Assembly: GCA_903833215.1 (NCBI GenBank)
Contig: CAILEM010000080.1
Coordinates: forward strand, 26,890 to 90,889
DNA: 64,000 nt
Reading direction: 5' to 3'
Source of the DNA: an uncultured Armatimonadota bacterium
GTDB taxonomy: Bacteria; Armatimonadota; Fimbriimonadia; Fimbriimonadales; Fimbriimonadaceae
In this document: positions 1 through 64,000 of the stretch, piece after piece
Layout: each line of letters opens with the position of its first letter
Numbering within the stretch: the first letter of the stretch is position 1
Position numbers and translations under genes: made by a program
The notes under the pieces: model-generated
Told to the model about the DNA's origin: nothing
The model's database searches: none
Seen by the model: the letters and a program-made list of their open reading frames with translations, nothing else

Positions 1-1764
1 CGAATGGACGTCCTTGCGCCAATGGGGCATGAACCAGCCCATGCGCAAATAGTTGCCAAGAAGAAGTGCGATGTCCAAGTCACTTAGGAATCGAGACCGG
101 CGAGCATAAGTGAGAGCGGGAAGAAGAGTCGTGCGGTCATCTTCGTCATCGGGCACATCACGGTAATCCGTACAGTCGAAGTAGTTGAGACAAGTCGCGA
201 GTGAGTTCCCAGGTGCGCTCACTACCTGATTTTTGTGCAGGCTCGTAATCTTGCTTCGAGTCACATAGAGGAGGTCTAGGAAGGAGGGCTCATCCAATAC
301 GGTTGGGAGGCGTTTAGGCGGGATGGGATTGACGATCCCAAAGGGTGGTTTGACTGCCTTGTCGTTCCAAGTCACGTGCGCATTGGCAAGACGTTGGCCA
401 TGTTTCTTTGTCCTCATCGGGAAGGAAAATGCGTTGGCGAGGCTGGAGATACATCGAACGACGACATCACCTTCATTTGAAAACAGATGCGCCTCCCGAA
501 ACCGATGAATCGATGCGGCGAGGAAATTCGCCCTTCCTGACATCAATGCTTCGGCCGGTATGTCTGGGGAAACAAGAACCATATTGCCGAGTTGCAGCCT
601 TTTTCCGACATTGGAGGTTGGTTTGCCGTGTTCTCCCGTGTCTAGGTTTGCCATGGAGTGTTGATCGAAAACATCCGTGAGAATACGAACCGAGCCTGTG
701 ACAACCAATGCCCCCATGCTGTGTCCGATGAGCGAAAGTGAGATTCGCCGATCCGGCAGCCCGCTTGCCGTCAACTGGCGATCGAGTTCAGCATCAAGGT
801 GACGAACAAACTCGACGAGGTCGGGGACACCAAAGTGTTCAGCCCGATACGCATCTCGAAAGTAGACCAAACCACGAAAGAGGATGACGACGATCGGCAA
901 GGTTAAGAGGAGGCCGCCAATCAGGATGGGTGTGAATACGATAAATTCTGAAGCGACATTCTTCAAGTGGGATAAATGCCGAAGTAGACCGGTCCAATTG
1001 AGTGGTTCGATTTTGCCGATGTAAGGCTCAATTCCTTTGAAGTAGTGATTTAGACCAACGGTTTCGGAGTGAAAAATCAGCCAGATCATCGTGATTAAGC
1101 AAAGGAAGACTAACGTCAGGGGAGGCGTACTACTGGGACCGTCAGAAGATGCTTTCTCACCAGACTTGAAAGTTCGCTTGGCAGCTTTGGCATCGTCAGA
1201 AAGCTTCCAAAGCGACGCGACGCATCCCAAGAGTGCACCTAGGGCAATCACCCACCACAGAATTCTTGCGAACAATTGCCACCCCCAGCCATCAGTACGG
1301 GCGAGCTTTTCCAGAAACAATCCAGCGAACAGCATCCCGAATGAGAAAGCCGTCAGAAATGCAGCCGGCCCAGGAAGTGCCTTGAAGCTCGATGAAATGG
1401 TGCTGCCCATCGCCTCACCCGGCCATCGATACCCGACATAGAGCAATCGGTCGCCGCCAAATTGTCGATAGTGGTCCCACGCTTGGCCATAACGGGTGTA
1501 GACGACCTTGTCTGGGTTGTTGAAACCATGGACCTGCACCACCACCGAGAGCTCCTCCTTATCGTGTGCCTTGGCAACCAGGTGAGCACATGCCTGCTCA
1601 AGACATTGGGTGCTCGTTGGACTGGAAGTTTCTACCAACGGAGTCGCGATCGGTGTGACAAGCCCATCTTCCACATTCAGGGGTGCGGTGCTTTCCACCA
1701 AAAGCCCAAATGGGCCACTTTTCACCATATCTCGAAGGAGGCGGATTGAGAGTAATGCTGGCAT
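1..1764 (-). CDS. Alpha/beta-hydrolase-fold membrane protein, C-terminus runs off the left edge (absent from ORF track because its stop is outside the window)
   Basis: Read by hand on minus strand from ATG at 1764: MPALLSIRLLRDMVKSGPFGLLVESTAPL...VVVQVHGFNNPDKVVYTRYG...RLLYVGYRWPGE...(4 hydrophobic segments)...SLSLIGHSMGALVVTGSV...; frame open to position 1; HGFN oxyanion and GHSMG nucleophile-elbow motifs. Confidence 0.8.
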   Translation of the reverse strand, partial: MPALLSIRLLRDMVKSGPFGLLVESTAPLNVEDGLVTPIATPLVETSSPTSTQCLEQACAHLVAKAHDKEELSVVVQVHGFNNPDKVVYTRYGQAWDHYRQFGGDRLLYVGYRWPGEAMGSTISSSFKALPGPAAFLTAFSFGMLFAGLFLEKLARTDGWGWQLFARILWWVIALGALLGCVASLWKLSDDAKAAKRTFKSGEKASSDGPSSTPPLTLVFLCLITMIWLIFHSETVGLNHYFKGIEPYIGKIEPLNWTGLLRHLSHLKNVASEFIVFTPILIGGLLLTLPIVVILFRGLVYFRDAYRAEHFGVPDLVEFVRHLDAELDRQLTASGLPDRRISLSLIGHSMGALVVTGSVRILTDVFDQHSMANLDTGEHGKPTSNVGKRLQLGNMVLVSPDIPAEALMSGRANFLAASIHRFREAHLFSNEGDVVVRCISSLANAFSFPMRTKKHGQRLANAHVTWNDKAVKPPFGIVNPIPPKRLPTVLDEPSFLDLLYVTRSKITSLHKNQVVSAPGNSLATCLNYFDCTDYRDVPDDEDDRTTLLPALTYARRSRFLSDLDIALLLGNYLRMGWFMPHWRKDVHS

Positions 1765-1966
1765 GGTTGGTTTTCCTCTGCATTGCCGTAACGCGATAAT
1801 TTGGAAGGCGTTCGTCAATTGAAGTGATTAACAAGGATTAGCAACGAAATCTAACAGGGTGATCGAGCTTTTGCAAAGAAAAACCGGAATTACACCGAAG
1901 CTGCACTTCGGAATCGCAGCAGGCTAGGAACCAAATGTGCTTCACTGAGGCCGACAAATCCCAACC

Positions 1967-2065
1967 ATGGAACTCATCTATGCCTCCGCTGTTCAGTTGG
2001 GTGAAGCCATTAGCTGAAAGCCCCTATCTGACATATTCGTGATGTCAATTCAAAACAGAATGCCC
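1967..2065 (+). pseudogene. Decayed fragment of the amidase 5' end (partial duplicate of 4441-4563)
   Basis: 'catctatgcctccgctgttcagttgggtgaagccatt' vs amidase 'catctatgcctccgctgtccaggtgggtgaagccatt' (2 mismatches), then a deletion, then 'attcgtgatgtcaattcaaaacagaatgcc' vs 'attcgcgatgtcaatccaaagttgaatgcc'; frame stops after 16 codons. Confidence 0.75.
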
Positions 2066-2081
2066 TAGCAAGAATGGAAGA

Positions 2082-2108
2082 GCCCAGAGCCATGCGAATG
2101 CTCTGGGC
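2082..2108 (-). terminator. Hairpin, probable terminator of the 2140-4083 operon
   Basis: gcccagagc / gctctgggc perfect 9-bp inverted repeat just beyond the last stop codon. Confidence 0.55.
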
Positions 2109-2139
2109 CACCTTTTACTGGCCAGCTCAGTTAGTTATC

Positions 2140-2435
2140 TTAGGGGCAGCATCTTCCGGCGATGTACTGAGGTCCAGTGACAGTGCCGTCGCATGTCTGG
2201 GCATGCCCGCTCGCGTCGATGTAGCTGTATTCGGGCGCAAAGTAGTAAGCAATTTTTGGTTTACCGCTATTACATAGATTAACCATGTCACAGCAGTTAC
2301 AGTAATCATTCACCAACAAAGGATCCTTGTTTTGACTACCGCATGTGGGAAGTTTGGCGAAGGGCATGCTGCTAGAGCAAGTGCGATTGGTAGGATGCCA
2401 CAAATGGCGCAGAACAAGAGACGAGTTTTCATCAT
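2140..2435 (-). CDS. Small secreted Cys-rich protein with an apparent frameshift between signal peptide and mature domain
   Basis: ATG at 2435 with upstream GGAG gives MMKTRLLFCAICGILPIALALAACPSPNFP (signal-peptide-like); the other frame gives ...TCGSQNKDPLLVNDYCNCCDMVNLCNSGKPKIAYYFAPEYSYIDASGHAQTCDGTVTGPQYIAGRCCP*, with 8 Cys. Confidence 0.5.
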
Positions 2436-2467
2436 AAGTATCTCCGGCTTCCTTTTACGTGAAGCGA

Positions 2468-3037
2468 TTACAGGTTATCGAATCCGAGTTCAAGAGCACA
2501 TATCGGCTTTGCCGTGAAAGTAAAGATCGGCACGTATGCGGATGACGGAACCTTTTGAATTTGCCCACCCTCGCGGGCAAACAAGTAAAAGCTCTCCTGT
2601 CCAGTTGCTGCCGATCGTTCCGAGGCGTGGTTAAGATCCCAGATAAGTGGGAAATCCGACTGCCGAGTCTCACGACATTGCTCGTATTCAGTCTTGAAAC
2701 GCAAAGTTTTGGCCACATCACCAATCACGACGGGAGCAGATCCGTTGAGGGGATAGTCTGTTGAGACCTTGGATGATGTTTGGGCCGGGCATCGTAGGCG
2801 AGTGCCACCAAGGTAGGTGGAATTGAGAGCGTTTTGATTTTGCGCTGGTGGATAGGCCCCGTTATCGTCTCGGTACAGTTGCATAGCTACGTAAAGCTGA
2901 TGTAGGTTCGATACGCAAACGGTCTTATTTGCACCGCCCTTTGCAGACCCAAATACCGGGAACAAGAACGCAGCCAAAATACCGAGAATCACGATAACGA
3001 CGAGAACCTCAGTTAGTGTGAAGCCCTTTCTCAATGA
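2468..3037 (-). CDS. Type II/IV pseudopilin-like protein (prepilin N-terminal cleavage/methylation motif)
   Basis: LRKGFTLTEVLVVIVILGILAAFLFPVFGSAKGGANKTVCVSNLHQLYVAMQLYRDDNGAYPP; start approximate (TTG near 3037; ORF extends to 3097). Confidence 0.85.
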   Translation of the reverse strand, partial: SLRKGFTLTEVLVVIVILGILAAFLFPVFGSAKGGANKTVCVSNLHQLYVAMQLYRDDNGAYPPAQNQNALNSTYLGGTRLRCPAQTSSKVSTDYPLNGSAPVVIGDVAKTLRFKTEYEQCRETRQSDFPLIWDLNHASERSAATGQESFYLFAREGGQIQKVPSSAYVPIFTFTAKPICALELGFDNL

Positions 3038-3623
3038 GCACCTCCGAGCGGACAAGCCAGAACCAAAAACCAGTAAGCAACAGCGTAACCGCACCAATCG
3101 CTAGGTGCAGTGTAGGAGCAAAAATCGAGTCAAACGGCCATAGCCACGAAGCCGCCATGTCTAGTAATCCGCATGTGCCTAGCGCGCCAAGAAAGCGAAT
3201 GTCATCAGGATATGGCTTGCTCAGGAACGATTCCCGACGAGCCGTGCACCAAGTTATCCCGAGTACGACGCCGATACATGCAGGTAGCATCCATGGCTGT
3301 TGAGACATGTGCCAATAATCAAGCGTTCCTTGCCAGACCCATGGGCCGCGGAATCGAGTCATGATTAAGTAGCTAAGGACGAGTGATGAAAGTCCGATGA
3401 CCCATGATCGCTTTCCTAATCTAGCCGCCACGGTTACAACCCAGAATGTCGCGGGAGCAAATAGGAAGTGGCCATACATCACTAACCATCGACTATCAGA
3501 ACCCAAAACCCAACGCTGCAAGCCAAAAAGCAACATAAATATATCGAGCGCAGTCAGTGCAATGAAGGGTGCTGCCATAACAGCAATACTGCCTCTTGAT
3601 TCAGTTTCGTGTTCTGCTCGCAT
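3009..3623 (-). CDS. Multi-pass membrane protein of unknown function
   Basis: 204-aa ORF with several hydrophobic segments; overlaps flanking genes of the same strand. Confidence 0.65.
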   Translation of the reverse strand: MRAEHETESRGSIAVMAAPFIALTALDIFMLLFGLQRWVLGSDSRWLVMYGHFLFAPATFWVVTVAARLGKRSWVIGLSSLVLSYLIMTRFRGPWVWQGTLDYWHMSQQPWMLPACIGVVLGITWCTARRESFLSKPYPDDIRFLGALGTCGLLDMAASWLWPFDSIFAPTLHLAIGAVTLLLTGFWFWLVRSEVLIEKGLHTN

Positions 3624-4083
3624 AGAAATCGTTTAGAACCGCTGGCCATAAATCCAATTTCTGCTGCATGAAACAGAGCTTTCCGTATCGATCAAATACG
3701 TACAGCCTCGGTGCAAATGCAACGTGAAGAGATCTAGTAAGGCTGGGTGACAATGTCCTCACAGAAGCACCATACGAATGGGCAATTCGCTCCACAAGGG
3801 CGTCGCTCGGTTGAGGCGAAAGAAGGACAATATCATCAACTCCCCGTACAGTCTCGGATACCGTGGGAAAGTTATTCGTACATTCACCTCAGTCAGTTAG
3901 AATGATCAGGGCTGTACTTCGACCGTTGCGCACAAGGCCGACCGGCCCTTTTTGCCCAAGCTCGGGTTCAGATGTTCCTTCAAGTACATATGACCGTCGA
4001 TGGTCAGGCTTTATGTATCCTGCTTGGATTTTGGAAACGATAGGGCCGAGCATTAGAGTGCTCAGTAGGCATGCCCCAAACAT
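3601..4083 (-). CDS. Thioredoxin/TlpA-like membrane-anchored protein with in-frame TGA (3891-3889) at the first position of a (U/*)GEC motif
   Basis: ATG at 4083: MFGACLLSTLMLGPIVSKI...STALIILTD[TGA]GECTNNFPTVSETVRGVDDIVLLS...LHVAFAPRLYVFDRYGKLCFMQQKLDLW...; both halves are in the same frame with no other stop. Confidence 0.65.
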
Positions 4084-4427
4084 TATTAGGGCTGAAATTT
4101 CATATTTTAGGACTCCCCCTCGTCCAAAGTTGGATACGGATGGAGGACAAGCATTGTTTACGAAGCAACGTTGATCCTGATGACGGTTAAACACTTTAAC
4201 GCATTATATACGGTGATTTGCGGAATGCCAAAAAATTTCTATTTATTTTTAGAGGTGCTCGCTTTAAATTCATTCTTTCGATTATGCGGGTTCATCGTTG
4301 AATGTCCAGCGTCTGCAGCCGATGGCTTTGTCGGAGTCTATTGTTCGATACTTTTTCGCCGCTGGTGGCGCCGAATTGTTAATGAGTCGGAAGGCTTGCA
4401 AGCGGTATCCTAGTCTGAATCCAAGTA

Positions 4428-5741
4428 ATGCCTGTGGCCGACATCATCTATGCCTCCGCTGTCCAGGTGGGTGAAGCCATTCGGAAGAAGCAAGTTTCCT
4501 CGCTTGAGGTAACAGAGGCCCATCTCGACCGCATTCGCGATGTCAATCCAAAGTTGAATGCCGTCTTCTATCTGGCCGAGGAAGCGGCACGCCAAGCGGC
4601 GCAAAAGGCGGACGACGAATTGGCACGAGGAATCTGGCGCAGCCCGTTGCACGGGGTTCCTTTCACCGTGAAGGATTGGATTGAAGTTGCGGGAATGCCG
4701 TGCGTCGCGAACGACGAGAAGTACCGAAACCACGTGCCCACCCAAGACGCGACGGCTGTCGCCCGAATGATCGAAGCTGGCTGCGTCCTCCTCGGCAAGA
4801 CCAGCGTGATCGAGGATTCCAAAGTCTACGGTCCCACCCATAACCCGTACCGGTTGGACTACAGTCCGAGTGGAAGCAGCAGTGGCGAAGCTGCGATCAT
4901 TGCTGCGGGTGGCTCCCCATTGGGTCTTGGTAGCGACTCCGGTGGCAGCATCCGAGATCCGGCTCACTGCTGTGGCATCGCCGGGCTGAGACCCACAACG
5001 GGACGAGTTCCAGTCACGGGCCACTTACCGCGGATCACCACGTTGGTTGATCCGCGCACCGTCATCGGACCAATGGCGCGATTCGTCGAAGACCTCGATG
5101 TTTGCCTCAGGATCATTTCCGGTGTTGACTGGCGGGACGCCAGCGTTGTGCCGATGCCCATCGAGGATTGGAAGCAGGTGAACCCTCGCGAACTGCGAGG
5201 AGCCTTCTACTCGCACTACCCAGGCGCCGAACCTTCCCCTGATTGTGGTCGGGTCACCCGGTCCACCGCGCAGTTCCTCGTAGATTCAGGCATTGAGGTG
5301 ACTGAGGCGAGCCCCAATCGCGTGGAGGAGTATTGGACCATTACCCAGGATTACTGGAGTCGAGCTGGATCTGAGGATCTCAGTGAAGAGTGGATGCCTT
5401 TGACGGACGGAAGAATGTCCGGCCTCGAGGTTGAACATCATCTTTTCCAGTGGGACCGATATCGTCGCTCGCTGATCAAGTTCATGGAGCAGTACGACTT
5501 CATCTTGACGCCGGTGGCTGAGTTTCCCGCGCGAAAACTCGGAAGCGACGGCTGTGTTTCGTTCTGTTTGCCATACAGCCTGGTCGGATACCCATGTGTT
5601 GTCGTCCGAGCGGGAAGTGCTGCTGACGGGATGCCGGTTGGTGTCCAGGTTGTGGCACGTCCTTGGCGAGAAGATGTAGCCCTGGCGGTAGCAAAGCTGA
5701 TCGAATCCGGGTTAGGCGGCTGGCAAAAGCCACCCCTTTAG
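4428..5741 (+). CDS. Amidase (amidase signature family)
   Basis: SGSSSGEAAIIAAGGSPLGLGSDSGGSIRDPAHCCGIAGLRPTTGRVP signature. Confidence 0.92.
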   Translation: MPVADIIYASAVQVGEAIRKKQVSSLEVTEAHLDRIRDVNPKLNAVFYLAEEAARQAAQKADDELARGIWRSPLHGVPFTVKDWIEVAGMPCVANDEKYRNHVPTQDATAVARMIEAGCVLLGKTSVIEDSKVYGPTHNPYRLDYSPSGSSSGEAAIIAAGGSPLGLGSDSGGSIRDPAHCCGIAGLRPTTGRVPVTGHLPRITTLVDPRTVIGPMARFVEDLDVCLRIISGVDWRDASVVPMPIEDWKQVNPRELRGAFYSHYPGAEPSPDCGRVTRSTAQFLVDSGIEVTEASPNRVEEYWTITQDYWSRAGSEDLSEEWMPLTDGRMSGLEVEHHLFQWDRYRRSLIKFMEQYDFILTPVAEFPARKLGSDGCVSFCLPYSLVGYPCVVVRAGSAADGMPVGVQVVARPWREDVALAVAKLIESGLGGWQKPPL

Positions 5742-5756
5742 GCTAACTTACGATTC

Positions 5757-6347
5757 CTAATGGGCACGTTTCGCCAATTTTTGAATCTGAGGCAAAAGAA
5801 CTTTGAGCAGGTTGCAGGTTTCAACGTCGGAACGCAAATCTGCCGAGATTTGTTTCTTAGTGTCTAAAACCGTCGTTTTGAGAGACTTTTCCCGTAATAG
5901 TCCGATTTGAACCCATATTCTCCCACTCAGAACATCTGTCTCAAGGTATCTGGGTTGAGCCACGTAGTGAATTCTGAAACCCTTCCTTTCGAATTCAGGG
6001 AGCGAGATGGGAACTGCCGCTCCTTGCCGACCCCAGTCTCGATCGTGGACGACTTTGGAGAGGTCTGTTCCCCTTGGGAATGAAACGGCGTCGACAGTCA
6101 AACGGCGAATTCCATCTGAGTAGGATTTCCTCGCAAGAATCGTTCCCCCATGAGACGCAAGAGGAAATGTGCCGACTTCTTCCCTAAACCTCTTCAATGC
6201 GGGAAGCTTTCCAAGGTCATCAAACGGACCCGAAGTCAGTACTCCGAAGACCCCTAGAACGAGCAGAATAGCTGGCATAAGTTCAACCTCAAATGCGGAA
6301 GATTGAAATTCAGGTTCAGGAGCCATGATTGAGTGGCAGTAACCCAA
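5757..6347 (-). CDS. Hypothetical secreted protein
   Basis: 196-aa ORF, hydrophobic segment LMPAILLVLGVFGVL near N-terminus. Confidence 0.5.
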   Translation of the reverse strand: MGYCHSIMAPEPEFQSSAFEVELMPAILLVLGVFGVLTSGPFDDLGKLPALKRFREEVGTFPLASHGGTILARKSYSDGIRRLTVDAVSFPRGTDLSKVVHDRDWGRQGAAVPISLPEFERKGFRIHYVAQPRYLETDVLSGRIWVQIGLLREKSLKTTVLDTKKQISADLRSDVETCNLLKVLLPQIQKLAKRAH

Positions 6348-6702
6348 GAATTCTCCCTGTCATCATTTTGACGGCTATGCATGCCGAGCATTTCGCTTGC
6401 CATCCTTGAAAAACGAACTCTTCAGTGAACGGAGAGATTTCAGAGACATCCTGCGGATCAAAACTCGGGCATCCTCAGAGTTTGTTGCATCGATCGAGCA
6501 ACTTGCAGAGGTGGTCATTGCTTCATGAGGCGCATTTTTGCAGAAGGTTCCATTGTGATAGCAAAATCTTTGCTGAATAAGCGCCTAAATGTATTGTCGG
6601 TCTCTTGCCATGCAACAGACCGTATTTATCAGTGTTCCTCCGATGCTTGGAGAGGCCAAGGGGAATTGCCTGATGGATTTCGTTGCCGAATGAATCATAA
6701 CC

Positions 6703-9189
6703 ATGAGCACTCTCCGTAAACCGTATTCCAATGTCGCGCGACGCAGATTGGCGTTCACGCTACTCTGGGTCCTTCTTAGCGGCATCCTTCCCGGGCTGAT
6801 CTATGCGTACGGATTGCCACTCGACGGAACCAGCGGTACACAGTTCTGGTCTATGAACCGAGCCATCGTCAGAGGTTTTGGCGACTACGGAATTGAAAGT
6901 GACATTGGATCACTAACAAGCGAACCTTTCGGCCTTTCGAGCTTGACCATAAGTCCAGACGTTGTTTATGGAGGGTACTCCTCGACGGGGACGGCGACCC
7001 TTTCTGCTCCAGCCCCGGCAGGTGGATCGGTCATTATGCTTTCGTCGACTACCTCGCTAGCCACCATTCCAGCGTCCGTTACAGTCCCCTCCGGTCAGTC
7101 TTCGATCTCTTTTTCAATAGTCACAAAAGCGGTGGCAAGCTCGACATCCGCTACGATAACGGCATCCCAAGGGCGATCCACATTCTCTGCCTCATTGTCC
7201 ATTCAGCCGTTACCGATAATATCGAGCGTGTCAACGTGGCCTACCACAGTCTTGGGTGCAAGTCCTTCCCTCGGAACAGTGTTGCTTTCGTCGGTAGCAC
7301 CGCCTGGCGGTTCGGTTGTCTCGCTCGGTGCCACAGGTCCAGCGGGAGTTCCTCATTCAGTCTCTGTGAGCGCGGGGTCAACGACTGCGACCTTCCCAAT
7401 AACGACACCCGCAGTTGGATCGAACGAGACCGCAACTATTTCAGCAACCTTAAGTGGCGTGACCAAAACTGCGGTGCTCACAGTCAATTTTGGCGGATTC
7501 AAATCATTGACGTTGTCTGCCTCCACTGTGTTGGGTGGAACGTCCGTAACCGGAACCGTGACTCTCGGGAGCCCGGCTCCTGCGTCGGGCATAACAGTTA
7601 GGCTAGTGTCATCTCACTACCAGCTTATCCTTCCGCCAAGTGTCACTGTAACGGCAAACAAAACATCTGCCACATTCACGGTCGTCACTAGGGCCGTAGA
7701 TCAAGTGACCGAGGTGGATGTGAATGCCTCGCTCGGCGATGTTTGGAAGAATGCAGAACTCACGCTCAATCCAGCCATTCTAAGCGGCGTTTCGATATCT
7801 CCGTCAACCGTGTTTGGTGGTTCGCCATCCGGTGGCACGGTTAAGCTGAGAGATCCAGCCCCTCCTGGAGGCACATCGGTTCATGTTTCTTCGAACAATC
7901 CTGACGTCGTGCTTAACGAAAATGTACCGATTCTCGCTGGGGAGACGACGGGTGTTTTCGGATTCAGCACCTTGGCCGTAGCCAAGGTCGAATCCGTGAC
8001 AGTTACGGCACGGCTGGGCAACGTGACGAAGACGGCACAGGTAAGCCTGACACCTTTGGGCCTTAGTTCGATCTCAGTGGATCTCGGGAGCGTCGTCGGG
8101 GGCAGCTCTGCCACAGGGAGTCTGGTGCTGTTATCGGTCGCTGGCGAAGGAGGGTTTGTGGTTACCCTGTCGTCCGACAACGCTGCTGTCGTTTTGCCCA
8201 GCACTGTAACGATTCCGTTTGCACGAGCAGGGACTTCATTTAGTTTCTCCACCAATCCCGTGTTGCACTCCACAAATGCAACGATCACCGCAACCCTCTT
8301 TGGTCTTTCCAAGACCACACGGCTAACCGTCAATCCCCCTGTTTTAGTGAGCCTGGCTCTGGCGCCAAGTGCCGTGTTCGGTGGCAGTTCATCTCAGGGC
8401 ACCGTCACACTAAGCTCAAAGGCGCCATCGGGAGGCATGCCTGTTAATCTCTCATCGAGCGGCTCAGGTGCCCACGTGCCGGCAACCATTGTCGTACCCG
8501 CAGGTACAAATTCGGCGACCTTTTATGTGACCACGTCAAATGTCACCTCTGTGACAACGCCAACGATATCCGCTACACAAGGTGGCATAACAGTTTCGCA
8601 GCCCTTGACAATCGACCCTGCCTCGTCTTTTCGATTTACTGTCGCGCCGGCATCGGTCGTTGGTGGTGCAACATTGATCGGAAGCCTTACCCTGGGGAGC
8701 CCAGCGCCTGCCAGCGGAATGACGATCACCCTCGGGTCCAATAGGAACGATGTCAAGGTTCCTGGTTCAGTGACGTTCACGGCTGGGCAGACATCTGCCA
8801 ACTTCACGGTTACAACCTCTCTCGTAGGGTCATCCGAATCGGCGACGATTACCGCCACATCAGGAAATATTACGAGATCGGCATCAATCACCCTGAATCC
8901 TGCGATCCTCAGCGGTTTCTCTCTCTCCGCATCCAGTGTTGCGGGTGGCAACTCGGTTACCGGCAAGGTGACCCTTTCTGCCCCAGCTCCTGTCGGTGGT
9001 TCCACCGTCAACCTGTCGATCTCTGATCCCGCGGGATCTGTGCCTGTGACCATCACCGTTCCCGCCGGTGCGACTTCTGCGACTTTTACCGTTTCTACCA
9101 GGGTGGTCACGGCGAACGTCTCTGCCACCATCACCGCGAACCAAGGGCACTCCACATTCACCGCTGGGTTGTTCATCCACAATCCATAG
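6703..9189 (+). CDS. Secreted repeat protein with about 8 Ig-like/PAPxGG repeats
   Basis: Signal-like N-terminus and tandem units such as LSGVSISPSTVFGGSPSGGTVKLRDPAPPGG...; long open frame. Confidence 0.8.
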   Translation: MSTLRKPYSNVARRRLAFTLLWVLLSGILPGLIYAYGLPLDGTSGTQFWSMNRAIVRGFGDYGIESDIGSLTSEPFGLSSLTISPDVVYGGYSSTGTATLSAPAPAGGSVIMLSSTTSLATIPASVTVPSGQSSISFSIVTKAVASSTSATITASQGRSTFSASLSIQPLPIISSVSTWPTTVLGASPSLGTVLLSSVAPPGGSVVSLGATGPAGVPHSVSVSAGSTTATFPITTPAVGSNETATISATLSGVTKTAVLTVNFGGFKSLTLSASTVLGGTSVTGTVTLGSPAPASGITVRLVSSHYQLILPPSVTVTANKTSATFTVVTRAVDQVTEVDVNASLGDVWKNAELTLNPAILSGVSISPSTVFGGSPSGGTVKLRDPAPPGGTSVHVSSNNPDVVLNENVPILAGETTGVFGFSTLAVAKVESVTVTARLGNVTKTAQVSLTPLGLSSISVDLGSVVGGSSATGSLVLLSVAGEGGFVVTLSSDNAAVVLPSTVTIPFARAGTSFSFSTNPVLHSTNATITATLFGLSKTTRLTVNPPVLVSLALAPSAVFGGSSSQGTVTLSSKAPSGGMPVNLSSSGSGAHVPATIVVPAGTNSATFYVTTSNVTSVTTPTISATQGGITVSQPLTIDPASSFRFTVAPASVVGGATLIGSLTLGSPAPASGMTITLGSNRNDVKVPGSVTFTAGQTSANFTVTTSLVGSSESATITATSGNITRSASITLNPAILSGFSLSASSVAGGNSVTGKVTLSAPAPVGGSTVNLSISDPAGSVPVTITVPAGATSATFTVSTRVVTANVSATITANQGHSTFTAGLFIHNP

Positions 9190-9222
9190 CGACTTCGTTG
9201 TATTTGATTCGCCCGAGTTTGC

Positions 9223-9675
9223 TCAAGCCTCGACGTACTTGCGAATGTTCTCCAGTTCCTCATCCCAACCTTCCGTGTTGAGACCGAGCGACTTGGCACG
9301 ACGGTCTTCTGAGATGTTCTCGAAGCCGGTCTCAGTAAGGTGCAGTTCAGTTCCTTCGTCCATCTCAGTAAGTTTCATCGTAACCGTCGTGAGTTGCTCC
9401 TGCGGAAAGTCCGAGACCTTCGCATAGTCACCTGGGTGCCATTTGTAGGCAAACACTCTCGGTTCGTCGATGATGTGGAGAATGATGTCGTTGGCTTTGC
9501 CGCTGGGCCAATACAAAACGACGGTTTCCCCCGCCATCCATTTGCCTTCAACCCTTGTCAAGAACCATCCTGCGAAACCCTCAGGCGTCGCAATGGCGTC
9601 CCAGACCCTCTGTAAAGGTGCCTTGAGCACCAACGTCCGTTCAATCGTGAGTTGTTGATTTGAATCCATAAGCAA
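9223..9675 (-). CDS. SRPBCC / AHSA1 (activator of Hsp90 ATPase homologue-like) domain protein
   Basis: IERTLVLKAPLQRVWDAIATPEGFAGWFLTRVEGKWMAGETVVLYW...EEELENIRKYVEA. Confidence 0.85.
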   Translation of the reverse strand: MLMDSNQQLTIERTLVLKAPLQRVWDAIATPEGFAGWFLTRVEGKWMAGETVVLYWPSGKANDIILHIIDEPRVFAYKWHPGDYAKVSDFPQEQLTTVTMKLTEMDEGTELHLTETGFENISEDRRAKSLGLNTEGWDEELENIRKYVEA

Positions 9676-9769
9676 CCTTTCAGTTGCTTATTATAGCGGG
9701 CCACCGAACGATGTGCAACATCATATTTGCGTGAATGGTTTGAGGCTCTGCCTTTGGCAGCACGAGCAC

Positions 9770-10417
9770 CTATGCAGCCTTGACTCGCTTGGGCCGACGG
9801 ATGGTTCTTACGACCGGGGTATTGCCTCCGCCACAGAAGAACTGGTCTCCCCCATCGGATTCGAGTCCAGAGACAAATACTCCTGAGGGCATGTCAAGTT
9901 GTTCGAAAACCTCACCTGTTTGAGGATCGATTCGTCTCAAGTTGCTCTCGTCACCCTCCCAGGTTCCGTGCCACAGATCTCCATCAACCCAGGTGACACC
10001 GGTGACAAAGCGGTTCGATTCGATCGTTCGCAAGACCGTTCCCGTCTCTGGGTCGACCTGTCGGATCTTCCGATCCTGATAGTTTCCAACCCAAAGCGAC
10101 CCTTCTGCCCAAGCGAGACCGGAGTCACCGCCTCCACCAGGTGCCGGGATCGTGGCCAGCACACTTCCAGTTTCCAGATCGATTTTCAGGATGCAATCCT
10201 TGTCGATTTGGAACAGATTCTGGCCATCAAAGGCGGTCCCAGCTGGGGCGGCGACGTCAATTGTCCGGACAGCAGTACCGCTGACGGGATCGAACGCGAC
10301 GAGTTTGTCGTCTGCGGCCATCCAGGCATTTTGACCATCGAAAGTAACTCCACCCACGCTATCGACGCCAGGGAAAGGGCCATATTCGCGGATGATTTCG
10401 GCAGTGGAAGGGTTCAT
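9770..10417 (-). CDS. Beta-propeller (PQQ/NHL-type glutamine-cyclotransferase-like) protein
   Basis: MNPSTAEIIREYGPFPGVDSVGGVTFDGQNAWMAADDKLVAFDPVSGTAVRTIDV...; start set to 10417 to avoid overlap with the upstream gene. Confidence 0.7.
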   Translation of the reverse strand: MNPSTAEIIREYGPFPGVDSVGGVTFDGQNAWMAADDKLVAFDPVSGTAVRTIDVAAPAGTAFDGQNLFQIDKDCILKIDLETGSVLATIPAPGGGGDSGLAWAEGSLWVGNYQDRKIRQVDPETGTVLRTIESNRFVTGVTWVDGDLWHGTWEGDESNLRRIDPQTGEVFEQLDMPSGVFVSGLESDGGDQFFCGGGNTPVVRTIRRPKRVKAA

Positions 10418-10430
10418 GTCGATATTGTAG

Positions 10431-11648
10431 TCACAGTGGGAGTTGAGTGGGGAGTAACAACGATGTCGTGAATCCAATGACGGGCGGTGCCAACCAACGG
10501 CGAGCCCGACCATGACCAATCCACTGCACTTTGCCTTTGGCAGCAAGCGACTCAAGACCTCTTTGAATCGTCCGTTGACTCTTACCCAATGCGAGGGCAA
10601 GGGCTGAACTGGACCAAGACTCACCATCCGCGAGAAGGGCAAGCATTGCGGCATCCTCCTCCTCGATGGGGCGTGTGAGAACCACAATCCTTTGGGCAGC
10701 GATTGGCTGAAGGGCAAAGCCGCGTTTTGTGGCTTTGATGTCGGCGAGGGATCTGAGTTCGGCTCGCAGTCGCCCAATTTCCACTCTCAAGAGGGGACGG
10801 TAGGTATCGTCTGCGAATTTCCAACCGAAGGCACACTCGACCAGGTCATCCCTTGTCACATCTTGCGGCCATGCTTCTCCGAGGGCACGGGCAAGCTCGA
10901 AGAGTATGGGGCGCTTTGCGAGTGAAATCAGCGTGCTTTCGGAACACACAAGACTTCGACAGCCATCAATCACGAGTGCCTTTCCCGCCATTAAAGTCTC
11001 AACTTCTTCGAGTGACAGCAGGCGATTTATTCCGTTTTGGATCTGACGAGCAGCAGGCTGACCTAGGATAGATTGGGCGCTGGTGACTTCCGCAATAAGA
11101 GATGATATTCCCGATTCCTGTGCGGCCTGTAGCGCCCGCTTGAGAGCACTACGCGCGACAGCCGCTTGCATACGCCGGATGGCAATGCCGGCAACTGCCA
11201 ATTCGTGAGCAGCGCGGTGGGCAGGTGGTAAAGGGGTAGGATCGAGCTCAGCCAGACTTTGGACGGCAAGTTCGATGCGGCCAACAAGCACGAGCCAGCG
11301 AACCTCGAGGTAACGGGCGTAGGCTGCATTGGTAAGGTCGCCATGCTTCTCAAGCGTGGAGCGCGCTGACTTGAGGGCCTTCTCGGACCAACCGAAGTCA
11401 CGTGAGGCAAGCGCGATTTCAGCCTGTGCGAGAGTGCATCTCGCTCGAGCGACGGTTTCCAGCGGACCGAAGGCGCGCTCCGCACTCCGTAACAAAAGCT
11501 TGGCCCGAGCGAAATCGCCCAGTTGTCCCATAGCGATCCCACGAAGGGCGAGACCAGGTGCGTCCTCGCGTAGGCCAACCCGCTTGAGAGCTCCGAGAGG
11601 ATCACCGACAGCGAGCGCACGTGCCGCCCCATCAATTATTGGATCCAT
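10431..11648 (-). CDS. TPR-like transcriptional regulator with C-terminal helix-turn-helix
   Basis: MDPIIDGAARALAVGDPLGALKRVGLREDAPGLALRGIAMGQ...SSSALALALGKSQRTIQRGLESLAAKGKVQWIGHGRARRWL. Confidence 0.65.
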   Translation of the reverse strand: MDPIIDGAARALAVGDPLGALKRVGLREDAPGLALRGIAMGQLGDFARAKLLLRSAERAFGPLETVARARCTLAQAEIALASRDFGWSEKALKSARSTLEKHGDLTNAAYARYLEVRWLVLVGRIELAVQSLAELDPTPLPPAHRAAHELAVAGIAIRRMQAAVARSALKRALQAAQESGISSLIAEVTSAQSILGQPAARQIQNGINRLLSLEEVETLMAGKALVIDGCRSLVCSESTLISLAKRPILFELARALGEAWPQDVTRDDLVECAFGWKFADDTYRPLLRVEIGRLRAELRSLADIKATKRGFALQPIAAQRIVVLTRPIEEEDAAMLALLADGESWSSSALALALGKSQRTIQRGLESLAAKGKVQWIGHGRARRWLAPPVIGFTTSLLLPTQLPL

Positions 11649-11760
11649 CGAAATCCCGTCACATTTGTAACTCCCACTTTTCGATTTCCGGCGCCTATAG
11701 TATCTCATCACTTGAGTGATGACCGCGTCCCGGACTCACTCATTAGTAACAGGAATCAAC

Positions 11761-12261
11761 ATGCCACAAACAATCGACTCAGCATCATCATCCGTCGCGC
11801 TGGCCAAGAGCCAATTCGAGCACGTCAACCATCGCCTTCTTCACCTCCTCACGTTTGTTCCCGATGACAAACTCACTTGGACGCCCTCGGCAACTGCAAA
11901 TTCGGCTCTCCAGATCGTGGCCCACGCCGCAAAATCAAGTCGAGTTTTCGCAAAACTCATCACGGGAACGATGGACGATCCCATGCCAGCACCGCCCGAC
12001 TTCTTGGCTTCCCTGATGCCGAAAGCAGACGACTATCCGACTCGAGAAAGCGTGATCCAACTTGTCCACGAGACCGCTGACGAACTAAGGGCGGCTTACG
12101 AAACCATCAACTCAGAGAATATTGATGCTCCGGTAAACAGTCCGTTCGGACCCATTCCAACGAGATTCTGGATGGGGCTAGGTCACAACCACATGGCCGG
12201 CCATGTCGGCCAACTCGAGTACCTGCAAACCATCTGGGGCGATCGCGACAACCACATGTGA
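11761..12261 (+). CDS. DinB superfamily protein
   Basis: LAKSQFEHVNHRLLHLLTFVPDDKLTWTPSATANSALQIVAHAA...GLGHNHMAGHVGQLEYLQTIWGD; conserved His spacing. Confidence 0.8.
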   Translation: MPQTIDSASSSVALAKSQFEHVNHRLLHLLTFVPDDKLTWTPSATANSALQIVAHAAKSSRVFAKLITGTMDDPMPAPPDFLASLMPKADDYPTRESVIQLVHETADELRAAYETINSENIDAPVNSPFGPIPTRFWMGLGHNHMAGHVGQLEYLQTIWGDRDNHM

Positions 12262-12399
12262 TTTGTCCAATCCGTCAGAACAACCGTCAAGTCGCCGCTG
12301 GAAGCACCTCGCCCCCAGCGGTGGCCTGTGACCTTAATCGAGTGATCCGCAAGGCATTCCTAACATGCAATCGCCGACGAAATACGCTAGATTGAGGTC

Positions 12400-13284
12400 A
12401 TGGATTGGATCGTTCCGTTTGGCTCGACTGGACTCGAAGTTTCTCGCATTGGGCTCGGGGCTGGGCAGGTTGGGTCCAGCTCACTCGATGATGCGGAAGC
12501 TGGGAAGCTACTCAATGCGGTTATTGACTCAGGCGTAACGCTGATCGACACCGCTCGTGGATACGGTCTCTCGGAAGAGCGCATCGGGACTTATATCTCT
12601 CACCAGCGCTCCGAGTTTGTCCTTTCTACCAAGATTGGTTACGGCGTTGATGGATTTGAGAATTGGACACCCGAGATCATTGAAGCTGGAATTGACCGAG
12701 CGCTCAAGCTGATGAATACTGACGTCCTCGACATCGTCCACCTTCACTCCTGCCCATTGGACACCCTGAGAAATAGCGGTGTCGCTGAGGCTCTCGTGAA
12801 AGCGAAAGAGAACGGAAAGATCCAAGTTGCCGCCTATTCAGGTGAGAACGATGAACTTGAGTGGGCAGTGGAAAGTACTCTTTTCGGTAGCGTTGAGACA
12901 TCGGTGAGCATCTGTGACCAGCTTTCCCTCCGGCAGTATTTGCCGACCGCGAGCGAGAAAGGTCTTGGGGTGATTGCCAAGCGACCCATCGCCAATGCGC
13001 CATGGCGGTTCGCCGAACGACCGGTTGGTGATTACGCCGAGGAGTATTGGGTCCGACTTCAAGCGATGGATATCGATCCCGGCGACCTCCCATGGCAAGA
13101 ACTCGCCGTTCGGTTTTCAGCCTATGCCCCCGGCGTTTGCAGCGCCATCGTGGGGACGGGAAATCTCAATCACTTCCTGTCAAACGTAGAACTTGCCCGA
13201 AAAGGGCCATTGCCGGCCGAACTGATAGAACGCATTCTTCAGGCATACGATCGAGAAAACCAAGGCTGGACTGGCCAGATCTAG
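12400..13284 (+). CDS. Aldo/keto reductase
   Basis: GSTGLEVSRIGLGAGQVG...GVTLIDTARGYGLSEERIGTYI...LDIVHLHSCPLDTL. Confidence 0.88.
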   Translation: MDWIVPFGSTGLEVSRIGLGAGQVGSSSLDDAEAGKLLNAVIDSGVTLIDTARGYGLSEERIGTYISHQRSEFVLSTKIGYGVDGFENWTPEIIEAGIDRALKLMNTDVLDIVHLHSCPLDTLRNSGVAEALVKAKENGKIQVAAYSGENDELEWAVESTLFGSVETSVSICDQLSLRQYLPTASEKGLGVIAKRPIANAPWRFAERPVGDYAEEYWVRLQAMDIDPGDLPWQELAVRFSAYAPGVCSAIVGTGNLNHFLSNVELARKGPLPAELIERILQAYDRENQGWTGQI

Positions 13285-13332
13285 GCTACCAGTGGCTCAT
13301 GATCCATTCGAAATAACCGGAAACGAAGCCAC

Positions 13333-13935
13333 GTGAGGGCAATCATAGACTGGAATGAAGCTCTGAGATCCGGCTTACTGGGGATGGCAGTTGTAGCCGT
13401 AGAGTTAGTGGGCCTCTATTTAGAGCAACCTCAACGAGTCGATTTCTGTCCCAAGCCCGCGCCTGATCCGAATCCACCCATTGATCTCGAGTCGCAGCAT
13501 CCGTTTTCAGGCGGTCCTCAAGTAGCAGTCTTCGGATTCCGCCCTGACGATCCCGAGTCCAATATCGGAGGGCTGCTGACCGAACTGAGTCGGTCTCGTG
13601 CCAAGGTCGCAATCACCATGTGTACCAACGGAGATAAAGGCTTCTACCCAAGCTTCTTGGCTGATGCTGCAGAAAATCGGCAAGTTCGGTAACTGGAACA
13701 GATCGAAGCCGCCGCCCAGTATGATGCCGAGGTCGTCTTCCTACACGAGCCCGACGGTCAATTTAGGGTCAACAAAAGAGTCATCGAAGCGATTCGGAAT
13801 GAGCTCAATTCCTTTCAACCCAAATATATTCTGTTCTTCGACCCGCTCTATCGCCCACGCCTCCAGCACAACGACCACTTCCGAACCGTAGCAGCGCGCT
13901 GCGGGCTTAGTCGAGGATCTAACACAGTTTTTTGA
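13333..13935 (+). pseudogene. PIG-L family deacetylase, interrupted by in-frame TAA at 13690-13692
   Basis: AVFGFRPDDPESNIGGLLTELSRSRAKVAITMCTNGDKG...ENRQVR*LEQIEAAAQYDAEVVFLHEPDGQFRVNKRVIEAIRNELNSFQPKYILFFDPLYRPRLQHNDHFRTVA; canonical AHPDD is degraded to FRPDD. Confidence 0.75.
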
Positions 13936-14055
13936 GGTACGTGGCGCTGGAGCATTTCGCTCAATGCCCTCGACTTGCAGGCGCTGGCTTAAGGTTTCTA
14001 TGATGAATTGCCTGTTGAGTTGGAGAGTAGGTTAGTAATGCTGGATAATCTGATT

Positions 14056-15534
14056 CTAGTTTTCAGATAGCGAGTTCCATAGAAAATAGATTCGATCTCG
14101 GAAGTGTTCAACGTCTACGAGACTGACGAGCCCCTGAACTCTTCGTGCTTCACTTAAATTCGCATAAAGAGTCGTGTCGTGGAGTAGCTTGCGGAAAATC
14201 GACCAGGTACTCAGCCGAGCGATAAATCGGCCAGCTCGAATATCTCCATTATAGCAATTCGCTATTACCGCATTGGCATAGGCCATCGCAGACACGTCGT
14301 CACCGAGCCTGGCTGCGATCCAGCAGAGATGAAAGTTGTTCCAAGGAGTAATCATCGCGCCGTAGTTATAAGAGCTTTCTACACTAGCAAAACTTTGACT
14401 GGGATCATCGACGAGCTTCGCAATGGACTGAAGGTGAAATCGAGTCATCTTATCGTGGACTCGCGCCGCTGCCGCTTTAAGTAGCCGCCATTCCTTCGCG
14501 CAAACTGCCCACGAGAACCAGATTTCAGAATTAAGATCCTGATCAAGCAGATCGGACCCTAGCAAAAACCTTGAGGCAAGTTCTATGCAGCCCAGGTCCA
14601 TTAGTGACCAAGATGTGTATCGTTGCAGATGATTTGGGTATCCGGCGATCGAGAGCACGGCCGTTACCTCTGGTTTCCCAATAGCCCAGGCAGCGTTGGA
14701 TTCGTCTCTTGCCGCAGATTCCGTGGCACTGATAGCAATAAATGATCGCAACTCCGAGAAAATCCCTAAGGCTTCAGAATTAGGAGCATGCAATGCGCGG
14801 TAGGCATATGAGATAAGTTTCTCATTAGCGCTAAGCCCCTGAGAAGCGATCGATTTTGTGCTACGCGTGTTATGTGCTAGCCCTTCAAAACTTGCTCGCA
14901 TGCCATTTGCTTGACCCGCAGTTGGCGCAATTGAGCCGCTTGGATTGGAAGGAGTGGTAATTTCCATCTGGAATTTCTCCTTGGATCCGTCGCCAAGCAA
15001 AGACAGTCCGTTCTCCTTCCATTTTTCGCGTACACCTGGCCTCAGTTGCCGAATTCCGCAATTGACGAACCACAGGGCATCTGGGTCCAACGTTTTGCCG
15101 TGCCACTTAATTCGCTGGTGAACCTGGAACACTTGATCAAGTTTTTCCAGCTCGATTGAATCAATCTCAATTGAATCAATAACGACCCCAAGGATCACTC
15201 TAGCGCTACGGTCTGCTGTGAGGTCGAACAAATCGATCTCTCTTTGGGTCCATGAGCGTGAAATATAGGCGGGAGTTAGAATTGCTAGCAGATGTTTGCT
15301 TTCTCTCAGGCCCTGTTCAAGGCCCGCTCGAAATCGGGAGCCGGGAACAAGTTGCTCTTCATCAATCCATACTTTGAATCCACAGGATCGAAGCCAAGCC
15401 ACCATCTTGCGTGCGAAGTCCGCGTCGGAGTTTGCGTAGCTAAGAAAGACGTCAAACGAAAAGTTCTGGTCTAAGGCTGCCTGTTCTATTTCTTGCTCTC
15501 CACATTCGAACCAACTTTGATCTACTCGAACCAT
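14056..15534 (-). CDS. TIR domain protein with helical/TPR-like C-terminal region
   Basis: NFSFDVFLSYANSDADFARKMVAWLRSCGFKVWIDEEQLVPGSRFRAGLEQGLRESKHLLAILTPAYISRSWTQREIDLF. Confidence 0.88.
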   Translation of the reverse strand: MVRVDQSWFECGEQEIEQAALDQNFSFDVFLSYANSDADFARKMVAWLRSCGFKVWIDEEQLVPGSRFRAGLEQGLRESKHLLAILTPAYISRSWTQREIDLFDLTADRSARVILGVVIDSIEIDSIELEKLDQVFQVHQRIKWHGKTLDPDALWFVNCGIRQLRPGVREKWKENGLSLLGDGSKEKFQMEITTPSNPSGSIAPTAGQANGMRASFEGLAHNTRSTKSIASQGLSANEKLISYAYRALHAPNSEALGIFSELRSFIAISATESAARDESNAAWAIGKPEVTAVLSIAGYPNHLQRYTSWSLMDLGCIELASRFLLGSDLLDQDLNSEIWFSWAVCAKEWRLLKAAAARVHDKMTRFHLQSIAKLVDDPSQSFASVESSYNYGAMITPWNNFHLCWIAARLGDDVSAMAYANAVIANCYNGDIRAGRFIARLSTWSIFRKLLHDTTLYANLSEARRVQGLVSLVDVEHFRDRIYFLWNSLSEN

Positions 15535-15948
15535 AATATTGGCATATCAGTCTAGTATCTCGATTTGGAAATCCGCCCGTTCAATTATTATCCAGTTGGT
15601 AGGACGGCAATTGCCGATGAAAATAGCGTTGTGTTTCCAGCAGACTTCCGTTCCGCCATCAAACAATCAGCTGTTCGACTGTGCATCCAAATCTCAACCT
15701 CAATGCTGGAATTGAACGGACTCGGAAACAGAGAAAGCCGTTACGGAACGGTACGGTGGGCCAATCCGATCACTTCATTCAACTACCATGTAAATATGCA
15801 CCTTTGGCTAATTCGAATGTAGGTGAGGAACTGCCTTGCTGGTCGATCTAGGCGAATTCAGTGACGGTTGACTCAACAGGAAGAGCCGCCAAGCCCAAGA
15901 GGGTATCTGGATCGTCCCTCCGAATCGGGTTCTGAGCGCTTTGCTGAT

Positions 15949-18165
15949 CTAGAGCTTCAACGTCAACTCGGCAGGCTTACTTCGTGAGATCGTGACCATT
16001 TTCGATACCGTCTTGCCGTGAAGCGTAACCGAAACGCGCACCGTGCCGCAGAAGGCTCGTGCTTTGGCGGTTCCCGTTGTGGAGGTAGTCGCTGCCAGTT
16101 TGGTCCACCACTGTCGTCGGACCAAGTTTTCCCACATCAGTGCTGCTGGACGCATCGTCCAGTCTTTCCGAACCATCGCGCCACCCTCGGAGGCGCGCCA
16201 GTGGGCGCCTTCCCAGAATCCCCACATAATGAACGCCTGAACCTCGGGGACGCTGTACATCGCGGTGAGGAAATCGCGCATATAGTCGGCGTTGAACTTG
16301 TCATCCCACACTCCCAAGTCGTATTCGGTGACCTCCAGCGGCTTACCGAACTTGGCGATTTCGTTGGTGATTTCGATCACGCGGGACATCGGCGTAAGCG
16401 GCACTCCGTCGTGTGACTGCAGACCGATAGCCTCGATGGGAACGCCTTGCGAGAGCATCGTCTTAACCAGCTTGAGCGCGGCATTTCGGTGCTTCGTGCC
16501 CGTCGCCTCTTCTTCGGTCCAGTCAAAGTCGTTATAGCAGAGCGTCACATTCGGGTCAGCTTCTTTCGCCCACTGAAACACCTGCTTGAATTTGTCCATC
16601 CCGAGACGGTCCCATAGGTCGTGCTCGGTGATAGCTTCATTCACGACGTCCCATAGATAGAGGCGGCCTTTGAACCGCGTTACCATCTCTGTAATTCGAC
16701 GGTGCAAGGTTTCGAGGGCCTCTTGGTCTGACATCTCCTTGATGCCTTTGGGAAGGAAATTGTAGGAGCCCCAAACGAGGTTGTGCCCGCGCACACTGAA
16801 TTTGCGAGCCTCAAGCCACTTGATCGCGGTATCGACATCGCCGTAATTCTCTGGGGCGATTTGGTGCCACTTCAGGTCGTTCTCGAAGGTGACGGTGTTG
16901 AAAAACCTCTCAAGGTTGGCTCTGAAATGATCGCCCGTCGGGCTTTTGTCGACGATGAGCTGAGCCGGAGCCGCAGTTCCAAACTGAAACTCCTGCTGGA
17001 CCTGCTCAATCTTCACCGTCGCGCCTTTTACAGCCTTTCCGTTGGAATCCTTGACGTGAACGGTCAGGTCACCCTTTCGAAACTTTTCGATGCGAGCGAG
17101 AGCAGGTGCCCGCCACGCCTCCGTGTTCGGTCGGCCATAGTAAACGATCGTGACGGGTAACGAACTGATTGGCTTAATTCCGAGATCTTCGGCGCGAAGA
17201 TCACCGATTTCAACAGTTCCTGCTCCGTAACCCAGGAAAACAGTGACAGTGGCTTCTCCCGCCCCGTAGCTCGCATCGCAGATCCCCGCAGTTCGATACT
17301 CTTTCCATTCAGGAGTTAGGTTGAAAACGGTATTGATGCACTTATTATTGGGTGCCGCCGCTCGTTCGAAAATCAAACTCACCTTCGACGATTTCGGGCT
17401 TCTCATCCAAGCGCGAAGATATACGGTTCGGCCTTGACGAACAGGTGCTACGGTCGGGATATGAATAGACACATCCCACGGATTGCCATTCGGAACATCG
17501 CGATAGGTCGCTTGAGTTGCCGTATCGAAACTCAGCTGTTTTGCATTGACAGCCGTAAAGCCGCTGAATCCGGTCGGTGCCCATTTTGGGACTTCGTTCG
17601 TGCCGAGCCGGTGGGAGCCGATGAGATCAACAGGCGTTTTGGGCTCGGGAGTGCCTAATGTTTCGACACGCACGTTGGCAACATCGACCGAACCGGAGTT
17701 GTATCCGAGATAGATCGTGAGTTGTGCTTCACCAGAAGCGTAATTCTGAGTAGCAGTCCCGTCAGCTTCGTACTCTTTCCAGGCAGGAGTGAGCGTTAGC
17801 TCCTTCATGACGACCTTCGTGTAAGGCTCCTTGTTCTGCTCGAAAACGAGAGCGACTTTACTCGAGGTCCGGCTCTTCAACCACGCATGGATTTTGACGG
17901 GCCGACCCTTGAGAACTTCCGCTGTTGATGGCGAACTGAGAACCGTATCCCAGGGATTCCCGCCCGGCTTTGCGTCCGAAGTTGCCCGGAGTTCGTGCTT
18001 AAACGATGGCTCGGCGGCTGCAAATACCTCAAGGGGTTTTGCGTTGGAGAACCACCCCGCCGAAGACCCGTCTTCAAACCGTCCGTTTTGGATCAGGCTC
18101 ACGGGAACCAAGTTGTTTTGTCCGATTCCGGAAAGAGTAAGAAGCGCGATAAGGGGAAGAATCAT
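15949..18165 (-). CDS. Endo-1,4-beta-xylanase GH10 with N-terminal tandem CBM4/9-like modules
   Basis: FNTVTFENDLKWHQIAPE...VRGHNLVWGS...LYLWDVVNEAITEH (acid/base)...KPLEVTEYDLGVW (nucleophile). Confidence 0.93.
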   Translation of the reverse strand: MILPLIALLTLSGIGQNNLVPVSLIQNGRFEDGSSAGWFSNAKPLEVFAAAEPSFKHELRATSDAKPGGNPWDTVLSSPSTAEVLKGRPVKIHAWLKSRTSSKVALVFEQNKEPYTKVVMKELTLTPAWKEYEADGTATQNYASGEAQLTIYLGYNSGSVDVANVRVETLGTPEPKTPVDLIGSHRLGTNEVPKWAPTGFSGFTAVNAKQLSFDTATQATYRDVPNGNPWDVSIHIPTVAPVRQGRTVYLRAWMRSPKSSKVSLIFERAAAPNNKCINTVFNLTPEWKEYRTAGICDASYGAGEATVTVFLGYGAGTVEIGDLRAEDLGIKPISSLPVTIVYYGRPNTEAWRAPALARIEKFRKGDLTVHVKDSNGKAVKGATVKIEQVQQEFQFGTAAPAQLIVDKSPTGDHFRANLERFFNTVTFENDLKWHQIAPENYGDVDTAIKWLEARKFSVRGHNLVWGSYNFLPKGIKEMSDQEALETLHRRITEMVTRFKGRLYLWDVVNEAITEHDLWDRLGMDKFKQVFQWAKEADPNVTLCYNDFDWTEEEATGTKHRNAALKLVKTMLSQGVPIEAIGLQSHDGVPLTPMSRVIEITNEIAKFGKPLEVTEYDLGVWDDKFNADYMRDFLTAMYSVPEVQAFIMWGFWEGAHWRASEGGAMVRKDWTMRPAALMWENLVRRQWWTKLAATTSTTGTAKARAFCGTVRVSVTLHGKTVSKMVTISRSKPAELTLKL

Positions 18166-18303
18166 GTGTTGGCAGTCCTAAACAAAGTTAGACGAGGAGA
18201 TTGTGGCGGAGTTTGCCTCTGCTGCAAGGCAAGTTGCAACTCGGTCAATCAATGCCGCATTGTAGCGTAGCGCCCAACCTACCACTTCGACTATCCTCTT
18301 GCA

Positions 18304-19833
18304 ATGATTGCGCAGACCCATTCCGCCACCCTTGTCGGCATTGACGCAGTTCCAGTTGTGGTGGAAGTCGACCTGCAGGGTCCAATTCAAGGGGATGGGG
18401 ATCGGTACTTCCTCTTGGTCGGTTTGCCCGATGCTGCCGTCAAGGAGAGCAAAGAGCGGGTTCGTACCGCCATCCGAAACTCTGGGCTCGATTTTCCGAA
18501 CCGGAAAATCATGTGCAACTTGGCACCGGGCGACATTCGGAAGGAAGGCCCTTGGCTAGACCTTCCGATGGCAGTCGCCATCTGTGCCGTCAACCGTCAA
18601 ATCGCTTACCAAGAACTGGAAGGGACGCTTCTGCTCGGCGAACTCGGGCTGGACGGGACGCTCCGTCCGATTGATGGAGCGGTAAGCGTCGCCTTGATGG
18701 CGATGGAGAAGGGATTCCGGCGGTTGATTGTGCCGGTGGCAAACGCGCCCGAAGCTGCCGTCGCAACTGGGGTTGATGTCTACGGCGTGGAGTCTTTACT
18801 TGAAGCGGTCGAACTGCTCAATGGCTCCGAAGCGCTGAAGCCCGTTCGGTTTGACGACTCGCCAAGCAATCGACAACCCGAATATTCCGTCGACTACACC
18901 GACGTGAAGGGACAGCGCCATGCCGTGCGCGCCCTGGAAATCGCGGCCGCCGGTGGCCACAACATGCTGATGACGGGCCCTCCTGGCTCGGGCAAGACGA
19001 TGCTCGCCCGGCGACTTCCGACCATCTTGCCCCCGTTATCCCTTGAAGAGAGCATCGCCGTCACCCGGATATTGAGCGCAAGCGGCGAGAAGGGTGGAAA
19101 GCAGGGTCTCATATGGGAACGCCCCTTTCGATCGCCTCACCACAGCGCCAGTCACGCCTCGATCGTCGGTGGCGGTCGCAACCCAAAACCAGGCGAAATC
19201 TCGATGAGCCATCATGGCGTTTTATTTTTAGATGAAATGCCCGAGTTCGAAAGGCAAACCCTAGAAGCCCTTCGGCAACCGCTGGAGGATGGAGTCGTCA
19301 CAGTGGCGCGGGTGCAAAACACGATGACGTTTCCTGCCGAAACGATGCTCATCGGAGCAATGAATCCCTGTCCATGCGGTTTCAAGGGCTTACCCGAGCA
19401 GAAGTGCGTGTCGAATCCCAACGCATGTAGCAAATATGCGGGGAAGATCAGCGGCCCACTGATGGACCGAATCGACCTGCACATCGAAGTCCCACGCCTC
19501 AAGCCCGACGAACTCATAGGCGCTCAAGGCGGCGAACCCAGTTCTGCCATTCGGGAGCGAGTGATGGAGGCGCGAGATAAGCAGCACGCCCGTCTTGGAA
19601 ACCACCGCATCAACGCAAAAATGACTCCCAAGGAGATTCGCGAGCTTGTGCCTCTCGACAAAGAGAGCGAAGATTTCATGAAACTCGTCATGGCCCGAAT
19701 GAACCTCAGCGCCCGGGTCTATGACCGACTACTCAAGGTCGCCCGCACCATCGCCGATCTCGCCAAAGAGGATCGGGTAGCGAAGAAGCATCTGTCCGAA
19801 GCCGTCCAGTATCGAGATCGCACCGAAGGGTAA
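18304..19833 (+). CDS. comM: YifB/ComM family Mg-chelatase-like AAA ATPase
   Basis: VEVDLQGPIQGDGDRYFLLVGLPDAAVKESKERVRTAIRNSG...GHNMLMTGPPGSGKTMLARRLPTILPPL...MNPCPCGFKG. Confidence 0.95.
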   Translation: MIAQTHSATLVGIDAVPVVVEVDLQGPIQGDGDRYFLLVGLPDAAVKESKERVRTAIRNSGLDFPNRKIMCNLAPGDIRKEGPWLDLPMAVAICAVNRQIAYQELEGTLLLGELGLDGTLRPIDGAVSVALMAMEKGFRRLIVPVANAPEAAVATGVDVYGVESLLEAVELLNGSEALKPVRFDDSPSNRQPEYSVDYTDVKGQRHAVRALEIAAAGGHNMLMTGPPGSGKTMLARRLPTILPPLSLEESIAVTRILSASGEKGGKQGLIWERPFRSPHHSASHASIVGGGRNPKPGEISMSHHGVLFLDEMPEFERQTLEALRQPLEDGVVTVARVQNTMTFPAETMLIGAMNPCPCGFKGLPEQKCVSNPNACSKYAGKISGPLMDRIDLHIEVPRLKPDELIGAQGGEPSSAIRERVMEARDKQHARLGNHRINAKMTPKEIRELVPLDKESEDFMKLVMARMNLSARVYDRLLKVARTIADLAKEDRVAKKHLSEAVQYRDRTEG

Positions 19834-19933
19834 GCGTGGAATGGCGAACTTCACGAAGTATTACGGGTCGCCTACAAGTCGATCTGACAGCCAATCGGCG
19901 TACTATACTTGAGCGTCTTGGAAACTCAGAACA

Positions 19934-20533
19934 ATGGCCAAAACACTGGACATGGACACGCAGCAACTGGAGATACTAGCCAGAATCGTGAGAGCTGAAG
20001 AGAAAGTCCAGTTACGCCTTTTTCGGGTCAGCCGCTTGTTGAACGAGGCGCAAATTCCCTACGCGATTATTGGAGGTCACGCTGTCGCGGCGTGGGTGGC
20101 GACCAAAGACGAGAGTCTGGTGCGGGCGACGCGCGACGTTGATGTGTTGGTCAAACCTGAGGATATTGCGCGGATTCGAGAGGTCCTTGAGGCGGATGGC
20201 TTCATTTATCGGCATGTCGCGGAAATGGACATCTTTCTGGATGACAGTGACGCAAAGGTTGGAGATGCCGTCCACCTGATCTTCTCTGGGCGAAAGGTGC
20301 GACCTGATCACGTCCTTCCGGCACCGGATGTCGACAATTCGGGAATCGGCGAGGATTTCAGCGTGATTCCACTGGAATCGCTGGTTCGCACCAAATTGGT
20401 CGCCTGGCGGAGAAAGGACCAGGTTCACCTTCTCGATCTTCTCGGCGCAGGTGTCATCGACGCATCATGGACTCACCGGTTCCAAGAACCGCTCTGCGGC
20501 CGTCTTCAAGAATTGATCGACAACCCGGAGTGA
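19934..20533 (+). CDS. Nucleotidyltransferase-fold protein (AbiEii/DUF6036-like)
   Basis: IPYAIIGGHAVAAWVATKDESLVRATRDVDVLVKPED. Confidence 0.75.
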   Translation: MAKTLDMDTQQLEILARIVRAEEKVQLRLFRVSRLLNEAQIPYAIIGGHAVAAWVATKDESLVRATRDVDVLVKPEDIARIREVLEADGFIYRHVAEMDIFLDDSDAKVGDAVHLIFSGRKVRPDHVLPAPDVDNSGIGEDFSVIPLESLVRTKLVAWRRKDQVHLLDLLGAGVIDASWTHRFQEPLCGRLQELIDNPE

Positions 20534-20581
20534 CAGCCACCACATTGCGGTTTCAGGATCGAATGGAGAGATGAACCACAA

Positions 20582-21094
20582 ATGCCGAAGGTGATTATCA
20601 TCGCAGGGCCCAATGGGGCGGGGAAGACCACATTTGCTCGCCAGTTTCTTCCTAACGAAGCTCGCACGATTCAATTTGTAAATGCTGATTTGATCGCGGC
20701 AGGAATATCACCGTTCGATCCCAGTTCCGCGAATGTCAGTGCGGGGCGAGTCATGCTCAAGCGTCTCGTCGACTTGGCGGATGAAGGACTTGATTTTGCC
20801 ATTGAGACAACTCTGTCTGGGCTATGGCTGAAGGACCACGTCGAGAGTTGGAGAGCGCGCGGATATTTCGTAGAACTGTATTATTTGCGAATCTCTACAG
20901 TGGACATCACGCTCAATCGCATTAGGAATCGCGTTAAGAATGGTGGGCACGACATTCCTGAAGAAGTTGCCCGGAGGAGATTCAAGCGGAGTTTGGACCT
21001 GCTCGAAAGCGTATATAAAGACTCCGTTGACGCGTGGATGATATATGATTGTGATGAGGCACCCATTTTGGTGGACACTGGCGGACGGATATGA
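20582..21094 (+). CDS. Zeta-toxin-like P-loop ATPase/kinase
   Basis: MPKVIIIAGPNGAGKTTFARQFLPNEARTIQFVNADLIAAGISPFDPSSANVSAGRVML. Confidence 0.85.
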   Translation: MPKVIIIAGPNGAGKTTFARQFLPNEARTIQFVNADLIAAGISPFDPSSANVSAGRVMLKRLVDLADEGLDFAIETTLSGLWLKDHVESWRARGYFVELYYLRISTVDITLNRIRNRVKNGGHDIPEEVARRRFKRSLDLLESVYKDSVDAWMIYDCDEAPILVDTGGRI

Positions 21095-21273
21095 CGAACG
21101 ATAAGCGAAAGGAAATTGATGAGAAAGCACAACTTGCCCTTAATGCCATGCGTCGTGGTGTACGCCTAGCATTCCTCAACGGCACCGCGTACGATCCCGA
21201 CGGAAGCGGGAAGGCGTATTGGCAAGCCTGTGACGAGTCAGGGAAGTTGATCGAAGTTAAGAAGACGGCGTGA
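21091..21273 (+). CDS. 60-aa partner protein of the zeta-like gene (candidate antitoxin)
   Basis: ATGA overlap with the zeta-like stop; MTNDKRKEIDEKAQLALNAMRRGVRLAFLNGTAYDPDGSGKAYWQACDESGKLIEVKKTA. Confidence 0.6.
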   Translation: MTNDKRKEIDEKAQLALNAMRRGVRLAFLNGTAYDPDGSGKAYWQACDESGKLIEVKKTA

Positions 21274-21599
21274 GTGCCAGGCATGTCGAAGTAAATTTGC
21301 CACCTTTCCGGTTCGCCAAGGGCGATGTTCTGCAAAAAGCGAAGGCTTGAGCGGGCGACTGCACTAGCCTGGAATCTGAAGTTCATTCCGCCGCCTATGC
21401 CAAAGGTATAGCGTCACCGGCATTTTGGGATGTCGGTGAGATGGGGAAGCGATGAACATCTCGGGCATGAAGCCATCGATCGTATCCAGACGCAACGCTT
21501 ACAGCGTAGGACCGATCTACGACGCGAATACCAGGGAAGGTCCCTCGCGGGTCCATCTCTTCGATCCCTGGAGAGGAACGGCTTTGCCATGCCGGCGGA

Positions 21600-22826
21600 T
21601 CACGATCCGCCGCAACGAACAACCCGCTCTTCGAGGGCGCGGCATCGGGCGGTTTCGCGTTGCACTCCTTCAAGAACATCTGACGTTTCGGCAGGGAAAC
21701 GGCGGAAGAAGTTGCTGAGACTGCGTAGGTGACCAATCATGCCTTGTAAGGACGCGGCAGGGGCTTTTGACAATTCAACTTGTTCAATGAGTCTCTGGAC
21801 AGCGAGTACCCCATCTCTGGCGGCGACGACAATTTCGGGGGCACAAGGCAATCGACCCTCCGTACCTCCAGGGCATCGAGGAGGCAAGGCGAATTCGTAG
21901 AGGCGAATCAATCCCTGCTTCTTGAGGGTGGCCAACTCATCGTAGATTGCGCGGTCAGTTCCCTTATCGGCGATAGGTCCGCCGCGTGGATCTTGGTTGA
22001 GAATCTCCTCGATCCTATTGACTCCACCCCATTTGGCGAGTTCATCCGCCGCGAGTGTGTCGATTGCACTCTGTCGATAGGGCCAAGGTTCGGCCTCCAC
22101 GAGACGGGATGCGGTGTTTGGAAACACCATGAAAAAGAGGTCGTCGCGAAGTTGAGCTGGCGAAGTCTTACCGCTCGACGTCACCATGCCTAGGCGCTGT
22201 ATCGTGGCCAAAGCGGCTTCACCCGATTCGGTGGTTGGGCCGATGTCACCGTAGATGGCGTAAGCGATTGCCTTGGTTGCGGGATCGTATACAATGGCGA
22301 GATCGCCGATCTTCGCCTCCGGCACCATGCCGTCCGGCAATACGATGTACTGGGTGTGCCGGGCATCGAGGTATCGGTTCGGGTCGAAAACAGGTAGCGA
22401 TGTGTTCTGTAGAGTCGTTCTAGAAACGTAAAAACCTTTGAACTCTCCGCTTGGCTGAATAAAAGGCTTGCCGTCCACCCAAACGACGATGTCGGGCGAT
22501 GGCTGCCCCACGAGGACCCCGTTCGGCTGACCGTTCGCTCGCCTTGCTCCTGCAGAATCGATCACATCAAGCGACAATCGGTCGTCAAGCGGGTGATAGG
22601 CATTCGGTGATCCGTCAACGTCGCAGCTCAACTTGCTCTGGAAAAACAGCGCGCTCGTGCCTTCGATTCGACGCAAAGGTACACGGTGATCGCTTTTCTC
22701 ATAAGACATGTTTCGGACAGTCTCGATGGGCAATTGGGGAGACATGGCGACCAGAGCCACAACAAACGCGCAAAGCATGACTAATCTTACGATGCCCCAT
22801 TTGCTTGAATTTCGTGGGCTCTGCAC
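21600..22826 (-). CDS. GH75 (fungal-type chitosanase)-like secreted protein
   Basis: ALFFQSKLSCDVDGSPNAYHPLDDRLSLDVIDSAG...GFYVSRTTLQNTS...ARHTQYIVLPDG...KIGDLAIVYDPATKAIAYAIYGDIGPTTESGEAAL. Confidence 0.65.
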   Translation of the reverse strand: MQSPRNSSKWGIVRLVMLCAFVVALVAMSPQLPIETVRNMSYEKSDHRVPLRRIEGTSALFFQSKLSCDVDGSPNAYHPLDDRLSLDVIDSAGARRANGQPNGVLVGQPSPDIVVWVDGKPFIQPSGEFKGFYVSRTTLQNTSLPVFDPNRYLDARHTQYIVLPDGMVPEAKIGDLAIVYDPATKAIAYAIYGDIGPTTESGEAALATIQRLGMVTSSGKTSPAQLRDDLFFMVFPNTASRLVEAEPWPYRQSAIDTLAADELAKWGGVNRIEEILNQDPRGGPIADKGTDRAIYDELATLKKQGLIRLYEFALPPRCPGGTEGRLPCAPEIVVAARDGVLAVQRLIEQVELSKAPAASLQGMIGHLRSLSNFFRRFPAETSDVLEGVQRETARCRALEERVVRCGGS

Positions 22827-22940
22827 TCGTTATAAGAAGGGCAAAGGAGACCGAATGATCCGTATTCGACGATGATTACAGGCGCAATGGGAATTTCACA
22901 CCGCTGTATCGAAGCGAAACTCCGTGTCCATAAAAACGAA

Positions 22941-22972
22941 AGGCACCACGATCACATGGATCGCAGTGCCTC
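22941..22972 (-). terminator. Hairpin terminator downstream of the RCC1-repeat gene
   Basis: minus strand AGGCACTGCGATC-CATGT-GATCGTGGTGCCT followed by TTTCGTTTTTA. Confidence 0.7.
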
Positions 22973-22996
22973 TCTTGTTTGTGCGAGGGCTATCGG

Positions 22997-25900
22997 TTAG
23001 CCAGGGAACAGAGTGAGCTGAACGCTCTTGGTTCCACCTCCATAGGATGCAGTGATCGTCACATAGTCGGCACGAAGGACCTTAGAGTGAGGAACGGTGA
23101 TTGTCGTGGTATCGGTACCGGCCGCGATCTTCAAAACAGACGGAACTGTGACATGGGCTGGATCGGAGTTGGTAAGAGTGACGAACGTGTCGTAGGCCAC
23201 CTTTGCCGAGAGTGAGACCGACAAGGTTACGACTGTCGAAGAACTTCCCGTGAAAGTCGACGGCGTAATCGTGAACGATGTAATCGCATTCGGCATTAGG
23301 GTCATCGTCGCAACCAGCTTTTCAACGCCATAGGTTACGGTGACCTTCATGGAATCGGGTGCCGAAATGCTGTTCGCAGTAACCGGGATGATGACCGTCT
23401 GAGCCCCTGGTGGAATATTGAACGTCGAAGTGAGGAACTGGCAGTTGACCCCTGATAGGTTGACGGTGAGTCCCGAGGACGGGGCCGGTTGTGTCAATGT
23501 CAATATGACCCCGGTTGATGTGCAACTCCAAACCGAGGGAGCAAGAGGCACCAATGTGCTGAGTGCGGGTTGAATCTTGAGCGGCAAATCAACGGACGAC
23601 CCGTCGAGACTTGCAGTCAAGGTTACGGCGGTGTAGAGTCCCACCGTTTTGGACGTGAAGGTCCCGTTTCCACCGCTTGAGAGGGCAGGAACGGTGATCG
23701 CATTCGGCGTTGGCACCGTTGCCGTATCCGACGAACTGATCGGTACCGAAATAGCTGCCAACGGAGTCGCATTCAAGGCGACTTTGATTGGAACCGTCGT
23801 CCCACCCAACCAGTTTGTTGCAGTGGCATTGAACGAAGTCACCCGGAATGGATTCAGAGTCAACGGCACCGAAACCGTCGAGCCTGCATACGATGCCGAT
23901 ATGGTGACCGTCTTCGGACTAGTAACCCTTGAGTGGCTAACCGTGAAGGTGGCGGAGGTTGCTCCCGGCATGATCGTAATCGGCGAATTTACGGTCGCCG
24001 ATGGGTCGGATGACTGAACACTGACAAACGCCCCCGTTGATGGCGCTGGCGCCGCGAGGCTAACAGTCATCGTCACCACATTAGTGCTTCCACCGACAGT
24101 TGACGACTGAACACTCTGCAATCCAAGTGCAGAAATGAGGTTGAGTGAGCGAGTGAAGGTCGATCCGTCAAGGCTGGCAGTTAACGAAACCGGAGTCGTC
24201 GCAGAAACCGCAGTTGACGGGAACGAGGAGCTCCAGCCGGTAGTATTCGCACCAATCGTCACTGTTCCTGGACTTGGTAATGAGGCTGAGTTCGAGGACG
24301 TCACCTGCACGTCAATCGGTGTCTGCGATGCGGCATTCAGCGAGTACTGTACGGGAACCAGATTTCCACCCACAAATGAGCTTCCCGAAACCGTGAAGTT
24401 GGTGAGTTGGAAGGGCATTACCATCACACTCTTGATTCTCGTCGTATTGAGGTACGACGCAGTGTAGAACGCGGGCGTCTGAACATGGACTCGGCTATGG
24501 CCGATGGGCAGGAAGTAGCTCTTGGCACCAGCCGGGATCGTGACCTGGGCTGGAATGCTCAGGGCTGGGTCAACCGAAGTGAAGAGGATCGTGGCGCCAT
24601 TTGCAGGGGCTGGATTCTTCAAGTTGATTGTCAAGGATGCAGAATTAACGGATCCGCCAACGATCGATCCAACATTTGTGGCGATCGTAAAGTCTGCCGG
24701 CTTGATGGAGACGAGAGCGGTCTCGTTGAGGCCACCGAGTGTTGCTGTAATGATCGCTTGGATAGGCGCAGAGGGATTCAACGTTGTCACGACGAACGTT
24801 GCCACGGTGTTGCCTTCCAGCACGGTTACCGATGAAGGAACCATCGCGTTTGGATCACTTGACGACAACTGAACGAGGGTGCCGCCCTTAGGAGCTGGCG
24901 TCGGAAGGTAGACCTTGCCCACGGCGGCGTCGCCGCCGTACACCTGGTATGGACCAACCACCAAGCTCATTCTTGGCAAGCAAACCATGAACTCGTCTCC
25001 AGCGGCGATTTGCGCCATCCCGATGAGACCATCTGGAGGAGTTGATTGTCCCGAAGCATTGTTACCCCAGGCGACAACCGAACCGTCCGTTTTCAGGGCA
25101 GCACAGAATCCGGCACCAGCTGCAACCTGCATCACGTTGGAAAGACCCATTGGAAAATCGTTTTGGTAATAGGCATTGTTTCCCCAGGTCGCTACCGTGC
25201 CATCCGCCTTCAGTGCGATCGCGTGGGCACTGGATGTTGATAGCTGAATAACGTTGGCCAGCCCTGAAGGAATGTTCATCTGGCCCCAGTAGTTATCACC
25301 GATGCCGGTGACGGTTCCATCGGTCCGGAGGGCGTAGGCCTCATTGAAGTCCCCAGCGATCTGCACAACGTCTGATAGCGCGCTCACGAGGGAGAATTGT
25401 CCGTAGCCGTTGTTGCCCCAAGCAGCAAAGCCTCCTGCCAGTTTATGGGCGAAGGTCGTCGCTCCTGCCGCGTACATTGCGTCCGTAATAAGCCCCGCTG
25501 GAGAGTTCAGTTGCCCGGCAGTGTTGTCGCCGAACATTTGGAACGAGCCATTGGTGGCCAACGCAGTGGTGAAAAAATGGCCGCAGCTAATGCTCTTGAA
25601 TGCATACGGCATGACGGAAGGCAATTCGGTCTGGTGATTCCGATTACTTCCCCAGACTGCAATCGTCCCGTTATTTCGCAAGAAAGCAACGTGCGCAGCG
25701 CCTGTTGCGATGGTCTGCAAGTTCGTGAGGTTCTCCGGAGTAGTGGTGTGACCGTAAAATCCATCACCCCAGCCAAGCACGTGCCCTTCTTGGGTCAAAG
25801 CGACGGCTCCGGTTTGGCATGCCGCTATTTGTGACAGACCGCTAACGGCTGGCGGGGTCATCAGGCCGAAGGCTAGGGGACCCCAGCACACCAACGAACC

Positions 25901-26680
25901 ATCAGCTTTGAGGGCAAACCCGCTCCCACTTCCGAGTGCCAATTGGGTCACTCCAGATAGGTTTGATGGAGGGCCATAGCCGTTGTTGCTCGAACCCCAT
26001 ACGGCGACAGTTCCGTCTGCCAGCACAGCGCCGCTCTGGTAGGCGTTTGCAGCAACCCTCACCGCACCGACATTACTGGACGGAACCGAAATCTGGCCGT
26101 AGCCATTGTTACCCCAGGCGATGACGGTTCCGTCACCCTTCAGTGCCAAGCAGTGATTAGCCCCCGCCGCAATATCGAGAACGTTGTTTACGCTCGCGGG
26201 GACTTGTAGCACCCCAGAGGTCGGGTCACCCCAACATACCACGGTGCCATTGCTTCTCAGCGCCATCGAGATTCCGCCACCTGCAGCGACCTTGGTGACG
26301 TTCGAAAGGCCGATTGGCACGGCACATTGACCGAAATTTTTGGCGCCGAAAGCCCTCACCGTCCCATCGGCTAGGAGAACTAACGAATGGTAGTCGCCTG
26401 CAGCAACCTGGATGGCGTTGGTGATGCCATTAGGAACGTCGCATTCCTGATCGCGGTTGTAACCCCAGGCGACGACGGTTCCGTCCTTTCGCACGGCGAT
26501 GGTGTGATAGAAGCCCACCGCAACTTGAGAGATGGGTGCCGATGACCCGACCGAGTCCTTAATGGTTCGGTCACCGAAGAAGACGAGTCCATTCGGCCCG
26601 GTTTGAGCCCGACTCGTAGCAAGCAGCAATAGCCCAAAGGCAATGCACACCTGCACGATGATGTGTTTGAAAATTCTCAT
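22997..26680 (-). CDS. Secreted RCC1-repeat beta-propeller protein with C-terminal Ig-like repeats
   Basis: MRIFKHIIVQVCIAFGLLLLATSRA signal; about 14 units like VAAGDYHSLVLLADGTVRAFG; C-terminal GGxxxxxVxLxxPAPxxG units. Start moved from 26887 to 26680. Confidence 0.85.
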   Translation of the reverse strand: MRIFKHIIVQVCIAFGLLLLATSRAQTGPNGLVFFGDRTIKDSVGSSAPISQVAVGFYHTIAVRKDGTVVAWGYNRDQECDVPNGITNAIQVAAGDYHSLVLLADGTVRAFGAKNFGQCAVPIGLSNVTKVAAGGGISMALRSNGTVVCWGDPTSGVLQVPASVNNVLDIAAGANHCLALKGDGTVIAWGNNGYGQISVPSSNVGAVRVAANAYQSGAVLADGTVAVWGSSNNGYGPPSNLSGVTQLALGSGSGFALKADGSLVCWGPLAFGLMTPPAVSGLSQIAACQTGAVALTQEGHVLGWGDGFYGHTTTPENLTNLQTIATGAAHVAFLRNNGTIAVWGSNRNHQTELPSVMPYAFKSISCGHFFTTALATNGSFQMFGDNTAGQLNSPAGLITDAMYAAGATTFAHKLAGGFAAWGNNGYGQFSLVSALSDVVQIAGDFNEAYALRTDGTVTGIGDNYWGQMNIPSGLANVIQLSTSSAHAIALKADGTVATWGNNAYYQNDFPMGLSNVMQVAAGAGFCAALKTDGSVVAWGNNASGQSTPPDGLIGMAQIAAGDEFMVCLPRMSLVVGPYQVYGGDAAVGKVYLPTPAPKGGTLVQLSSSDPNAMVPSSVTVLEGNTVATFVVTTLNPSAPIQAIITATLGGLNETALVSIKPADFTIATNVGSIVGGSVNSASLTINLKNPAPANGATILFTSVDPALSIPAQVTIPAGAKSYFLPIGHSRVHVQTPAFYTASYLNTTRIKSVMVMPFQLTNFTVSGSSFVGGNLVPVQYSLNAASQTPIDVQVTSSNSASLPSPGTVTIGANTTGWSSSFPSTAVSATTPVSLTASLDGSTFTRSLNLISALGLQSVQSSTVGGSTNVVTMTVSLAAPAPSTGAFVSVQSSDPSATVNSPITIMPGATSATFTVSHSRVTSPKTVTISASYAGSTVSVPLTLNPFRVTSFNATATNWLGGTTVPIKVALNATPLAAISVPISSSDTATVPTPNAITVPALSSGGNGTFTSKTVGLYTAVTLTASLDGSSVDLPLKIQPALSTLVPLAPSVWSCTSTGVILTLTQPAPSSGLTVNLSGVNCQFLTSTFNIPPGAQTVIIPVTANSISAPDSMKVTVTYGVEKLVATMTLMPNAITSFTITPSTFTGSSSTVVTLSVSLSAKVAYDTFVTLTNSDPAHVTVPSVLKIAAGTDTTTITVPHSKVLRADYVTITASYGGGTKSVQLTLFPG

Positions 26681-26985
26681 TGAACGTCCTTTTCGTGCCC
26701 TCGACATCACCTGTAAATCCGACGCCCAGGGCATAACGGTTGAATTGTGAGGACACGTTTTGGAGTTCCGCGAAACGTAACGCAACTGTAACGCGCTTGT
26801 AGCGCACATGTACCGAAGGTCCCAGTGATTGTGGTCGGCACGCTGCGCCTCTATGCTGAGCCGAGGAATGGCAGGCACCACAAGCACCCGTAGACGCTGA
26901 TCGTACCGGCGTCCGGAACCGAGGAATCACACCGTGCCTTGGTGGATGGTGAGCCCGATGTTCGACTGAATTCGAAAACGAGCTG

Positions 26986-27013
26986 CGTCGGTACGATCAC
27001 CGCCGACTACGTG
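26986..27013. repeat. REP-like repeat core (28-mer)
   Basis: cgtcggtacgatcaccgccgactacgtg; identical at 32268-32295 and, as reverse complement, at 30606-30633. Confidence 0.85.
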
Positions 27014-27052
27014 GTCGGGTGAATGCGGAACGCCTCCTCACCTCCCGGTTGG

Positions 27053-27853
27053 TTACGAGATTCCCATGTTTACGGCTGCCTTTCGAAGAGCTGCGATTCT
27101 TTGGTTGGCTTTGATACCAACATCGGCATTGAGTGGGTCAGCCTTCACATAGGTGATTGCGGCATTGAGATCTCTCACAATCGCCAGCGCACGAATGTCC
27201 TTTTGGATCCATACCTTCTCCCGATTCCAAATTGAAGAGTAGGCGAGTCTGACAGCGGCGAAACCATGGCAAGCGAGGATTAGCCAGAGATTAAAGCCAG
27301 CGAGGAGCATGCCGGCAGCGCGGGCGGCATAGACAGGCAACGCCTTGACGAGTTGTGTTGTCAATGGGACGTTCAAATCCAGCAAAGCCCAAACGACGGC
27401 AAAGCGCTTGGCATCAAAGCTCAACTTGCTCCAGTTGGTGGGGAGGCTCATGTTTGACCCATCGGCAATAGCAATGGCGAGAGCCAACTCCTTGCCGCAT
27501 CGCTTCTGAAGCACTTCCACCGAACCAAATCCGAATTCGAGCGCCGCCGTTTGAATCATGTCGACATCTACCGGCTTCGGCTTGCCTTCAGGTACCTGGC
27601 AATCGAATAAGTTCCGACCTCCAATAAGGAAGAAAAATATGGATGCCGAAAAAATGGGAGACATTAGAAGGAACGGTCCTCTCTCGTCAAACCCAACGAT
27701 CCAGCGCTGGCCCATCCAGGCTACTGCCGCTGTAAGTAACGGATCGATCAGCATCCATCCGAGCAGCTTCCACCGTTTGTTCACACCTATCAATACGATG
27801 GTGGTTTGGAAGGGTTGAGCACTAGAATCGGGCTCCTCCTGTAGTAGCTGCAT
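27053..27853 (-). CDS. Membrane protein of unknown function
   Basis: MQLLQEEPDSS...LLGWMLIDPLLTAAVAWMG...LLMSPIFSASIFFFLIGG...; start approximate, the longer ORF overlaps the divergent HEAT gene. Confidence 0.55.
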   Translation of the reverse strand: MQLLQEEPDSSAQPFQTTIVLIGVNKRWKLLGWMLIDPLLTAAVAWMGQRWIVGFDERGPFLLMSPIFSASIFFFLIGGRNLFDCQVPEGKPKPVDVDMIQTAALEFGFGSVEVLQKRCGKELALAIAIADGSNMSLPTNWSKLSFDAKRFAVVWALLDLNVPLTTQLVKALPVYAARAAGMLLAGFNLWLILACHGFAAVRLAYSSIWNREKVWIQKDIRALAIVRDLNAAITYVKADPLNADVGIKANQRIAALRKAAVNMGIS

Positions 27854-27896
27854 CCGTCCCGTAACTCGAAGGGCTACGCCACGTCCAATACAACGA

Positions 27897-29354
27897 GTGA
27901 AGATGAACGTGTTAGCGATTCGGGCATTCTCCGTCTTGTCTCTCGCCTTTGCAATTCCATTTGCGATCGGGCAGGGGTTCGGAGGCATCGACTCGGATGG
28001 TGGCTTTGGCGGTTTCGGATCCATCACCTTTCGAATGCAAAAGCCAGAAAAGGCGACCCAGGCGCAGATCATTGCGCTCGTGGGCAAGCTCGGACCCGGT
28101 ATCTACCACCGGATGTCGGGATGCACTCCACCGCCAGGGTGGGGCACCGGGAGTCCTGCCGATGAGGCGGCTATGCATCTTGTTCGCATCGGTAAGGCGG
28201 CAACTCCGTTCGTCATTGAACTCGCCAAAGCACAAGACGAGGCCACGCGGGCGCTCGTCATCGAGGTCCTCAGCAGAATCAAGGACGAGCGATCCATCCC
28301 ACTCTTGATCGAAACATGCCTTGAAGACCCGAGTAGTCGCGTTAGAGAGTCGGCGGCAGAGGGATTGGCCTATTCGGGAGATAAGCGGGTTGCGCCCGCC
28401 CTCGTCTACGCCCTTAAGGACACCAATCGGCGCGTCCAAATGTATGCCCTCCAAGCGATTACGAAGTCACCTCAAGAGAATGCCATCGGGGTTCTGGTGG
28501 AGTTAATGGGCCATGCGGCCGAGTCGGTGCCATCGATTGGTCCAAGTACTTCAGCGGCGATGGTTGCTCAACAGGCTGCTTGCGCTCTAGGCGCCATCGG
28601 ACCAAAGGCGTTTGAGTCGATCACGAGACTCCTAGATTCTCCAGATCCTGCAGTGCAGGCAGTTGCACAAATCGCCCTCACCAACTGCAATGATCGGCGG
28701 GCGATTTCCAAATTGAGCGAGTTGTGCTCGTCGCCTGATGACATGACCCGGCTTCGTGCCGCCCATGCCCTGGCCCGATGGCCCGATCCACGATCCATCG
28801 CCACACTGACCAAGCTAATGCGGACGGGCGGAGGCAACTCGGCGGGGATTGCAATGCAATCGCTTGCTCAGATTGGAGGAGTCGCCCTTAATCCGATCTT
28901 CGAGGCGGCTCACGACAAGAATCCAGGCTGGGCGGATGCAGTGGCAGGGTGCCTTATGGACATCCGCGATCGATCCGCCGCTCCTCGAATTGTGGAATTA
29001 CTGAAATCACCCAACGACAGACTGCGCCAAATGGCAATGTTTCACCTGGCGACGTGGTCCGATCCCCATGCCATCCCGGCTGCCATTCACGATGCCGCAG
29101 ATAAGGACATGGAGAAGCGTCGTTTGGCCATAGGATCGCTCGGTTACTACAACGACACCGACCACCCCGAAATCATCATCCCTTTGCTGAAGGCGATGAC
29201 CGATCCTCACGAGTGGGTTCGCAGCCAGGCCGCCGGTGCTCTATTCAAGAAGCGAGACAAGCGGATTCCTCCCGCGATGAAGGTGCTCTTGAACAGCAAA
29301 GTCAAGGATGTTCCTGCCCTGGCTCAGATGGTTCTGAAGCAATATCACAGCTAA
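27897..29354 (+). CDS. HEAT-repeat (PBS-lyase-like) secreted protein
   Basis: Repeated units such as DERSIPLLIETCLEDPSSRVRESAAEGLAYSGDKRVAPALVYALKDTNRRVQMYALQAI. Confidence 0.85.
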   Translation: MKMNVLAIRAFSVLSLAFAIPFAIGQGFGGIDSDGGFGGFGSITFRMQKPEKATQAQIIALVGKLGPGIYHRMSGCTPPPGWGTGSPADEAAMHLVRIGKAATPFVIELAKAQDEATRALVIEVLSRIKDERSIPLLIETCLEDPSSRVRESAAEGLAYSGDKRVAPALVYALKDTNRRVQMYALQAITKSPQENAIGVLVELMGHAAESVPSIGPSTSAAMVAQQAACALGAIGPKAFESITRLLDSPDPAVQAVAQIALTNCNDRRAISKLSELCSSPDDMTRLRAAHALARWPDPRSIATLTKLMRTGGGNSAGIAMQSLAQIGGVALNPIFEAAHDKNPGWADAVAGCLMDIRDRSAAPRIVELLKSPNDRLRQMAMFHLATWSDPHAIPAAIHDAADKDMEKRRLAIGSLGYYNDTDHPEIIIPLLKAMTDPHEWVRSQAAGALFKKRDKRIPPAMKVLLNSKVKDVPALAQMVLKQYHS

Positions 29355-29374
29355 AAGACGGTAGGCTCTCCGGA

Positions 29375-30361
29375 ATGCTGCGGCCTGAAATAGCGGAGTT
29401 AACATCGAAGACGAATCTGACGGAAGCAGATCTCCAAGCTGTTCTCAAAGAAAGGGATCTGTACTTTTCGCAGGGCGATGAACTTGGTTATGCCCACTGT
29501 CTGACCGTACTCGCCTTCGTCGTCATATGGGTCCGCTCCGATAACAACCAACCACCGTTCGATCGCGCCTATTCACTGGCAATGGAAGCGTTGCCCATCA
29601 TGAAACGCCACCAAGATTCGGCTGGAACGATCGATGCTCTGCTCGGCGCGGTACCTTTAAGCGCTCCAGCTGAGGCGACCAGGATGCTTGACGAGGCTCT
29701 TGAGATTGCCAAGGAGATGGGCGACGACTTCCAAATCGCACGCGTACTCGGTCGTCAAGCTGCGATGTTGGGCCGTTCTGACCGAAAGCAATCCTTCAAG
29801 TTAAACAGCCAAGTACTCGAAATCTACGAAAAGATCGGTTCCGTCAGCGGGCAAGCTCGAACCCTTTTCAGCATGGCAATTCAGTGCGAAGGCGACGAGG
29901 CCAAGTTTGACTACTCCGTTCGATCGGCGAATTTGTTTCGGTCAATTGGTCGACTTGATCAGTCCGCACGAGCGATTTCACTGGCGTTGATGTATGGAAC
30001 CGAACATGTGCAGAGTTCTACGCTGCTCGAATTGGCAGAACAAGGTTTACGAGACGCTCAGACCGTTGGCAAAACGCTACTCGAAGGTTGTTTCTACAAG
30101 CATGTTGCCCAAATCCACGGTGGGCTCGGAAACTTCGAAGAAGCTGAGAAGTATCAGGGCTGGGCTCAACAAATCGACGAATCCGATGGCCTTAGCCCCA
30201 AAGAGCGGAAGCAGCAGGAGTTGCTGTTTACTCAAGAGATGATTGAGATGTGTAAGAAGCAAGGCAACGCTGAAGCGGAGAAGATGTTCAAGGAGAAGCT
30301 GCGCGAACTTAAGAAGACTAAAATTCAGAAGAAGCTCCGATCCGGAAGAGCTAAGCCATGA
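29375..30361 (+). CDS. TPR-like protein
   Basis: MLRPEIAELTSKTNLTEADLQAVLKERDLYFSQGDELGYAHCLTVLAFV...; helical repeats; start chosen at 29375. Confidence 0.65.
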   Translation: MLRPEIAELTSKTNLTEADLQAVLKERDLYFSQGDELGYAHCLTVLAFVVIWVRSDNNQPPFDRAYSLAMEALPIMKRHQDSAGTIDALLGAVPLSAPAEATRMLDEALEIAKEMGDDFQIARVLGRQAAMLGRSDRKQSFKLNSQVLEIYEKIGSVSGQARTLFSMAIQCEGDEAKFDYSVRSANLFRSIGRLDQSARAISLALMYGTEHVQSSTLLELAEQGLRDAQTVGKTLLEGCFYKHVAQIHGGLGNFEEAEKYQGWAQQIDESDGLSPKERKQQELLFTQEMIEMCKKQGNAEAEKMFKEKLRELKKTKIQKKLRSGRAKP

Positions 30362-30579
30362 TCAAGTTCGAACGCGTCGTGATCGGCATCGCTGGTGTGC
30401 TCTTGTTAACTCTTACTGGCTTCGTGGCATTCTTCAGTTCGTACGGCGAACTCTTTATCTCGACCATCCGCAAGAAGGAATGGTTCCTCGCGGCCTCTTT
30501 ATCTCCACTTGTCTTGATTTACTGCTACATCGTGTTTGTTGGATTCGCGTACATCTGGCGAGCCATCAAAGGAAAGTGA
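30358..30579 (+). CDS. Small two-TM membrane protein
   Basis: ATGA overlap with the TPR gene; two hydrophobic helices. Confidence 0.6.
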   Translation: MIKFERVVIGIAGVLLLTLTGFVAFFSSYGELFISTIRKKEWFLAASLSPLVLIYCYIVFVGFAYIWRAIKGK

Positions 30580-30605
30580 CGAGGGCCGAAGAGTTGCCCG
30601 AAGCC

Positions 30606-30633
30606 CACGTAGTCGGCGGTGATCGTACCGACG
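30606..30633. repeat. REP-like repeat core, inverted orientation
   Basis: cacgtagtcggcggtgatcgtaccgacg, exact reverse complement of the 28-mer; degenerate opposite arm at 30695-30719. Confidence 0.85.
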
Positions 30634-30895
30634 CAACAGCCGATGGACATGTATCGAATTGAAGTCAGTTCATGCCTCCATCTTTGATTCCGGACGTCGG
30701 TACAATCACCGCCGCCGACTGGCTGGGAGGTCATCCACATCTACTCTGAAACTCGGATTCAAGCCTATATCTGGTGAGTCGTCTTGCGAGGTATCGAGTC
30801 CGGCTGAGCGACTTCAGGATATTCAGCCCCATGCCTTATGAAATCCCCATTAGAGATAGCTCTGAAAATGATGTATGATGAATGAGGAGTTATAA

Positions 30896-31234
30896 ATGTC
30901 ATTCAAAGGTGATCTAGAAGCGCTAGTGCTTGGGGTGTTACAGGATGGAGATCTGCATGGGTACGAGATCTCCAAGCGGATCAAACAGACGGGGACAAAG
31001 GCCCTGCAGGTTTGGGAAGGTCAGCTTTATCCGACCTTGCATAAGCTTGAAAAAGAAGGGAATGTCAGCGCTACCTGGGTTCCCCAAGAGGGCAAGCCAC
31101 CTCGCAAGGTGTATGCCTTGACCGACGAAGGACGAAAGGAACTCGCTTCCCAGCTCAAGACCTGGCACGAGTTCTCGGCCAGCATCGAATCGCTTTTGGC
31201 TCCAAGAAAGTCAGTTACCGGAGGCGTTCAATGA
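30896..31234 (+). CDS. PadR family transcriptional regulator
   Basis: LEALVLGVLQDGDLHGYEISKRIKQTG...EGQLYPTLHKLEKEGNVSATWVPQEGKPPRKVYALTDEGRKEL. Confidence 0.92.
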   Translation: MSFKGDLEALVLGVLQDGDLHGYEISKRIKQTGTKALQVWEGQLYPTLHKLEKEGNVSATWVPQEGKPPRKVYALTDEGRKELASQLKTWHEFSASIESLLAPRKSVTGGVQ

Positions 31235-32052
31235 GATTTGGAGATTCAAAAAGAGACCTTAATCGAGCAGAGTTTCTGGAGGAACTCCGACGTGAATCTG
31301 CCCTTCATTTTGAGCCAAATGTTGCGACGGCGATGTTGCTGGAAGTTGAGGTGCACCTTGACGAAAGTATTCAAAGTCGCCTCGAACTCGGCGAGTCAAG
31401 GGAGTATGCAGAACAACAAGCCGTAAAGTCTTTCCATGAGCCCAAGCGCTTCGTGAGATCCATGGGGGCTGTCCACGAGGATGCGGTCAACCATGATCGA
31501 ATCCTGCTACTGATCGGGCTGGGCCTGGTCGGTTGGATCGGCTTTGGGCTCGAGATCGAAACCAACAGCACGGCCTGGTTTGCGTGGCCATTGGGCATTC
31601 TCGTATTGGGCTTGCTGCTGGCCGTGCGAAGCATTCAAATCGGATCCGTTCGAAAAGGGACGCTTGCGGCTCTACTCTTGACAACAACAGTCTGCATCGG
31701 CGGATTAATGCCCCTGACTTGGATTAATTCGTGGGCCTATGGCGGCATGGGATATATGCCGATATCAATGGCCAGAGAATTTGTAGCCGACCCGAAGATT
31801 TTTGAAAGGATGAACTCTTCCCAGGAGAATTCATTTGTTTCCTATGTGCCTACGCAGTCAGAAGCTGAGCAAGTGAAGGCGACCAAAGCAGCTTTGGCAG
31901 CGCCGCTTTTGGAAAGATACGCCGCTAATGCGAGCGAGACGACCCAGCTGTTCATCTTCACGTTCGCTTTGGTTAGCCTGGGGCATTTGGCCCCCGTTGC
32001 CATCCGTCGCCGTTTCCAGCAACGGTCTGGAAGGCGCGCCAGGGCTGCATAA
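31231..32052 (+). CDS. Membrane protein with permease-prefix/HAAS-like N-terminus, partner of PadR
   Basis: 4-nt overlap with padR; AMLLEVEVHLDESIQSRLELGESREYAEQQAVKSFHEPKRFVRSM. Confidence 0.7.
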   Translation: MRFGDSKRDLNRAEFLEELRRESALHFEPNVATAMLLEVEVHLDESIQSRLELGESREYAEQQAVKSFHEPKRFVRSMGAVHEDAVNHDRILLLIGLGLVGWIGFGLEIETNSTAWFAWPLGILVLGLLLAVRSIQIGSVRKGTLAALLLTTTVCIGGLMPLTWINSWAYGGMGYMPISMAREFVADPKIFERMNSSQENSFVSYVPTQSEAEQVKATKAALAAPLLERYAANASETTQLFIFTFALVSLGHLAPVAIRRRFQQRSGRRARAA

Positions 32053-32180
32053 CTGCCTTAAGTTCAGGGCCATATTGGATTGAGCCCGGTCGGGAAACCA
32101 AATCTCTGGAAACTCTCGCCGTAACTGGGTTTGAACCCAATGTGGATTCGTGGTTCGAAACCGTGCGTTGGCTGAGCCCT

Positions 32181-32369
32181 CGTAGCCGGCGGTGATTGTG
32201 CCGACGCAGCAGCCGAACGGCACGCATTGATTTGAGTCGATTTGATACCTCCCTGTCGGTTCCCGGACGTCGGTACGATCACCGCCGACTACGTGTCTGG
32301 GATGGTGGTTGTGATTTTCGAGTGCCTTCGTTCGGCTGTTGGGTCGGTACGATCACCGCCGTCTACGTG
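32181..32369. repeat. Cluster of three REP-like cores (32181-32206 inverted and degenerate; 32268-32295 perfect; 32343-32369 degenerate)
   Basis: cgtagccggcggtgattgtgccgacg ... cgtcggtacgatcaccgccgactacgtg ... gtcggtacgatcaccgccgtctacgtg. Confidence 0.85.
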
Positions 32370-32378
32370 GCTGGGAGG

Positions 32379-33557
32379 TCACTGTAATGCGGATTCCAGA
32401 ACTGACGCAACCTTGCCGTCAACGCCGTCGAAGGCTTGCGATCCCGTCGCTCGCGTGTACTTGGCGAACTTCTTGAATGCTTGTTCTAACGCAGACCAGA
32501 ACGGGACGGTGGGGCGGAAACCGGATTCCCAGTGCCACGTCTTCACGTTGAGCACGCCTTTGACGACTTGAACATCGAAGCGAGCGACGAGTTGATCTCC
32601 CCACAAGACCGGCAAAACGTAGTAACCCCATTTCCGCTTGGGCTCCGGCGTGTAGACCTCCCACAGGTAGTCGAAATCGAAGACTTGGCGAATCGCCGTG
32701 CGATCCCACATGAAGTGGTCTAGCGGAGCGATAAAGCGCACCTTGCGTGGTAGCGGTGCCTCGTCAAGCAAGCGCAAGTGAGCCTGAGTCGTATGAAATA
32801 CCATGCCCTCGACGTCGACCGAAATGAGATCGCCCGACTTCAAAAGCTCCCCTATGATTCGCGTGCGACTCTTGTCGGGGGTTCGGAAGGACCAGACTTC
32901 ATAGTTGGCGTTCGGTCTCAACAGTCCGACCGCATCAAATCGATCCAAAAGTATGCTGCGCATCGCATCCTCGACCGACATGGGAGGAGTGTCCCGTAAT
33001 CCGGCAGGAAGGACTCGTTCGGCCAGGTCGTAGATGTGTTGGCCAGACCGTCGCGAATGAGTCATCACCTCGCCCGCGTGCCATAGGCTGAGAAGTATGC
33101 GCTTGGCCATGCTGGTCCCGTACCAAGAACCTTTCAGTTCTGGGCGCTGTTCCTGATAGGCAAATTCACGTGGCGCGAGTGGCCCACGATCTCTCAGTTC
33201 ACTCAGAATCGCCTCGATTGCCTGGGGGCATTCGGCCTGGTGCTCTTTGAGCCAATCGCCATGCCAATGATGGAAAACGCGCCTTACCGGCCATGCGGAA
33301 AACGGCACCAGGCTCGCCTGCTTGTCCCAACCGTCATAGATGAATCGATCTTTGTAGGCGGCCTTTTCCCAATCGCCAACCTTGTAGCCCGGAACTCTAG
33401 ATTGAAGAACTAGGTCGTGGTTGCTTCCGGCTGGCTTGAGTGGATCGAATTGAACACTCTTCAACCGTCCGAAGATTTCGGTCAGCGTGCCGGGGCGGAA
33501 ATGGTGGCTCACCATCAATCGGCGTGCGTCCGGTTTCGTGAGCTTTAGCGGTTCCAT
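32379..33557 (-). CDS. YcaQ-family winged-helix protein (crosslink-repair DNA glycosylase-like)
   Basis: MEPLKLTKPDARRLMVSHHFRP...LKSVQFDPLKPAGSNHDLVLQSRVPGY...APLDHFMWDRTAIRQVFDFDYLWEVYTPEPKRKWGYYVLPVLWGDQLVAR. Confidence 0.88.
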   Translation of the reverse strand: MEPLKLTKPDARRLMVSHHFRPGTLTEIFGRLKSVQFDPLKPAGSNHDLVLQSRVPGYKVGDWEKAAYKDRFIYDGWDKQASLVPFSAWPVRRVFHHWHGDWLKEHQAECPQAIEAILSELRDRGPLAPREFAYQEQRPELKGSWYGTSMAKRILLSLWHAGEVMTHSRRSGQHIYDLAERVLPAGLRDTPPMSVEDAMRSILLDRFDAVGLLRPNANYEVWSFRTPDKSRTRIIGELLKSGDLISVDVEGMVFHTTQAHLRLLDEAPLPRKVRFIAPLDHFMWDRTAIRQVFDFDYLWEVYTPEPKRKWGYYVLPVLWGDQLVARFDVQVVKGVLNVKTWHWESGFRPTVPFWSALEQAFKKFAKYTRATGSQAFDGVDGKVASVLESALQ

Positions 33558-33616
33558 ATTGAATGTTCGATCTTGGCAGAAACGGATTGGAAGCACAAGA
33601 TGCCAACCTATATGCG

Positions 33617-34327
33617 ATGTTATGCTTTTCCGGGCACGGGCACCCCTTCCATCGGCGCCTTGATCATATGATCTGCGAGGTTCCCGACATCAAGGAAGCC
33701 TTCGAACTGTTCCTCAGCCTTGGCTTTCCTGAGGCATGGCCCATCGGACGGTTTTGGCCGCAGGGGCAAACGGCGGCAGTCGCATTAGGCCGCATTAATC
33801 TCGAGTTCCTTCAACTCGACGAAGGTAGCCCGAAAATAGCTCAAATTCGAACTCTGGTGTTCGAACCCGTAAGCATGGACGCCGCTATCCAGCGTCTCAA
33901 AGGCAGTGGCCTTGACGCGGATGTCAAAGAGAAGTGGGAGTCGAATCCCGAGCTACTTGCCCTCAGAGGTTTTGATCCCGAGGAGTGTAAATCCCCCCAA
34001 CTGATCTGCCGAAACGCCACTTTTGGACCCCAAGATCGAATGCCGGTCGACTTTTTTGACTGTGAGTACTCTCCCAAGTTGAAACAGAGGCTCGCGCCGA
34101 GTGCCTTTCCGGGACTTCTTCCGGTCGATCATGTTGTTCTTGGAACACCCACTCCATGGGAGAACTGGCACACCCTAGGCGAACAATTCGGACTCAGTGA
34201 AGGGAAGCGTGCTGTCGATATTGTCCTTGATGAGGAGCCTGTTGAGTTTCCAGAAGTCATAAGAATCATCTCCGACCGCGGCCCCATTGACCTGAAGGGA
34301 TGGCCCGCTCGCTTCCAATTCGCCTAA
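33617..34327 (+). CDS. VOC/glyoxalase-like domain protein
   Basis: RRLDHMICEVPDIKEAFELFLSLGFPEAWPIGRFWPQGQTAAVALGRINLEFLQL; start approximate. Confidence 0.65.
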   Translation: MLCFSGHGHPFHRRLDHMICEVPDIKEAFELFLSLGFPEAWPIGRFWPQGQTAAVALGRINLEFLQLDEGSPKIAQIRTLVFEPVSMDAAIQRLKGSGLDADVKEKWESNPELLALRGFDPEECKSPQLICRNATFGPQDRMPVDFFDCEYSPKLKQRLAPSAFPGLLPVDHVVLGTPTPWENWHTLGEQFGLSEGKRAVDIVLDEEPVEFPEVIRIISDRGPIDLKGWPARFQFA

Positions 34328-34365
34328 GCGAAAAATGCGTTCCAAGTACACTTCACCTCACGAAT

Positions 34366-34998
34366 ATGGAATTCAACGTCGTCGACTTGGGAAGAATGCC
34401 TTACTTGCCGTGCGTCGAACTCCAGAAGTCGCTCTTGGAACAGGTCATCGAAGGCAGCCAGCCGAGCACGTTGCTCTTCGTGGAACACGACCCTGTTCTG
34501 ACTCTAGGAGCGAGCTTTCACGAGCAAAATCTGCTTCTCCCAATTGCAGAATATGAGCGGAGGGGCATTGAGGTGATTCGAACGGATCGTGGTGGGGATG
34601 TCACTTTCCATGGCCCTGGCCAGCTGGTGATGTACCCAATCTTCAACCTTTCCGAAACGGAAAGAGATCTTCACAAGTGGCTTCGGAGCCTTGAAGAAAC
34701 GATGATCGTGGCCTTACGCTCGCTCGGAATTGAGGGCCGACGATTTGCGCCTCACACCGGTGCTTGGGTGAGAGATCGAAAGATCGCCGCCATCGGAATC
34801 AAGATCCGAAAATGGGTTTCAATGCACGGTATTTCGTTGAACTGCGACAATGACCTAGGTTCCTTCGACCTGATCGTCCCGTGTGGGATTAAGGGCTATG
34901 GAGTGACCTCGCTGACCAGGGAACTTGGACGCACGTTCACCATCAGTGAGGCAAAACCAGTAGCACTAGAGGCCTTTCGGACCGTATTTGTCGAATAG
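34366..34998 (+). CDS. lipB: Lipoyl(octanoyl) transferase
   Basis: LLFVEHDPVLTLGASFHEQNLL...IRTDRGGDVTFHGPGQLVMYPIFNL...GAWVRDRKIAAIGIKIRKWVSMHGISLNCDNDLGSFDLIVPCGIKGYGVTSL. Confidence 0.95.
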   Translation: MEFNVVDLGRMPYLPCVELQKSLLEQVIEGSQPSTLLFVEHDPVLTLGASFHEQNLLLPIAEYERRGIEVIRTDRGGDVTFHGPGQLVMYPIFNLSETERDLHKWLRSLEETMIVALRSLGIEGRRFAPHTGAWVRDRKIAAIGIKIRKWVSMHGISLNCDNDLGSFDLIVPCGIKGYGVTSLTRELGRTFTISEAKPVALEAFRTVFVE

Positions 34999-35151
34999 TT
35001 GACCGCGTTGATAGACATCATATTTTTCGCCTCATACTGTTTCGTCATGTGAGCCGGGGAACGGGGCAAATGATCGTTTGTCGATAGTCGTGCCGAATAC
35101 CTTGGGAGTCAACCGCCGCAGACGGTTCTTCATGGGCCACATTTCTAGGCC

Positions 35152-36075
35152 ATGGGTACAGGTCTACTAACGCCAGTCGGAGAGCTTGATTTTCTTCGTG
35201 AACTCGAAGCAGAAGCGATTTACACTCTGAGAGAAGTCGCGGGCCAATTCGAGAGACCCGCCCTCCTGTTTTCGGGTGGCAAGGACTCCATAGTCTTGGT
35301 TCATCTCGCCCTAAAGGCGTTTGCACCGGGACCGATTCCATTCCCGCTTTTGCACGTGGATACAGGGCATAACTTTCAGGAAACGCTTGATTTTCGTGAT
35401 TGGCTTGTTAAGCACGTCGGAGCGCAACTCATTGTACGAACCGTCCAGGATTCGATTGATCGCGAACGTGTCGTCGAAGAGGTGGGCCCTTACGCCAGTC
35501 GAAATGGACTCCAAACCGTAACGCTTCTCGATGCCATCGCCGAACTCAAAATCGATGCAGCTATTGGTGGGGCGCGGCGTGATGAAGAAAAGGCGCGGGC
35601 GAAAGAGCGGGTGTTTTCCCACCGAGATGTCTTTGGACAATGGGATCCGAAGAACCAGCGCCCCGAGCTTTGGCACATCTACAACGGCTTGAAGGCTCCC
35701 GGCGAGCACTTCCGAGTCTTCCCCCTAAGCAATTGGACGGAGTTGGATATCTGGCAATACATCCAAGCCGAAGAGTTGGCGATTCCATCGCTGTACTTCA
35801 GCCACATTCGCAAAGTTGTACAGCGCGACAACGTCTTACTGGCCTGGTCGGAGTACCTGACGCCATGGCCCAACGAGGTGCCGGAACAACGACGTATTCG
35901 CTTCCGAACCGTTGGTGACTCGACGTGTACGGGCGCGATTGAGTCGGATGCATCAAATCTAGGAGAGGTCTTGGCCGAAGTTGTTTCTGCGCGTGTCACC
36001 GAGCGAAGCGGACGTGCCGATGATAGGCGTTCCGACGCTGCGATGGAAGATCGAAAACGACAGGGGTACTTCTGA
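35152..36075 (+). CDS. cysD: Sulfate adenylyltransferase subunit 2
   Basis: LEAEAIYTLREVAGQFERPALLFSGGKDSIVLVHLALKAF...LHVDTGHNFQETL...GARRDEEKARAKER. Confidence 0.96.
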   Translation: MGTGLLTPVGELDFLRELEAEAIYTLREVAGQFERPALLFSGGKDSIVLVHLALKAFAPGPIPFPLLHVDTGHNFQETLDFRDWLVKHVGAQLIVRTVQDSIDRERVVEEVGPYASRNGLQTVTLLDAIAELKIDAAIGGARRDEEKARAKERVFSHRDVFGQWDPKNQRPELWHIYNGLKAPGEHFRVFPLSNWTELDIWQYIQAEELAIPSLYFSHIRKVVQRDNVLLAWSEYLTPWPNEVPEQRRIRFRTVGDSTCTGAIESDASNLGEVLAEVVSARVTERSGRADDRRSDAAMEDRKRQGYF

Positions 36076-37667
36076 TGAGCCACCGAAACATCCTTCGATT
36101 TGCGACAGCAGGGAGCGTCGATGACGGCAAGAGCAGCCTTATTGGCCGCCTGTTGTACGACTCCAAGTCGATTCTCGAAGACCAAATGCTTGCGATTGAG
36201 CATGCGAGTCGCCAGCGTGGTTCGGGCGAGGTCGAGCTTGCGTTACTCACTGATGGTTTGCGAGCCGAACGCGAGCAGAACATCACGATTGACGTCGCCT
36301 ACCGCTACTTTGCCACTGCAAATCGTAAGTTCATCATCGCCGATACACCCGGACACCTTCAGTACACGAGGAACATGGTCACGGGCGCGTCCACGGTCGA
36401 CCTATCCGTGATCCTTATTGATGCTAGAAAGGGAGTCCTGAATCAAAGCCGCCGTCACGCCGTGATTTCTTCTCTGCTGGGTATCAAACACCTCGTGGTC
36501 GCCGTAAACAAGATGGACCTCGTCGGCTTTCGTGAGACTACGTTCTGCGAGATTGTTCGCGAATTCGGCGGATTTACTCGAAAGCTCGGCTTCCCGGACG
36601 TCACGTTCATACCCATCTCCGCTTTATTGGGTGATAACATTGTCGAGGCGAGTGCAAACACGCCCTGGTACGACGGTCCCACGCTCCTCCACCATTTGGA
36701 GCAAGTCGATGCGACTAAGATTCTTCCCAGCCACTTAAGACTTCCCGTTCAATACGTCATCCGCCCGCACCAATATTTTCGTGGGTTTGCGGGTCGATTG
36801 GAAAGTGGGTCCGTAAAGGTTGGAGACACTGTTCAGGTCGCGTCATCTGGACTCCAAGCCGTGGTTACAACGATTCGAGTCTCAGGTGTTGAAGCTTCCG
36901 AAGCGGCGGCTGGGCAAAGTGTCGCGATCTCGCTTGACCGTGAGATTGACGTGAGTCGTGGCGACCTATTTCATTCGCCAGCGGAAGTTCCTCCTCATGG
37001 ATCGAGATTTGAGGCTCTCGTTTGCTGGATGCACGAACAACCATTGGAACTGGGCAAGCGCTATGTTGTCCTCCATACGACACGCAGGGTTTCAGCAGTT
37101 GTCGAGGCGGTGGACCACCGCTTGGATATTGATTCGCTGGATTCTCTCGATGCGTCAAGTCTCGGCCTGAACGATGTAGGAAAGATCGTACTCAAGACCG
37201 CGAGTCCGCTATTCTTCGACAGATATTCCGAAGTTCCAGGAACTGGAAGTTTCGTGTTGGTCGACCCCAATACGAATGCTACGGTCGCGGGCGGAATGCT
37301 GCAGGGATTGGCTGATAGAGGTACTGAGACGCATCACTCAGAACATGGTGAGGCGATTTGGCTAGATGGATTTGTAGCGCATACCTCAGAATTAGCGACT
37401 CGCCTTCGCAATTTCGGTTATCCAGTCGTGTTGATCCAGGAGTCAGACGGAGTTTCAGCGGCGGATCTAGACGAGTGGGTCCCGCGTCTGCAGCACCAGG
37501 GTTTCAACGTATTGATCGCAGGCTTTGAGTCCTCTTCGGACTCAAATATCGTCATCAGGCTTGCTTCCGTTTCGAATGTCGAAGCCGCGATTGAGGAAAT
37601 TCTGAACCGCTTCCGTGTAGGGGCGAGGCGTGCCTCGCTTACCCAAAGTTTGGGGCCACAACGGTAG
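36075..37667 (+). CDS. cysN: Sulfate adenylyltransferase subunit 1 (GTPase), no fused APS kinase
   Basis: LRFATAGSVDDGKSSLIGRLLYDSKSILEDQ...EQNITIDVAYRYFATANRKFIIADTPGH; ends before any CysC domain. Confidence 0.95.
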   Translation: MSHRNILRFATAGSVDDGKSSLIGRLLYDSKSILEDQMLAIEHASRQRGSGEVELALLTDGLRAEREQNITIDVAYRYFATANRKFIIADTPGHLQYTRNMVTGASTVDLSVILIDARKGVLNQSRRHAVISSLLGIKHLVVAVNKMDLVGFRETTFCEIVREFGGFTRKLGFPDVTFIPISALLGDNIVEASANTPWYDGPTLLHHLEQVDATKILPSHLRLPVQYVIRPHQYFRGFAGRLESGSVKVGDTVQVASSGLQAVVTTIRVSGVEASEAAAGQSVAISLDREIDVSRGDLFHSPAEVPPHGSRFEALVCWMHEQPLELGKRYVVLHTTRRVSAVVEAVDHRLDIDSLDSLDASSLGLNDVGKIVLKTASPLFFDRYSEVPGTGSFVLVDPNTNATVAGGMLQGLADRGTETHHSEHGEAIWLDGFVAHTSELATRLRNFGYPVVLIQESDGVSAADLDEWVPRLQHQGFNVLIAGFESSSDSNIVIRLASVSNVEAAIEEILNRFRVGARRASLTQSLGPQR

Positions 37668-37697
37668 CAAAAAGCGAGGCACGCCTCCCCTCTACAC
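37615..37697. repeat. 26-bp near-perfect inverted repeat overlapping the 3' end of cysN
   Basis: gtgtaggggcgaggcgtgcctcgctt ... aagcgaggcacgcctcccctctacac (24/26); internal palindrome cccaaagtttggg. Confidence 0.8.
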
Positions 37698-37866
37698 ATG
37701 CATCACTCTATTTATGTCGCTCATCACGATCACCTAACTCGCCTTCCGGTTTTCGATCATTAGGCCAGACCACCTTCAATCAGTCGTTTTTTCGGAATTG
37801 TCTAGCGCGTTGATAGGGATTAGGGTGTTTAAGGTTATCCCCGTAAATATCTGGGCTACCTTATAC

Positions 37867-37906
37867 GTGCGGCGAGGTCCGGAAGGGCTCCCCGGACCCG
37901 CTGCAC
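37867..37906 (+). promoter_or_regulatory. Strong hairpin immediately upstream of cysH
   Basis: gtgcggcg-a-ggtccgg [aagggctcc] ccggacc-cgctgcac: 15 bp with one G-U and a single bulged A. Confidence 0.65.
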
Positions 37907-37921
37907 TTGGATCCACTTGCC

Positions 37922-38644
37922 ATGGCCATTTCACCTTCCTTCTCGATAGATGAACTGCAGAAGCAGTTCGAAACAGCCTCGTACGACACGATCCTGAAAT
38001 GGGTCGCTGCCGAGTACGGATCAGCCTTTTCGCTTGCCTGTAGCTTTGGCGCCGAAGATGTCGTGCTTCTCGATGCGCTCTTGAAGATCGATCCAAACGC
38101 GAGAGTCTTCGTCCTCGATACGGGGCGTCTTCACCAGGAAACGTACGAAGTCATGGAGCGCTTCCGTGGGCGCTACGGGGTGGCTTTTGAGGTCTACAGC
38201 CCTGACACTGTTTCGCTCCAGAATTTGCTCCGGGCGAAGGGACCGAGCTCCTTTTACGAATCCATCGACAACCGCAAGGAATGCTGCGGCATCCGAAAGG
38301 TTGAACCCCTCAAGCGAGCGTTAGCTGGCCAGAAGGCGTGGATAACCGGACTAAGAAGAGAACAAGCTGTCACTCGTCTTGCCTTGCCCAAAGCTGAGAT
38401 TGACCTTAGCCATGGCGGAATCTTGAAGCTGAACCCTCTTGCCGACTGGACCGAAGCACGAGTGTGGCAATACATCCGCACCAACGACGTGCCGTACAAC
38501 GCATTGCACGACAAAGGGTTCCCAAGCATCGGTTGTGTGCCTTGTACGAGGGCAGTTTTGCCCGGAGAAGATTTGCGAGCGGGTCGTTGGTGGTGGGAAG
38601 CACCCGAACACAAAGAGTGCGGACTGCACACGAAGAGAAAATGA
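37922..38644 (+). CDS. cysH: Assimilatory APS (adenylylsulfate) reductase type CysH with Cys-pair cluster motifs
   Basis: YGSAFSLACSFGAEDVVLLDALL...NRKECCGIRKVEPLKRAL...GFPSIGCVPCTRAV. Confidence 0.93.
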   Translation: MAISPSFSIDELQKQFETASYDTILKWVAAEYGSAFSLACSFGAEDVVLLDALLKIDPNARVFVLDTGRLHQETYEVMERFRGRYGVAFEVYSPDTVSLQNLLRAKGPSSFYESIDNRKECCGIRKVEPLKRALAGQKAWITGLRREQAVTRLALPKAEIDLSHGGILKLNPLADWTEARVWQYIRTNDVPYNALHDKGFPSIGCVPCTRAVLPGEDLRAGRWWWEAPEHKECGLHTKRK

Positions 38645-40245
38645 ACGAAAACGAGAGAATAAAGAAGGAAAAGGACGGCCTCGATGTATTCGAAGACATC
38701 CTTCGATATGCGAAGTCAGGCTTCGGAAGCATCAATCCCGATGATTTCACGCGGATGCGATGGTACGGGCTCTACCAACAAAAGCCAAACGAGGGCCACT
38801 TCATGCTTCGCATCAAGGTGCCCGGTGGCGAACTCAGTGCCGAGCAGCTTAAGACCGTCGGCGAGATCACAAAGCTATATGCTCGCGATATCACGGATAT
38901 CACCACTCGCCAGAATTTCCAATTCCATTGGTTGACGATTGAGGACTTGCCTGACATCTTCGACCGCCTTGCACGCGTAGGTGTCAGCACCGCAGGAGCG
39001 TGCGGGGATATCTTCAGGAACGTTACCGGCTGCCCAGTTGCCGGCATCGATCCCAACGAGGTTTTTGATTCACGCTCGCTGATCAATGAGATCAACGCCT
39101 TCTTCCTCACCAACAAGGATTATTCGGACCTTCCTCGTAAGTTCAAAACGTCGATCGCTGGGTGTCCGCTCCACTGCTCGCAACCCGAAATCAACGATAT
39201 TGGTGCGACGGCGGTAAAGCGGTTGCGGGCCAACGGAGATGAGGAAATTGGGTTCCAAGTTCGCGTCGGTGGCGGTCTCTCCGCCCGGCCCTTCTTTGCC
39301 AAACCGCTCAACATGTTTGTTCCGCAAGATCGGTTATTAAGTATTTTCGCGGGGGTGACCGGCATTTTCCGCGACTATGGCAACCGCGAGAATCGTAAGA
39401 AAGCGCGCCTCAAATTCTTGATCGACGACTGGGGCATTGAGCGATTTGAGGAAGAGCTTCGGGGCAGACTCGATTGGAAGCCAGATGCAGGTGAAGACTG
39501 GCCACAGCCACGAAAGAACTTCCGAGATCACCTCGGCGTCCATGCCCAGCGCCAGGAAGGTTTGTATTGGATCGGGGCGTGTGTTCTCAGCGGACGATTG
39601 AATGCGAATCAGGTTCTTGAGGCGGCCAGGATTGCTCGCGAGTACGGCTCAGGTTCGGTACGAACCACCAACCAGCAAAACATCCTCTTCCCTGGAATTG
39701 AGCAAGCCAATGTTGATCTCGTTCAGCGTGCACTTGTCGACGCTGGATTTGCGATCGAAGTATCGCCATTCCGTCGGGCCGCGGTGGCCTGCACTGGCAA
39801 CGAGTTCTGCAACCTTGCACTGACTGAAACCAAGAAGCTCATTGTCGAAATCGTGGAGCACCTTGAGAAGACCGTTTCCGTGGATGAGCCGATTCGAATC
39901 AACTTGAACGGATGCCCAAACTCTTGCGGCCAGCATCATATCGGAGCCATCGGTCTGCAAGGTTGCGTGGTTAAGCAGGGCAAGGGAGTAACGGTTGATG
40001 GATACGATGTCTCTCTTGGTGGTCGCCTTGGCCAAGACTCACGTTTCGTTCGACCGATTTGGCGCAAGGTGCCTGCCACCAACGTCAAATTCGCACTCGA
40101 AAACCTCATCAACGGCTATGTGGAAAAGCGGGACGAAGAAGAGGATTTCAGTGACTTTGTCGATCGCCATTCCGACGAGGATTTGGCGGCGCTGATGAAG
40201 ACGACGTTTGCCGAGGACGCGGCGTTGGCCGCGGCTGAGGTGTAG
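38641..40245 (+). CDS. Siroheme-dependent nitrite/sulfite reductase (ferredoxin type)
   Basis: ARDITDITTRQNFQFHWLTIEDLPDIFDRL...AACTGNEFCNLALTETK...INLNGCPNSCGQHHIGAIGLQG; ATGA overlap with cysH. Confidence 0.93.
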   Translation: MNENERIKKEKDGLDVFEDILRYAKSGFGSINPDDFTRMRWYGLYQQKPNEGHFMLRIKVPGGELSAEQLKTVGEITKLYARDITDITTRQNFQFHWLTIEDLPDIFDRLARVGVSTAGACGDIFRNVTGCPVAGIDPNEVFDSRSLINEINAFFLTNKDYSDLPRKFKTSIAGCPLHCSQPEINDIGATAVKRLRANGDEEIGFQVRVGGGLSARPFFAKPLNMFVPQDRLLSIFAGVTGIFRDYGNRENRKKARLKFLIDDWGIERFEEELRGRLDWKPDAGEDWPQPRKNFRDHLGVHAQRQEGLYWIGACVLSGRLNANQVLEAARIAREYGSGSVRTTNQQNILFPGIEQANVDLVQRALVDAGFAIEVSPFRRAAVACTGNEFCNLALTETKKLIVEIVEHLEKTVSVDEPIRINLNGCPNSCGQHHIGAIGLQGCVVKQGKGVTVDGYDVSLGGRLGQDSRFVRPIWRKVPATNVKFALENLINGYVEKRDEEEDFSDFVDRHSDEDLAALMKTTFAEDAALAAAEV

Positions 40246-40248
40246 GGA

Positions 40249-41697
40249 ATGCCATACACACTCTATCATCCTGTCTACTTGCACTTAGGGGGTCGTCCCG
40301 TCCTCATTGTCGGCGGCGGCGTGGTGGCGATTGAAAAGCTGAACTCGTTGATTCCGAGCGGGGCCAAGATTACCGTCGTTTCTCCGGAAGTGCGGTCCGA
40401 GGTCCTAGAATGGCACCAAGCCGGCGTCATTTCCTGGGTTCAACGGGAGTTTCAACCTTCTGATATCGAAACCGCGTACATGATCATCGCCGCCACTTCC
40501 AACCCCAATGTGAACGCTTGGGTGTACCAGTTGGGCAATCAAGCCTTAAAGCTCACCAACTCGGTCGATGACCCTGTGAACTGCAATTTCATCATGGCCG
40601 CCATTGCGAAGAGCGGCCCGATGCAGGTTGCGATCTCATCAGCCGGATGCAGTCCGGCGCTGGCTCAACGTGTTCGTAACCGGATTGAGAGCGAAATTCT
40701 CACCGAGAATGTTGGTGTGTTGGCCGAATACCTCGGGGCTCGAAGGCCAGACGTCAAGCATACGCTGCCGAACTACAAGGCGCGTCAAGCGTTTTGGGAG
40801 CAAGTCATCGACTCAAATGTGCCGCACCTCCTCGCCAGTCAAGGTGAGCAGGCTGCCGACAGCCTGTTTCACTCGCTGTTGAGGCGCGCCGTCATGGCCG
40901 CGAATGAGCCTCCTTCGGTGGACCCTCTCAAGGTCTATCTTGTCGGCGCTGGTCCCGGCGATCCTGGGCTCATCACTGTTCGAGCCGTCGAAATCCTCCG
41001 CAAAGCCGATGTCGTTTTGTACGACCGCCTGGTCAATCCTTTGCTGTTAGCTTACGCGCCTCCCGCGGCGGAGTGTGTTTATGTCGGCAAGGAAGTTGGC
41101 GCCCGAGGCAAAGTGCGGCAAGACGATATTCACCGCCAGTTGATCCAATACGCCCAGAGCGGCAAAATCGTCGTACGCCTCAAGGGTGGCGACCCGTTCG
41201 TATTCGGTCGAGGTGGGGAAGAGGCGTTGGCGCTTGCCGAAGCCGGAATCAGCTTCGAAGTCGTCCCCGGCATCAGCAGTTCCATCGCTGCCGCTGCCGC
41301 TGCGAATATTCCCGTAACCCATCGCGGGTTATCGACTGCGTTCGCCGTTTTCGCCGGTCAAGAAGCCGAAGATAGCACCGGCGAACGAATGGCCTGGAAA
41401 GCTGCGGCTGCGATCCCAACTGCGGTGTTCCTGATGGGTGTCGAGCGCCTTCCCACCATAGTAGCCAAGCTCATCGAGCACGGACGAGACCCCGAAACGC
41501 CCATCGCGATTGTGTCGAACGGCACGTTGCCAACCCAACGCGTTGTCGTCGGAACGCTCTCAACCATCGTCAATCTCGCCACTGGCGTTCATCCCCCAGC
41601 TGCTATTGTCGTCGGCGAAGTCGTCCGCGTGCGAGAGCAACTGGAAGCCTTCTGCTCAATCGACCGAACTCTTCGAGAACGGGCAATTGCCTGTTGA
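40249..41697 (+). CDS. cysG: Siroheme synthase (precorrin-2 dehydrogenase / uroporphyrinogen-III C-methyltransferase)
   Basis: YHPVYLHLGGRPVLIVGGGVVAIEKL... and VYLVGAGPGDPGLITVRAVEILRKADVVLYDRLV...VVRLKGGDPFVFGRGGEEALAL. Confidence 0.95.
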   Translation: MPYTLYHPVYLHLGGRPVLIVGGGVVAIEKLNSLIPSGAKITVVSPEVRSEVLEWHQAGVISWVQREFQPSDIETAYMIIAATSNPNVNAWVYQLGNQALKLTNSVDDPVNCNFIMAAIAKSGPMQVAISSAGCSPALAQRVRNRIESEILTENVGVLAEYLGARRPDVKHTLPNYKARQAFWEQVIDSNVPHLLASQGEQAADSLFHSLLRRAVMAANEPPSVDPLKVYLVGAGPGDPGLITVRAVEILRKADVVLYDRLVNPLLLAYAPPAAECVYVGKEVGARGKVRQDDIHRQLIQYAQSGKIVVRLKGGDPFVFGRGGEEALALAEAGISFEVVPGISSSIAAAAAANIPVTHRGLSTAFAVFAGQEAEDSTGERMAWKAAAAIPTAVFLMGVERLPTIVAKLIEHGRDPETPIAIVSNGTLPTQRVVVGTLSTIVNLATGVHPPAAIVVGEVVRVREQLEAFCSIDRTLRERAIAC

Positions 41698-42001
41698 GGG
41701 AGAGCACGATGTCGAGTAGAGCATCACGCGGAGGACGCTAAGGAGACGCAAGAGGGGAGAGGGGCCAGAACGATGTTCAGTTCTGTTCCTTTGCACCCAT
41801 CCGCGGACTTTGCGAGAGATATTCCCCTTCTGCGGACGTGATTCAATGGCTTAATGCATTTACGGGTCGCATTTCGACTTAACACCTCAGCCTGTGACTC
41901 GGTGTGGTCACAATGCGGAGGCATCACTATACACAGTCGATTCGTCATATACGGCGAACGTCGACTGGCGAATATCGGTCACACTTTGGCTCCGACTGCC
42001 T

Positions 42002-43420
42002 ATGGAAGCGATTAGCGTATTTGATATCTTCAAGATCGGGGTTGGGCCTTCGAGTTCGCACACGATGGGGCCCTGGCGGGCGGCTCAGCAGTTTCTGTCG
42101 ACCTGCGATCGAAAGGGGATTCTTAGTGCCGTTGCCCAGGTTCGAGTGGACCTATTCGGCTCGCTAGCCAAGACGGGCAAGGGGCATGGAACCGATATTG
42201 CGATCCTTCTTGGACTCAGCGGAGAAGACCCGGTGACCTGCGTCACGACGTCGATCCATCAGCGGATTGAGGCGATTACGACTGCCTGCAGCCTGGCTCT
42301 CGGAGGAACACGATCAATTCGATTCGATCCGGCAACTGGCATCGTGTTCCATCGAGACACCGTCCTGCCTTTCCACCCAAACGGGCTGTCTTTCACCGCT
42401 GTACTCTATGACGGTGCCAAACATTGCGAGACGTATTACTCGGTGGGCGGAGGTTTTGTCGTCCAAGAGGCTCAGGACTCGGATCGGCATGAGATCACCA
42501 AACTGCCGTTCCCAATTGAGCATGCCTCTCAACTCGTGGGTTACTGCCATGACCAAGGGGAACCGGTTCCTCGCATCGTTTGGAAGAACGAGATGGTCTG
42601 GCGGTCCGACCTCGAAATTCGGGCTGGAATCGAACGGCTTTGGCAGGAGATGCTCCATTGCGTCTATCGCGGTTGTCATACCGACGGTGAGTTGCCCGGT
42701 GGCTTGAGTGTGGTGCGCCGTGCGGCCCACATGAACCGAAAACTGCTTGGCGACGCCTCCTACAACTCGCTCGAAACTTGGCTGGAAGCAATTCGATGCA
42801 GCGGAAGAGACTTCCAGGTGATCTCACGCTGGGTCAGTTGCTTCGCGCTGGCGGTCAACGAGGAGAACGCCTCATTTGGTCGCGTGGTTACCGCTCCTAC
42901 CAACGGTGCCGCAGGTGTCATTCCCGCTGTAATGCTCTATTACTACTTGTTCTGTGATGGCGACCAACGAGGGATTGAGGACTTCATCCTGACCGCGGGC
43001 GAGATCGGAAGTCTCTTCAAGAAAGGTGCCACGATCAGTGCGGCGATGGGAGGCTGCCAAGCGGAAATTGGAGTCTCCTCCGCAATGGCTGCAGCAGGGC
43101 TGACGCAGTGCCTTGGCGGAACGATTGACCAAGTCCTCATGGCCTCGGAAATCGCGATGGAACACCACCTTGGCCTAACTTGCGATCCGATCGGGGGGCT
43201 CGTTCAGATTCCTTGTATCGAGCGAAACACGATGGGCGCAATCAAGGCGATCACCGCCGCGAACATCGCGATGGACAGCGATCCAAGTTCGGCAAGGGTC
43301 AGCCTCGATGGTGTGATCAAGTCGATGTGGGAGACGGCGCTCGACATGAATGCCAAGTACAAAGAGACCGCAGAAGGTGGCTTGGCTCTATACATTCCTG
43401 TCAACGTCAGCGAGTGCTAA
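42002..43420 (+). CDS. sdaA: L-serine ammonia-lyase, iron-sulfur-dependent, single chain
   Basis: [31 protein letters not shown]...[18 protein letters not shown]...[19 protein letters not shown]...[22 protein letters not shown]. Confidence 0.95.
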
Positions 43421-43893
43421 CGCGGCTTTTTGCGCCGTCGCCCGTTGATCCTGGCAATAAGCATCGCTAGCACACCTAGCCCGCAGAGTCCGCCGCCTGC
43501 CATCTGCGCCCACGACATGTAATCGTCCCCGCGCATCGCATTCTTGCCTTGCATTTCGTAAATCTGGTCGTACCAAGGCTTGATATATTCGACACCGGGC
43601 CACCCGTTCTCGCGAACCTGAGTGATGGCGAAGGTAGCGCCGATGATTAACAGTCCGAAAATAAAGAATGACCTGCCGATTCCCGCTTGAACGCCGCGCT
43701 GATCCGCTGTAGGTCGGCCATCCCGTGAGTCACCACAGCGGTAGCAAAAGCCCTCGTTCTCATAGAACATGTGGGGGCAGGAATAGATTGGAGGACGAAA
43801 TGTTGTCGGTCGATTATCTGTTCCGCAGTACGGACAGAACATCCAGCCAGATTCAAGCTTCGAACGACATTGTTTTGAGACGCAGGCAGCCAT
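43417..43893 (-). CDS. Zinc-ribbon membrane protein
   Basis: [24 protein letters not shown]...[16 protein letters not shown] plus two hydrophobic segments. Confidence 0.6.
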
Positions 43894-44008
43894 TGACTTC
43901 GTTGTTCTGAGGGCTCACACCATCCAGAGGACACAGCATAAAGAGATGGGCGTCATTATGCTAGGCACTTAGCAACATCCTCAAGAAATCCAGGTGTTTT
44001 TCCGTGGA

Positions 44009-45091
44009 CTAGATCCCCTTCATCACCCTGGGCGTGAAATCGGTGTCGGGGCGAACCCGCCGGCAATAGGCGGCCATTAGCTTCGCACAATTCTCGACAT
44101 CGGTCAATGAAAGCAACTCACAGGGAGTGTGCATGTAGCGCAGAGGGACACCTAGAATTCCAACTGCCATCCCGCCGCGATTGATCTGCATCGCATTTCC
44201 GTCGGTTCCTGTTCCACCCGGAGCGACATCAACCTGATAAGGAATCTCGTCTGCTTTGGCTGCTTCGCAGACCATCCTGAAGACGATCGGATTGGCGTTG
44301 GCTCCGCGCATCACGGAAGGGCCCTTTCCAATGTCCAAGGTGCCATATCGTGTCTTGCTCACAGTCGGGTAGTCGATGGCGTGGTTCACATCAACGGCTA
44401 ACCCGGTTTGGGGTGCGATGCTAAAGCTTGAGGTTCTCGCGCCGCGGAGTCCAATTTCTTCCTGAACGGTCGCAACCGCGTAGACGCCGACATTGGGATC
44501 AAGCCCGCCATCGGTTTTGAGGAGGCGCAACGCTTCGGCCACGATGAAGCTACCGATCTTATTATCGAAGCCGCGTGCTGTGGCGCGATCGCCCATCAGC
44601 TTCTCAAATTCGTACTGGAACGTCACCACATCGCCAAGCCGAATGAACTCCTCAACTTCTGCTCGAGTGGCTGCGCCAACGTCGATCCAAAGATCGCGCA
44701 ACTCAGGCTTCTTCTTTCTCTCGTCGTCGTCGAGTAGGTGAACCGCCTTTCTGCCGATGATGCCTGGCACTCGCTTGGTACCGTGAATCCACACTCTTTG
44801 CCCGACGGGAATCACGCTGTCGTGACCGCCGATTCCACTGAAATAGATCAGACCGTCGTCACTGATGTAGTGGATGATAAATCCGATTTCATCCATGTGC
44901 CCAGCGAGCATGACCTTCATCTCGGCCTTGGGGTTTAGGATCGCAGCAACGTTCCCGTGAACGTCGGTGGTGATCTCATCTGAAAAAGCACTTGTGTACG
45001 CTCGATACACTTCTGCAGCATATTCCTCATATCCAGAAGGACTCGGGGTGTTAACTAGTTCCTTGAGGAAAGTGAGGGATTCGTCACGCAT
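44009..45091 (-). CDS. M42 family metallopeptidase
   Basis: LVNTPSPSGYEEYAAEVYRAY...MLAGHMDEIGFIIHYI...GRKAVHLL...ATVQEEIGLRGA...APGGTGTDGNAMQINRGGMAVGILGVPLRYMHTPCE. Confidence 0.94.
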   Translation of the reverse strand: MRDESLTFLKELVNTPSPSGYEEYAAEVYRAYTSAFSDEITTDVHGNVAAILNPKAEMKVMLAGHMDEIGFIIHYISDDGLIYFSGIGGHDSVIPVGQRVWIHGTKRVPGIIGRKAVHLLDDDERKKKPELRDLWIDVGAATRAEVEEFIRLGDVVTFQYEFEKLMGDRATARGFDNKIGSFIVAEALRLLKTDGGLDPNVGVYAVATVQEEIGLRGARTSSFSIAPQTGLAVDVNHAIDYPTVSKTRYGTLDIGKGPSVMRGANANPIVFRMVCEAAKADEIPYQVDVAPGGTGTDGNAMQINRGGMAVGILGVPLRYMHTPCELLSLTDVENCAKLMAAYCRRVRPDTDFTPRVMKGI

Positions 45092-45186
45092 GCCGTCAAA
45101 TATAGCAGGTTCTCGCCATCAGTGTCATCTTCTTGCTGTAAATCAATAACTTGAATTTCGCGTGAACGAAACAATGATGATCAGCT

Positions 45187-45915
45187 TCAAGCAAGCAGTT
45201 CTGAAATTTGCCTAATAATTCGGTCCGGCTTATACGGGGATTCCGGGGGCAGACCTCGACTCAAGTGGTCATTCCAAATTCCCTTGATCCCGTGCCTCTG
45301 CGGGGCCGCGACTTCCCACTCAAGATTATCACCCACCATCCAGGTTTCATGTGGCTCGACACCCAGCGTCGTCATCGCGTAGGTGTAGGCCCTTGATTCT
45401 GGCTTGCCAAAGCCCATTTCGCCCTCAATTTGGATGAGGTCGAAGCGATGGGCCAAGTCAAAACCCTCGACTTTCTTTCTCTGGACGTCCGCGGCCCCGT
45501 TCGTCACCAAAGCAAGCCTCACGTTTCTTCGTCTCAACTCATCGATCGTTTCAAGGGCACCTGGAAAGAACCGCGCTTGCGCGTCGCGGTGGTTGCTGAA
45601 CTCGGTGGCAAATTCTTTCGCTACTTCAGGAGTTAATGCAGGCGCAAACTCCCTCCATGCCGCGAAGATTTCTGAAACGATGAGAATCCGCGAGTCGAGC
45701 AGATTGAATCTCCAGGCTTTGTGCCGAACTTCATCCGCCCAGAACTCGACAAAAGCACGTTCAATTTCACATCCCGCTTTCTCCGGGGTCATCGAACCCA
45801 ATTCGGCCTTGTATTTCTCAGCGACGAGCGTCAGCGACTGTTGCCGGCTACCGAAAGAAAGAATCGTGTCGTCGAGGTCAAATAGGATCGCGGCGGGCAA
45901 AACTTCCACCCCCAA
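45187..45915 (-). CDS. HAD family hydrolase
   Basis: ILFDLDDTILSFGSRQQSL...LALVTNGAADVQRKKVE...MGFGKPESRAYTYAM...WMVGDNLEWEVAAPQRHGIKGIW. Confidence 0.92.
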   Translation of the reverse strand: MGVEVLPAAILFDLDDTILSFGSRQQSLTLVAEKYKAELGSMTPEKAGCEIERAFVEFWADEVRHKAWRFNLLDSRILIVSEIFAAWREFAPALTPEVAKEFATEFSNHRDAQARFFPGALETIDELRRRNVRLALVTNGAADVQRKKVEGFDLAHRFDLIQIEGEMGFGKPESRAYTYAMTTLGVEPHETWMVGDNLEWEVAAPQRHGIKGIWNDHLSRGLPPESPYKPDRIIRQISELLA

Positions 45916-45954
45916 AGGTTAGCATGAACACAACTCCGGTCACTGTAGGTGCGA

Positions 45955-46147
45955 GACGTGCCTTAATGTCAAACTGTTTTGGTATTTCAACAACCGCTGT
46001 AGCCGCCGGGTGGCCTGTACCGGCGTTCGGACCGTGCGCCAAGACCAAAAATGGGTTCAAGCCGCGAGTTGGTTGCGCGGCCCCAAACCATGCAGCGGCT
46101 ACAGAACAAGCCCATTCCGCCAAAACTGTTTGACATTAAGCCACGCC
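45955..46147. repeat. MITE-like element: about 28-bp inverted terminal repeats enclosing about 137 bp
   Basis: gacgtgccttaatgtcaaactgttttgg ... ccaaaactgtttgacattaagccacgcc; internal inverted ctgtagccgc / gcggctacag. Confidence 0.7.
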
Positions 46148-46153
46148 TTGCTC

Positions 46154-48724
46154 CTATACGGGACCTACTTTCGCATATCGTATGACTGCAGCGCCGGGCT
46201 GCTCGACCAGATTTACCGGCAAGCCAACTTCTGCCAACTCCTTTCCGCTGACCTCCTTGCCATCGCGATCGCTGGCGCCTTCAAGAACGGAAATCCGATA
46301 GCGAGCTTCGGGCAAAAGACCCCTCAACTTCAAACGAATTTGGGAATCTGGCGATTTCGGCCGCCGAAATGCTTGGACGACGCCGTCGTTCTTTTCGGGA
46401 CGATCGAATTGCCACGCGATCCAGTTGTCGTCTTGACGAGTACATGGAGTGAGCGGATAGTAGTCTCCGTAGTAATACGATCCCAGAGTTCGCCAATTCG
46501 CAATGAGTTTTCGGAGTTTGGGGTAATCGATGCCCTTTTCCCGGATGTCGATTCCGCTCCCTAAGCTTGGAGCAGCGTTACTCCAGAAGGCATAGGAATG
46601 AATCGGTGTCACCCCTCCACCATAGTAGGGTGCGGTCTCATCGGCGACGGTGCCAGTGCCGTGGAAGGGGAGCCACATCGAAATGCCGTAGGTCATACAT
46701 TGATGCCCAATCGGCTCGTAAGCGTAGTCACTCCGCCATAGCGGCACCGAACGGCGCATTGTCTCCAGATCATTCCTGCGCCCGCCTGAAGCGCAAGAAT
46801 CGATGAGCATATTTGGATGTCGCTTTCGTAGTTCGTCCCAATAGGCAAGGTAGCCGACGATGTGTTTGTTTTCGGTGATTCCTTGGCGATCGGGAGCATC
46901 GTTACCTCGCCAGAAAGACAGCGGGTCGATGTTGAAGTCTTGTCGATAGAGATCAATGCCGTTATCAATAAGGAGTTTGTCAACGTGCTCAACAAGCCAT
47001 TTCCAAGCGACTGGATTGCCAAGATTGAATAGGCTGTTGGAACCTGCCGCGTCTTTGTTGATCTGATCATACGGACGGAAAGTTTCAGAATTGGGAACCT
47101 TCCCGGGAGTCAGATAACCGTAGGTCCAAGCGACGTCGCGGGCACCATATTCCTTTGCAGCATCGTGGGCAATGCCGTCAGGACCCGTTAGGGTCGCTTG
47201 CAGACCTGTCGAGTCATAGGCGTAGTTTCCATTGCCGTTGCCCACAACGAAATCACAGACCTCACCGTTGCGCAGTTCGACCGTGTGGTCAGCCTCAACC
47301 CGCTTTCCAAGCCCTTCTAGCTGAATGAATGAGTCAAACACAGATTTGCCATTTACGAAGATGTGTACGTCCGTTGTCGTGAGGTTGTCGATTCCTTGGA
47401 AAACGCCCCGCACCTTGTAAGTACCCTCCTTAGGTGCAGTGAAGCGAACGACGCTGTACTCGCCCTTTGGCCCCGGGTGGAATGCAATCGACTTCGCATC
47501 CCAATGAATGCCGTTGTAGTCGATGGCGTGGTCGTTACGATTGAACACAACACAGGGTTCAGGTATGCCCAGTTGAGTGGATCGGCGCGATTCAAGCCCT
47601 GATAGGGGGCTGAGTAGCCATTCGGGGTGATTATCTGAAATCCAGGTGTTTGCAGCGACGCGTTCTGGCTCGAACCAAACGAGGGTCTTAACTCCCTTCG
47701 CGTGGCCATGATCACTAATGGGTTTGAATCCTTTTGGAAAACGCTTGCGATCGACTTCCCATGTGCCTACTTGCGGCCAGCCTTGATTTTGAACGTACCA
47801 ACCCGCGTCCATCCACCAGTAGTCCAGCTTTAGTCCTTCTTCGAGGTACCGGTCGATGTGCATGATCTGGTTTGCTTCATTTGCCCCGATCATTTCACCG
47901 TAAGCGCGGCCACTGGAGGCGAGAAGCATGGGAGTGGGAAGCTTTCCACCTGGCTTTGGCATGCCGTGGGCCATCATCCAGCGCCTCCATTGGTTCTGCC
48001 CCTTGATCCAGTCGCCCTGCCAATTCATCACCACCATCAGTGGGGTACGGACCTCTTCGCCAGGATGGAGCTTAAAGTGCGTCTGCTCTTGGCCAGCCCG
48101 AATCGCCAATTCGCGACTGCCGACTCGGGTGAAATCTGCTGCCCATTGGCCGGGCCACCCGACAACCACGATCTTGCCCTGATTGCCCCAGGCAAAATTG
48201 AAATACGACATGTCCGAATTAGTTGGCCTTCCGCCCGCGCCTCCAAAGTGAAGTTTTGTGTTTGCGGTCATTGACGTTTCGATGGGGCGGTAATCGTTGC
48301 CGTCAGCGGGCGAACCTACGTTGTGATGAAGGACAAAGTCATCACTTTCCGGGCAAGGAAACGACGACTCCATGGCCTGAAAGTTCTCAACGATCGGAGT
48401 ATCTTTGTGCGAAGTGTTTTTGAGGTAGACCGTCCACTCAATGGCAGGGAAGTCGGAGTAGCGGACTGCGACGCATCGGACTTCCAAACCGCTGGTTCGG
48501 TCGGTCCAAGTTGTTGTCTCTTGTTGCCGCAGTGAGTCCAGACTCCTGGTCCGCACTTTGCCGCTCCACTGAGGAAGAAGATCCGAAGATTTCTTTCCAT
48601 CAAACAGGAACGAAAATGAAGGCGCATCGACAGATGCGATTTTGCTCATCAATACACCTCCCATGGCGCTCGCGAGCGATGCAAAAGCGGTCAGGACGAG
48701 AGCAGAAAAGCGAAGTCTCCTCAC
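46154..48724 (-). CDS. GH36 alpha-galactosidase with an inserted NPCBM/CBM-like module
   Basis: LDYWWMDAGWY...KTLVWFEPERVAANTWISDNHPEWLL...LYRQDFNIDPLSFWR...NMLIDSCASGGRRNDLETMRRSVPLWRSDY. Confidence 0.9.
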   Translation of the reverse strand: MRRLRFSALVLTAFASLASAMGGVLMSKIASVDAPSFSFLFDGKKSSDLLPQWSGKVRTRSLDSLRQQETTTWTDRTSGLEVRCVAVRYSDFPAIEWTVYLKNTSHKDTPIVENFQAMESSFPCPESDDFVLHHNVGSPADGNDYRPIETSMTANTKLHFGGAGGRPTNSDMSYFNFAWGNQGKIVVVGWPGQWAADFTRVGSRELAIRAGQEQTHFKLHPGEEVRTPLMVVMNWQGDWIKGQNQWRRWMMAHGMPKPGGKLPTPMLLASSGRAYGEMIGANEANQIMHIDRYLEEGLKLDYWWMDAGWYVQNQGWPQVGTWEVDRKRFPKGFKPISDHGHAKGVKTLVWFEPERVAANTWISDNHPEWLLSPLSGLESRRSTQLGIPEPCVVFNRNDHAIDYNGIHWDAKSIAFHPGPKGEYSVVRFTAPKEGTYKVRGVFQGIDNLTTTDVHIFVNGKSVFDSFIQLEGLGKRVEADHTVELRNGEVCDFVVGNGNGNYAYDSTGLQATLTGPDGIAHDAAKEYGARDVAWTYGYLTPGKVPNSETFRPYDQINKDAAGSNSLFNLGNPVAWKWLVEHVDKLLIDNGIDLYRQDFNIDPLSFWRGNDAPDRQGITENKHIVGYLAYWDELRKRHPNMLIDSCASGGRRNDLETMRRSVPLWRSDYAYEPIGHQCMTYGISMWLPFHGTGTVADETAPYYGGGVTPIHSYAFWSNAAPSLGSGIDIREKGIDYPKLRKLIANWRTLGSYYYGDYYPLTPCTRQDDNWIAWQFDRPEKNDGVVQAFRRPKSPDSQIRLKLRGLLPEARYRISVLEGASDRDGKEVSGKELAEVGLPVNLVEQPGAAVIRYAKVGPV

Positions 48725-48749
48725 GACCGCAGATTACCAAGCTATTCGG

Positions 48750-50198
48750 CTATCCGCCGCCAGATTTTCCACCGGTCGTCGGTGGTGGGGGCGGCGGAAA
48801 AGTTTGTTTCTTGTCGTTCTTTGGGATTTCGTCGTCGCTTATATAAAGCGAGCCGTCCGCGTTGTTGCCTTCGATCGAGTCGTCGTCTTCTTTTGTTGAG
48901 ACGAGAATCCACTCGGCCCTCATGTGGTCTCCAAGTGAGTTCTTCATCAGAGCTTCGGGCTTCTTGTCAGTACTCAGGAGTTTGAGTGTCTCCAATTCGC
49001 CGTCATACAGTGCCTTTTGGGCCCAAACATGACGCCATTCATCATCCTTCAGCGCTTGACGTCCCTGTGGTGTGCCTGTGATTACGGCATGTCGACTGCC
49101 TTTGCCGTACCAATATTCAATCTGGCTGGAAACGACAACCAATGGGAATTCTCGAAAATTCTTGCTTGAGCGAATCTCGTCTTCCTTGGTCTTTTGCTCA
49201 TCTTTGCTTAGCGGCTTGTTGCCGTTGGTTGCAACGACTTGGTCGTAAGTCACAGCCTTGAAATCTGGGAGCTTCTCAATCTTCGGAGGATCGTCTTCTT
49301 GCGCCTTTGGCTTGACGTACATGAAGACGTGGCCAGAAAGCACAACTCGTTTCTCCTTTCGGTAGACCACGCAGCTATCGGCTTTGATGTCGGCTTTTCC
49401 TGAGTAGTAGTCGATACCGCCGGAAGCAGTCAGAACGTCGGTCTTTTGGTTGACCTGGACGGTCGGGGCGACAACAATCAACTCACCGTCGGTCGCGGTT
49501 GCGTTATCCCAAATGGTTGTGTCCGTCTTATTACCGAGAGATTTGACGTGGTTGCTCTTGATATCCCACTTCTTTGGCTTCTCCTGAGCATCGCCCTGAA
49601 ATCGGAGCGCTGCCATTCCTTTCCACTCAATCGGACCAGCGTCGACGGTGCCTGTCTTCATGTCGTAGATCAGCGCAGAGGCGACCACATCCCCATCATA
49701 GAGGCGGCCCTTTGCATCGCCTTTGATTTTTAACAAATTGGATTGATCCTCAAAGACCAAGCCGAGGGCGCTGATGTTAATGTCTTTATTGCGAACTTTG
49801 ACGCCGCCGGTCACGGTGACAGACTTGGTTTGGAAGTTCCAAACTGCGTTTTTGGCTGAGTAGTGAATCGGTCCCTGGTCGCCGGTGAATAGCCCGTTTT
49901 GGACTTCGTAAAGCGTTGCGGCCCGGCGGTCCCGACGGACATCAACCCGATCAGCGGTCGCACTTGAGGTTAGGGTGCCGCCTTTGAAGTCACGAAGCTC
50001 GACCGCATCCATGCGAATGCCAATCGATTCGTCAATGGGCTTGATGCTCTGCTTGTAAAGGCCAATAAATGGGTCCGTCGTTACAAATAGCCCGATGGCT
50101 CGGTAAAGATACGGGGCGGCGATAATCGCAAGCAAAGACAGCGCTCCGTTGCGGAGCACTGTCTTTCTCTTCTTTACTTTGATCGTACGGTCGTTCAT
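48750..50198 (-). CDS. LptC/OstA-like LPS-export periplasmic-domain protein
   Basis: IGIRMDAVELRDFKGGTLTSSATADRVDVRRDRRAATLYEVQNGLF...NFQTKSVTVTGGVKVRNKDINISALGLVFEDQSNLLKIKGDAKGRLYDGDV. Confidence 0.7.
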   Translation of the reverse strand: MNDRTIKVKKRKTVLRNGALSLLAIIAAPYLYRAIGLFVTTDPFIGLYKQSIKPIDESIGIRMDAVELRDFKGGTLTSSATADRVDVRRDRRAATLYEVQNGLFTGDQGPIHYSAKNAVWNFQTKSVTVTGGVKVRNKDINISALGLVFEDQSNLLKIKGDAKGRLYDGDVVASALIYDMKTGTVDAGPIEWKGMAALRFQGDAQEKPKKWDIKSNHVKSLGNKTDTTIWDNATATDGELIVVAPTVQVNQKTDVLTASGGIDYYSGKADIKADSCVVYRKEKRVVLSGHVFMYVKPKAQEDDPPKIEKLPDFKAVTYDQVVATNGNKPLSKDEQKTKEDEIRSSKNFREFPLVVVSSQIEYWYGKGSRHAVITGTPQGRQALKDDEWRHVWAQKALYDGELETLKLLSTDKKPEALMKNSLGDHMRAEWILVSTKEDDDSIEGNNADGSLYISDDEIPKNDKKQTFPPPPPPTTGGKSGGG

Positions 50199-50270
50199 GG
50201 CTTGTGGGGTCTACAGATGCATTAACAGGCACCCGTCCCGAATAGTGCCATTCGGACGGAACGACACTAC

Positions 50271-51632
50271 CTAGGGAACAGCGAACTGTCCGACCGAACT
50301 CAGACTCTGGTCGCCTGCACTGTCAAAGCCTACCAAAATGAAGTAGTAAGTTTTGCCGCCGGTAAGGGCGGGACCGTTGTATGTGAATGAGGTTCCCACC
50401 GAGTGATGGTTGGCGTTGTCCCAAATATCTTGCACTCCGATGTCAGGATACTGGTCGAATAGGAACAGTGCATAGCTTGTGGCACCGATGGCTGGTTGCC
50501 AGTTGAAGGTAGGCAAATTGGATGCCGTCACAGAGTCAACCGTGAGGGGCCCCAACGGAGTTGCGGTTACCGTGGCACTTAAATCACTCTCTCCACGAAT
50601 TCCATCGACGCTCGTGGTGACGGTGGTAACAGCGTACGTGTAGGTGGTGCCAGCCGAAAGGGTGCGATACATGTCCTCGTAAACCGAAGCGAGGGGGTCG
50701 GCGAGAAAGTCGATATTGACGGGATCTGCTACCGAGTCGGAACCGTAAATTCCAAAACCCAACAAAGAATTATTGGTGATCGGATTCCAAGCTACGTCAA
50801 TCTCAACTGGATTCCCAGAGGCAAGCTTTGTCATTCTCTTCGAGTTGGGAGTGCGAAGATGGCGTCGAGGGTTCACGATTGACTTTACAGCTTCAATCGC
50901 TTTTCGTAGTCGCGGTTGTGTCGTCGCTTCTCCCGGGGAAGTGTAAGCCACGGCTGTCAGACCTGTCGGCGGCGAAAGTGTCGTATTCACCTTCGGGGGC
51001 AGCGTGTAGTTCACGGTTTTGGATTGTCCGGCGGAAAATGTTTGGAAATCCGTCACGCCACCATATCCGAGGCCTGTAGCCTGAATGGTGTATGCGGTCC
51101 CTGCCAAAAGGCCGCTGATAAAGTAATTGCCCCTAGAGTCGGTAATGCCGTATGCACTGGTCATCAACTTGCCGGATGAGGGGATTGCGTAAACCTTAGC
51201 GCCCCCAAGTAAGTAACCGGCGGTGTCGCCAACATTTCCTTGAAGCGTCGCGAGCTGAGTCTCGGGATATACGGCAACGTTGAGGGTCATCGTCCGTTGA
51301 CCGGTGTTGATACGAGCCAGGTTCTGTCCAAAATAGGTGACACCCTTGCTCACGATTTGACACTGAATCAGATCGTCCTCTGCAGGAATTCCTTTGAGGA
51401 TGTAGGCACCGTTACTGTCTGAGAAAGTCTGTACTTGGTTTCGTGGTCCGCCATAGTCAAAAAAGACCTTGGCTCCTCGGACGATTTGTCCATTTTGGTC
51501 GAAAATGACTCCTGAGACAGAACCATAACCTGGGGAAACGTAGCCCCCACCACTATCTCCGCCGCAGCCAGCTATGGCCACACAAAACGCAGTCAACAAG
51601 GCCAATTTCTGTATCACGATGGGTTTACGCAT
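50271..51632 (-). CDS. Lipoprotein with carboxypeptidase-regulatory-like and FnIII-like domains
   Basis: LLTAFCVAIAGCGGDSGG (lipobox-like); VSGVIFDQNGQIVRGAKVFFDYGG. Confidence 0.7.
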   Translation of the reverse strand: MRKPIVIQKLALLTAFCVAIAGCGGDSGGGYVSPGYGSVSGVIFDQNGQIVRGAKVFFDYGGPRNQVQTFSDSNGAYILKGIPAEDDLIQCQIVSKGVTYFGQNLARINTGQRTMTLNVAVYPETQLATLQGNVGDTAGYLLGGAKVYAIPSSGKLMTSAYGITDSRGNYFISGLLAGTAYTIQATGLGYGGVTDFQTFSAGQSKTVNYTLPPKVNTTLSPPTGLTAVAYTSPGEATTQPRLRKAIEAVKSIVNPRRHLRTPNSKRMTKLASGNPVEIDVAWNPITNNSLLGFGIYGSDSVADPVNIDFLADPLASVYEDMYRTLSAGTTYTYAVTTVTTSVDGIRGESDLSATVTATPLGPLTVDSVTASNLPTFNWQPAIGATSYALFLFDQYPDIGVQDIWDNANHHSVGTSFTYNGPALTGGKTYYFILVGFDSAGDQSLSSVGQFAVP

Positions 51633-51694
51633 TTTCTCCGCTCCAGTTCATGGGAAACGCCCGGGTAGGGTTGTCTTTGCCTTATCTGTTGGGC

Positions 51695-52765
51695 TCAACC
51701 CCGAACGGTACTACGCACGAGCTCGATATTCAATTCCGCCAATTTTCGCATTTCGTCCCGCTTACGCTCGACAATTCGGCCATTGCGCTCGCGATCCTTT
51801 TGGAAACTGACAAATGTGTCAAACAACCGTTGGGCCGTCAACCCTTGGACGGACAATGGCGTCCCAAGATCCATCATTTTAGAAAACGCGGTGACTTTGG
51901 GGTCGTAGCTCACCATAAGCGGTGGAATCCCGACTGTAGCGGCGAGAATGCCTGCATGCAGTCGCATACCCACGATGCTATCCATTCTTAGCAAACGCTG
52001 CTGCAGCTGCATCGGTGTGGTGATCTTGCGAAGGTCAGGAATCTTGCCTCCTTGTCGCTTTGCGATTTCGGCAATAAGCGGACCATCCTCTTCGCGATCC
52101 ATCTCCATCAAAACCGGCATGGAACCGTTTTGGTAGAGAAGTCGGCAGAAGTCACCGAACAGACCGACAACATCGGTTTTCTTGTCGAGAGGCCGACATG
52201 AGATTCCGACCGACTTCATGTTTCCGACGTTAAAGCCTTGAACATCGTCGGTGAGTTGAACGGGGGGGAGCAAAAACGCCATATCCGCAGTCATGCGGGC
52301 GGACTTTCGCACTCCCAAATTCTTGAGGGCTTGAAGTGATTCTGGATCGCGGACCGAAATGATGTCTGCGTCGTTAAAAGCGGAGGCAGCCATTCGCTTT
52401 CCTAGAAAGCTATCGAGTGGGCCGACCCCTTGACCAAGAAGAAGCACCTTCTTTTTGGCTTTCTTGGCCATCGTGACGAGTTTTGAGTAGTAGCCAACGC
52501 TTCGCACGCTCGTGGAGTCTTGGAAGATGCTGCCACCGGGGAATATCAACGCATCACAACGCTCGATCGCTGTTTCAATCTGTTTGAAGTCTTTACGGTC
52601 GATGACGGAAAAGCCATAGAGCCTGTTGGTCTCTTCGGGCCTTCCGCTCATCGCGGTGATGTCATAGCCCGAATTCCCGAGTCCCTGAACAAACCCTAGC
52701 GCGATCGCGTCGTCGCCAAGGTTTCCACATCCGATATAGCCGGCGAGTAGTAAATGTCCTGCCAA
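51695..52765 (-). CDS. csaB: Polysaccharide pyruvyl transferase
   Basis: LAGYIGCGNLGDDAIALGFVQGLGNSGYDITAMSGRPEETNRLYGFSVIDRKDF...LLGQGVGPLDSFLGKRMAA...VGMRLHAGILAATVGIPPLMVSYDPKVTAF. Confidence 0.92.
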   Translation of the reverse strand: MAGHLLLAGYIGCGNLGDDAIALGFVQGLGNSGYDITAMSGRPEETNRLYGFSVIDRKDFKQIETAIERCDALIFPGGSIFQDSTSVRSVGYYSKLVTMAKKAKKKVLLLGQGVGPLDSFLGKRMAASAFNDADIISVRDPESLQALKNLGVRKSARMTADMAFLLPPVQLTDDVQGFNVGNMKSVGISCRPLDKKTDVVGLFGDFCRLLYQNGSMPVLMEMDREEDGPLIAEIAKRQGGKIPDLRKITTPMQLQQRLLRMDSIVGMRLHAGILAATVGIPPLMVSYDPKVTAFSKMMDLGTPLSVQGLTAQRLFDTFVSFQKDRERNGRIVERKRDEMRKLAELNIELVRSTVRG

Positions 52766-52769
52766 TAAA

Positions 52770-54704
52770 TTAAGCCTCGACCTTTGGAAGCAGTCTCAGA
52801 ATCATCGTCCAAAGTGCCAATCCGATAATACACCCCAAAACAGCTCCGAGCCCGATTCTTATGATGCTCAACACCACTGGGATGTGCAAATGGCACAGAG
52901 TGTTAACGATATCCGTCTGCCCCATCGATCCCACCATCATTGCGAGGGCAGCCCAACCCGCCAAGAGTTGCACTCGATTTTGCTCAAGTGTCGGCTCTTC
53001 CTCGCTGTCTGGGCGTCGTTGCGACTTAAGGAATCCGAGGAGACCGATACCGACAATCAGTAACGGATGCCCGATCATAAACTCCTTCGTGCGAGGTCGA
53101 ACATACATCACCTTGTCAAGAATTCCACGGAAGGCAATCTCGCCACCACTCGCGCTCGCCCCCGTATCGTTTCCAGTTCTGGCAATCATGAATCCGAGCA
53201 TTCCTAGGATCACAAAGCCGAGAACGATGGAACCCCAAGTGATCGGGCTCGCCAGAGTCTTCTTGATGTCACCGAGTCGAGACAAATAGAACACGCCTAC
53301 CGCAAGAATTGGCAAGAAAACAGAGATCTTTGTTCCTTTGAATTCATCCGCCTTGACGTAGAAGGGGAGACCATTGAGCATGCCCGCGACACACAATCCG
53401 CCTAAGAGGCTAAAGAGGCATATAAGGACAAACGTGGGTAAAGGCTGAAGCCATTTGGGCAACGGGAATTCCGGCAGTTCCTCGGCAACCATAAAACCAA
53501 GGAGAGGGAACGAAATCGAGGCAAAGAAGGCCATGGCGTGCTGGCCGATTCGGACGGCACACGCGAGGGCAAGTAATCCAATCAGACCTGCTCCGATCAG
53601 TCTCACCGTTCGGTTCGTGACAAACGTGGCGACGCAGAACCAGATGATAGGTGCGATGGCGAGCCCGAGAAGCACTTGGAGGAACCTCGGAATCGCGGGC
53701 TCCTTGTACGGCTTCGGCAATCCGATGGCTCCGCCTTCTTTCACGATCTGCTCATTGATCTTCTTGATGAAGAACGCCAACGATGAACTGGGCTCAGGCC
53801 CGGCGAGGCTGAACGGACGAATCAAGAGAATGCGCATGTTGCGCTCGCGGGACGCCTTGGCGAAGCGTTCTACCGCATCGGCAAAAGTCAGCTTATCGAG
53901 TTCGGCGATTTGTGCCGAGTGAAGCCGGATGACGTTGCCCGGGTCTGCCTCGACGATATTGACGTCCCCACCAATTTTCGCGAATTCGGGGGTCGCGTAG
54001 CTCATCGAATTGTCGTTGAGGGTCTTGATTGTGGTACGGATAGCATCCCTTCGGCCAATGACTTGATCACCTTCTGGCAAAAAGATGGTTGCGCCCATTT
54101 CGTGAGCCCATTCCAAAGTTTGCCTCACACCTTTCTCGCTGACGCCGGGAGGATTTGCGCATCGGGCAATGATGAGGAGTCCGTTTCGCTTGGCGACATC
54201 CACCTGTTGAGGATCAAGCCCAATCGGGGTCGTACGGATCAGCATCGGTGAAACCGGCGGCAAATCGAGGATGTAAGGTTCTCGGCCCTTGAGCCGATTT
54301 GCGAGGCTTTGAAATCGGTTTCGCAATCCGCGTTCGGCACGGGGAACCTGACTGGTATCGGAAAATGTCAGGATCGACATTGGCTCCATGTGTGGCTTAG
54401 AACCCGTGGTCACTGGCCAAGCGGTGGACTGTAGCGTAGCTTGGCCCTTGGCAAGCAATTCTCCTACAGTGCCTTCCGACATGACAACCGCATTCACGCC
54501 TTGTGCCTTAAGGTCGATCAATGCCTTGTCGATAGAAATCCCTTGAGCGGAAGCCAATGACTCGAGGTTTTCAAATTCGACAGCGAGCGATGTCGCTCGA
54601 TTTTCGGACTCGACCTGATATCGCTTGTAAACAGAATAGGAAGCGATCAGGGCAGAAAGCACAACTGATCCAATCAGCCATAACGGTAGTTTTGGTTTTG
54701 TCAT
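52770..54704 (-). CDS. DUF5693-like multi-pass membrane protein, adjacent to csaB
   Basis: IDKALIDLKAQGVNAVVMSEGTVGELLAKGQATL...NGLLIIARCANPPGVSEKGVRQTLEWAHEMGATIFLPEGDQVIG plus multiple TM segments. Confidence 0.75.
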   Translation of the reverse strand: MTKPKLPLWLIGSVVLSALIASYSVYKRYQVESENRATSLAVEFENLESLASAQGISIDKALIDLKAQGVNAVVMSEGTVGELLAKGQATLQSTAWPVTTGSKPHMEPMSILTFSDTSQVPRAERGLRNRFQSLANRLKGREPYILDLPPVSPMLIRTTPIGLDPQQVDVAKRNGLLIIARCANPPGVSEKGVRQTLEWAHEMGATIFLPEGDQVIGRRDAIRTTIKTLNDNSMSYATPEFAKIGGDVNIVEADPGNVIRLHSAQIAELDKLTFADAVERFAKASRERNMRILLIRPFSLAGPEPSSSLAFFIKKINEQIVKEGGAIGLPKPYKEPAIPRFLQVLLGLAIAPIIWFCVATFVTNRTVRLIGAGLIGLLALACAVRIGQHAMAFFASISFPLLGFMVAEELPEFPLPKWLQPLPTFVLICLFSLLGGLCVAGMLNGLPFYVKADEFKGTKISVFLPILAVGVFYLSRLGDIKKTLASPITWGSIVLGFVILGMLGFMIARTGNDTGASASGGEIAFRGILDKVMYVRPRTKEFMIGHPLLIVGIGLLGFLKSQRRPDSEEEPTLEQNRVQLLAGWAALAMMVGSMGQTDIVNTLCHLHIPVVLSIIRIGLGAVLGCIIGLALWTMILRLLPKVEA

Positions 54705-54738
54705 AAACGTTTTCGTGATTCAGGCTCTGCCCCAGATC

Positions 54739-55434
54739 TTACGCAAGTTCCTGTTCAGATTTGCGTCTTTTCAAGACGGATGAAGGTCCTCCCATGACAA
54801 GCACGGTTAGCATTCCCGCAAGAAATCCGCCTACATGAGCCCAATTCGCCACTCCATTCTGCGGCACGAATACCTGCCAACAGAACCACACGCCAAAAAG
54901 TATCCACGCCCGAACGGCGAAAGACAAAAAAAGTAAGGGTGGAAACACCATTTGAATCTTGTTTCCGGGAAAAAGGAGGAAATATGCACCCAGCACCCCT
55001 CCGATGGCACCTGAAGCGCCCAATGTTGGCGCAGCAGACATGGGATCAACGTAAATTTGTGCCGTTGCCGCTGCCAACCCCCATGCCATGTAGTAAATGG
55101 CGAAACGCGCTCCTCCAATCGCTTCCTCGACTCCTGGGCCAAAGACAAGTAGAAAGATGATGTTTCCAACAACGTGAGACAGACTCGCGTGCATGAACAT
55201 CGAGGTGAGAACCGTTACAAGTGCGAACAGATTGCCGTTGGGGTCGTGCCGAACGATGGCTTTGAGCGAATCCATGACCTCGACCGGCCGCATCGCCAAG
55301 TCAGCGAACACAACATTGGGTCCGAAAATCTGTCCTTTTCGATCCCAAACATAGATGATCAAGTTGAGCGCAACGAGAGTCAAAGTAAGGACCGGAATCG
55401 AATCCCTTCTTTGATTGTCTCGCAACGGAATCAT
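54739..55434 (-). CDS. Rhomboid family intramembrane serine protease
   Basis: MIPLRDNQRRDSIPVLTLTLVALNLIIYV...FMHASLSHVVGNIIFLLVFG...LGASGAIGGVLGAYF...WAHVGGFLAGML. Confidence 0.93.
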   Translation of the reverse strand: MIPLRDNQRRDSIPVLTLTLVALNLIIYVWDRKGQIFGPNVVFADLAMRPVEVMDSLKAIVRHDPNGNLFALVTVLTSMFMHASLSHVVGNIIFLLVFGPGVEEAIGGARFAIYYMAWGLAAATAQIYVDPMSAAPTLGASGAIGGVLGAYFLLFPGNKIQMVFPPLLFLSFAVRAWILFGVWFCWQVFVPQNGVANWAHVGGFLAGMLTVLVMGGPSSVLKRRKSEQELA

Positions 55435-55502
55435 GTCACGGTGAGTCTACCGGTGGCTCTCCCTTATCCTCGCCGAACTTCAGGAGGAAACGTGGTTCCT
55501 TA

Positions 55503-56204
55503 TCAATGAAAGGCGGCAAGGCTTGGGTCCGTCCGGCCGAGCGCCTCAAACGCTTTGTTCCGGATTTGGCATGAGTCACATCGCCCACATGGTTTTCCGC
55601 TCGGATCTGGGTCGTAACATGAGTGAGTTAAGGCATAGTCGACCCCTAGATCCATTCCTCGCTGAATGATCTCTGTCTTGGTAAGTTGGATCAACGGCAC
55701 ATGGATGCGGTAAGGATTGCCCTCCACGCCTGCCTTGGTGGCCAGGTTCGCCAACTTCTCAAAGGCTTGGATGAACTCCGGGCGACAATCGGGATATCCG
55801 CTGTAGTCGACCGCATTGACGCCCACAAAAATATCTTGGGCACCGAGAACCTCGGCATAACCTAATGCGATGGCGAGCATCACCGTGTTGCGTGCGGGCA
55901 CGTAAGTGACTGGGATATTGCTAACCATCGTCGACTCGTCACGATCTTTCGGAACATCAATGTCGTCGGTTAGGGCTGACCCACCAATTTGTCCAAGATC
56001 CACCGAGACAAATTTGTGCTCCCCTACTCCTATCTGGTTTGCTACTGCCTTGGCCGCACCAATCTCGACTCGATGCCGCTGACCGTACATCACGGTAATG
56101 GCATAAGGTTCGAATCCAAGGGATTTGGCGATCGCTAGGCAGGTGGCCGAGTCAAGGCCGCCACTAAGCAAGACGACACATTTCGGTTTGGTGGGGATAG
56201 GCAC
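55503..56204 (-). CDS. queC: 7-cyano-7-deazaguanine synthase
   Basis: [40 protein letters not shown]...[17 protein letters not shown]...[26 protein letters not shown]. Confidence 0.96.
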
Positions 56205-56306
56205 CCGTAAATTATAGGTCCGGTGTCAACGGTTTTCCTAACTCAAACCGAGGTTGATCGTGCGGTGGCCGCGTTGTAGAGGCTCTGAACGCTTCAGAAT
56301 AGAGGT

Positions 56307-57011
56307 GTGTCGGCAAGTGACCGCCTTCGAATAGCGGAAATCTTCTCAAGCGTGCAAGGTGAGGGGATTTGGGTGGGGGTGCCTTCTACATTTGTGCGTG
56401 TCAGTGGTTGCAACTTGCGCTGTGTTTGGTGCGACACTCCCTACGCCAGTTGGCGCCCGGAGGGGCCCATGATTTCCGTCGACGACCTGGTCGCTAAGGT
56501 CAAATCCAGTGAAATTGAGCACGTCGTCCTGACTGGCGGAGAGCCGATGCTTTTTGATCCGATTGTGGATCTGGCGACCGAGCTCAAGGCATTGGGACAC
56601 GTCATTACGATCGAGACTGCGGGCACTATTTATCGAGATCTACCATGTGATTTGATGTCGATCAGTCCGAAATTAGCGAATTCCACACCTGTCAATGAGC
56701 CTACTTGGAAGAATCGACATGATGAAGCCCGGTTGAACTTCGATTCGCTGCAACAACTGATCGATCGCTATCACTATCAGTTGAAGTTTGTCGTGAACCC
56801 AGACACCGGAGGCGATTTGACCGAAATCGAAGGGATCCTAGAGCGCCTAACAGGAGTGATTCCTTCAAACGTGCTTTTGATGCCGGAGGGAACCGACAGC
56901 GACAACCTTCATCGACGGGCGCGACTCTTGGTTGAGCCCGTGATGAAACGAAATTGGCGACTAACCCAACGCCTGCATATCGACTTGTTTGGAAATACGA
57001 AAGGAACTTAA
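56307..57011 (+). CDS. queE: 7-carboxy-7-deazaguanine synthase (radical SAM)
   Basis: IAEIFSSVQGEGIWVGVPSTFVRVSGCNLRCVWCDTPYASW...HVVLTGGEPML. Confidence 0.95.
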   Translation: MSASDRLRIAEIFSSVQGEGIWVGVPSTFVRVSGCNLRCVWCDTPYASWRPEGPMISVDDLVAKVKSSEIEHVVLTGGEPMLFDPIVDLATELKALGHVITIETAGTIYRDLPCDLMSISPKLANSTPVNEPTWKNRHDEARLNFDSLQQLIDRYHYQLKFVVNPDTGGDLTEIEGILERLTGVIPSNVLLMPEGTDSDNLHRRARLLVEPVMKRNWRLTQRLHIDLFGNTKGT

Positions 57012-57014
57012 GAC

Positions 57015-57497
57015 TTGAAGAAACTCTGCCTCGCTCTCCCTCTCCTGCTGCTCTGCTGCGGGTGCAACCGAAACAGTGATCTCCTACCATTCCTGGGCAA
57101 GTGGCTTGGCCGTTTTGAGATTTCTGAAATTCAGGGGGGCGGAACGGCCCAGGATATTAAGCGTGAGACCTTGAAGGGGTACGTCCAGGTCTACGCCACA
57201 AGTCGTTCCTACAAGATGGAGATGGAAGGGGAACAAGAGGTAATCAACATCACTGGCACTTGGACGATCAAGGCAAACCGAATCACTCTCACCCCCAAGA
57301 GCATTATCATCGATGACAAAGGTGGCGAGGACAAGCGGGATCCGAACAAGAAATTCATCGCATCCAAGGATGTGCGTGAGGCCTATGGCCGTCCGCTTCT
57401 CCTAGTAGAGTCCGCCGACAAGAAGTCTCTTACCGGCTTGAAAATCACGATCGGAAATCTCCTAGGCATTCATCGGTTTGTAAAAGACAGCTTCTGA
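57015..57497 (+). CDS. Hypothetical lipoprotein
   Basis: LCLALPLLLLCCGCNRNSDLLPFLGKWLGRFEI. Confidence 0.65.
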   Translation: MKKLCLALPLLLLCCGCNRNSDLLPFLGKWLGRFEISEIQGGGTAQDIKRETLKGYVQVYATSRSYKMEMEGEQEVINITGTWTIKANRITLTPKSIIIDDKGGEDKRDPNKKFIASKDVREAYGRPLLLVESADKKSLTGLKITIGNLLGIHRFVKDSF

Positions 57498-57511
57498 TCG
57501 GCTACTTTTTG

Positions 57512-57548
57512 AGCAAATGGGGTCCGCCTTGACCGGACCCCATTTGCT
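57512..57548. terminator. Bidirectional terminator between convergent genes
   Basis: agcaaatggggtccg-ccttgac-cggaccccatttgct, perfect 15-bp stem, T-rich on the + side. Confidence 0.85.
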
Positions 57549-57549
57549 T

Positions 57550-59115
57550 TTAGCCAGCGCCACGAGCTTTGAGTACAGCCAAAACGGCCGGGCTTCCCTC
57601 AAGTTTGGTGGGTAGCTTTTCTCCCGCATCAAGGACAACTTCAACCGTCTTTGCGTAGTCACCATGAGGCTCGTTCCAGTACAGGGAGCCCCAATAGGCC
57701 CACATGATCGGAGTGCATTTGTGGTTCGTCTCCACAACATCAAGTGGGGCTCCTCGTTCGAGGAGGAGCTTCGCCGCTTCGGGTCTTCCCGCAACGCAAG
57801 CCCAGTGCAGTGGAGTCTCGTTGTGAGGTGTCACGAGTGCTGGGCTCATCCCCAAATCAAGAAGAGCTCTAAGAGCGCTGACATGACCGAGGCGGGCCAT
57901 ATCGTGAAGAATCTGCCCCGAAGAGCCAAGCGCCAAGCCGTCGTTCTCTTGCCTCCCAGCATCGGAGAATGCGGTGAGAACTTCAGGAAAAGCGTCGGCG
58001 AGGCGTTGGACCTCCGCAGTGTTTCCTTCGGCTGCGGCGATGAGGATTGAGTCGTGGGGAGTGAAGTCCTTGTTTGCACCGCGGGCTTCCAGAAGGGCAG
58101 AAGCCTGTTTGTTTGCCAACCGACGAGCAAGGATGTAGGGTGTGGTCTCGTCTTCATCGGGCTGATTCGGATCCGCGCCCGCGTCGAGCAGCATTTGCAG
58201 GACTTCAAGGCTTCGCCCGCGAAGAATCGCGTGGCTTAACGCTGTCCTAGGGCGATTCGCATTTGGGTTTGCTCCGTGCTCAAGGAAGAGTCGAATCCCT
58301 TCGACGTCTTCAAAATCGAGTTTTCGCTTGAAGCAGTAATCAGCCGCGATCTGAGAGGGGTTGGCCTCAAGAATAAGGCGGACGCACTCGTTCTTGCCGG
58401 GGTGGTCGCATGCGTGGTAGAGCGATTCGCCATGATACACGCCATCTTGTATTGCACCGTCATCCGGATCGGCACCTGAGTCCAGAAGGAGCTTCGTCAA
58501 TCCCGCATGATTCAGCACACCCGCCGCCCCGTACAGGGCCGTCTCCCTCCACTTTTCCGTTCCCCATTCGATTTCGTAAGCCGCATCTGGGTTTGCTCCG
58601 GCTTTCAGTAGCATCGAAGCCACTTCCAGAATGGAAGCTTCAAAATCTGGATCCAGGGCCAATTGCGAGAAGCAAACGTAGCAAAGCAGGGGGCGCTGCT
58701 TTGGCGGCAATCCCGCTTGCAGTAGGTTCCTATCTGCAGCTATTTGTGTCGAGACCGATGCGAGGTCACCGGCGATGGCGGCCGCCACAAGGTCTTGACG
58801 AAGAAACTCACTGTGATCTTTCCACCAAGCCTTTGCTTGTGACAGCTCGCCTTTGAGAGCGGCGTCAATGAATGCTTCGACAGTCGGTGGCGTTAGGCTT
58901 TCCATGTGAGACTTAAGGGCGAGCCAACTCTCGAATCCGTACTCACGAGCGAGAACAAATTGGGCTTTTGTCAGGCCAATGTGGTCAATGTTCGGGAAGT
59001 AGTTCGCAAAGGATGCGGCAGCACCAGGGTCGCCTGCGCGAAGATCTTCCAGCAGATCCTTGGCCTGCTTCTTGAGAAAAACCAAGCTCGGCTTGGTGGG
59101 CAATATTCGATTCAT
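57550..59115 (-). CDS. Ankyrin-repeat protein
   Basis: GHVSALRALLDLGMSPALVTPHNETPLHWACVAGRPEAAKLLLERGAPLDVVE and similar units; start at 59115 (MNRILPTKPSLVFLKKQAKDLLEDL). Confidence 0.85.
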   Translation of the reverse strand: MNRILPTKPSLVFLKKQAKDLLEDLRAGDPGAAASFANYFPNIDHIGLTKAQFVLAREYGFESWLALKSHMESLTPPTVEAFIDAALKGELSQAKAWWKDHSEFLRQDLVAAAIAGDLASVSTQIAADRNLLQAGLPPKQRPLLCYVCFSQLALDPDFEASILEVASMLLKAGANPDAAYEIEWGTEKWRETALYGAAGVLNHAGLTKLLLDSGADPDDGAIQDGVYHGESLYHACDHPGKNECVRLILEANPSQIAADYCFKRKLDFEDVEGIRLFLEHGANPNANRPRTALSHAILRGRSLEVLQMLLDAGADPNQPDEDETTPYILARRLANKQASALLEARGANKDFTPHDSILIAAAEGNTAEVQRLADAFPEVLTAFSDAGRQENDGLALGSSGQILHDMARLGHVSALRALLDLGMSPALVTPHNETPLHWACVAGRPEAAKLLLERGAPLDVVETNHKCTPIMWAYWGSLYWNEPHGDYAKTVEVVLDAGEKLPTKLEGSPAVLAVLKARGAG

Positions 59116-59341
59116 CGTGTACCTCCATGCATTTACCTGCGGTCTGCAAACAGGCTGCACAAAGGTGCGCGGGATGTCAAAGTTGTGATGGTGGGTTCGA
59201 CCCTTTCCGCAGACCCGGAGGCGTCCGTAGCGCCGCTGGGATTATATCACTGGGGCCTGGATATTTCACGCAACGATCCAGAACATGCCCCCGCCTTCCT
59301 TTCGAGATGCCGTGCGCTGAGGCTGACCTATAATAGTTGCA

Positions 59342-59512
59342 ATGTTTGCGACGACCGTGTTCTTGTGTGTTGTAGCTCCCGCTCCTGGTCAATGGACCTT
59401 AAATTCCGGAACAAAGGCTTCGTTCGTTTTCGTGCAGCCATCGCAAAAACAAGCCTGGCGACCCAATGGCGAATTGGTTTCGTACGCATCGCTGCCAAGA
59501 CCTTCACTCTAG
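59342..59512 (+). pseudogene. Truncated 5' fragment of a secreted-protein gene (57 codons including stop)
   Basis: TATAAT-like box at about 59330 then MFATTVFLCVVAPAPGQWTLNSGTKASFVFVQPSQKQAWRPNGELVSYASLPRPSL*; below the ORF-track length cutoff. Confidence 0.35.
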
Positions 59513-59572
59513 ATATCCTACGTTTGTTTGCACGCTTTATCCGGGACGTTCGACGGATATCCCAGTCGTAGG

Positions 59573-61045
59573 TTAGGTTTGATTCACAATCGAGTCGAAT
59601 TTATCGAGGGATCCTACAAGTGAATGCGCGACGTCGTCAAGAGTCGCTTTGCCAAACGCGATCTGGCGGTGGTAGAACAAAGGGCCAAATTTATTAAGCT
59701 CCCCCCTTTTTTCGTTATTCTTCCTTCGCTCCTTTGCACCGGTGAGTTTGAGCTGATCCGAGAGTTCGGTCAATAAGCCTTCGACGGCGTCTGAAAACAG
59801 AATTTCCTTGGCGGATTTTATACCGACATTTATCACAACAAACCTGAGTAGGTCGTGTTGGAGTTGAACCCCGATCATTGGAGCGGCCGTTTCAATTTCC
59901 TGAGGGATTCCAGGGGCAAGACGATACATGTCGACCAGAGCCGTACCGTGAGTGAAGTTCGAAGATACGGATGTCTTCCCGTTCGGATCAAAGTGCTTGT
60001 CGCCCGGCAACTCGACTCCTTTGTAGAGCCGATCTCCAAGCAGTTGTTCAAGTCGTAAGGCTAGCGTCTCATAGCGCCACTTGTACACCAGGTCATGCAG
60101 CTTGACCTTACACAGCAAGTCGTAATCGGGTCCGGGTAGAAATGTCGCAGTTGATTCGGCTGAGCAAAGATTCCTCAGGCAGATCAAACGGCGGATTAGT
60201 AGCGCGTATTCCGTAATCAGCCTGCACATGTAGTAGTCCGATTCTCGCTCAGCTACATCCTCGACCACCTCGGCCAAGGCTTCATACGTGAGAAAAGACC
60301 ACGCCCCATCCTTTATCAGGTCCAGCCCCTGGCGCGAGTCGATTGGGCAACTCGGTGCCAAAAGAACTAAATGGACTGTGTTTCCCCGCGCTCTCAATTT
60401 TTCAGCTTTCGCCGCGTATGCCAAGAGCTGGGTCGCTGCTGGGATGCTCTTGAATTTGTTTTCTATGACCAAGTAGCTGTTCGGTGAGAACTGGATAACC
60501 AGATCAAATGAGTTCCACTCCCGCAAGACCAGCGATTTGTCAGACAGCACAGCAGGAATTCCCAGCTTGGTTAAGAGTCTTTGAAGAAAAATCGACGACC
60601 TGTTCTTCCCAAGCCAAGCGATCATGTTGCTGTGGAACAGTTCCCTGCTTCCCTGAGACATAGCAAAAACTTGGCTGTCAGATAGCTGCTGAAGAACCTG
60701 TTTTAGCGGGTCCCATGCCATGGGCGCGCCAGCTTCACCCGCATTCGGCATTGCTAGACTTTCTCGCCAAGCCCTCGGGGAATTGACTTCTAAGTCACGC
60801 GTAAACTCCTCGCCTGTTTCAACATCCTCCAGGCCAATGGTTACGACGTTGTCGGTTTCAGCGTCCTCCACGAATTCCATGTACGGAGCAAACTGCACGA
60901 CCCTTTTGTGTAGTTCATGAATATAGCGCTCCGTCATGCCTTCGGTGGGATCTGGGTCCGCGTCGTCAATATCTACCATCAAGCGAGCCGAGCGGCGTGC
61001 TTGTTCCTCGTAATAAAACCGAACGATGTACTCCCGAGTTGCCAT
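59573..61045 (-). CDS. PD-(D/E)XK nuclease superfamily protein
   Basis: SRELFHSNMIAWLGKNRSSIFLQRLLTKLG...REWNSFDLVIQFSPNSYLVIENKFKSIPAATQLLAYA. Confidence 0.78.
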   Translation of the reverse strand: MATREYIVRFYYEEQARRSARLMVDIDDADPDPTEGMTERYIHELHKRVVQFAPYMEFVEDAETDNVVTIGLEDVETGEEFTRDLEVNSPRAWRESLAMPNAGEAGAPMAWDPLKQVLQQLSDSQVFAMSQGSRELFHSNMIAWLGKNRSSIFLQRLLTKLGIPAVLSDKSLVLREWNSFDLVIQFSPNSYLVIENKFKSIPAATQLLAYAAKAEKLRARGNTVHLVLLAPSCPIDSRQGLDLIKDGAWSFLTYEALAEVVEDVAERESDYYMCRLITEYALLIRRLICLRNLCSAESTATFLPGPDYDLLCKVKLHDLVYKWRYETLALRLEQLLGDRLYKGVELPGDKHFDPNGKTSVSSNFTHGTALVDMYRLAPGIPQEIETAAPMIGVQLQHDLLRFVVINVGIKSAKEILFSDAVEGLLTELSDQLKLTGAKERRKNNEKRGELNKFGPLFYHRQIAFGKATLDDVAHSLVGSLDKFDSIVNQT

Positions 61046-61106
61046 GGAGGGATGCTACAACAATTCTGCTTGAGGTGTTGGTCTGTCTGGCATACTCGAG
61101 TTCTCT

Positions 61107-61748
61107 TTGAAGAGCGGATCGGGTCCTGAATCCAATGCCAAAGTGCAAATTCCAATGAAACTTCAAGCCGGATCGAAGTCTGAGCTACTAGTCACTACAC
61201 ACCCCTGGGTCATTCTCGATATCGGATTTTCTCAGAACAAATCCTGCGGTCTCATTCTGGGGTCGTGCGAACCAATTTGCCTTAACTTTGGTGAAACCTG
61301 TCGCGCTGTCGCTGACTGGATAAATCACCAGAACTCTCCGATCAACCTGATGATCGAAGCACCGCTTTCCATGGCTTTCGATCTGAAAGATAATCCCGTG
61401 CCAAGAAAGGTCGAAAAACTCGGCTCCATAACGCGCCCGTGGTACAGCGGGCCTGGTGCCACCGTCTTGGTCGCTGCCATCCATCTGATCGCATACCTGC
61501 GTGATCGCTGCCCGGACGCGTCAATAGTCCTATTCGAAGGATTTGTCAGCTTCAAGCCTCGGGAAGGGAAAAGTGATCACAGATGGGATGCGAATCGGCT
61601 TTCTGAGTCTGTCCGATCGGGCCCAAGCGCATCCGTGGAATTCTGGGACGAGGCAGATTTACGCGCCGATGGCACCACATTGATGAGCGTATTTGTGCCT
61701 TGCGGCTTTAATCCCGGTATTCCCGCAATCGTTCGAGTTCTGGGTTGA
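61107..61748 (+). CDS. RNase H-like-fold protein of unknown function
   Basis: HPWVILDIGFSQNKSCGLILGSCEP...NLMIEAPLSMAFDLKDNPVPRKVEKLGSITRPWYSGPGATVLVAAIHLIAYL. Confidence 0.55.
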   Translation: MKSGSGPESNAKVQIPMKLQAGSKSELLVTTHPWVILDIGFSQNKSCGLILGSCEPICLNFGETCRAVADWINHQNSPINLMIEAPLSMAFDLKDNPVPRKVEKLGSITRPWYSGPGATVLVAAIHLIAYLRDRCPDASIVLFEGFVSFKPREGKSDHRWDANRLSESVRSGPSASVEFWDEADLRADGTTLMSVFVPCGFNPGIPAIVRVLG

Positions 61749-62080
61749 GGTTGTGAGAATGATTCCATCACCGAAGGATGCCTGCCAGGTCCCTCTTTAG
61801 CCTGAAGTCTCGATCATATATTAAAGATAGTCCAACTGAGAAACGAGAGCTTTCAGCTCGTAATGAATTGAATCCGGCTTTTGATACTGGTATTGGGTAT
61901 TGTTTGCAAAAAGTCTCGACTGCAATGACACTTTCTGATTGTGATCCCGTGCGCGTGCACCATGCTCATCAGTCAGGATCTGATGTAGACTTTACGCAGT
62001 AGCAGGAATAACCTCTGGCTAACTGTCGCATCCTAGCTTAAGGAAGGTAATGGCGAATTGAGCCAGGGGGCTCCCTGCAT

Positions 62081-63100
62081 ATGCTGGATAAGGGGCCAAA
62101 TGAATTGCGCGTCGTAACTCCATCTGAGAGCACCCTAATTCGGCATTGCCGCTGGGTCCACATTCACGACGGCCTTTGGCTCGCGGATGAGTTCGGTGTG
62201 ACCAAGGGAAATCGCGTCAAATTTGTTGCCTATCCTGATCGATTGGTGGCTCCCATAAAGCGCCCTCCGTATCGCTACTACTGGAAAGAATCACTCCCAA
62301 GATTTCCGCTGGAATTCTGGTCCGAAGTTTTGGCCTATCACATCGGTAGCGTGGTAGCTGTACCGGTGCCTCCGTGCTTCCCGGCGACGTATAGGCAGAT
62401 GTTGGAAACCGAGCACGAGATAGACCGCATAGGCAGCCTTTCGTTGTCACTCGTAGAGCCCTCGAAGGGCGAAGAACTCATCCATGGGGGAGATCTTCTC
62501 AGCATAATCAAACCTGATTACGAAAGGAGAAAGGGGGCGGAGCACTCGGTTCAGCTAATTCTGAAGGCGCTCGACGGACTGATTGGTGACATCTCACTTT
62601 ACGCCTTGTTTTTCAGGCAACTTGTGTTCGATGCACTCATTGGTAATTCCGATCGCCACCAAGATAATTGGGGAATCAGGGCTACCATCGTCGAAAACAT
62701 GCAATCAAAATTCGAGATGCTTCCTGCTTTTGACAACGGAACAAGTCTCGGTCGTGAATTGGAGGAAGCAAAGATTCGATCCTGCCTCAATAATCAGGAT
62801 GAAATTGAAGGGTTCATCCGCCGTGGAAAAGCACATGTTCGGTGGGACGGGACGGTCGGTGCTGAGCATTTGCAGCACGAAGAGCTCATGCGCCGCCATT
62901 TGCAGACCTTTCCAAAATCTCGGCGAGTTTTCGATGAGATCATCAACTTCAACGAATCGGCCTTACGTCGAGCGGTTGGTCGTGTCTGTAGGCTGTCGCG
63001 AGACAGTGGACCAGAACTAGACGTAAGCATAAGTCCAGCGCGAGAGGAGTTCATCAACCGAGTCATCCTGCGGCGGCGTGAACTTCTCCGATCCCTATGA
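62081..63100 (+). CDS. HipA-like kinase (C-terminal catalytic part)
   Basis: RQLVFDALIGNSDRHQDNWGI...FEMLPAFDNGTSLGREL. Confidence 0.8.
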   Translation: MLDKGPNELRVVTPSESTLIRHCRWVHIHDGLWLADEFGVTKGNRVKFVAYPDRLVAPIKRPPYRYYWKESLPRFPLEFWSEVLAYHIGSVVAVPVPPCFPATYRQMLETEHEIDRIGSLSLSLVEPSKGEELIHGGDLLSIIKPDYERRKGAEHSVQLILKALDGLIGDISLYALFFRQLVFDALIGNSDRHQDNWGIRATIVENMQSKFEMLPAFDNGTSLGRELEEAKIRSCLNNQDEIEGFIRRGKAHVRWDGTVGAEHLQHEELMRRHLQTFPKSRRVFDEIINFNESALRRAVGRVCRLSRDSGPELDVSISPAREEFINRVILRRRELLRSL

Positions 63101-63789
63101 CTTCGCCTATACTTGAGACAATGCTCCCTGCCCACTTCGATGCCATTAAGCTCATTTGGCGTCCAGAGCCACATACCATTAGGCGTGTGGTGGGAACGCT
63201 TTGCCGTTCGGGTGAGAGCTACAGCTTCTGCTACGACGGTGCAGATCTGGAGGTCGCTCGGTCTCTTGGATTTCGGGGATATCCAGGAATGGGCGAATTC
63301 GATAAGACCTACAACGGCCAAGCTATGAGCGCATTTTCGAGTCGCCTTCCCAGCCGGGACCGAACAGACATCGACAGGCTGTTATCGGGTTGGGGTGCCA
63401 ACTCTCAGATGGATGACTTTGAGACTCTCGGACTCACCTTTGGTCGCTTGCCTACCGACATGTACGAGTTCATTCCGGTGATTAAGCCCCTTCCAGGGAC
63501 GTCGTTCTATTCGGATTTAGCGGGGCTTCAGAACTACTCGGAATCCGAAGCGTTCAGGACTCTGCCTCCTGGTTCACCGCTTGATCTTGTGCACAATGCG
63601 GCGAATGAATTTGACCCGCATGCCGTTCAAGTCATGCATTTAGGAAATCAAGTCGCTCATGTCAAAAGAATCCATTGCGAAAGCGTGTACCAAGCGATGC
63701 AGGCAGGACTAAAGGTTTCGTGCGAGCTAGTCCGTGTCCGCCCGAATGGGATTATTAAGGAAGCTATCGTCGAAATCGCTTACAGCTAA
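63097..63789 (+). CDS. HipA N-subdomain-like plus HIRAN domain protein, translationally coupled to the kinase
   Basis: RRVVGTLCRSGESYSFCYDGADLEVARSLGF...FSSRLPSRDRTDIDRLLSGWG...MDDFETLGLTFGRLPTDMYEFIPV, then PGTSFYSDLAGL...LPPGSPLDLVHNAANEFDPHAVQVMHLGNQVAHVKRIHCESVYQAMQAGL. Confidence 0.8.
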   Translation: MTSPILETMLPAHFDAIKLIWRPEPHTIRRVVGTLCRSGESYSFCYDGADLEVARSLGFRGYPGMGEFDKTYNGQAMSAFSSRLPSRDRTDIDRLLSGWGANSQMDDFETLGLTFGRLPTDMYEFIPVIKPLPGTSFYSDLAGLQNYSESEAFRTLPPGSPLDLVHNAANEFDPHAVQVMHLGNQVAHVKRIHCESVYQAMQAGLKVSCELVRVRPNGIIKEAIVEIAYS

Positions 63790-63877
63790 GAATAAGTCCG
63801 CTTCTGGGTTGTCAACTAACTTCAGACGTGATCCTAGTATGACGTCGCGACCTGCATTTCAGGCTCTATGAGGTTTT

Positions 63878-64000
63878 GTGTGGGTGGAGTTCGAGTTTTC
63901 CAAGAAAGAACAGAATGGCAATTCTGAAGTTGTGAAACTTTCTAAATCCTCTAGCGACGGTTTTGATTTCTTGAATAAGGGCATTGATAGCTTCTCCGTA
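63878..64000 (+). CDS. Partial CDS running off the right edge
   Basis: GTG start candidate; open frame VWVEFEFSKKEQNGNSEVVKLSKSSSDGFDFLNKGIDSFSV to the window end. Confidence 0.35.
   Translation, partial: MWVEFEFSKKEQNGNSEVVKLSKSSSDGFDFLNKGIDSFSV

Follow-up and report, generated by a model that had tools for sequence, protein, structure and literature searches.

Membrane-anchored oxidoreductases of the TlpA/ResA/DsbE type possess an N-terminal membrane anchor, a CxxC motif following a beta strand and a conserved proline later in the chain. Bacterial selenocysteine (Sec) redoxins with a UxxC active site carry a TGA, in frame, in place of the first Cys codon of the CxxC motif, and the frame is open beyond it. 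Dedicated thiol-redox pairs such as MauD/MauE, a thioredoxin-like protein adjoining a membrane protein, act on a cysteine-rich exported protein. We analysed a locus comparable to each of these, located in a 64-kb stretch of DNA (the window) from an uncultured Armatimonadota bacterium. With the TlpA/ResA/DsbE oxidoreductases its first gene shares the anchor, the motif after the beta strand, the later proline (within F-x-P-R-x-Y) and Foldseek matches to DsbE, ResA and Etrx1; it differs in having TGA as the first Cys codon and in belonging to a family too divergent for most Pfam and NCBIfam models. It has the TGA and the open frame of the Sec redoxins, whereas the window genome has no detectable SelA, SelB, SelD or tRNA-Sec, none of the homologues found carries Sec, and both the gene and its cluster show further apparent damage. 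As in MauD/MauE, the thioredoxin-like protein adjoins a membrane protein and a Cys-rich exported protein belongs to the cluster, but MauE/DoxX models do not match the membrane protein here and the cluster includes a prepilin gene. We consider it very probable that the first gene, for a thioredoxin-like thiol oxidoreductase anchored in the membrane, has recently become a nonsense allele and that its cluster is undergoing decay in this genome.

A redoxin frame interrupted at its first active-site cysteine

On the minus strand, the frame running from 4194 to 3601 has a single interruption, a TGA at 3891-3889. The original prediction had described two minus-strand ORFs sharing one frame with this lone TGA between them, and had quoted the read-through protein; we found the same arrangement and obtained the same translation. 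The frame itself also terminates at a TGA. We built a redoxin profile from six homologues, the window sequence being excluded, and searched the whole 64 kb with it in six frames. The piece following the TGA (3604-3888) matched with an E value of 5e-9 and the piece preceding it (3892-4203) with an E value of 2e-6. These were the top two matches, the third-ranked one having an E value of 1.1. By this profile evidence, the two sides of the TGA are parts of one real, broken TlpA/ResA/DsbE-like redoxin gene (3601-4103, minus strand), in which a membrane anchor at the N-terminus is followed by a thioredoxin-like domain.

A structural model of the read-through protein, of moderate quality (mean pLDDT 69, pTM 0.64, built with three sequences), showed the element order beta-alpha-beta-alpha-beta-alpha-beta-beta-alpha. 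Foldseek matched this model to thioredoxin-like proteins, among them DsbE and ResA (probability about 1), although TM-scores were only 0.35-0.45; model and Foldseek results together indicate a thioredoxin fold. A sequence profile comparison with YkuV gave an E value of 0.006, and Pfam gave a weak Redoxin match in one of seven aligned family members. The predicted assignment to the thioredoxin/TlpA-type redoxins was thus borne out by the homologue profile, the YkuV match and Foldseek. The closest homologue is about 28% identical to the window redoxin. A GTDB scan with the read-through protein returned no matches. No second intact redoxin copy was found in the genome, where the only other redoxin match was weak (C154, E 7.5e-5).

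Homologues were collected by whole-genome search of relatives, covering 113 genomes of the class. At the position of the TGA, the nine best homologues carry TGC or TGT, as do almost all the weaker ones; Ala or Val occupies this column in three matches that are weak and distant, and the homologue of G025 has the Cys but lacks the second Cys of the motif. A TGA in this column is absent from every homologue found. This includes the homologues of five Sec-capable genomes (G042, G040, G046, G030 and G044), the first three of which contribute to the nine best. The alignment therefore places the window TGA (3889-3891, minus strand; TGA-GGT-GAA-TGT) on the first Cys of the CxxC motif, as predicted; most homologues have an intact CxxC active site, which the window gene lacks at that first codon. 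In this column, Cys was found in nearly all homologues examined and Sec in none. A Cys-only column is compatible with Sec/Cys exchange and with nonsense mutation alike. That a TGA coincides with a redox Cys is insufficient for a selenoprotein call, since a single substitution makes TGA from TGC or TGT. The redoxin frame contains 18 codons one step away from TGA, three of them Cys codons, so that a mutation hitting one of the Cys codons would be no very unlikely event, and the case was singled out for study since its TGA falls on such a codon.

Selenocysteine machinery and decoding of UGA

SelD has been reported in all known selenoprotein-encoding genomes (PMC4561486). The assembly that contains the window is a draft of 6.22 Mb in 168 contigs, estimated to be 99.97% complete. 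No SelA was found in it with three models, and no SelB: the best SelB match, a 403-aa frame of EF-Tu type, covers the GTPase part only. The search for SelD found none, the best match covering 105 of 311 positions and scoring 30 bits where the cut-off is 125. No tRNA-Sec was detected either, the best candidate (46 bits) being a tRNA-Ser, compared with 66-81 bits for true tRNA-Sec in relatives. The presence of selA, selB, selC and selD, which had been proposed as a check of the selenoprotein reading, was thus contradicted for all four genes.

The same searches in 60 relatives detected SelB in 28, SelA in 29 and tRNA-Sec above 66 bits in 29, with near-complete agreement between the three. This recovery indicates that the searches work in this clade. 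Within the same genus, SelA, SelB and tRNA-Sec occur together in five of 19 relatives (G002, G003, G007, G009 and G016). Across the order (relatives G001-G060) the three components are distributed patchily yet concordantly, in about half of the genomes, which suggests that the Sec trait has been lost or gained repeatedly. The clade is able to use Sec; the window genome, as assembled, is not. In such a clade, checking the genome itself is decisive. A literature search on selenoproteins in Fimbriimonas or Armatimonadetes found nothing relevant.

Other ways of reading UGA were also considered. TGA terminates 13 of the 31 long ORFs in the window, and the 47 tRNA genes found in the genome include none with the TCA anticodon that would read UGA. 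We rejected a Cys or suppressor tRNA because of this missing anticodon, and a genetic code with UGA reassigned because TGA serves as a terminator and no UGA-reading tRNA was detected. The RNA following the UGA could form a hairpin of 70 nt, but its folding is no better than that of shuffled sequences (z -1.2); comparisons with shuffles downstream of the UGA gave z values of +1.15 (50-nt stretch), -1.22 and -0.04. No Rfam family was found in positions 1-8000 of the window at E<=1.

Apparent damage in the cluster and proposed origin of the TGA

The redoxin gene is the first of four. Behind it come genes for a membrane protein (about 200 aa), a protein of the prepilin type and a short Cys-rich protein that is exported (about 115 aa). 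The second gene (3009-3623, minus strand) is intact and encodes a membrane protein of 204 aa, which matched a profile built without the window with an E value of 1.7e-21. The third (2468-3034, minus strand), with a likely TTG start at 3034, encodes an intact prepilin or pseudopilin (N_methyl, E 4e-8; GspG-like N-terminal part, E 8e-14) and occupies the same position in relatives.

The first and fourth genes both lack an intact ORF. For the redoxin, the original prediction had placed the start at 4083, where no Shine-Dalgarno sequence is visible. The sole ATG with a good Shine-Dalgarno sequence is that at 4103-4101, behind GAGGGGG (4121-4115; the whole element spans 4101-4121, minus strand). 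This ATG is likely the native redoxin start; it lies in a different frame from the redoxin body, and its own frame closes at a TAA (4088-4086). In relatives, the redoxin starts with M-R-R-I-S-A (G006) or V-R-I-A (G015), directly before the same segment as in the window. The out-of-frame start is likely a lesion. The fourth gene (2140-2435, minus strand) appears, from three-frame translation and alignment, to be a frameshifted remnant of a secreted Cys-rich protein gene, with its signal peptide (2435-2313) and its Cys-rich body, containing a CCD motif (2403-2143), in different frames. When the window was searched with a profile made from homologues only, these pieces came first and third, though with weak scores (E 0.17 and 1.7); the assignment is supported by position. 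The frameshift is likely a lesion, although both it and the start lesion rest on weak or short similarity. Intact neighbouring genes and a long-ORF density of 91% over the window indicate that the damage is local. Relatives carry intact copies of the redoxin gene, and the window locus has more than a single lesion, as in a pseudogene; the TGA is certain, and the out-of-frame start and the frameshifted fourth gene we infer.

We propose that one substitution would have changed the first Cys codon of the CxxC motif, TGT or TGC, into TGA. Translation would then halt ahead of the active site and of half of the fold. The cluster is most probably decaying in this genome, as the out-of-frame redoxin start and the frameshifted Cys-rich gene suggest; the order of these events we can only infer. 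Against decay, the redoxin frame is otherwise still open and recognisable, and the membrane protein and prepilin genes are intact. The otherwise open frame implies that decay began recently or is incomplete.

The two readings put forward in the original prediction were a Sec redoxin and a nonsense allele. Of these, the first did not stand, there being no sel genes in the genome and no TGA shared by the homologues found, while the second was supported, and strengthened by the additional apparent damage in the same cluster. A functional selenoprotein, in which SelB and tRNA-Sec would decode the UGA as Sec to give a UxxC redoxin, could draw on the place of the TGA at the redox Cys, the frame open on both sides, the hairpin that can form after the UGA, and the Sec machinery in about half of the relatives, five of the same genus among them. 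With SelA, SelB, SelD and tRNA-Sec all missing from an almost complete genome, a hairpin that folds no better than shuffles (also over the 50-nt stretch) and Sec in no homologue examined, we regard its probability as negligible; Sec decoding in this genome was rejected on the missing machinery. It is scarcely more probable that the codon is a fossil, left as a stranded nonsense allele when a Sec-using Fimbriimonas ancestor lost its whole Sec system. Patchiness of the machinery in the genus makes such a loss plausible here, but the homologues of Sec-possessing genomes have Cys in the column, and the other apparent lesions of the cluster require no Sec history. Nothing observed requires this fossil. 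An error of sequencing or assembly in a functional Cys gene is somewhat less improbable than either, though still unlikely: the assembly is a draft in many contigs, and the start offset adjoins short runs of A. However, the damage is concentrated in about 2 kb, the rest of the window having long intact ORFs, and such an error would need a substitution at the TGA plus indels at the other two sites. As it takes several errors, each independent of the others, in 2 kb of a sequence that is clean elsewhere, it is less economical than a nonsense allele in a decaying cluster.

The intact cluster in related genomes

The cluster occurs in about ten related genomes of the Fimbriimonadia. It is complete in G015, which has two tandem copies, and in G042, G006, G025, G089 and G090; the membrane protein is missing from G046, and seemingly from G040 too, and in G095 and G098 the redoxin adjoins the membrane protein according to two independent profiles. 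The cluster loci are 2140-4103 (minus strand) in the window and L091, L092, L093, L094, L096 and L097 in relatives, with shorter versions in L095 and L098. The membrane protein, which adjoins the redoxin in relatives, is present in one copy in the window genome and belongs to no Pfam or NCBIfam family. Its sole match in a GTDB scan was in Fimbriimonas sp. D15.bin.35, whose sequence matches G015. The membrane protein profile proved too weakly conserved for scanning the collections. Apart from the prepilin motif, none of the cluster parts tested received a Pfam or NCBIfam name. By analogy with known pairs of a redoxin and a membrane protein, the intact cluster may encode a dedicated thiol-redox pair, whose two members would jointly form or reshuffle disulfide bonds, either in the Cys-rich protein that is exported or in the pseudopilin. 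This Fimbriimonadia cluster, to which the searched libraries assign no family name, may merit its own study and is more interesting than the TGA itself.

Several features were observed around the cluster. Each tandem copy in G015 has a downstream ORF, or a fragment of one, that by eye resembles DNA polymerase IV. In G042 and G090 an extra small thioredoxin-like gene, probably encoding a lipoprotein with a CGCxxC motif, lies upstream (L092, 5562-5936, FFCGCGGCA; L097, 5295-5702, FFCGCPECA; both minus strand). The window cluster sits between an intact amidase gene (4428-5741) on one side and an amidase remnant on the other. This remnant, a degenerate piece of the gene's 5' end (1974-2064, plus strand), aligns with 4444-4562 (plus strand) at 95% identity over 38 nt and 73% over 45 nt.
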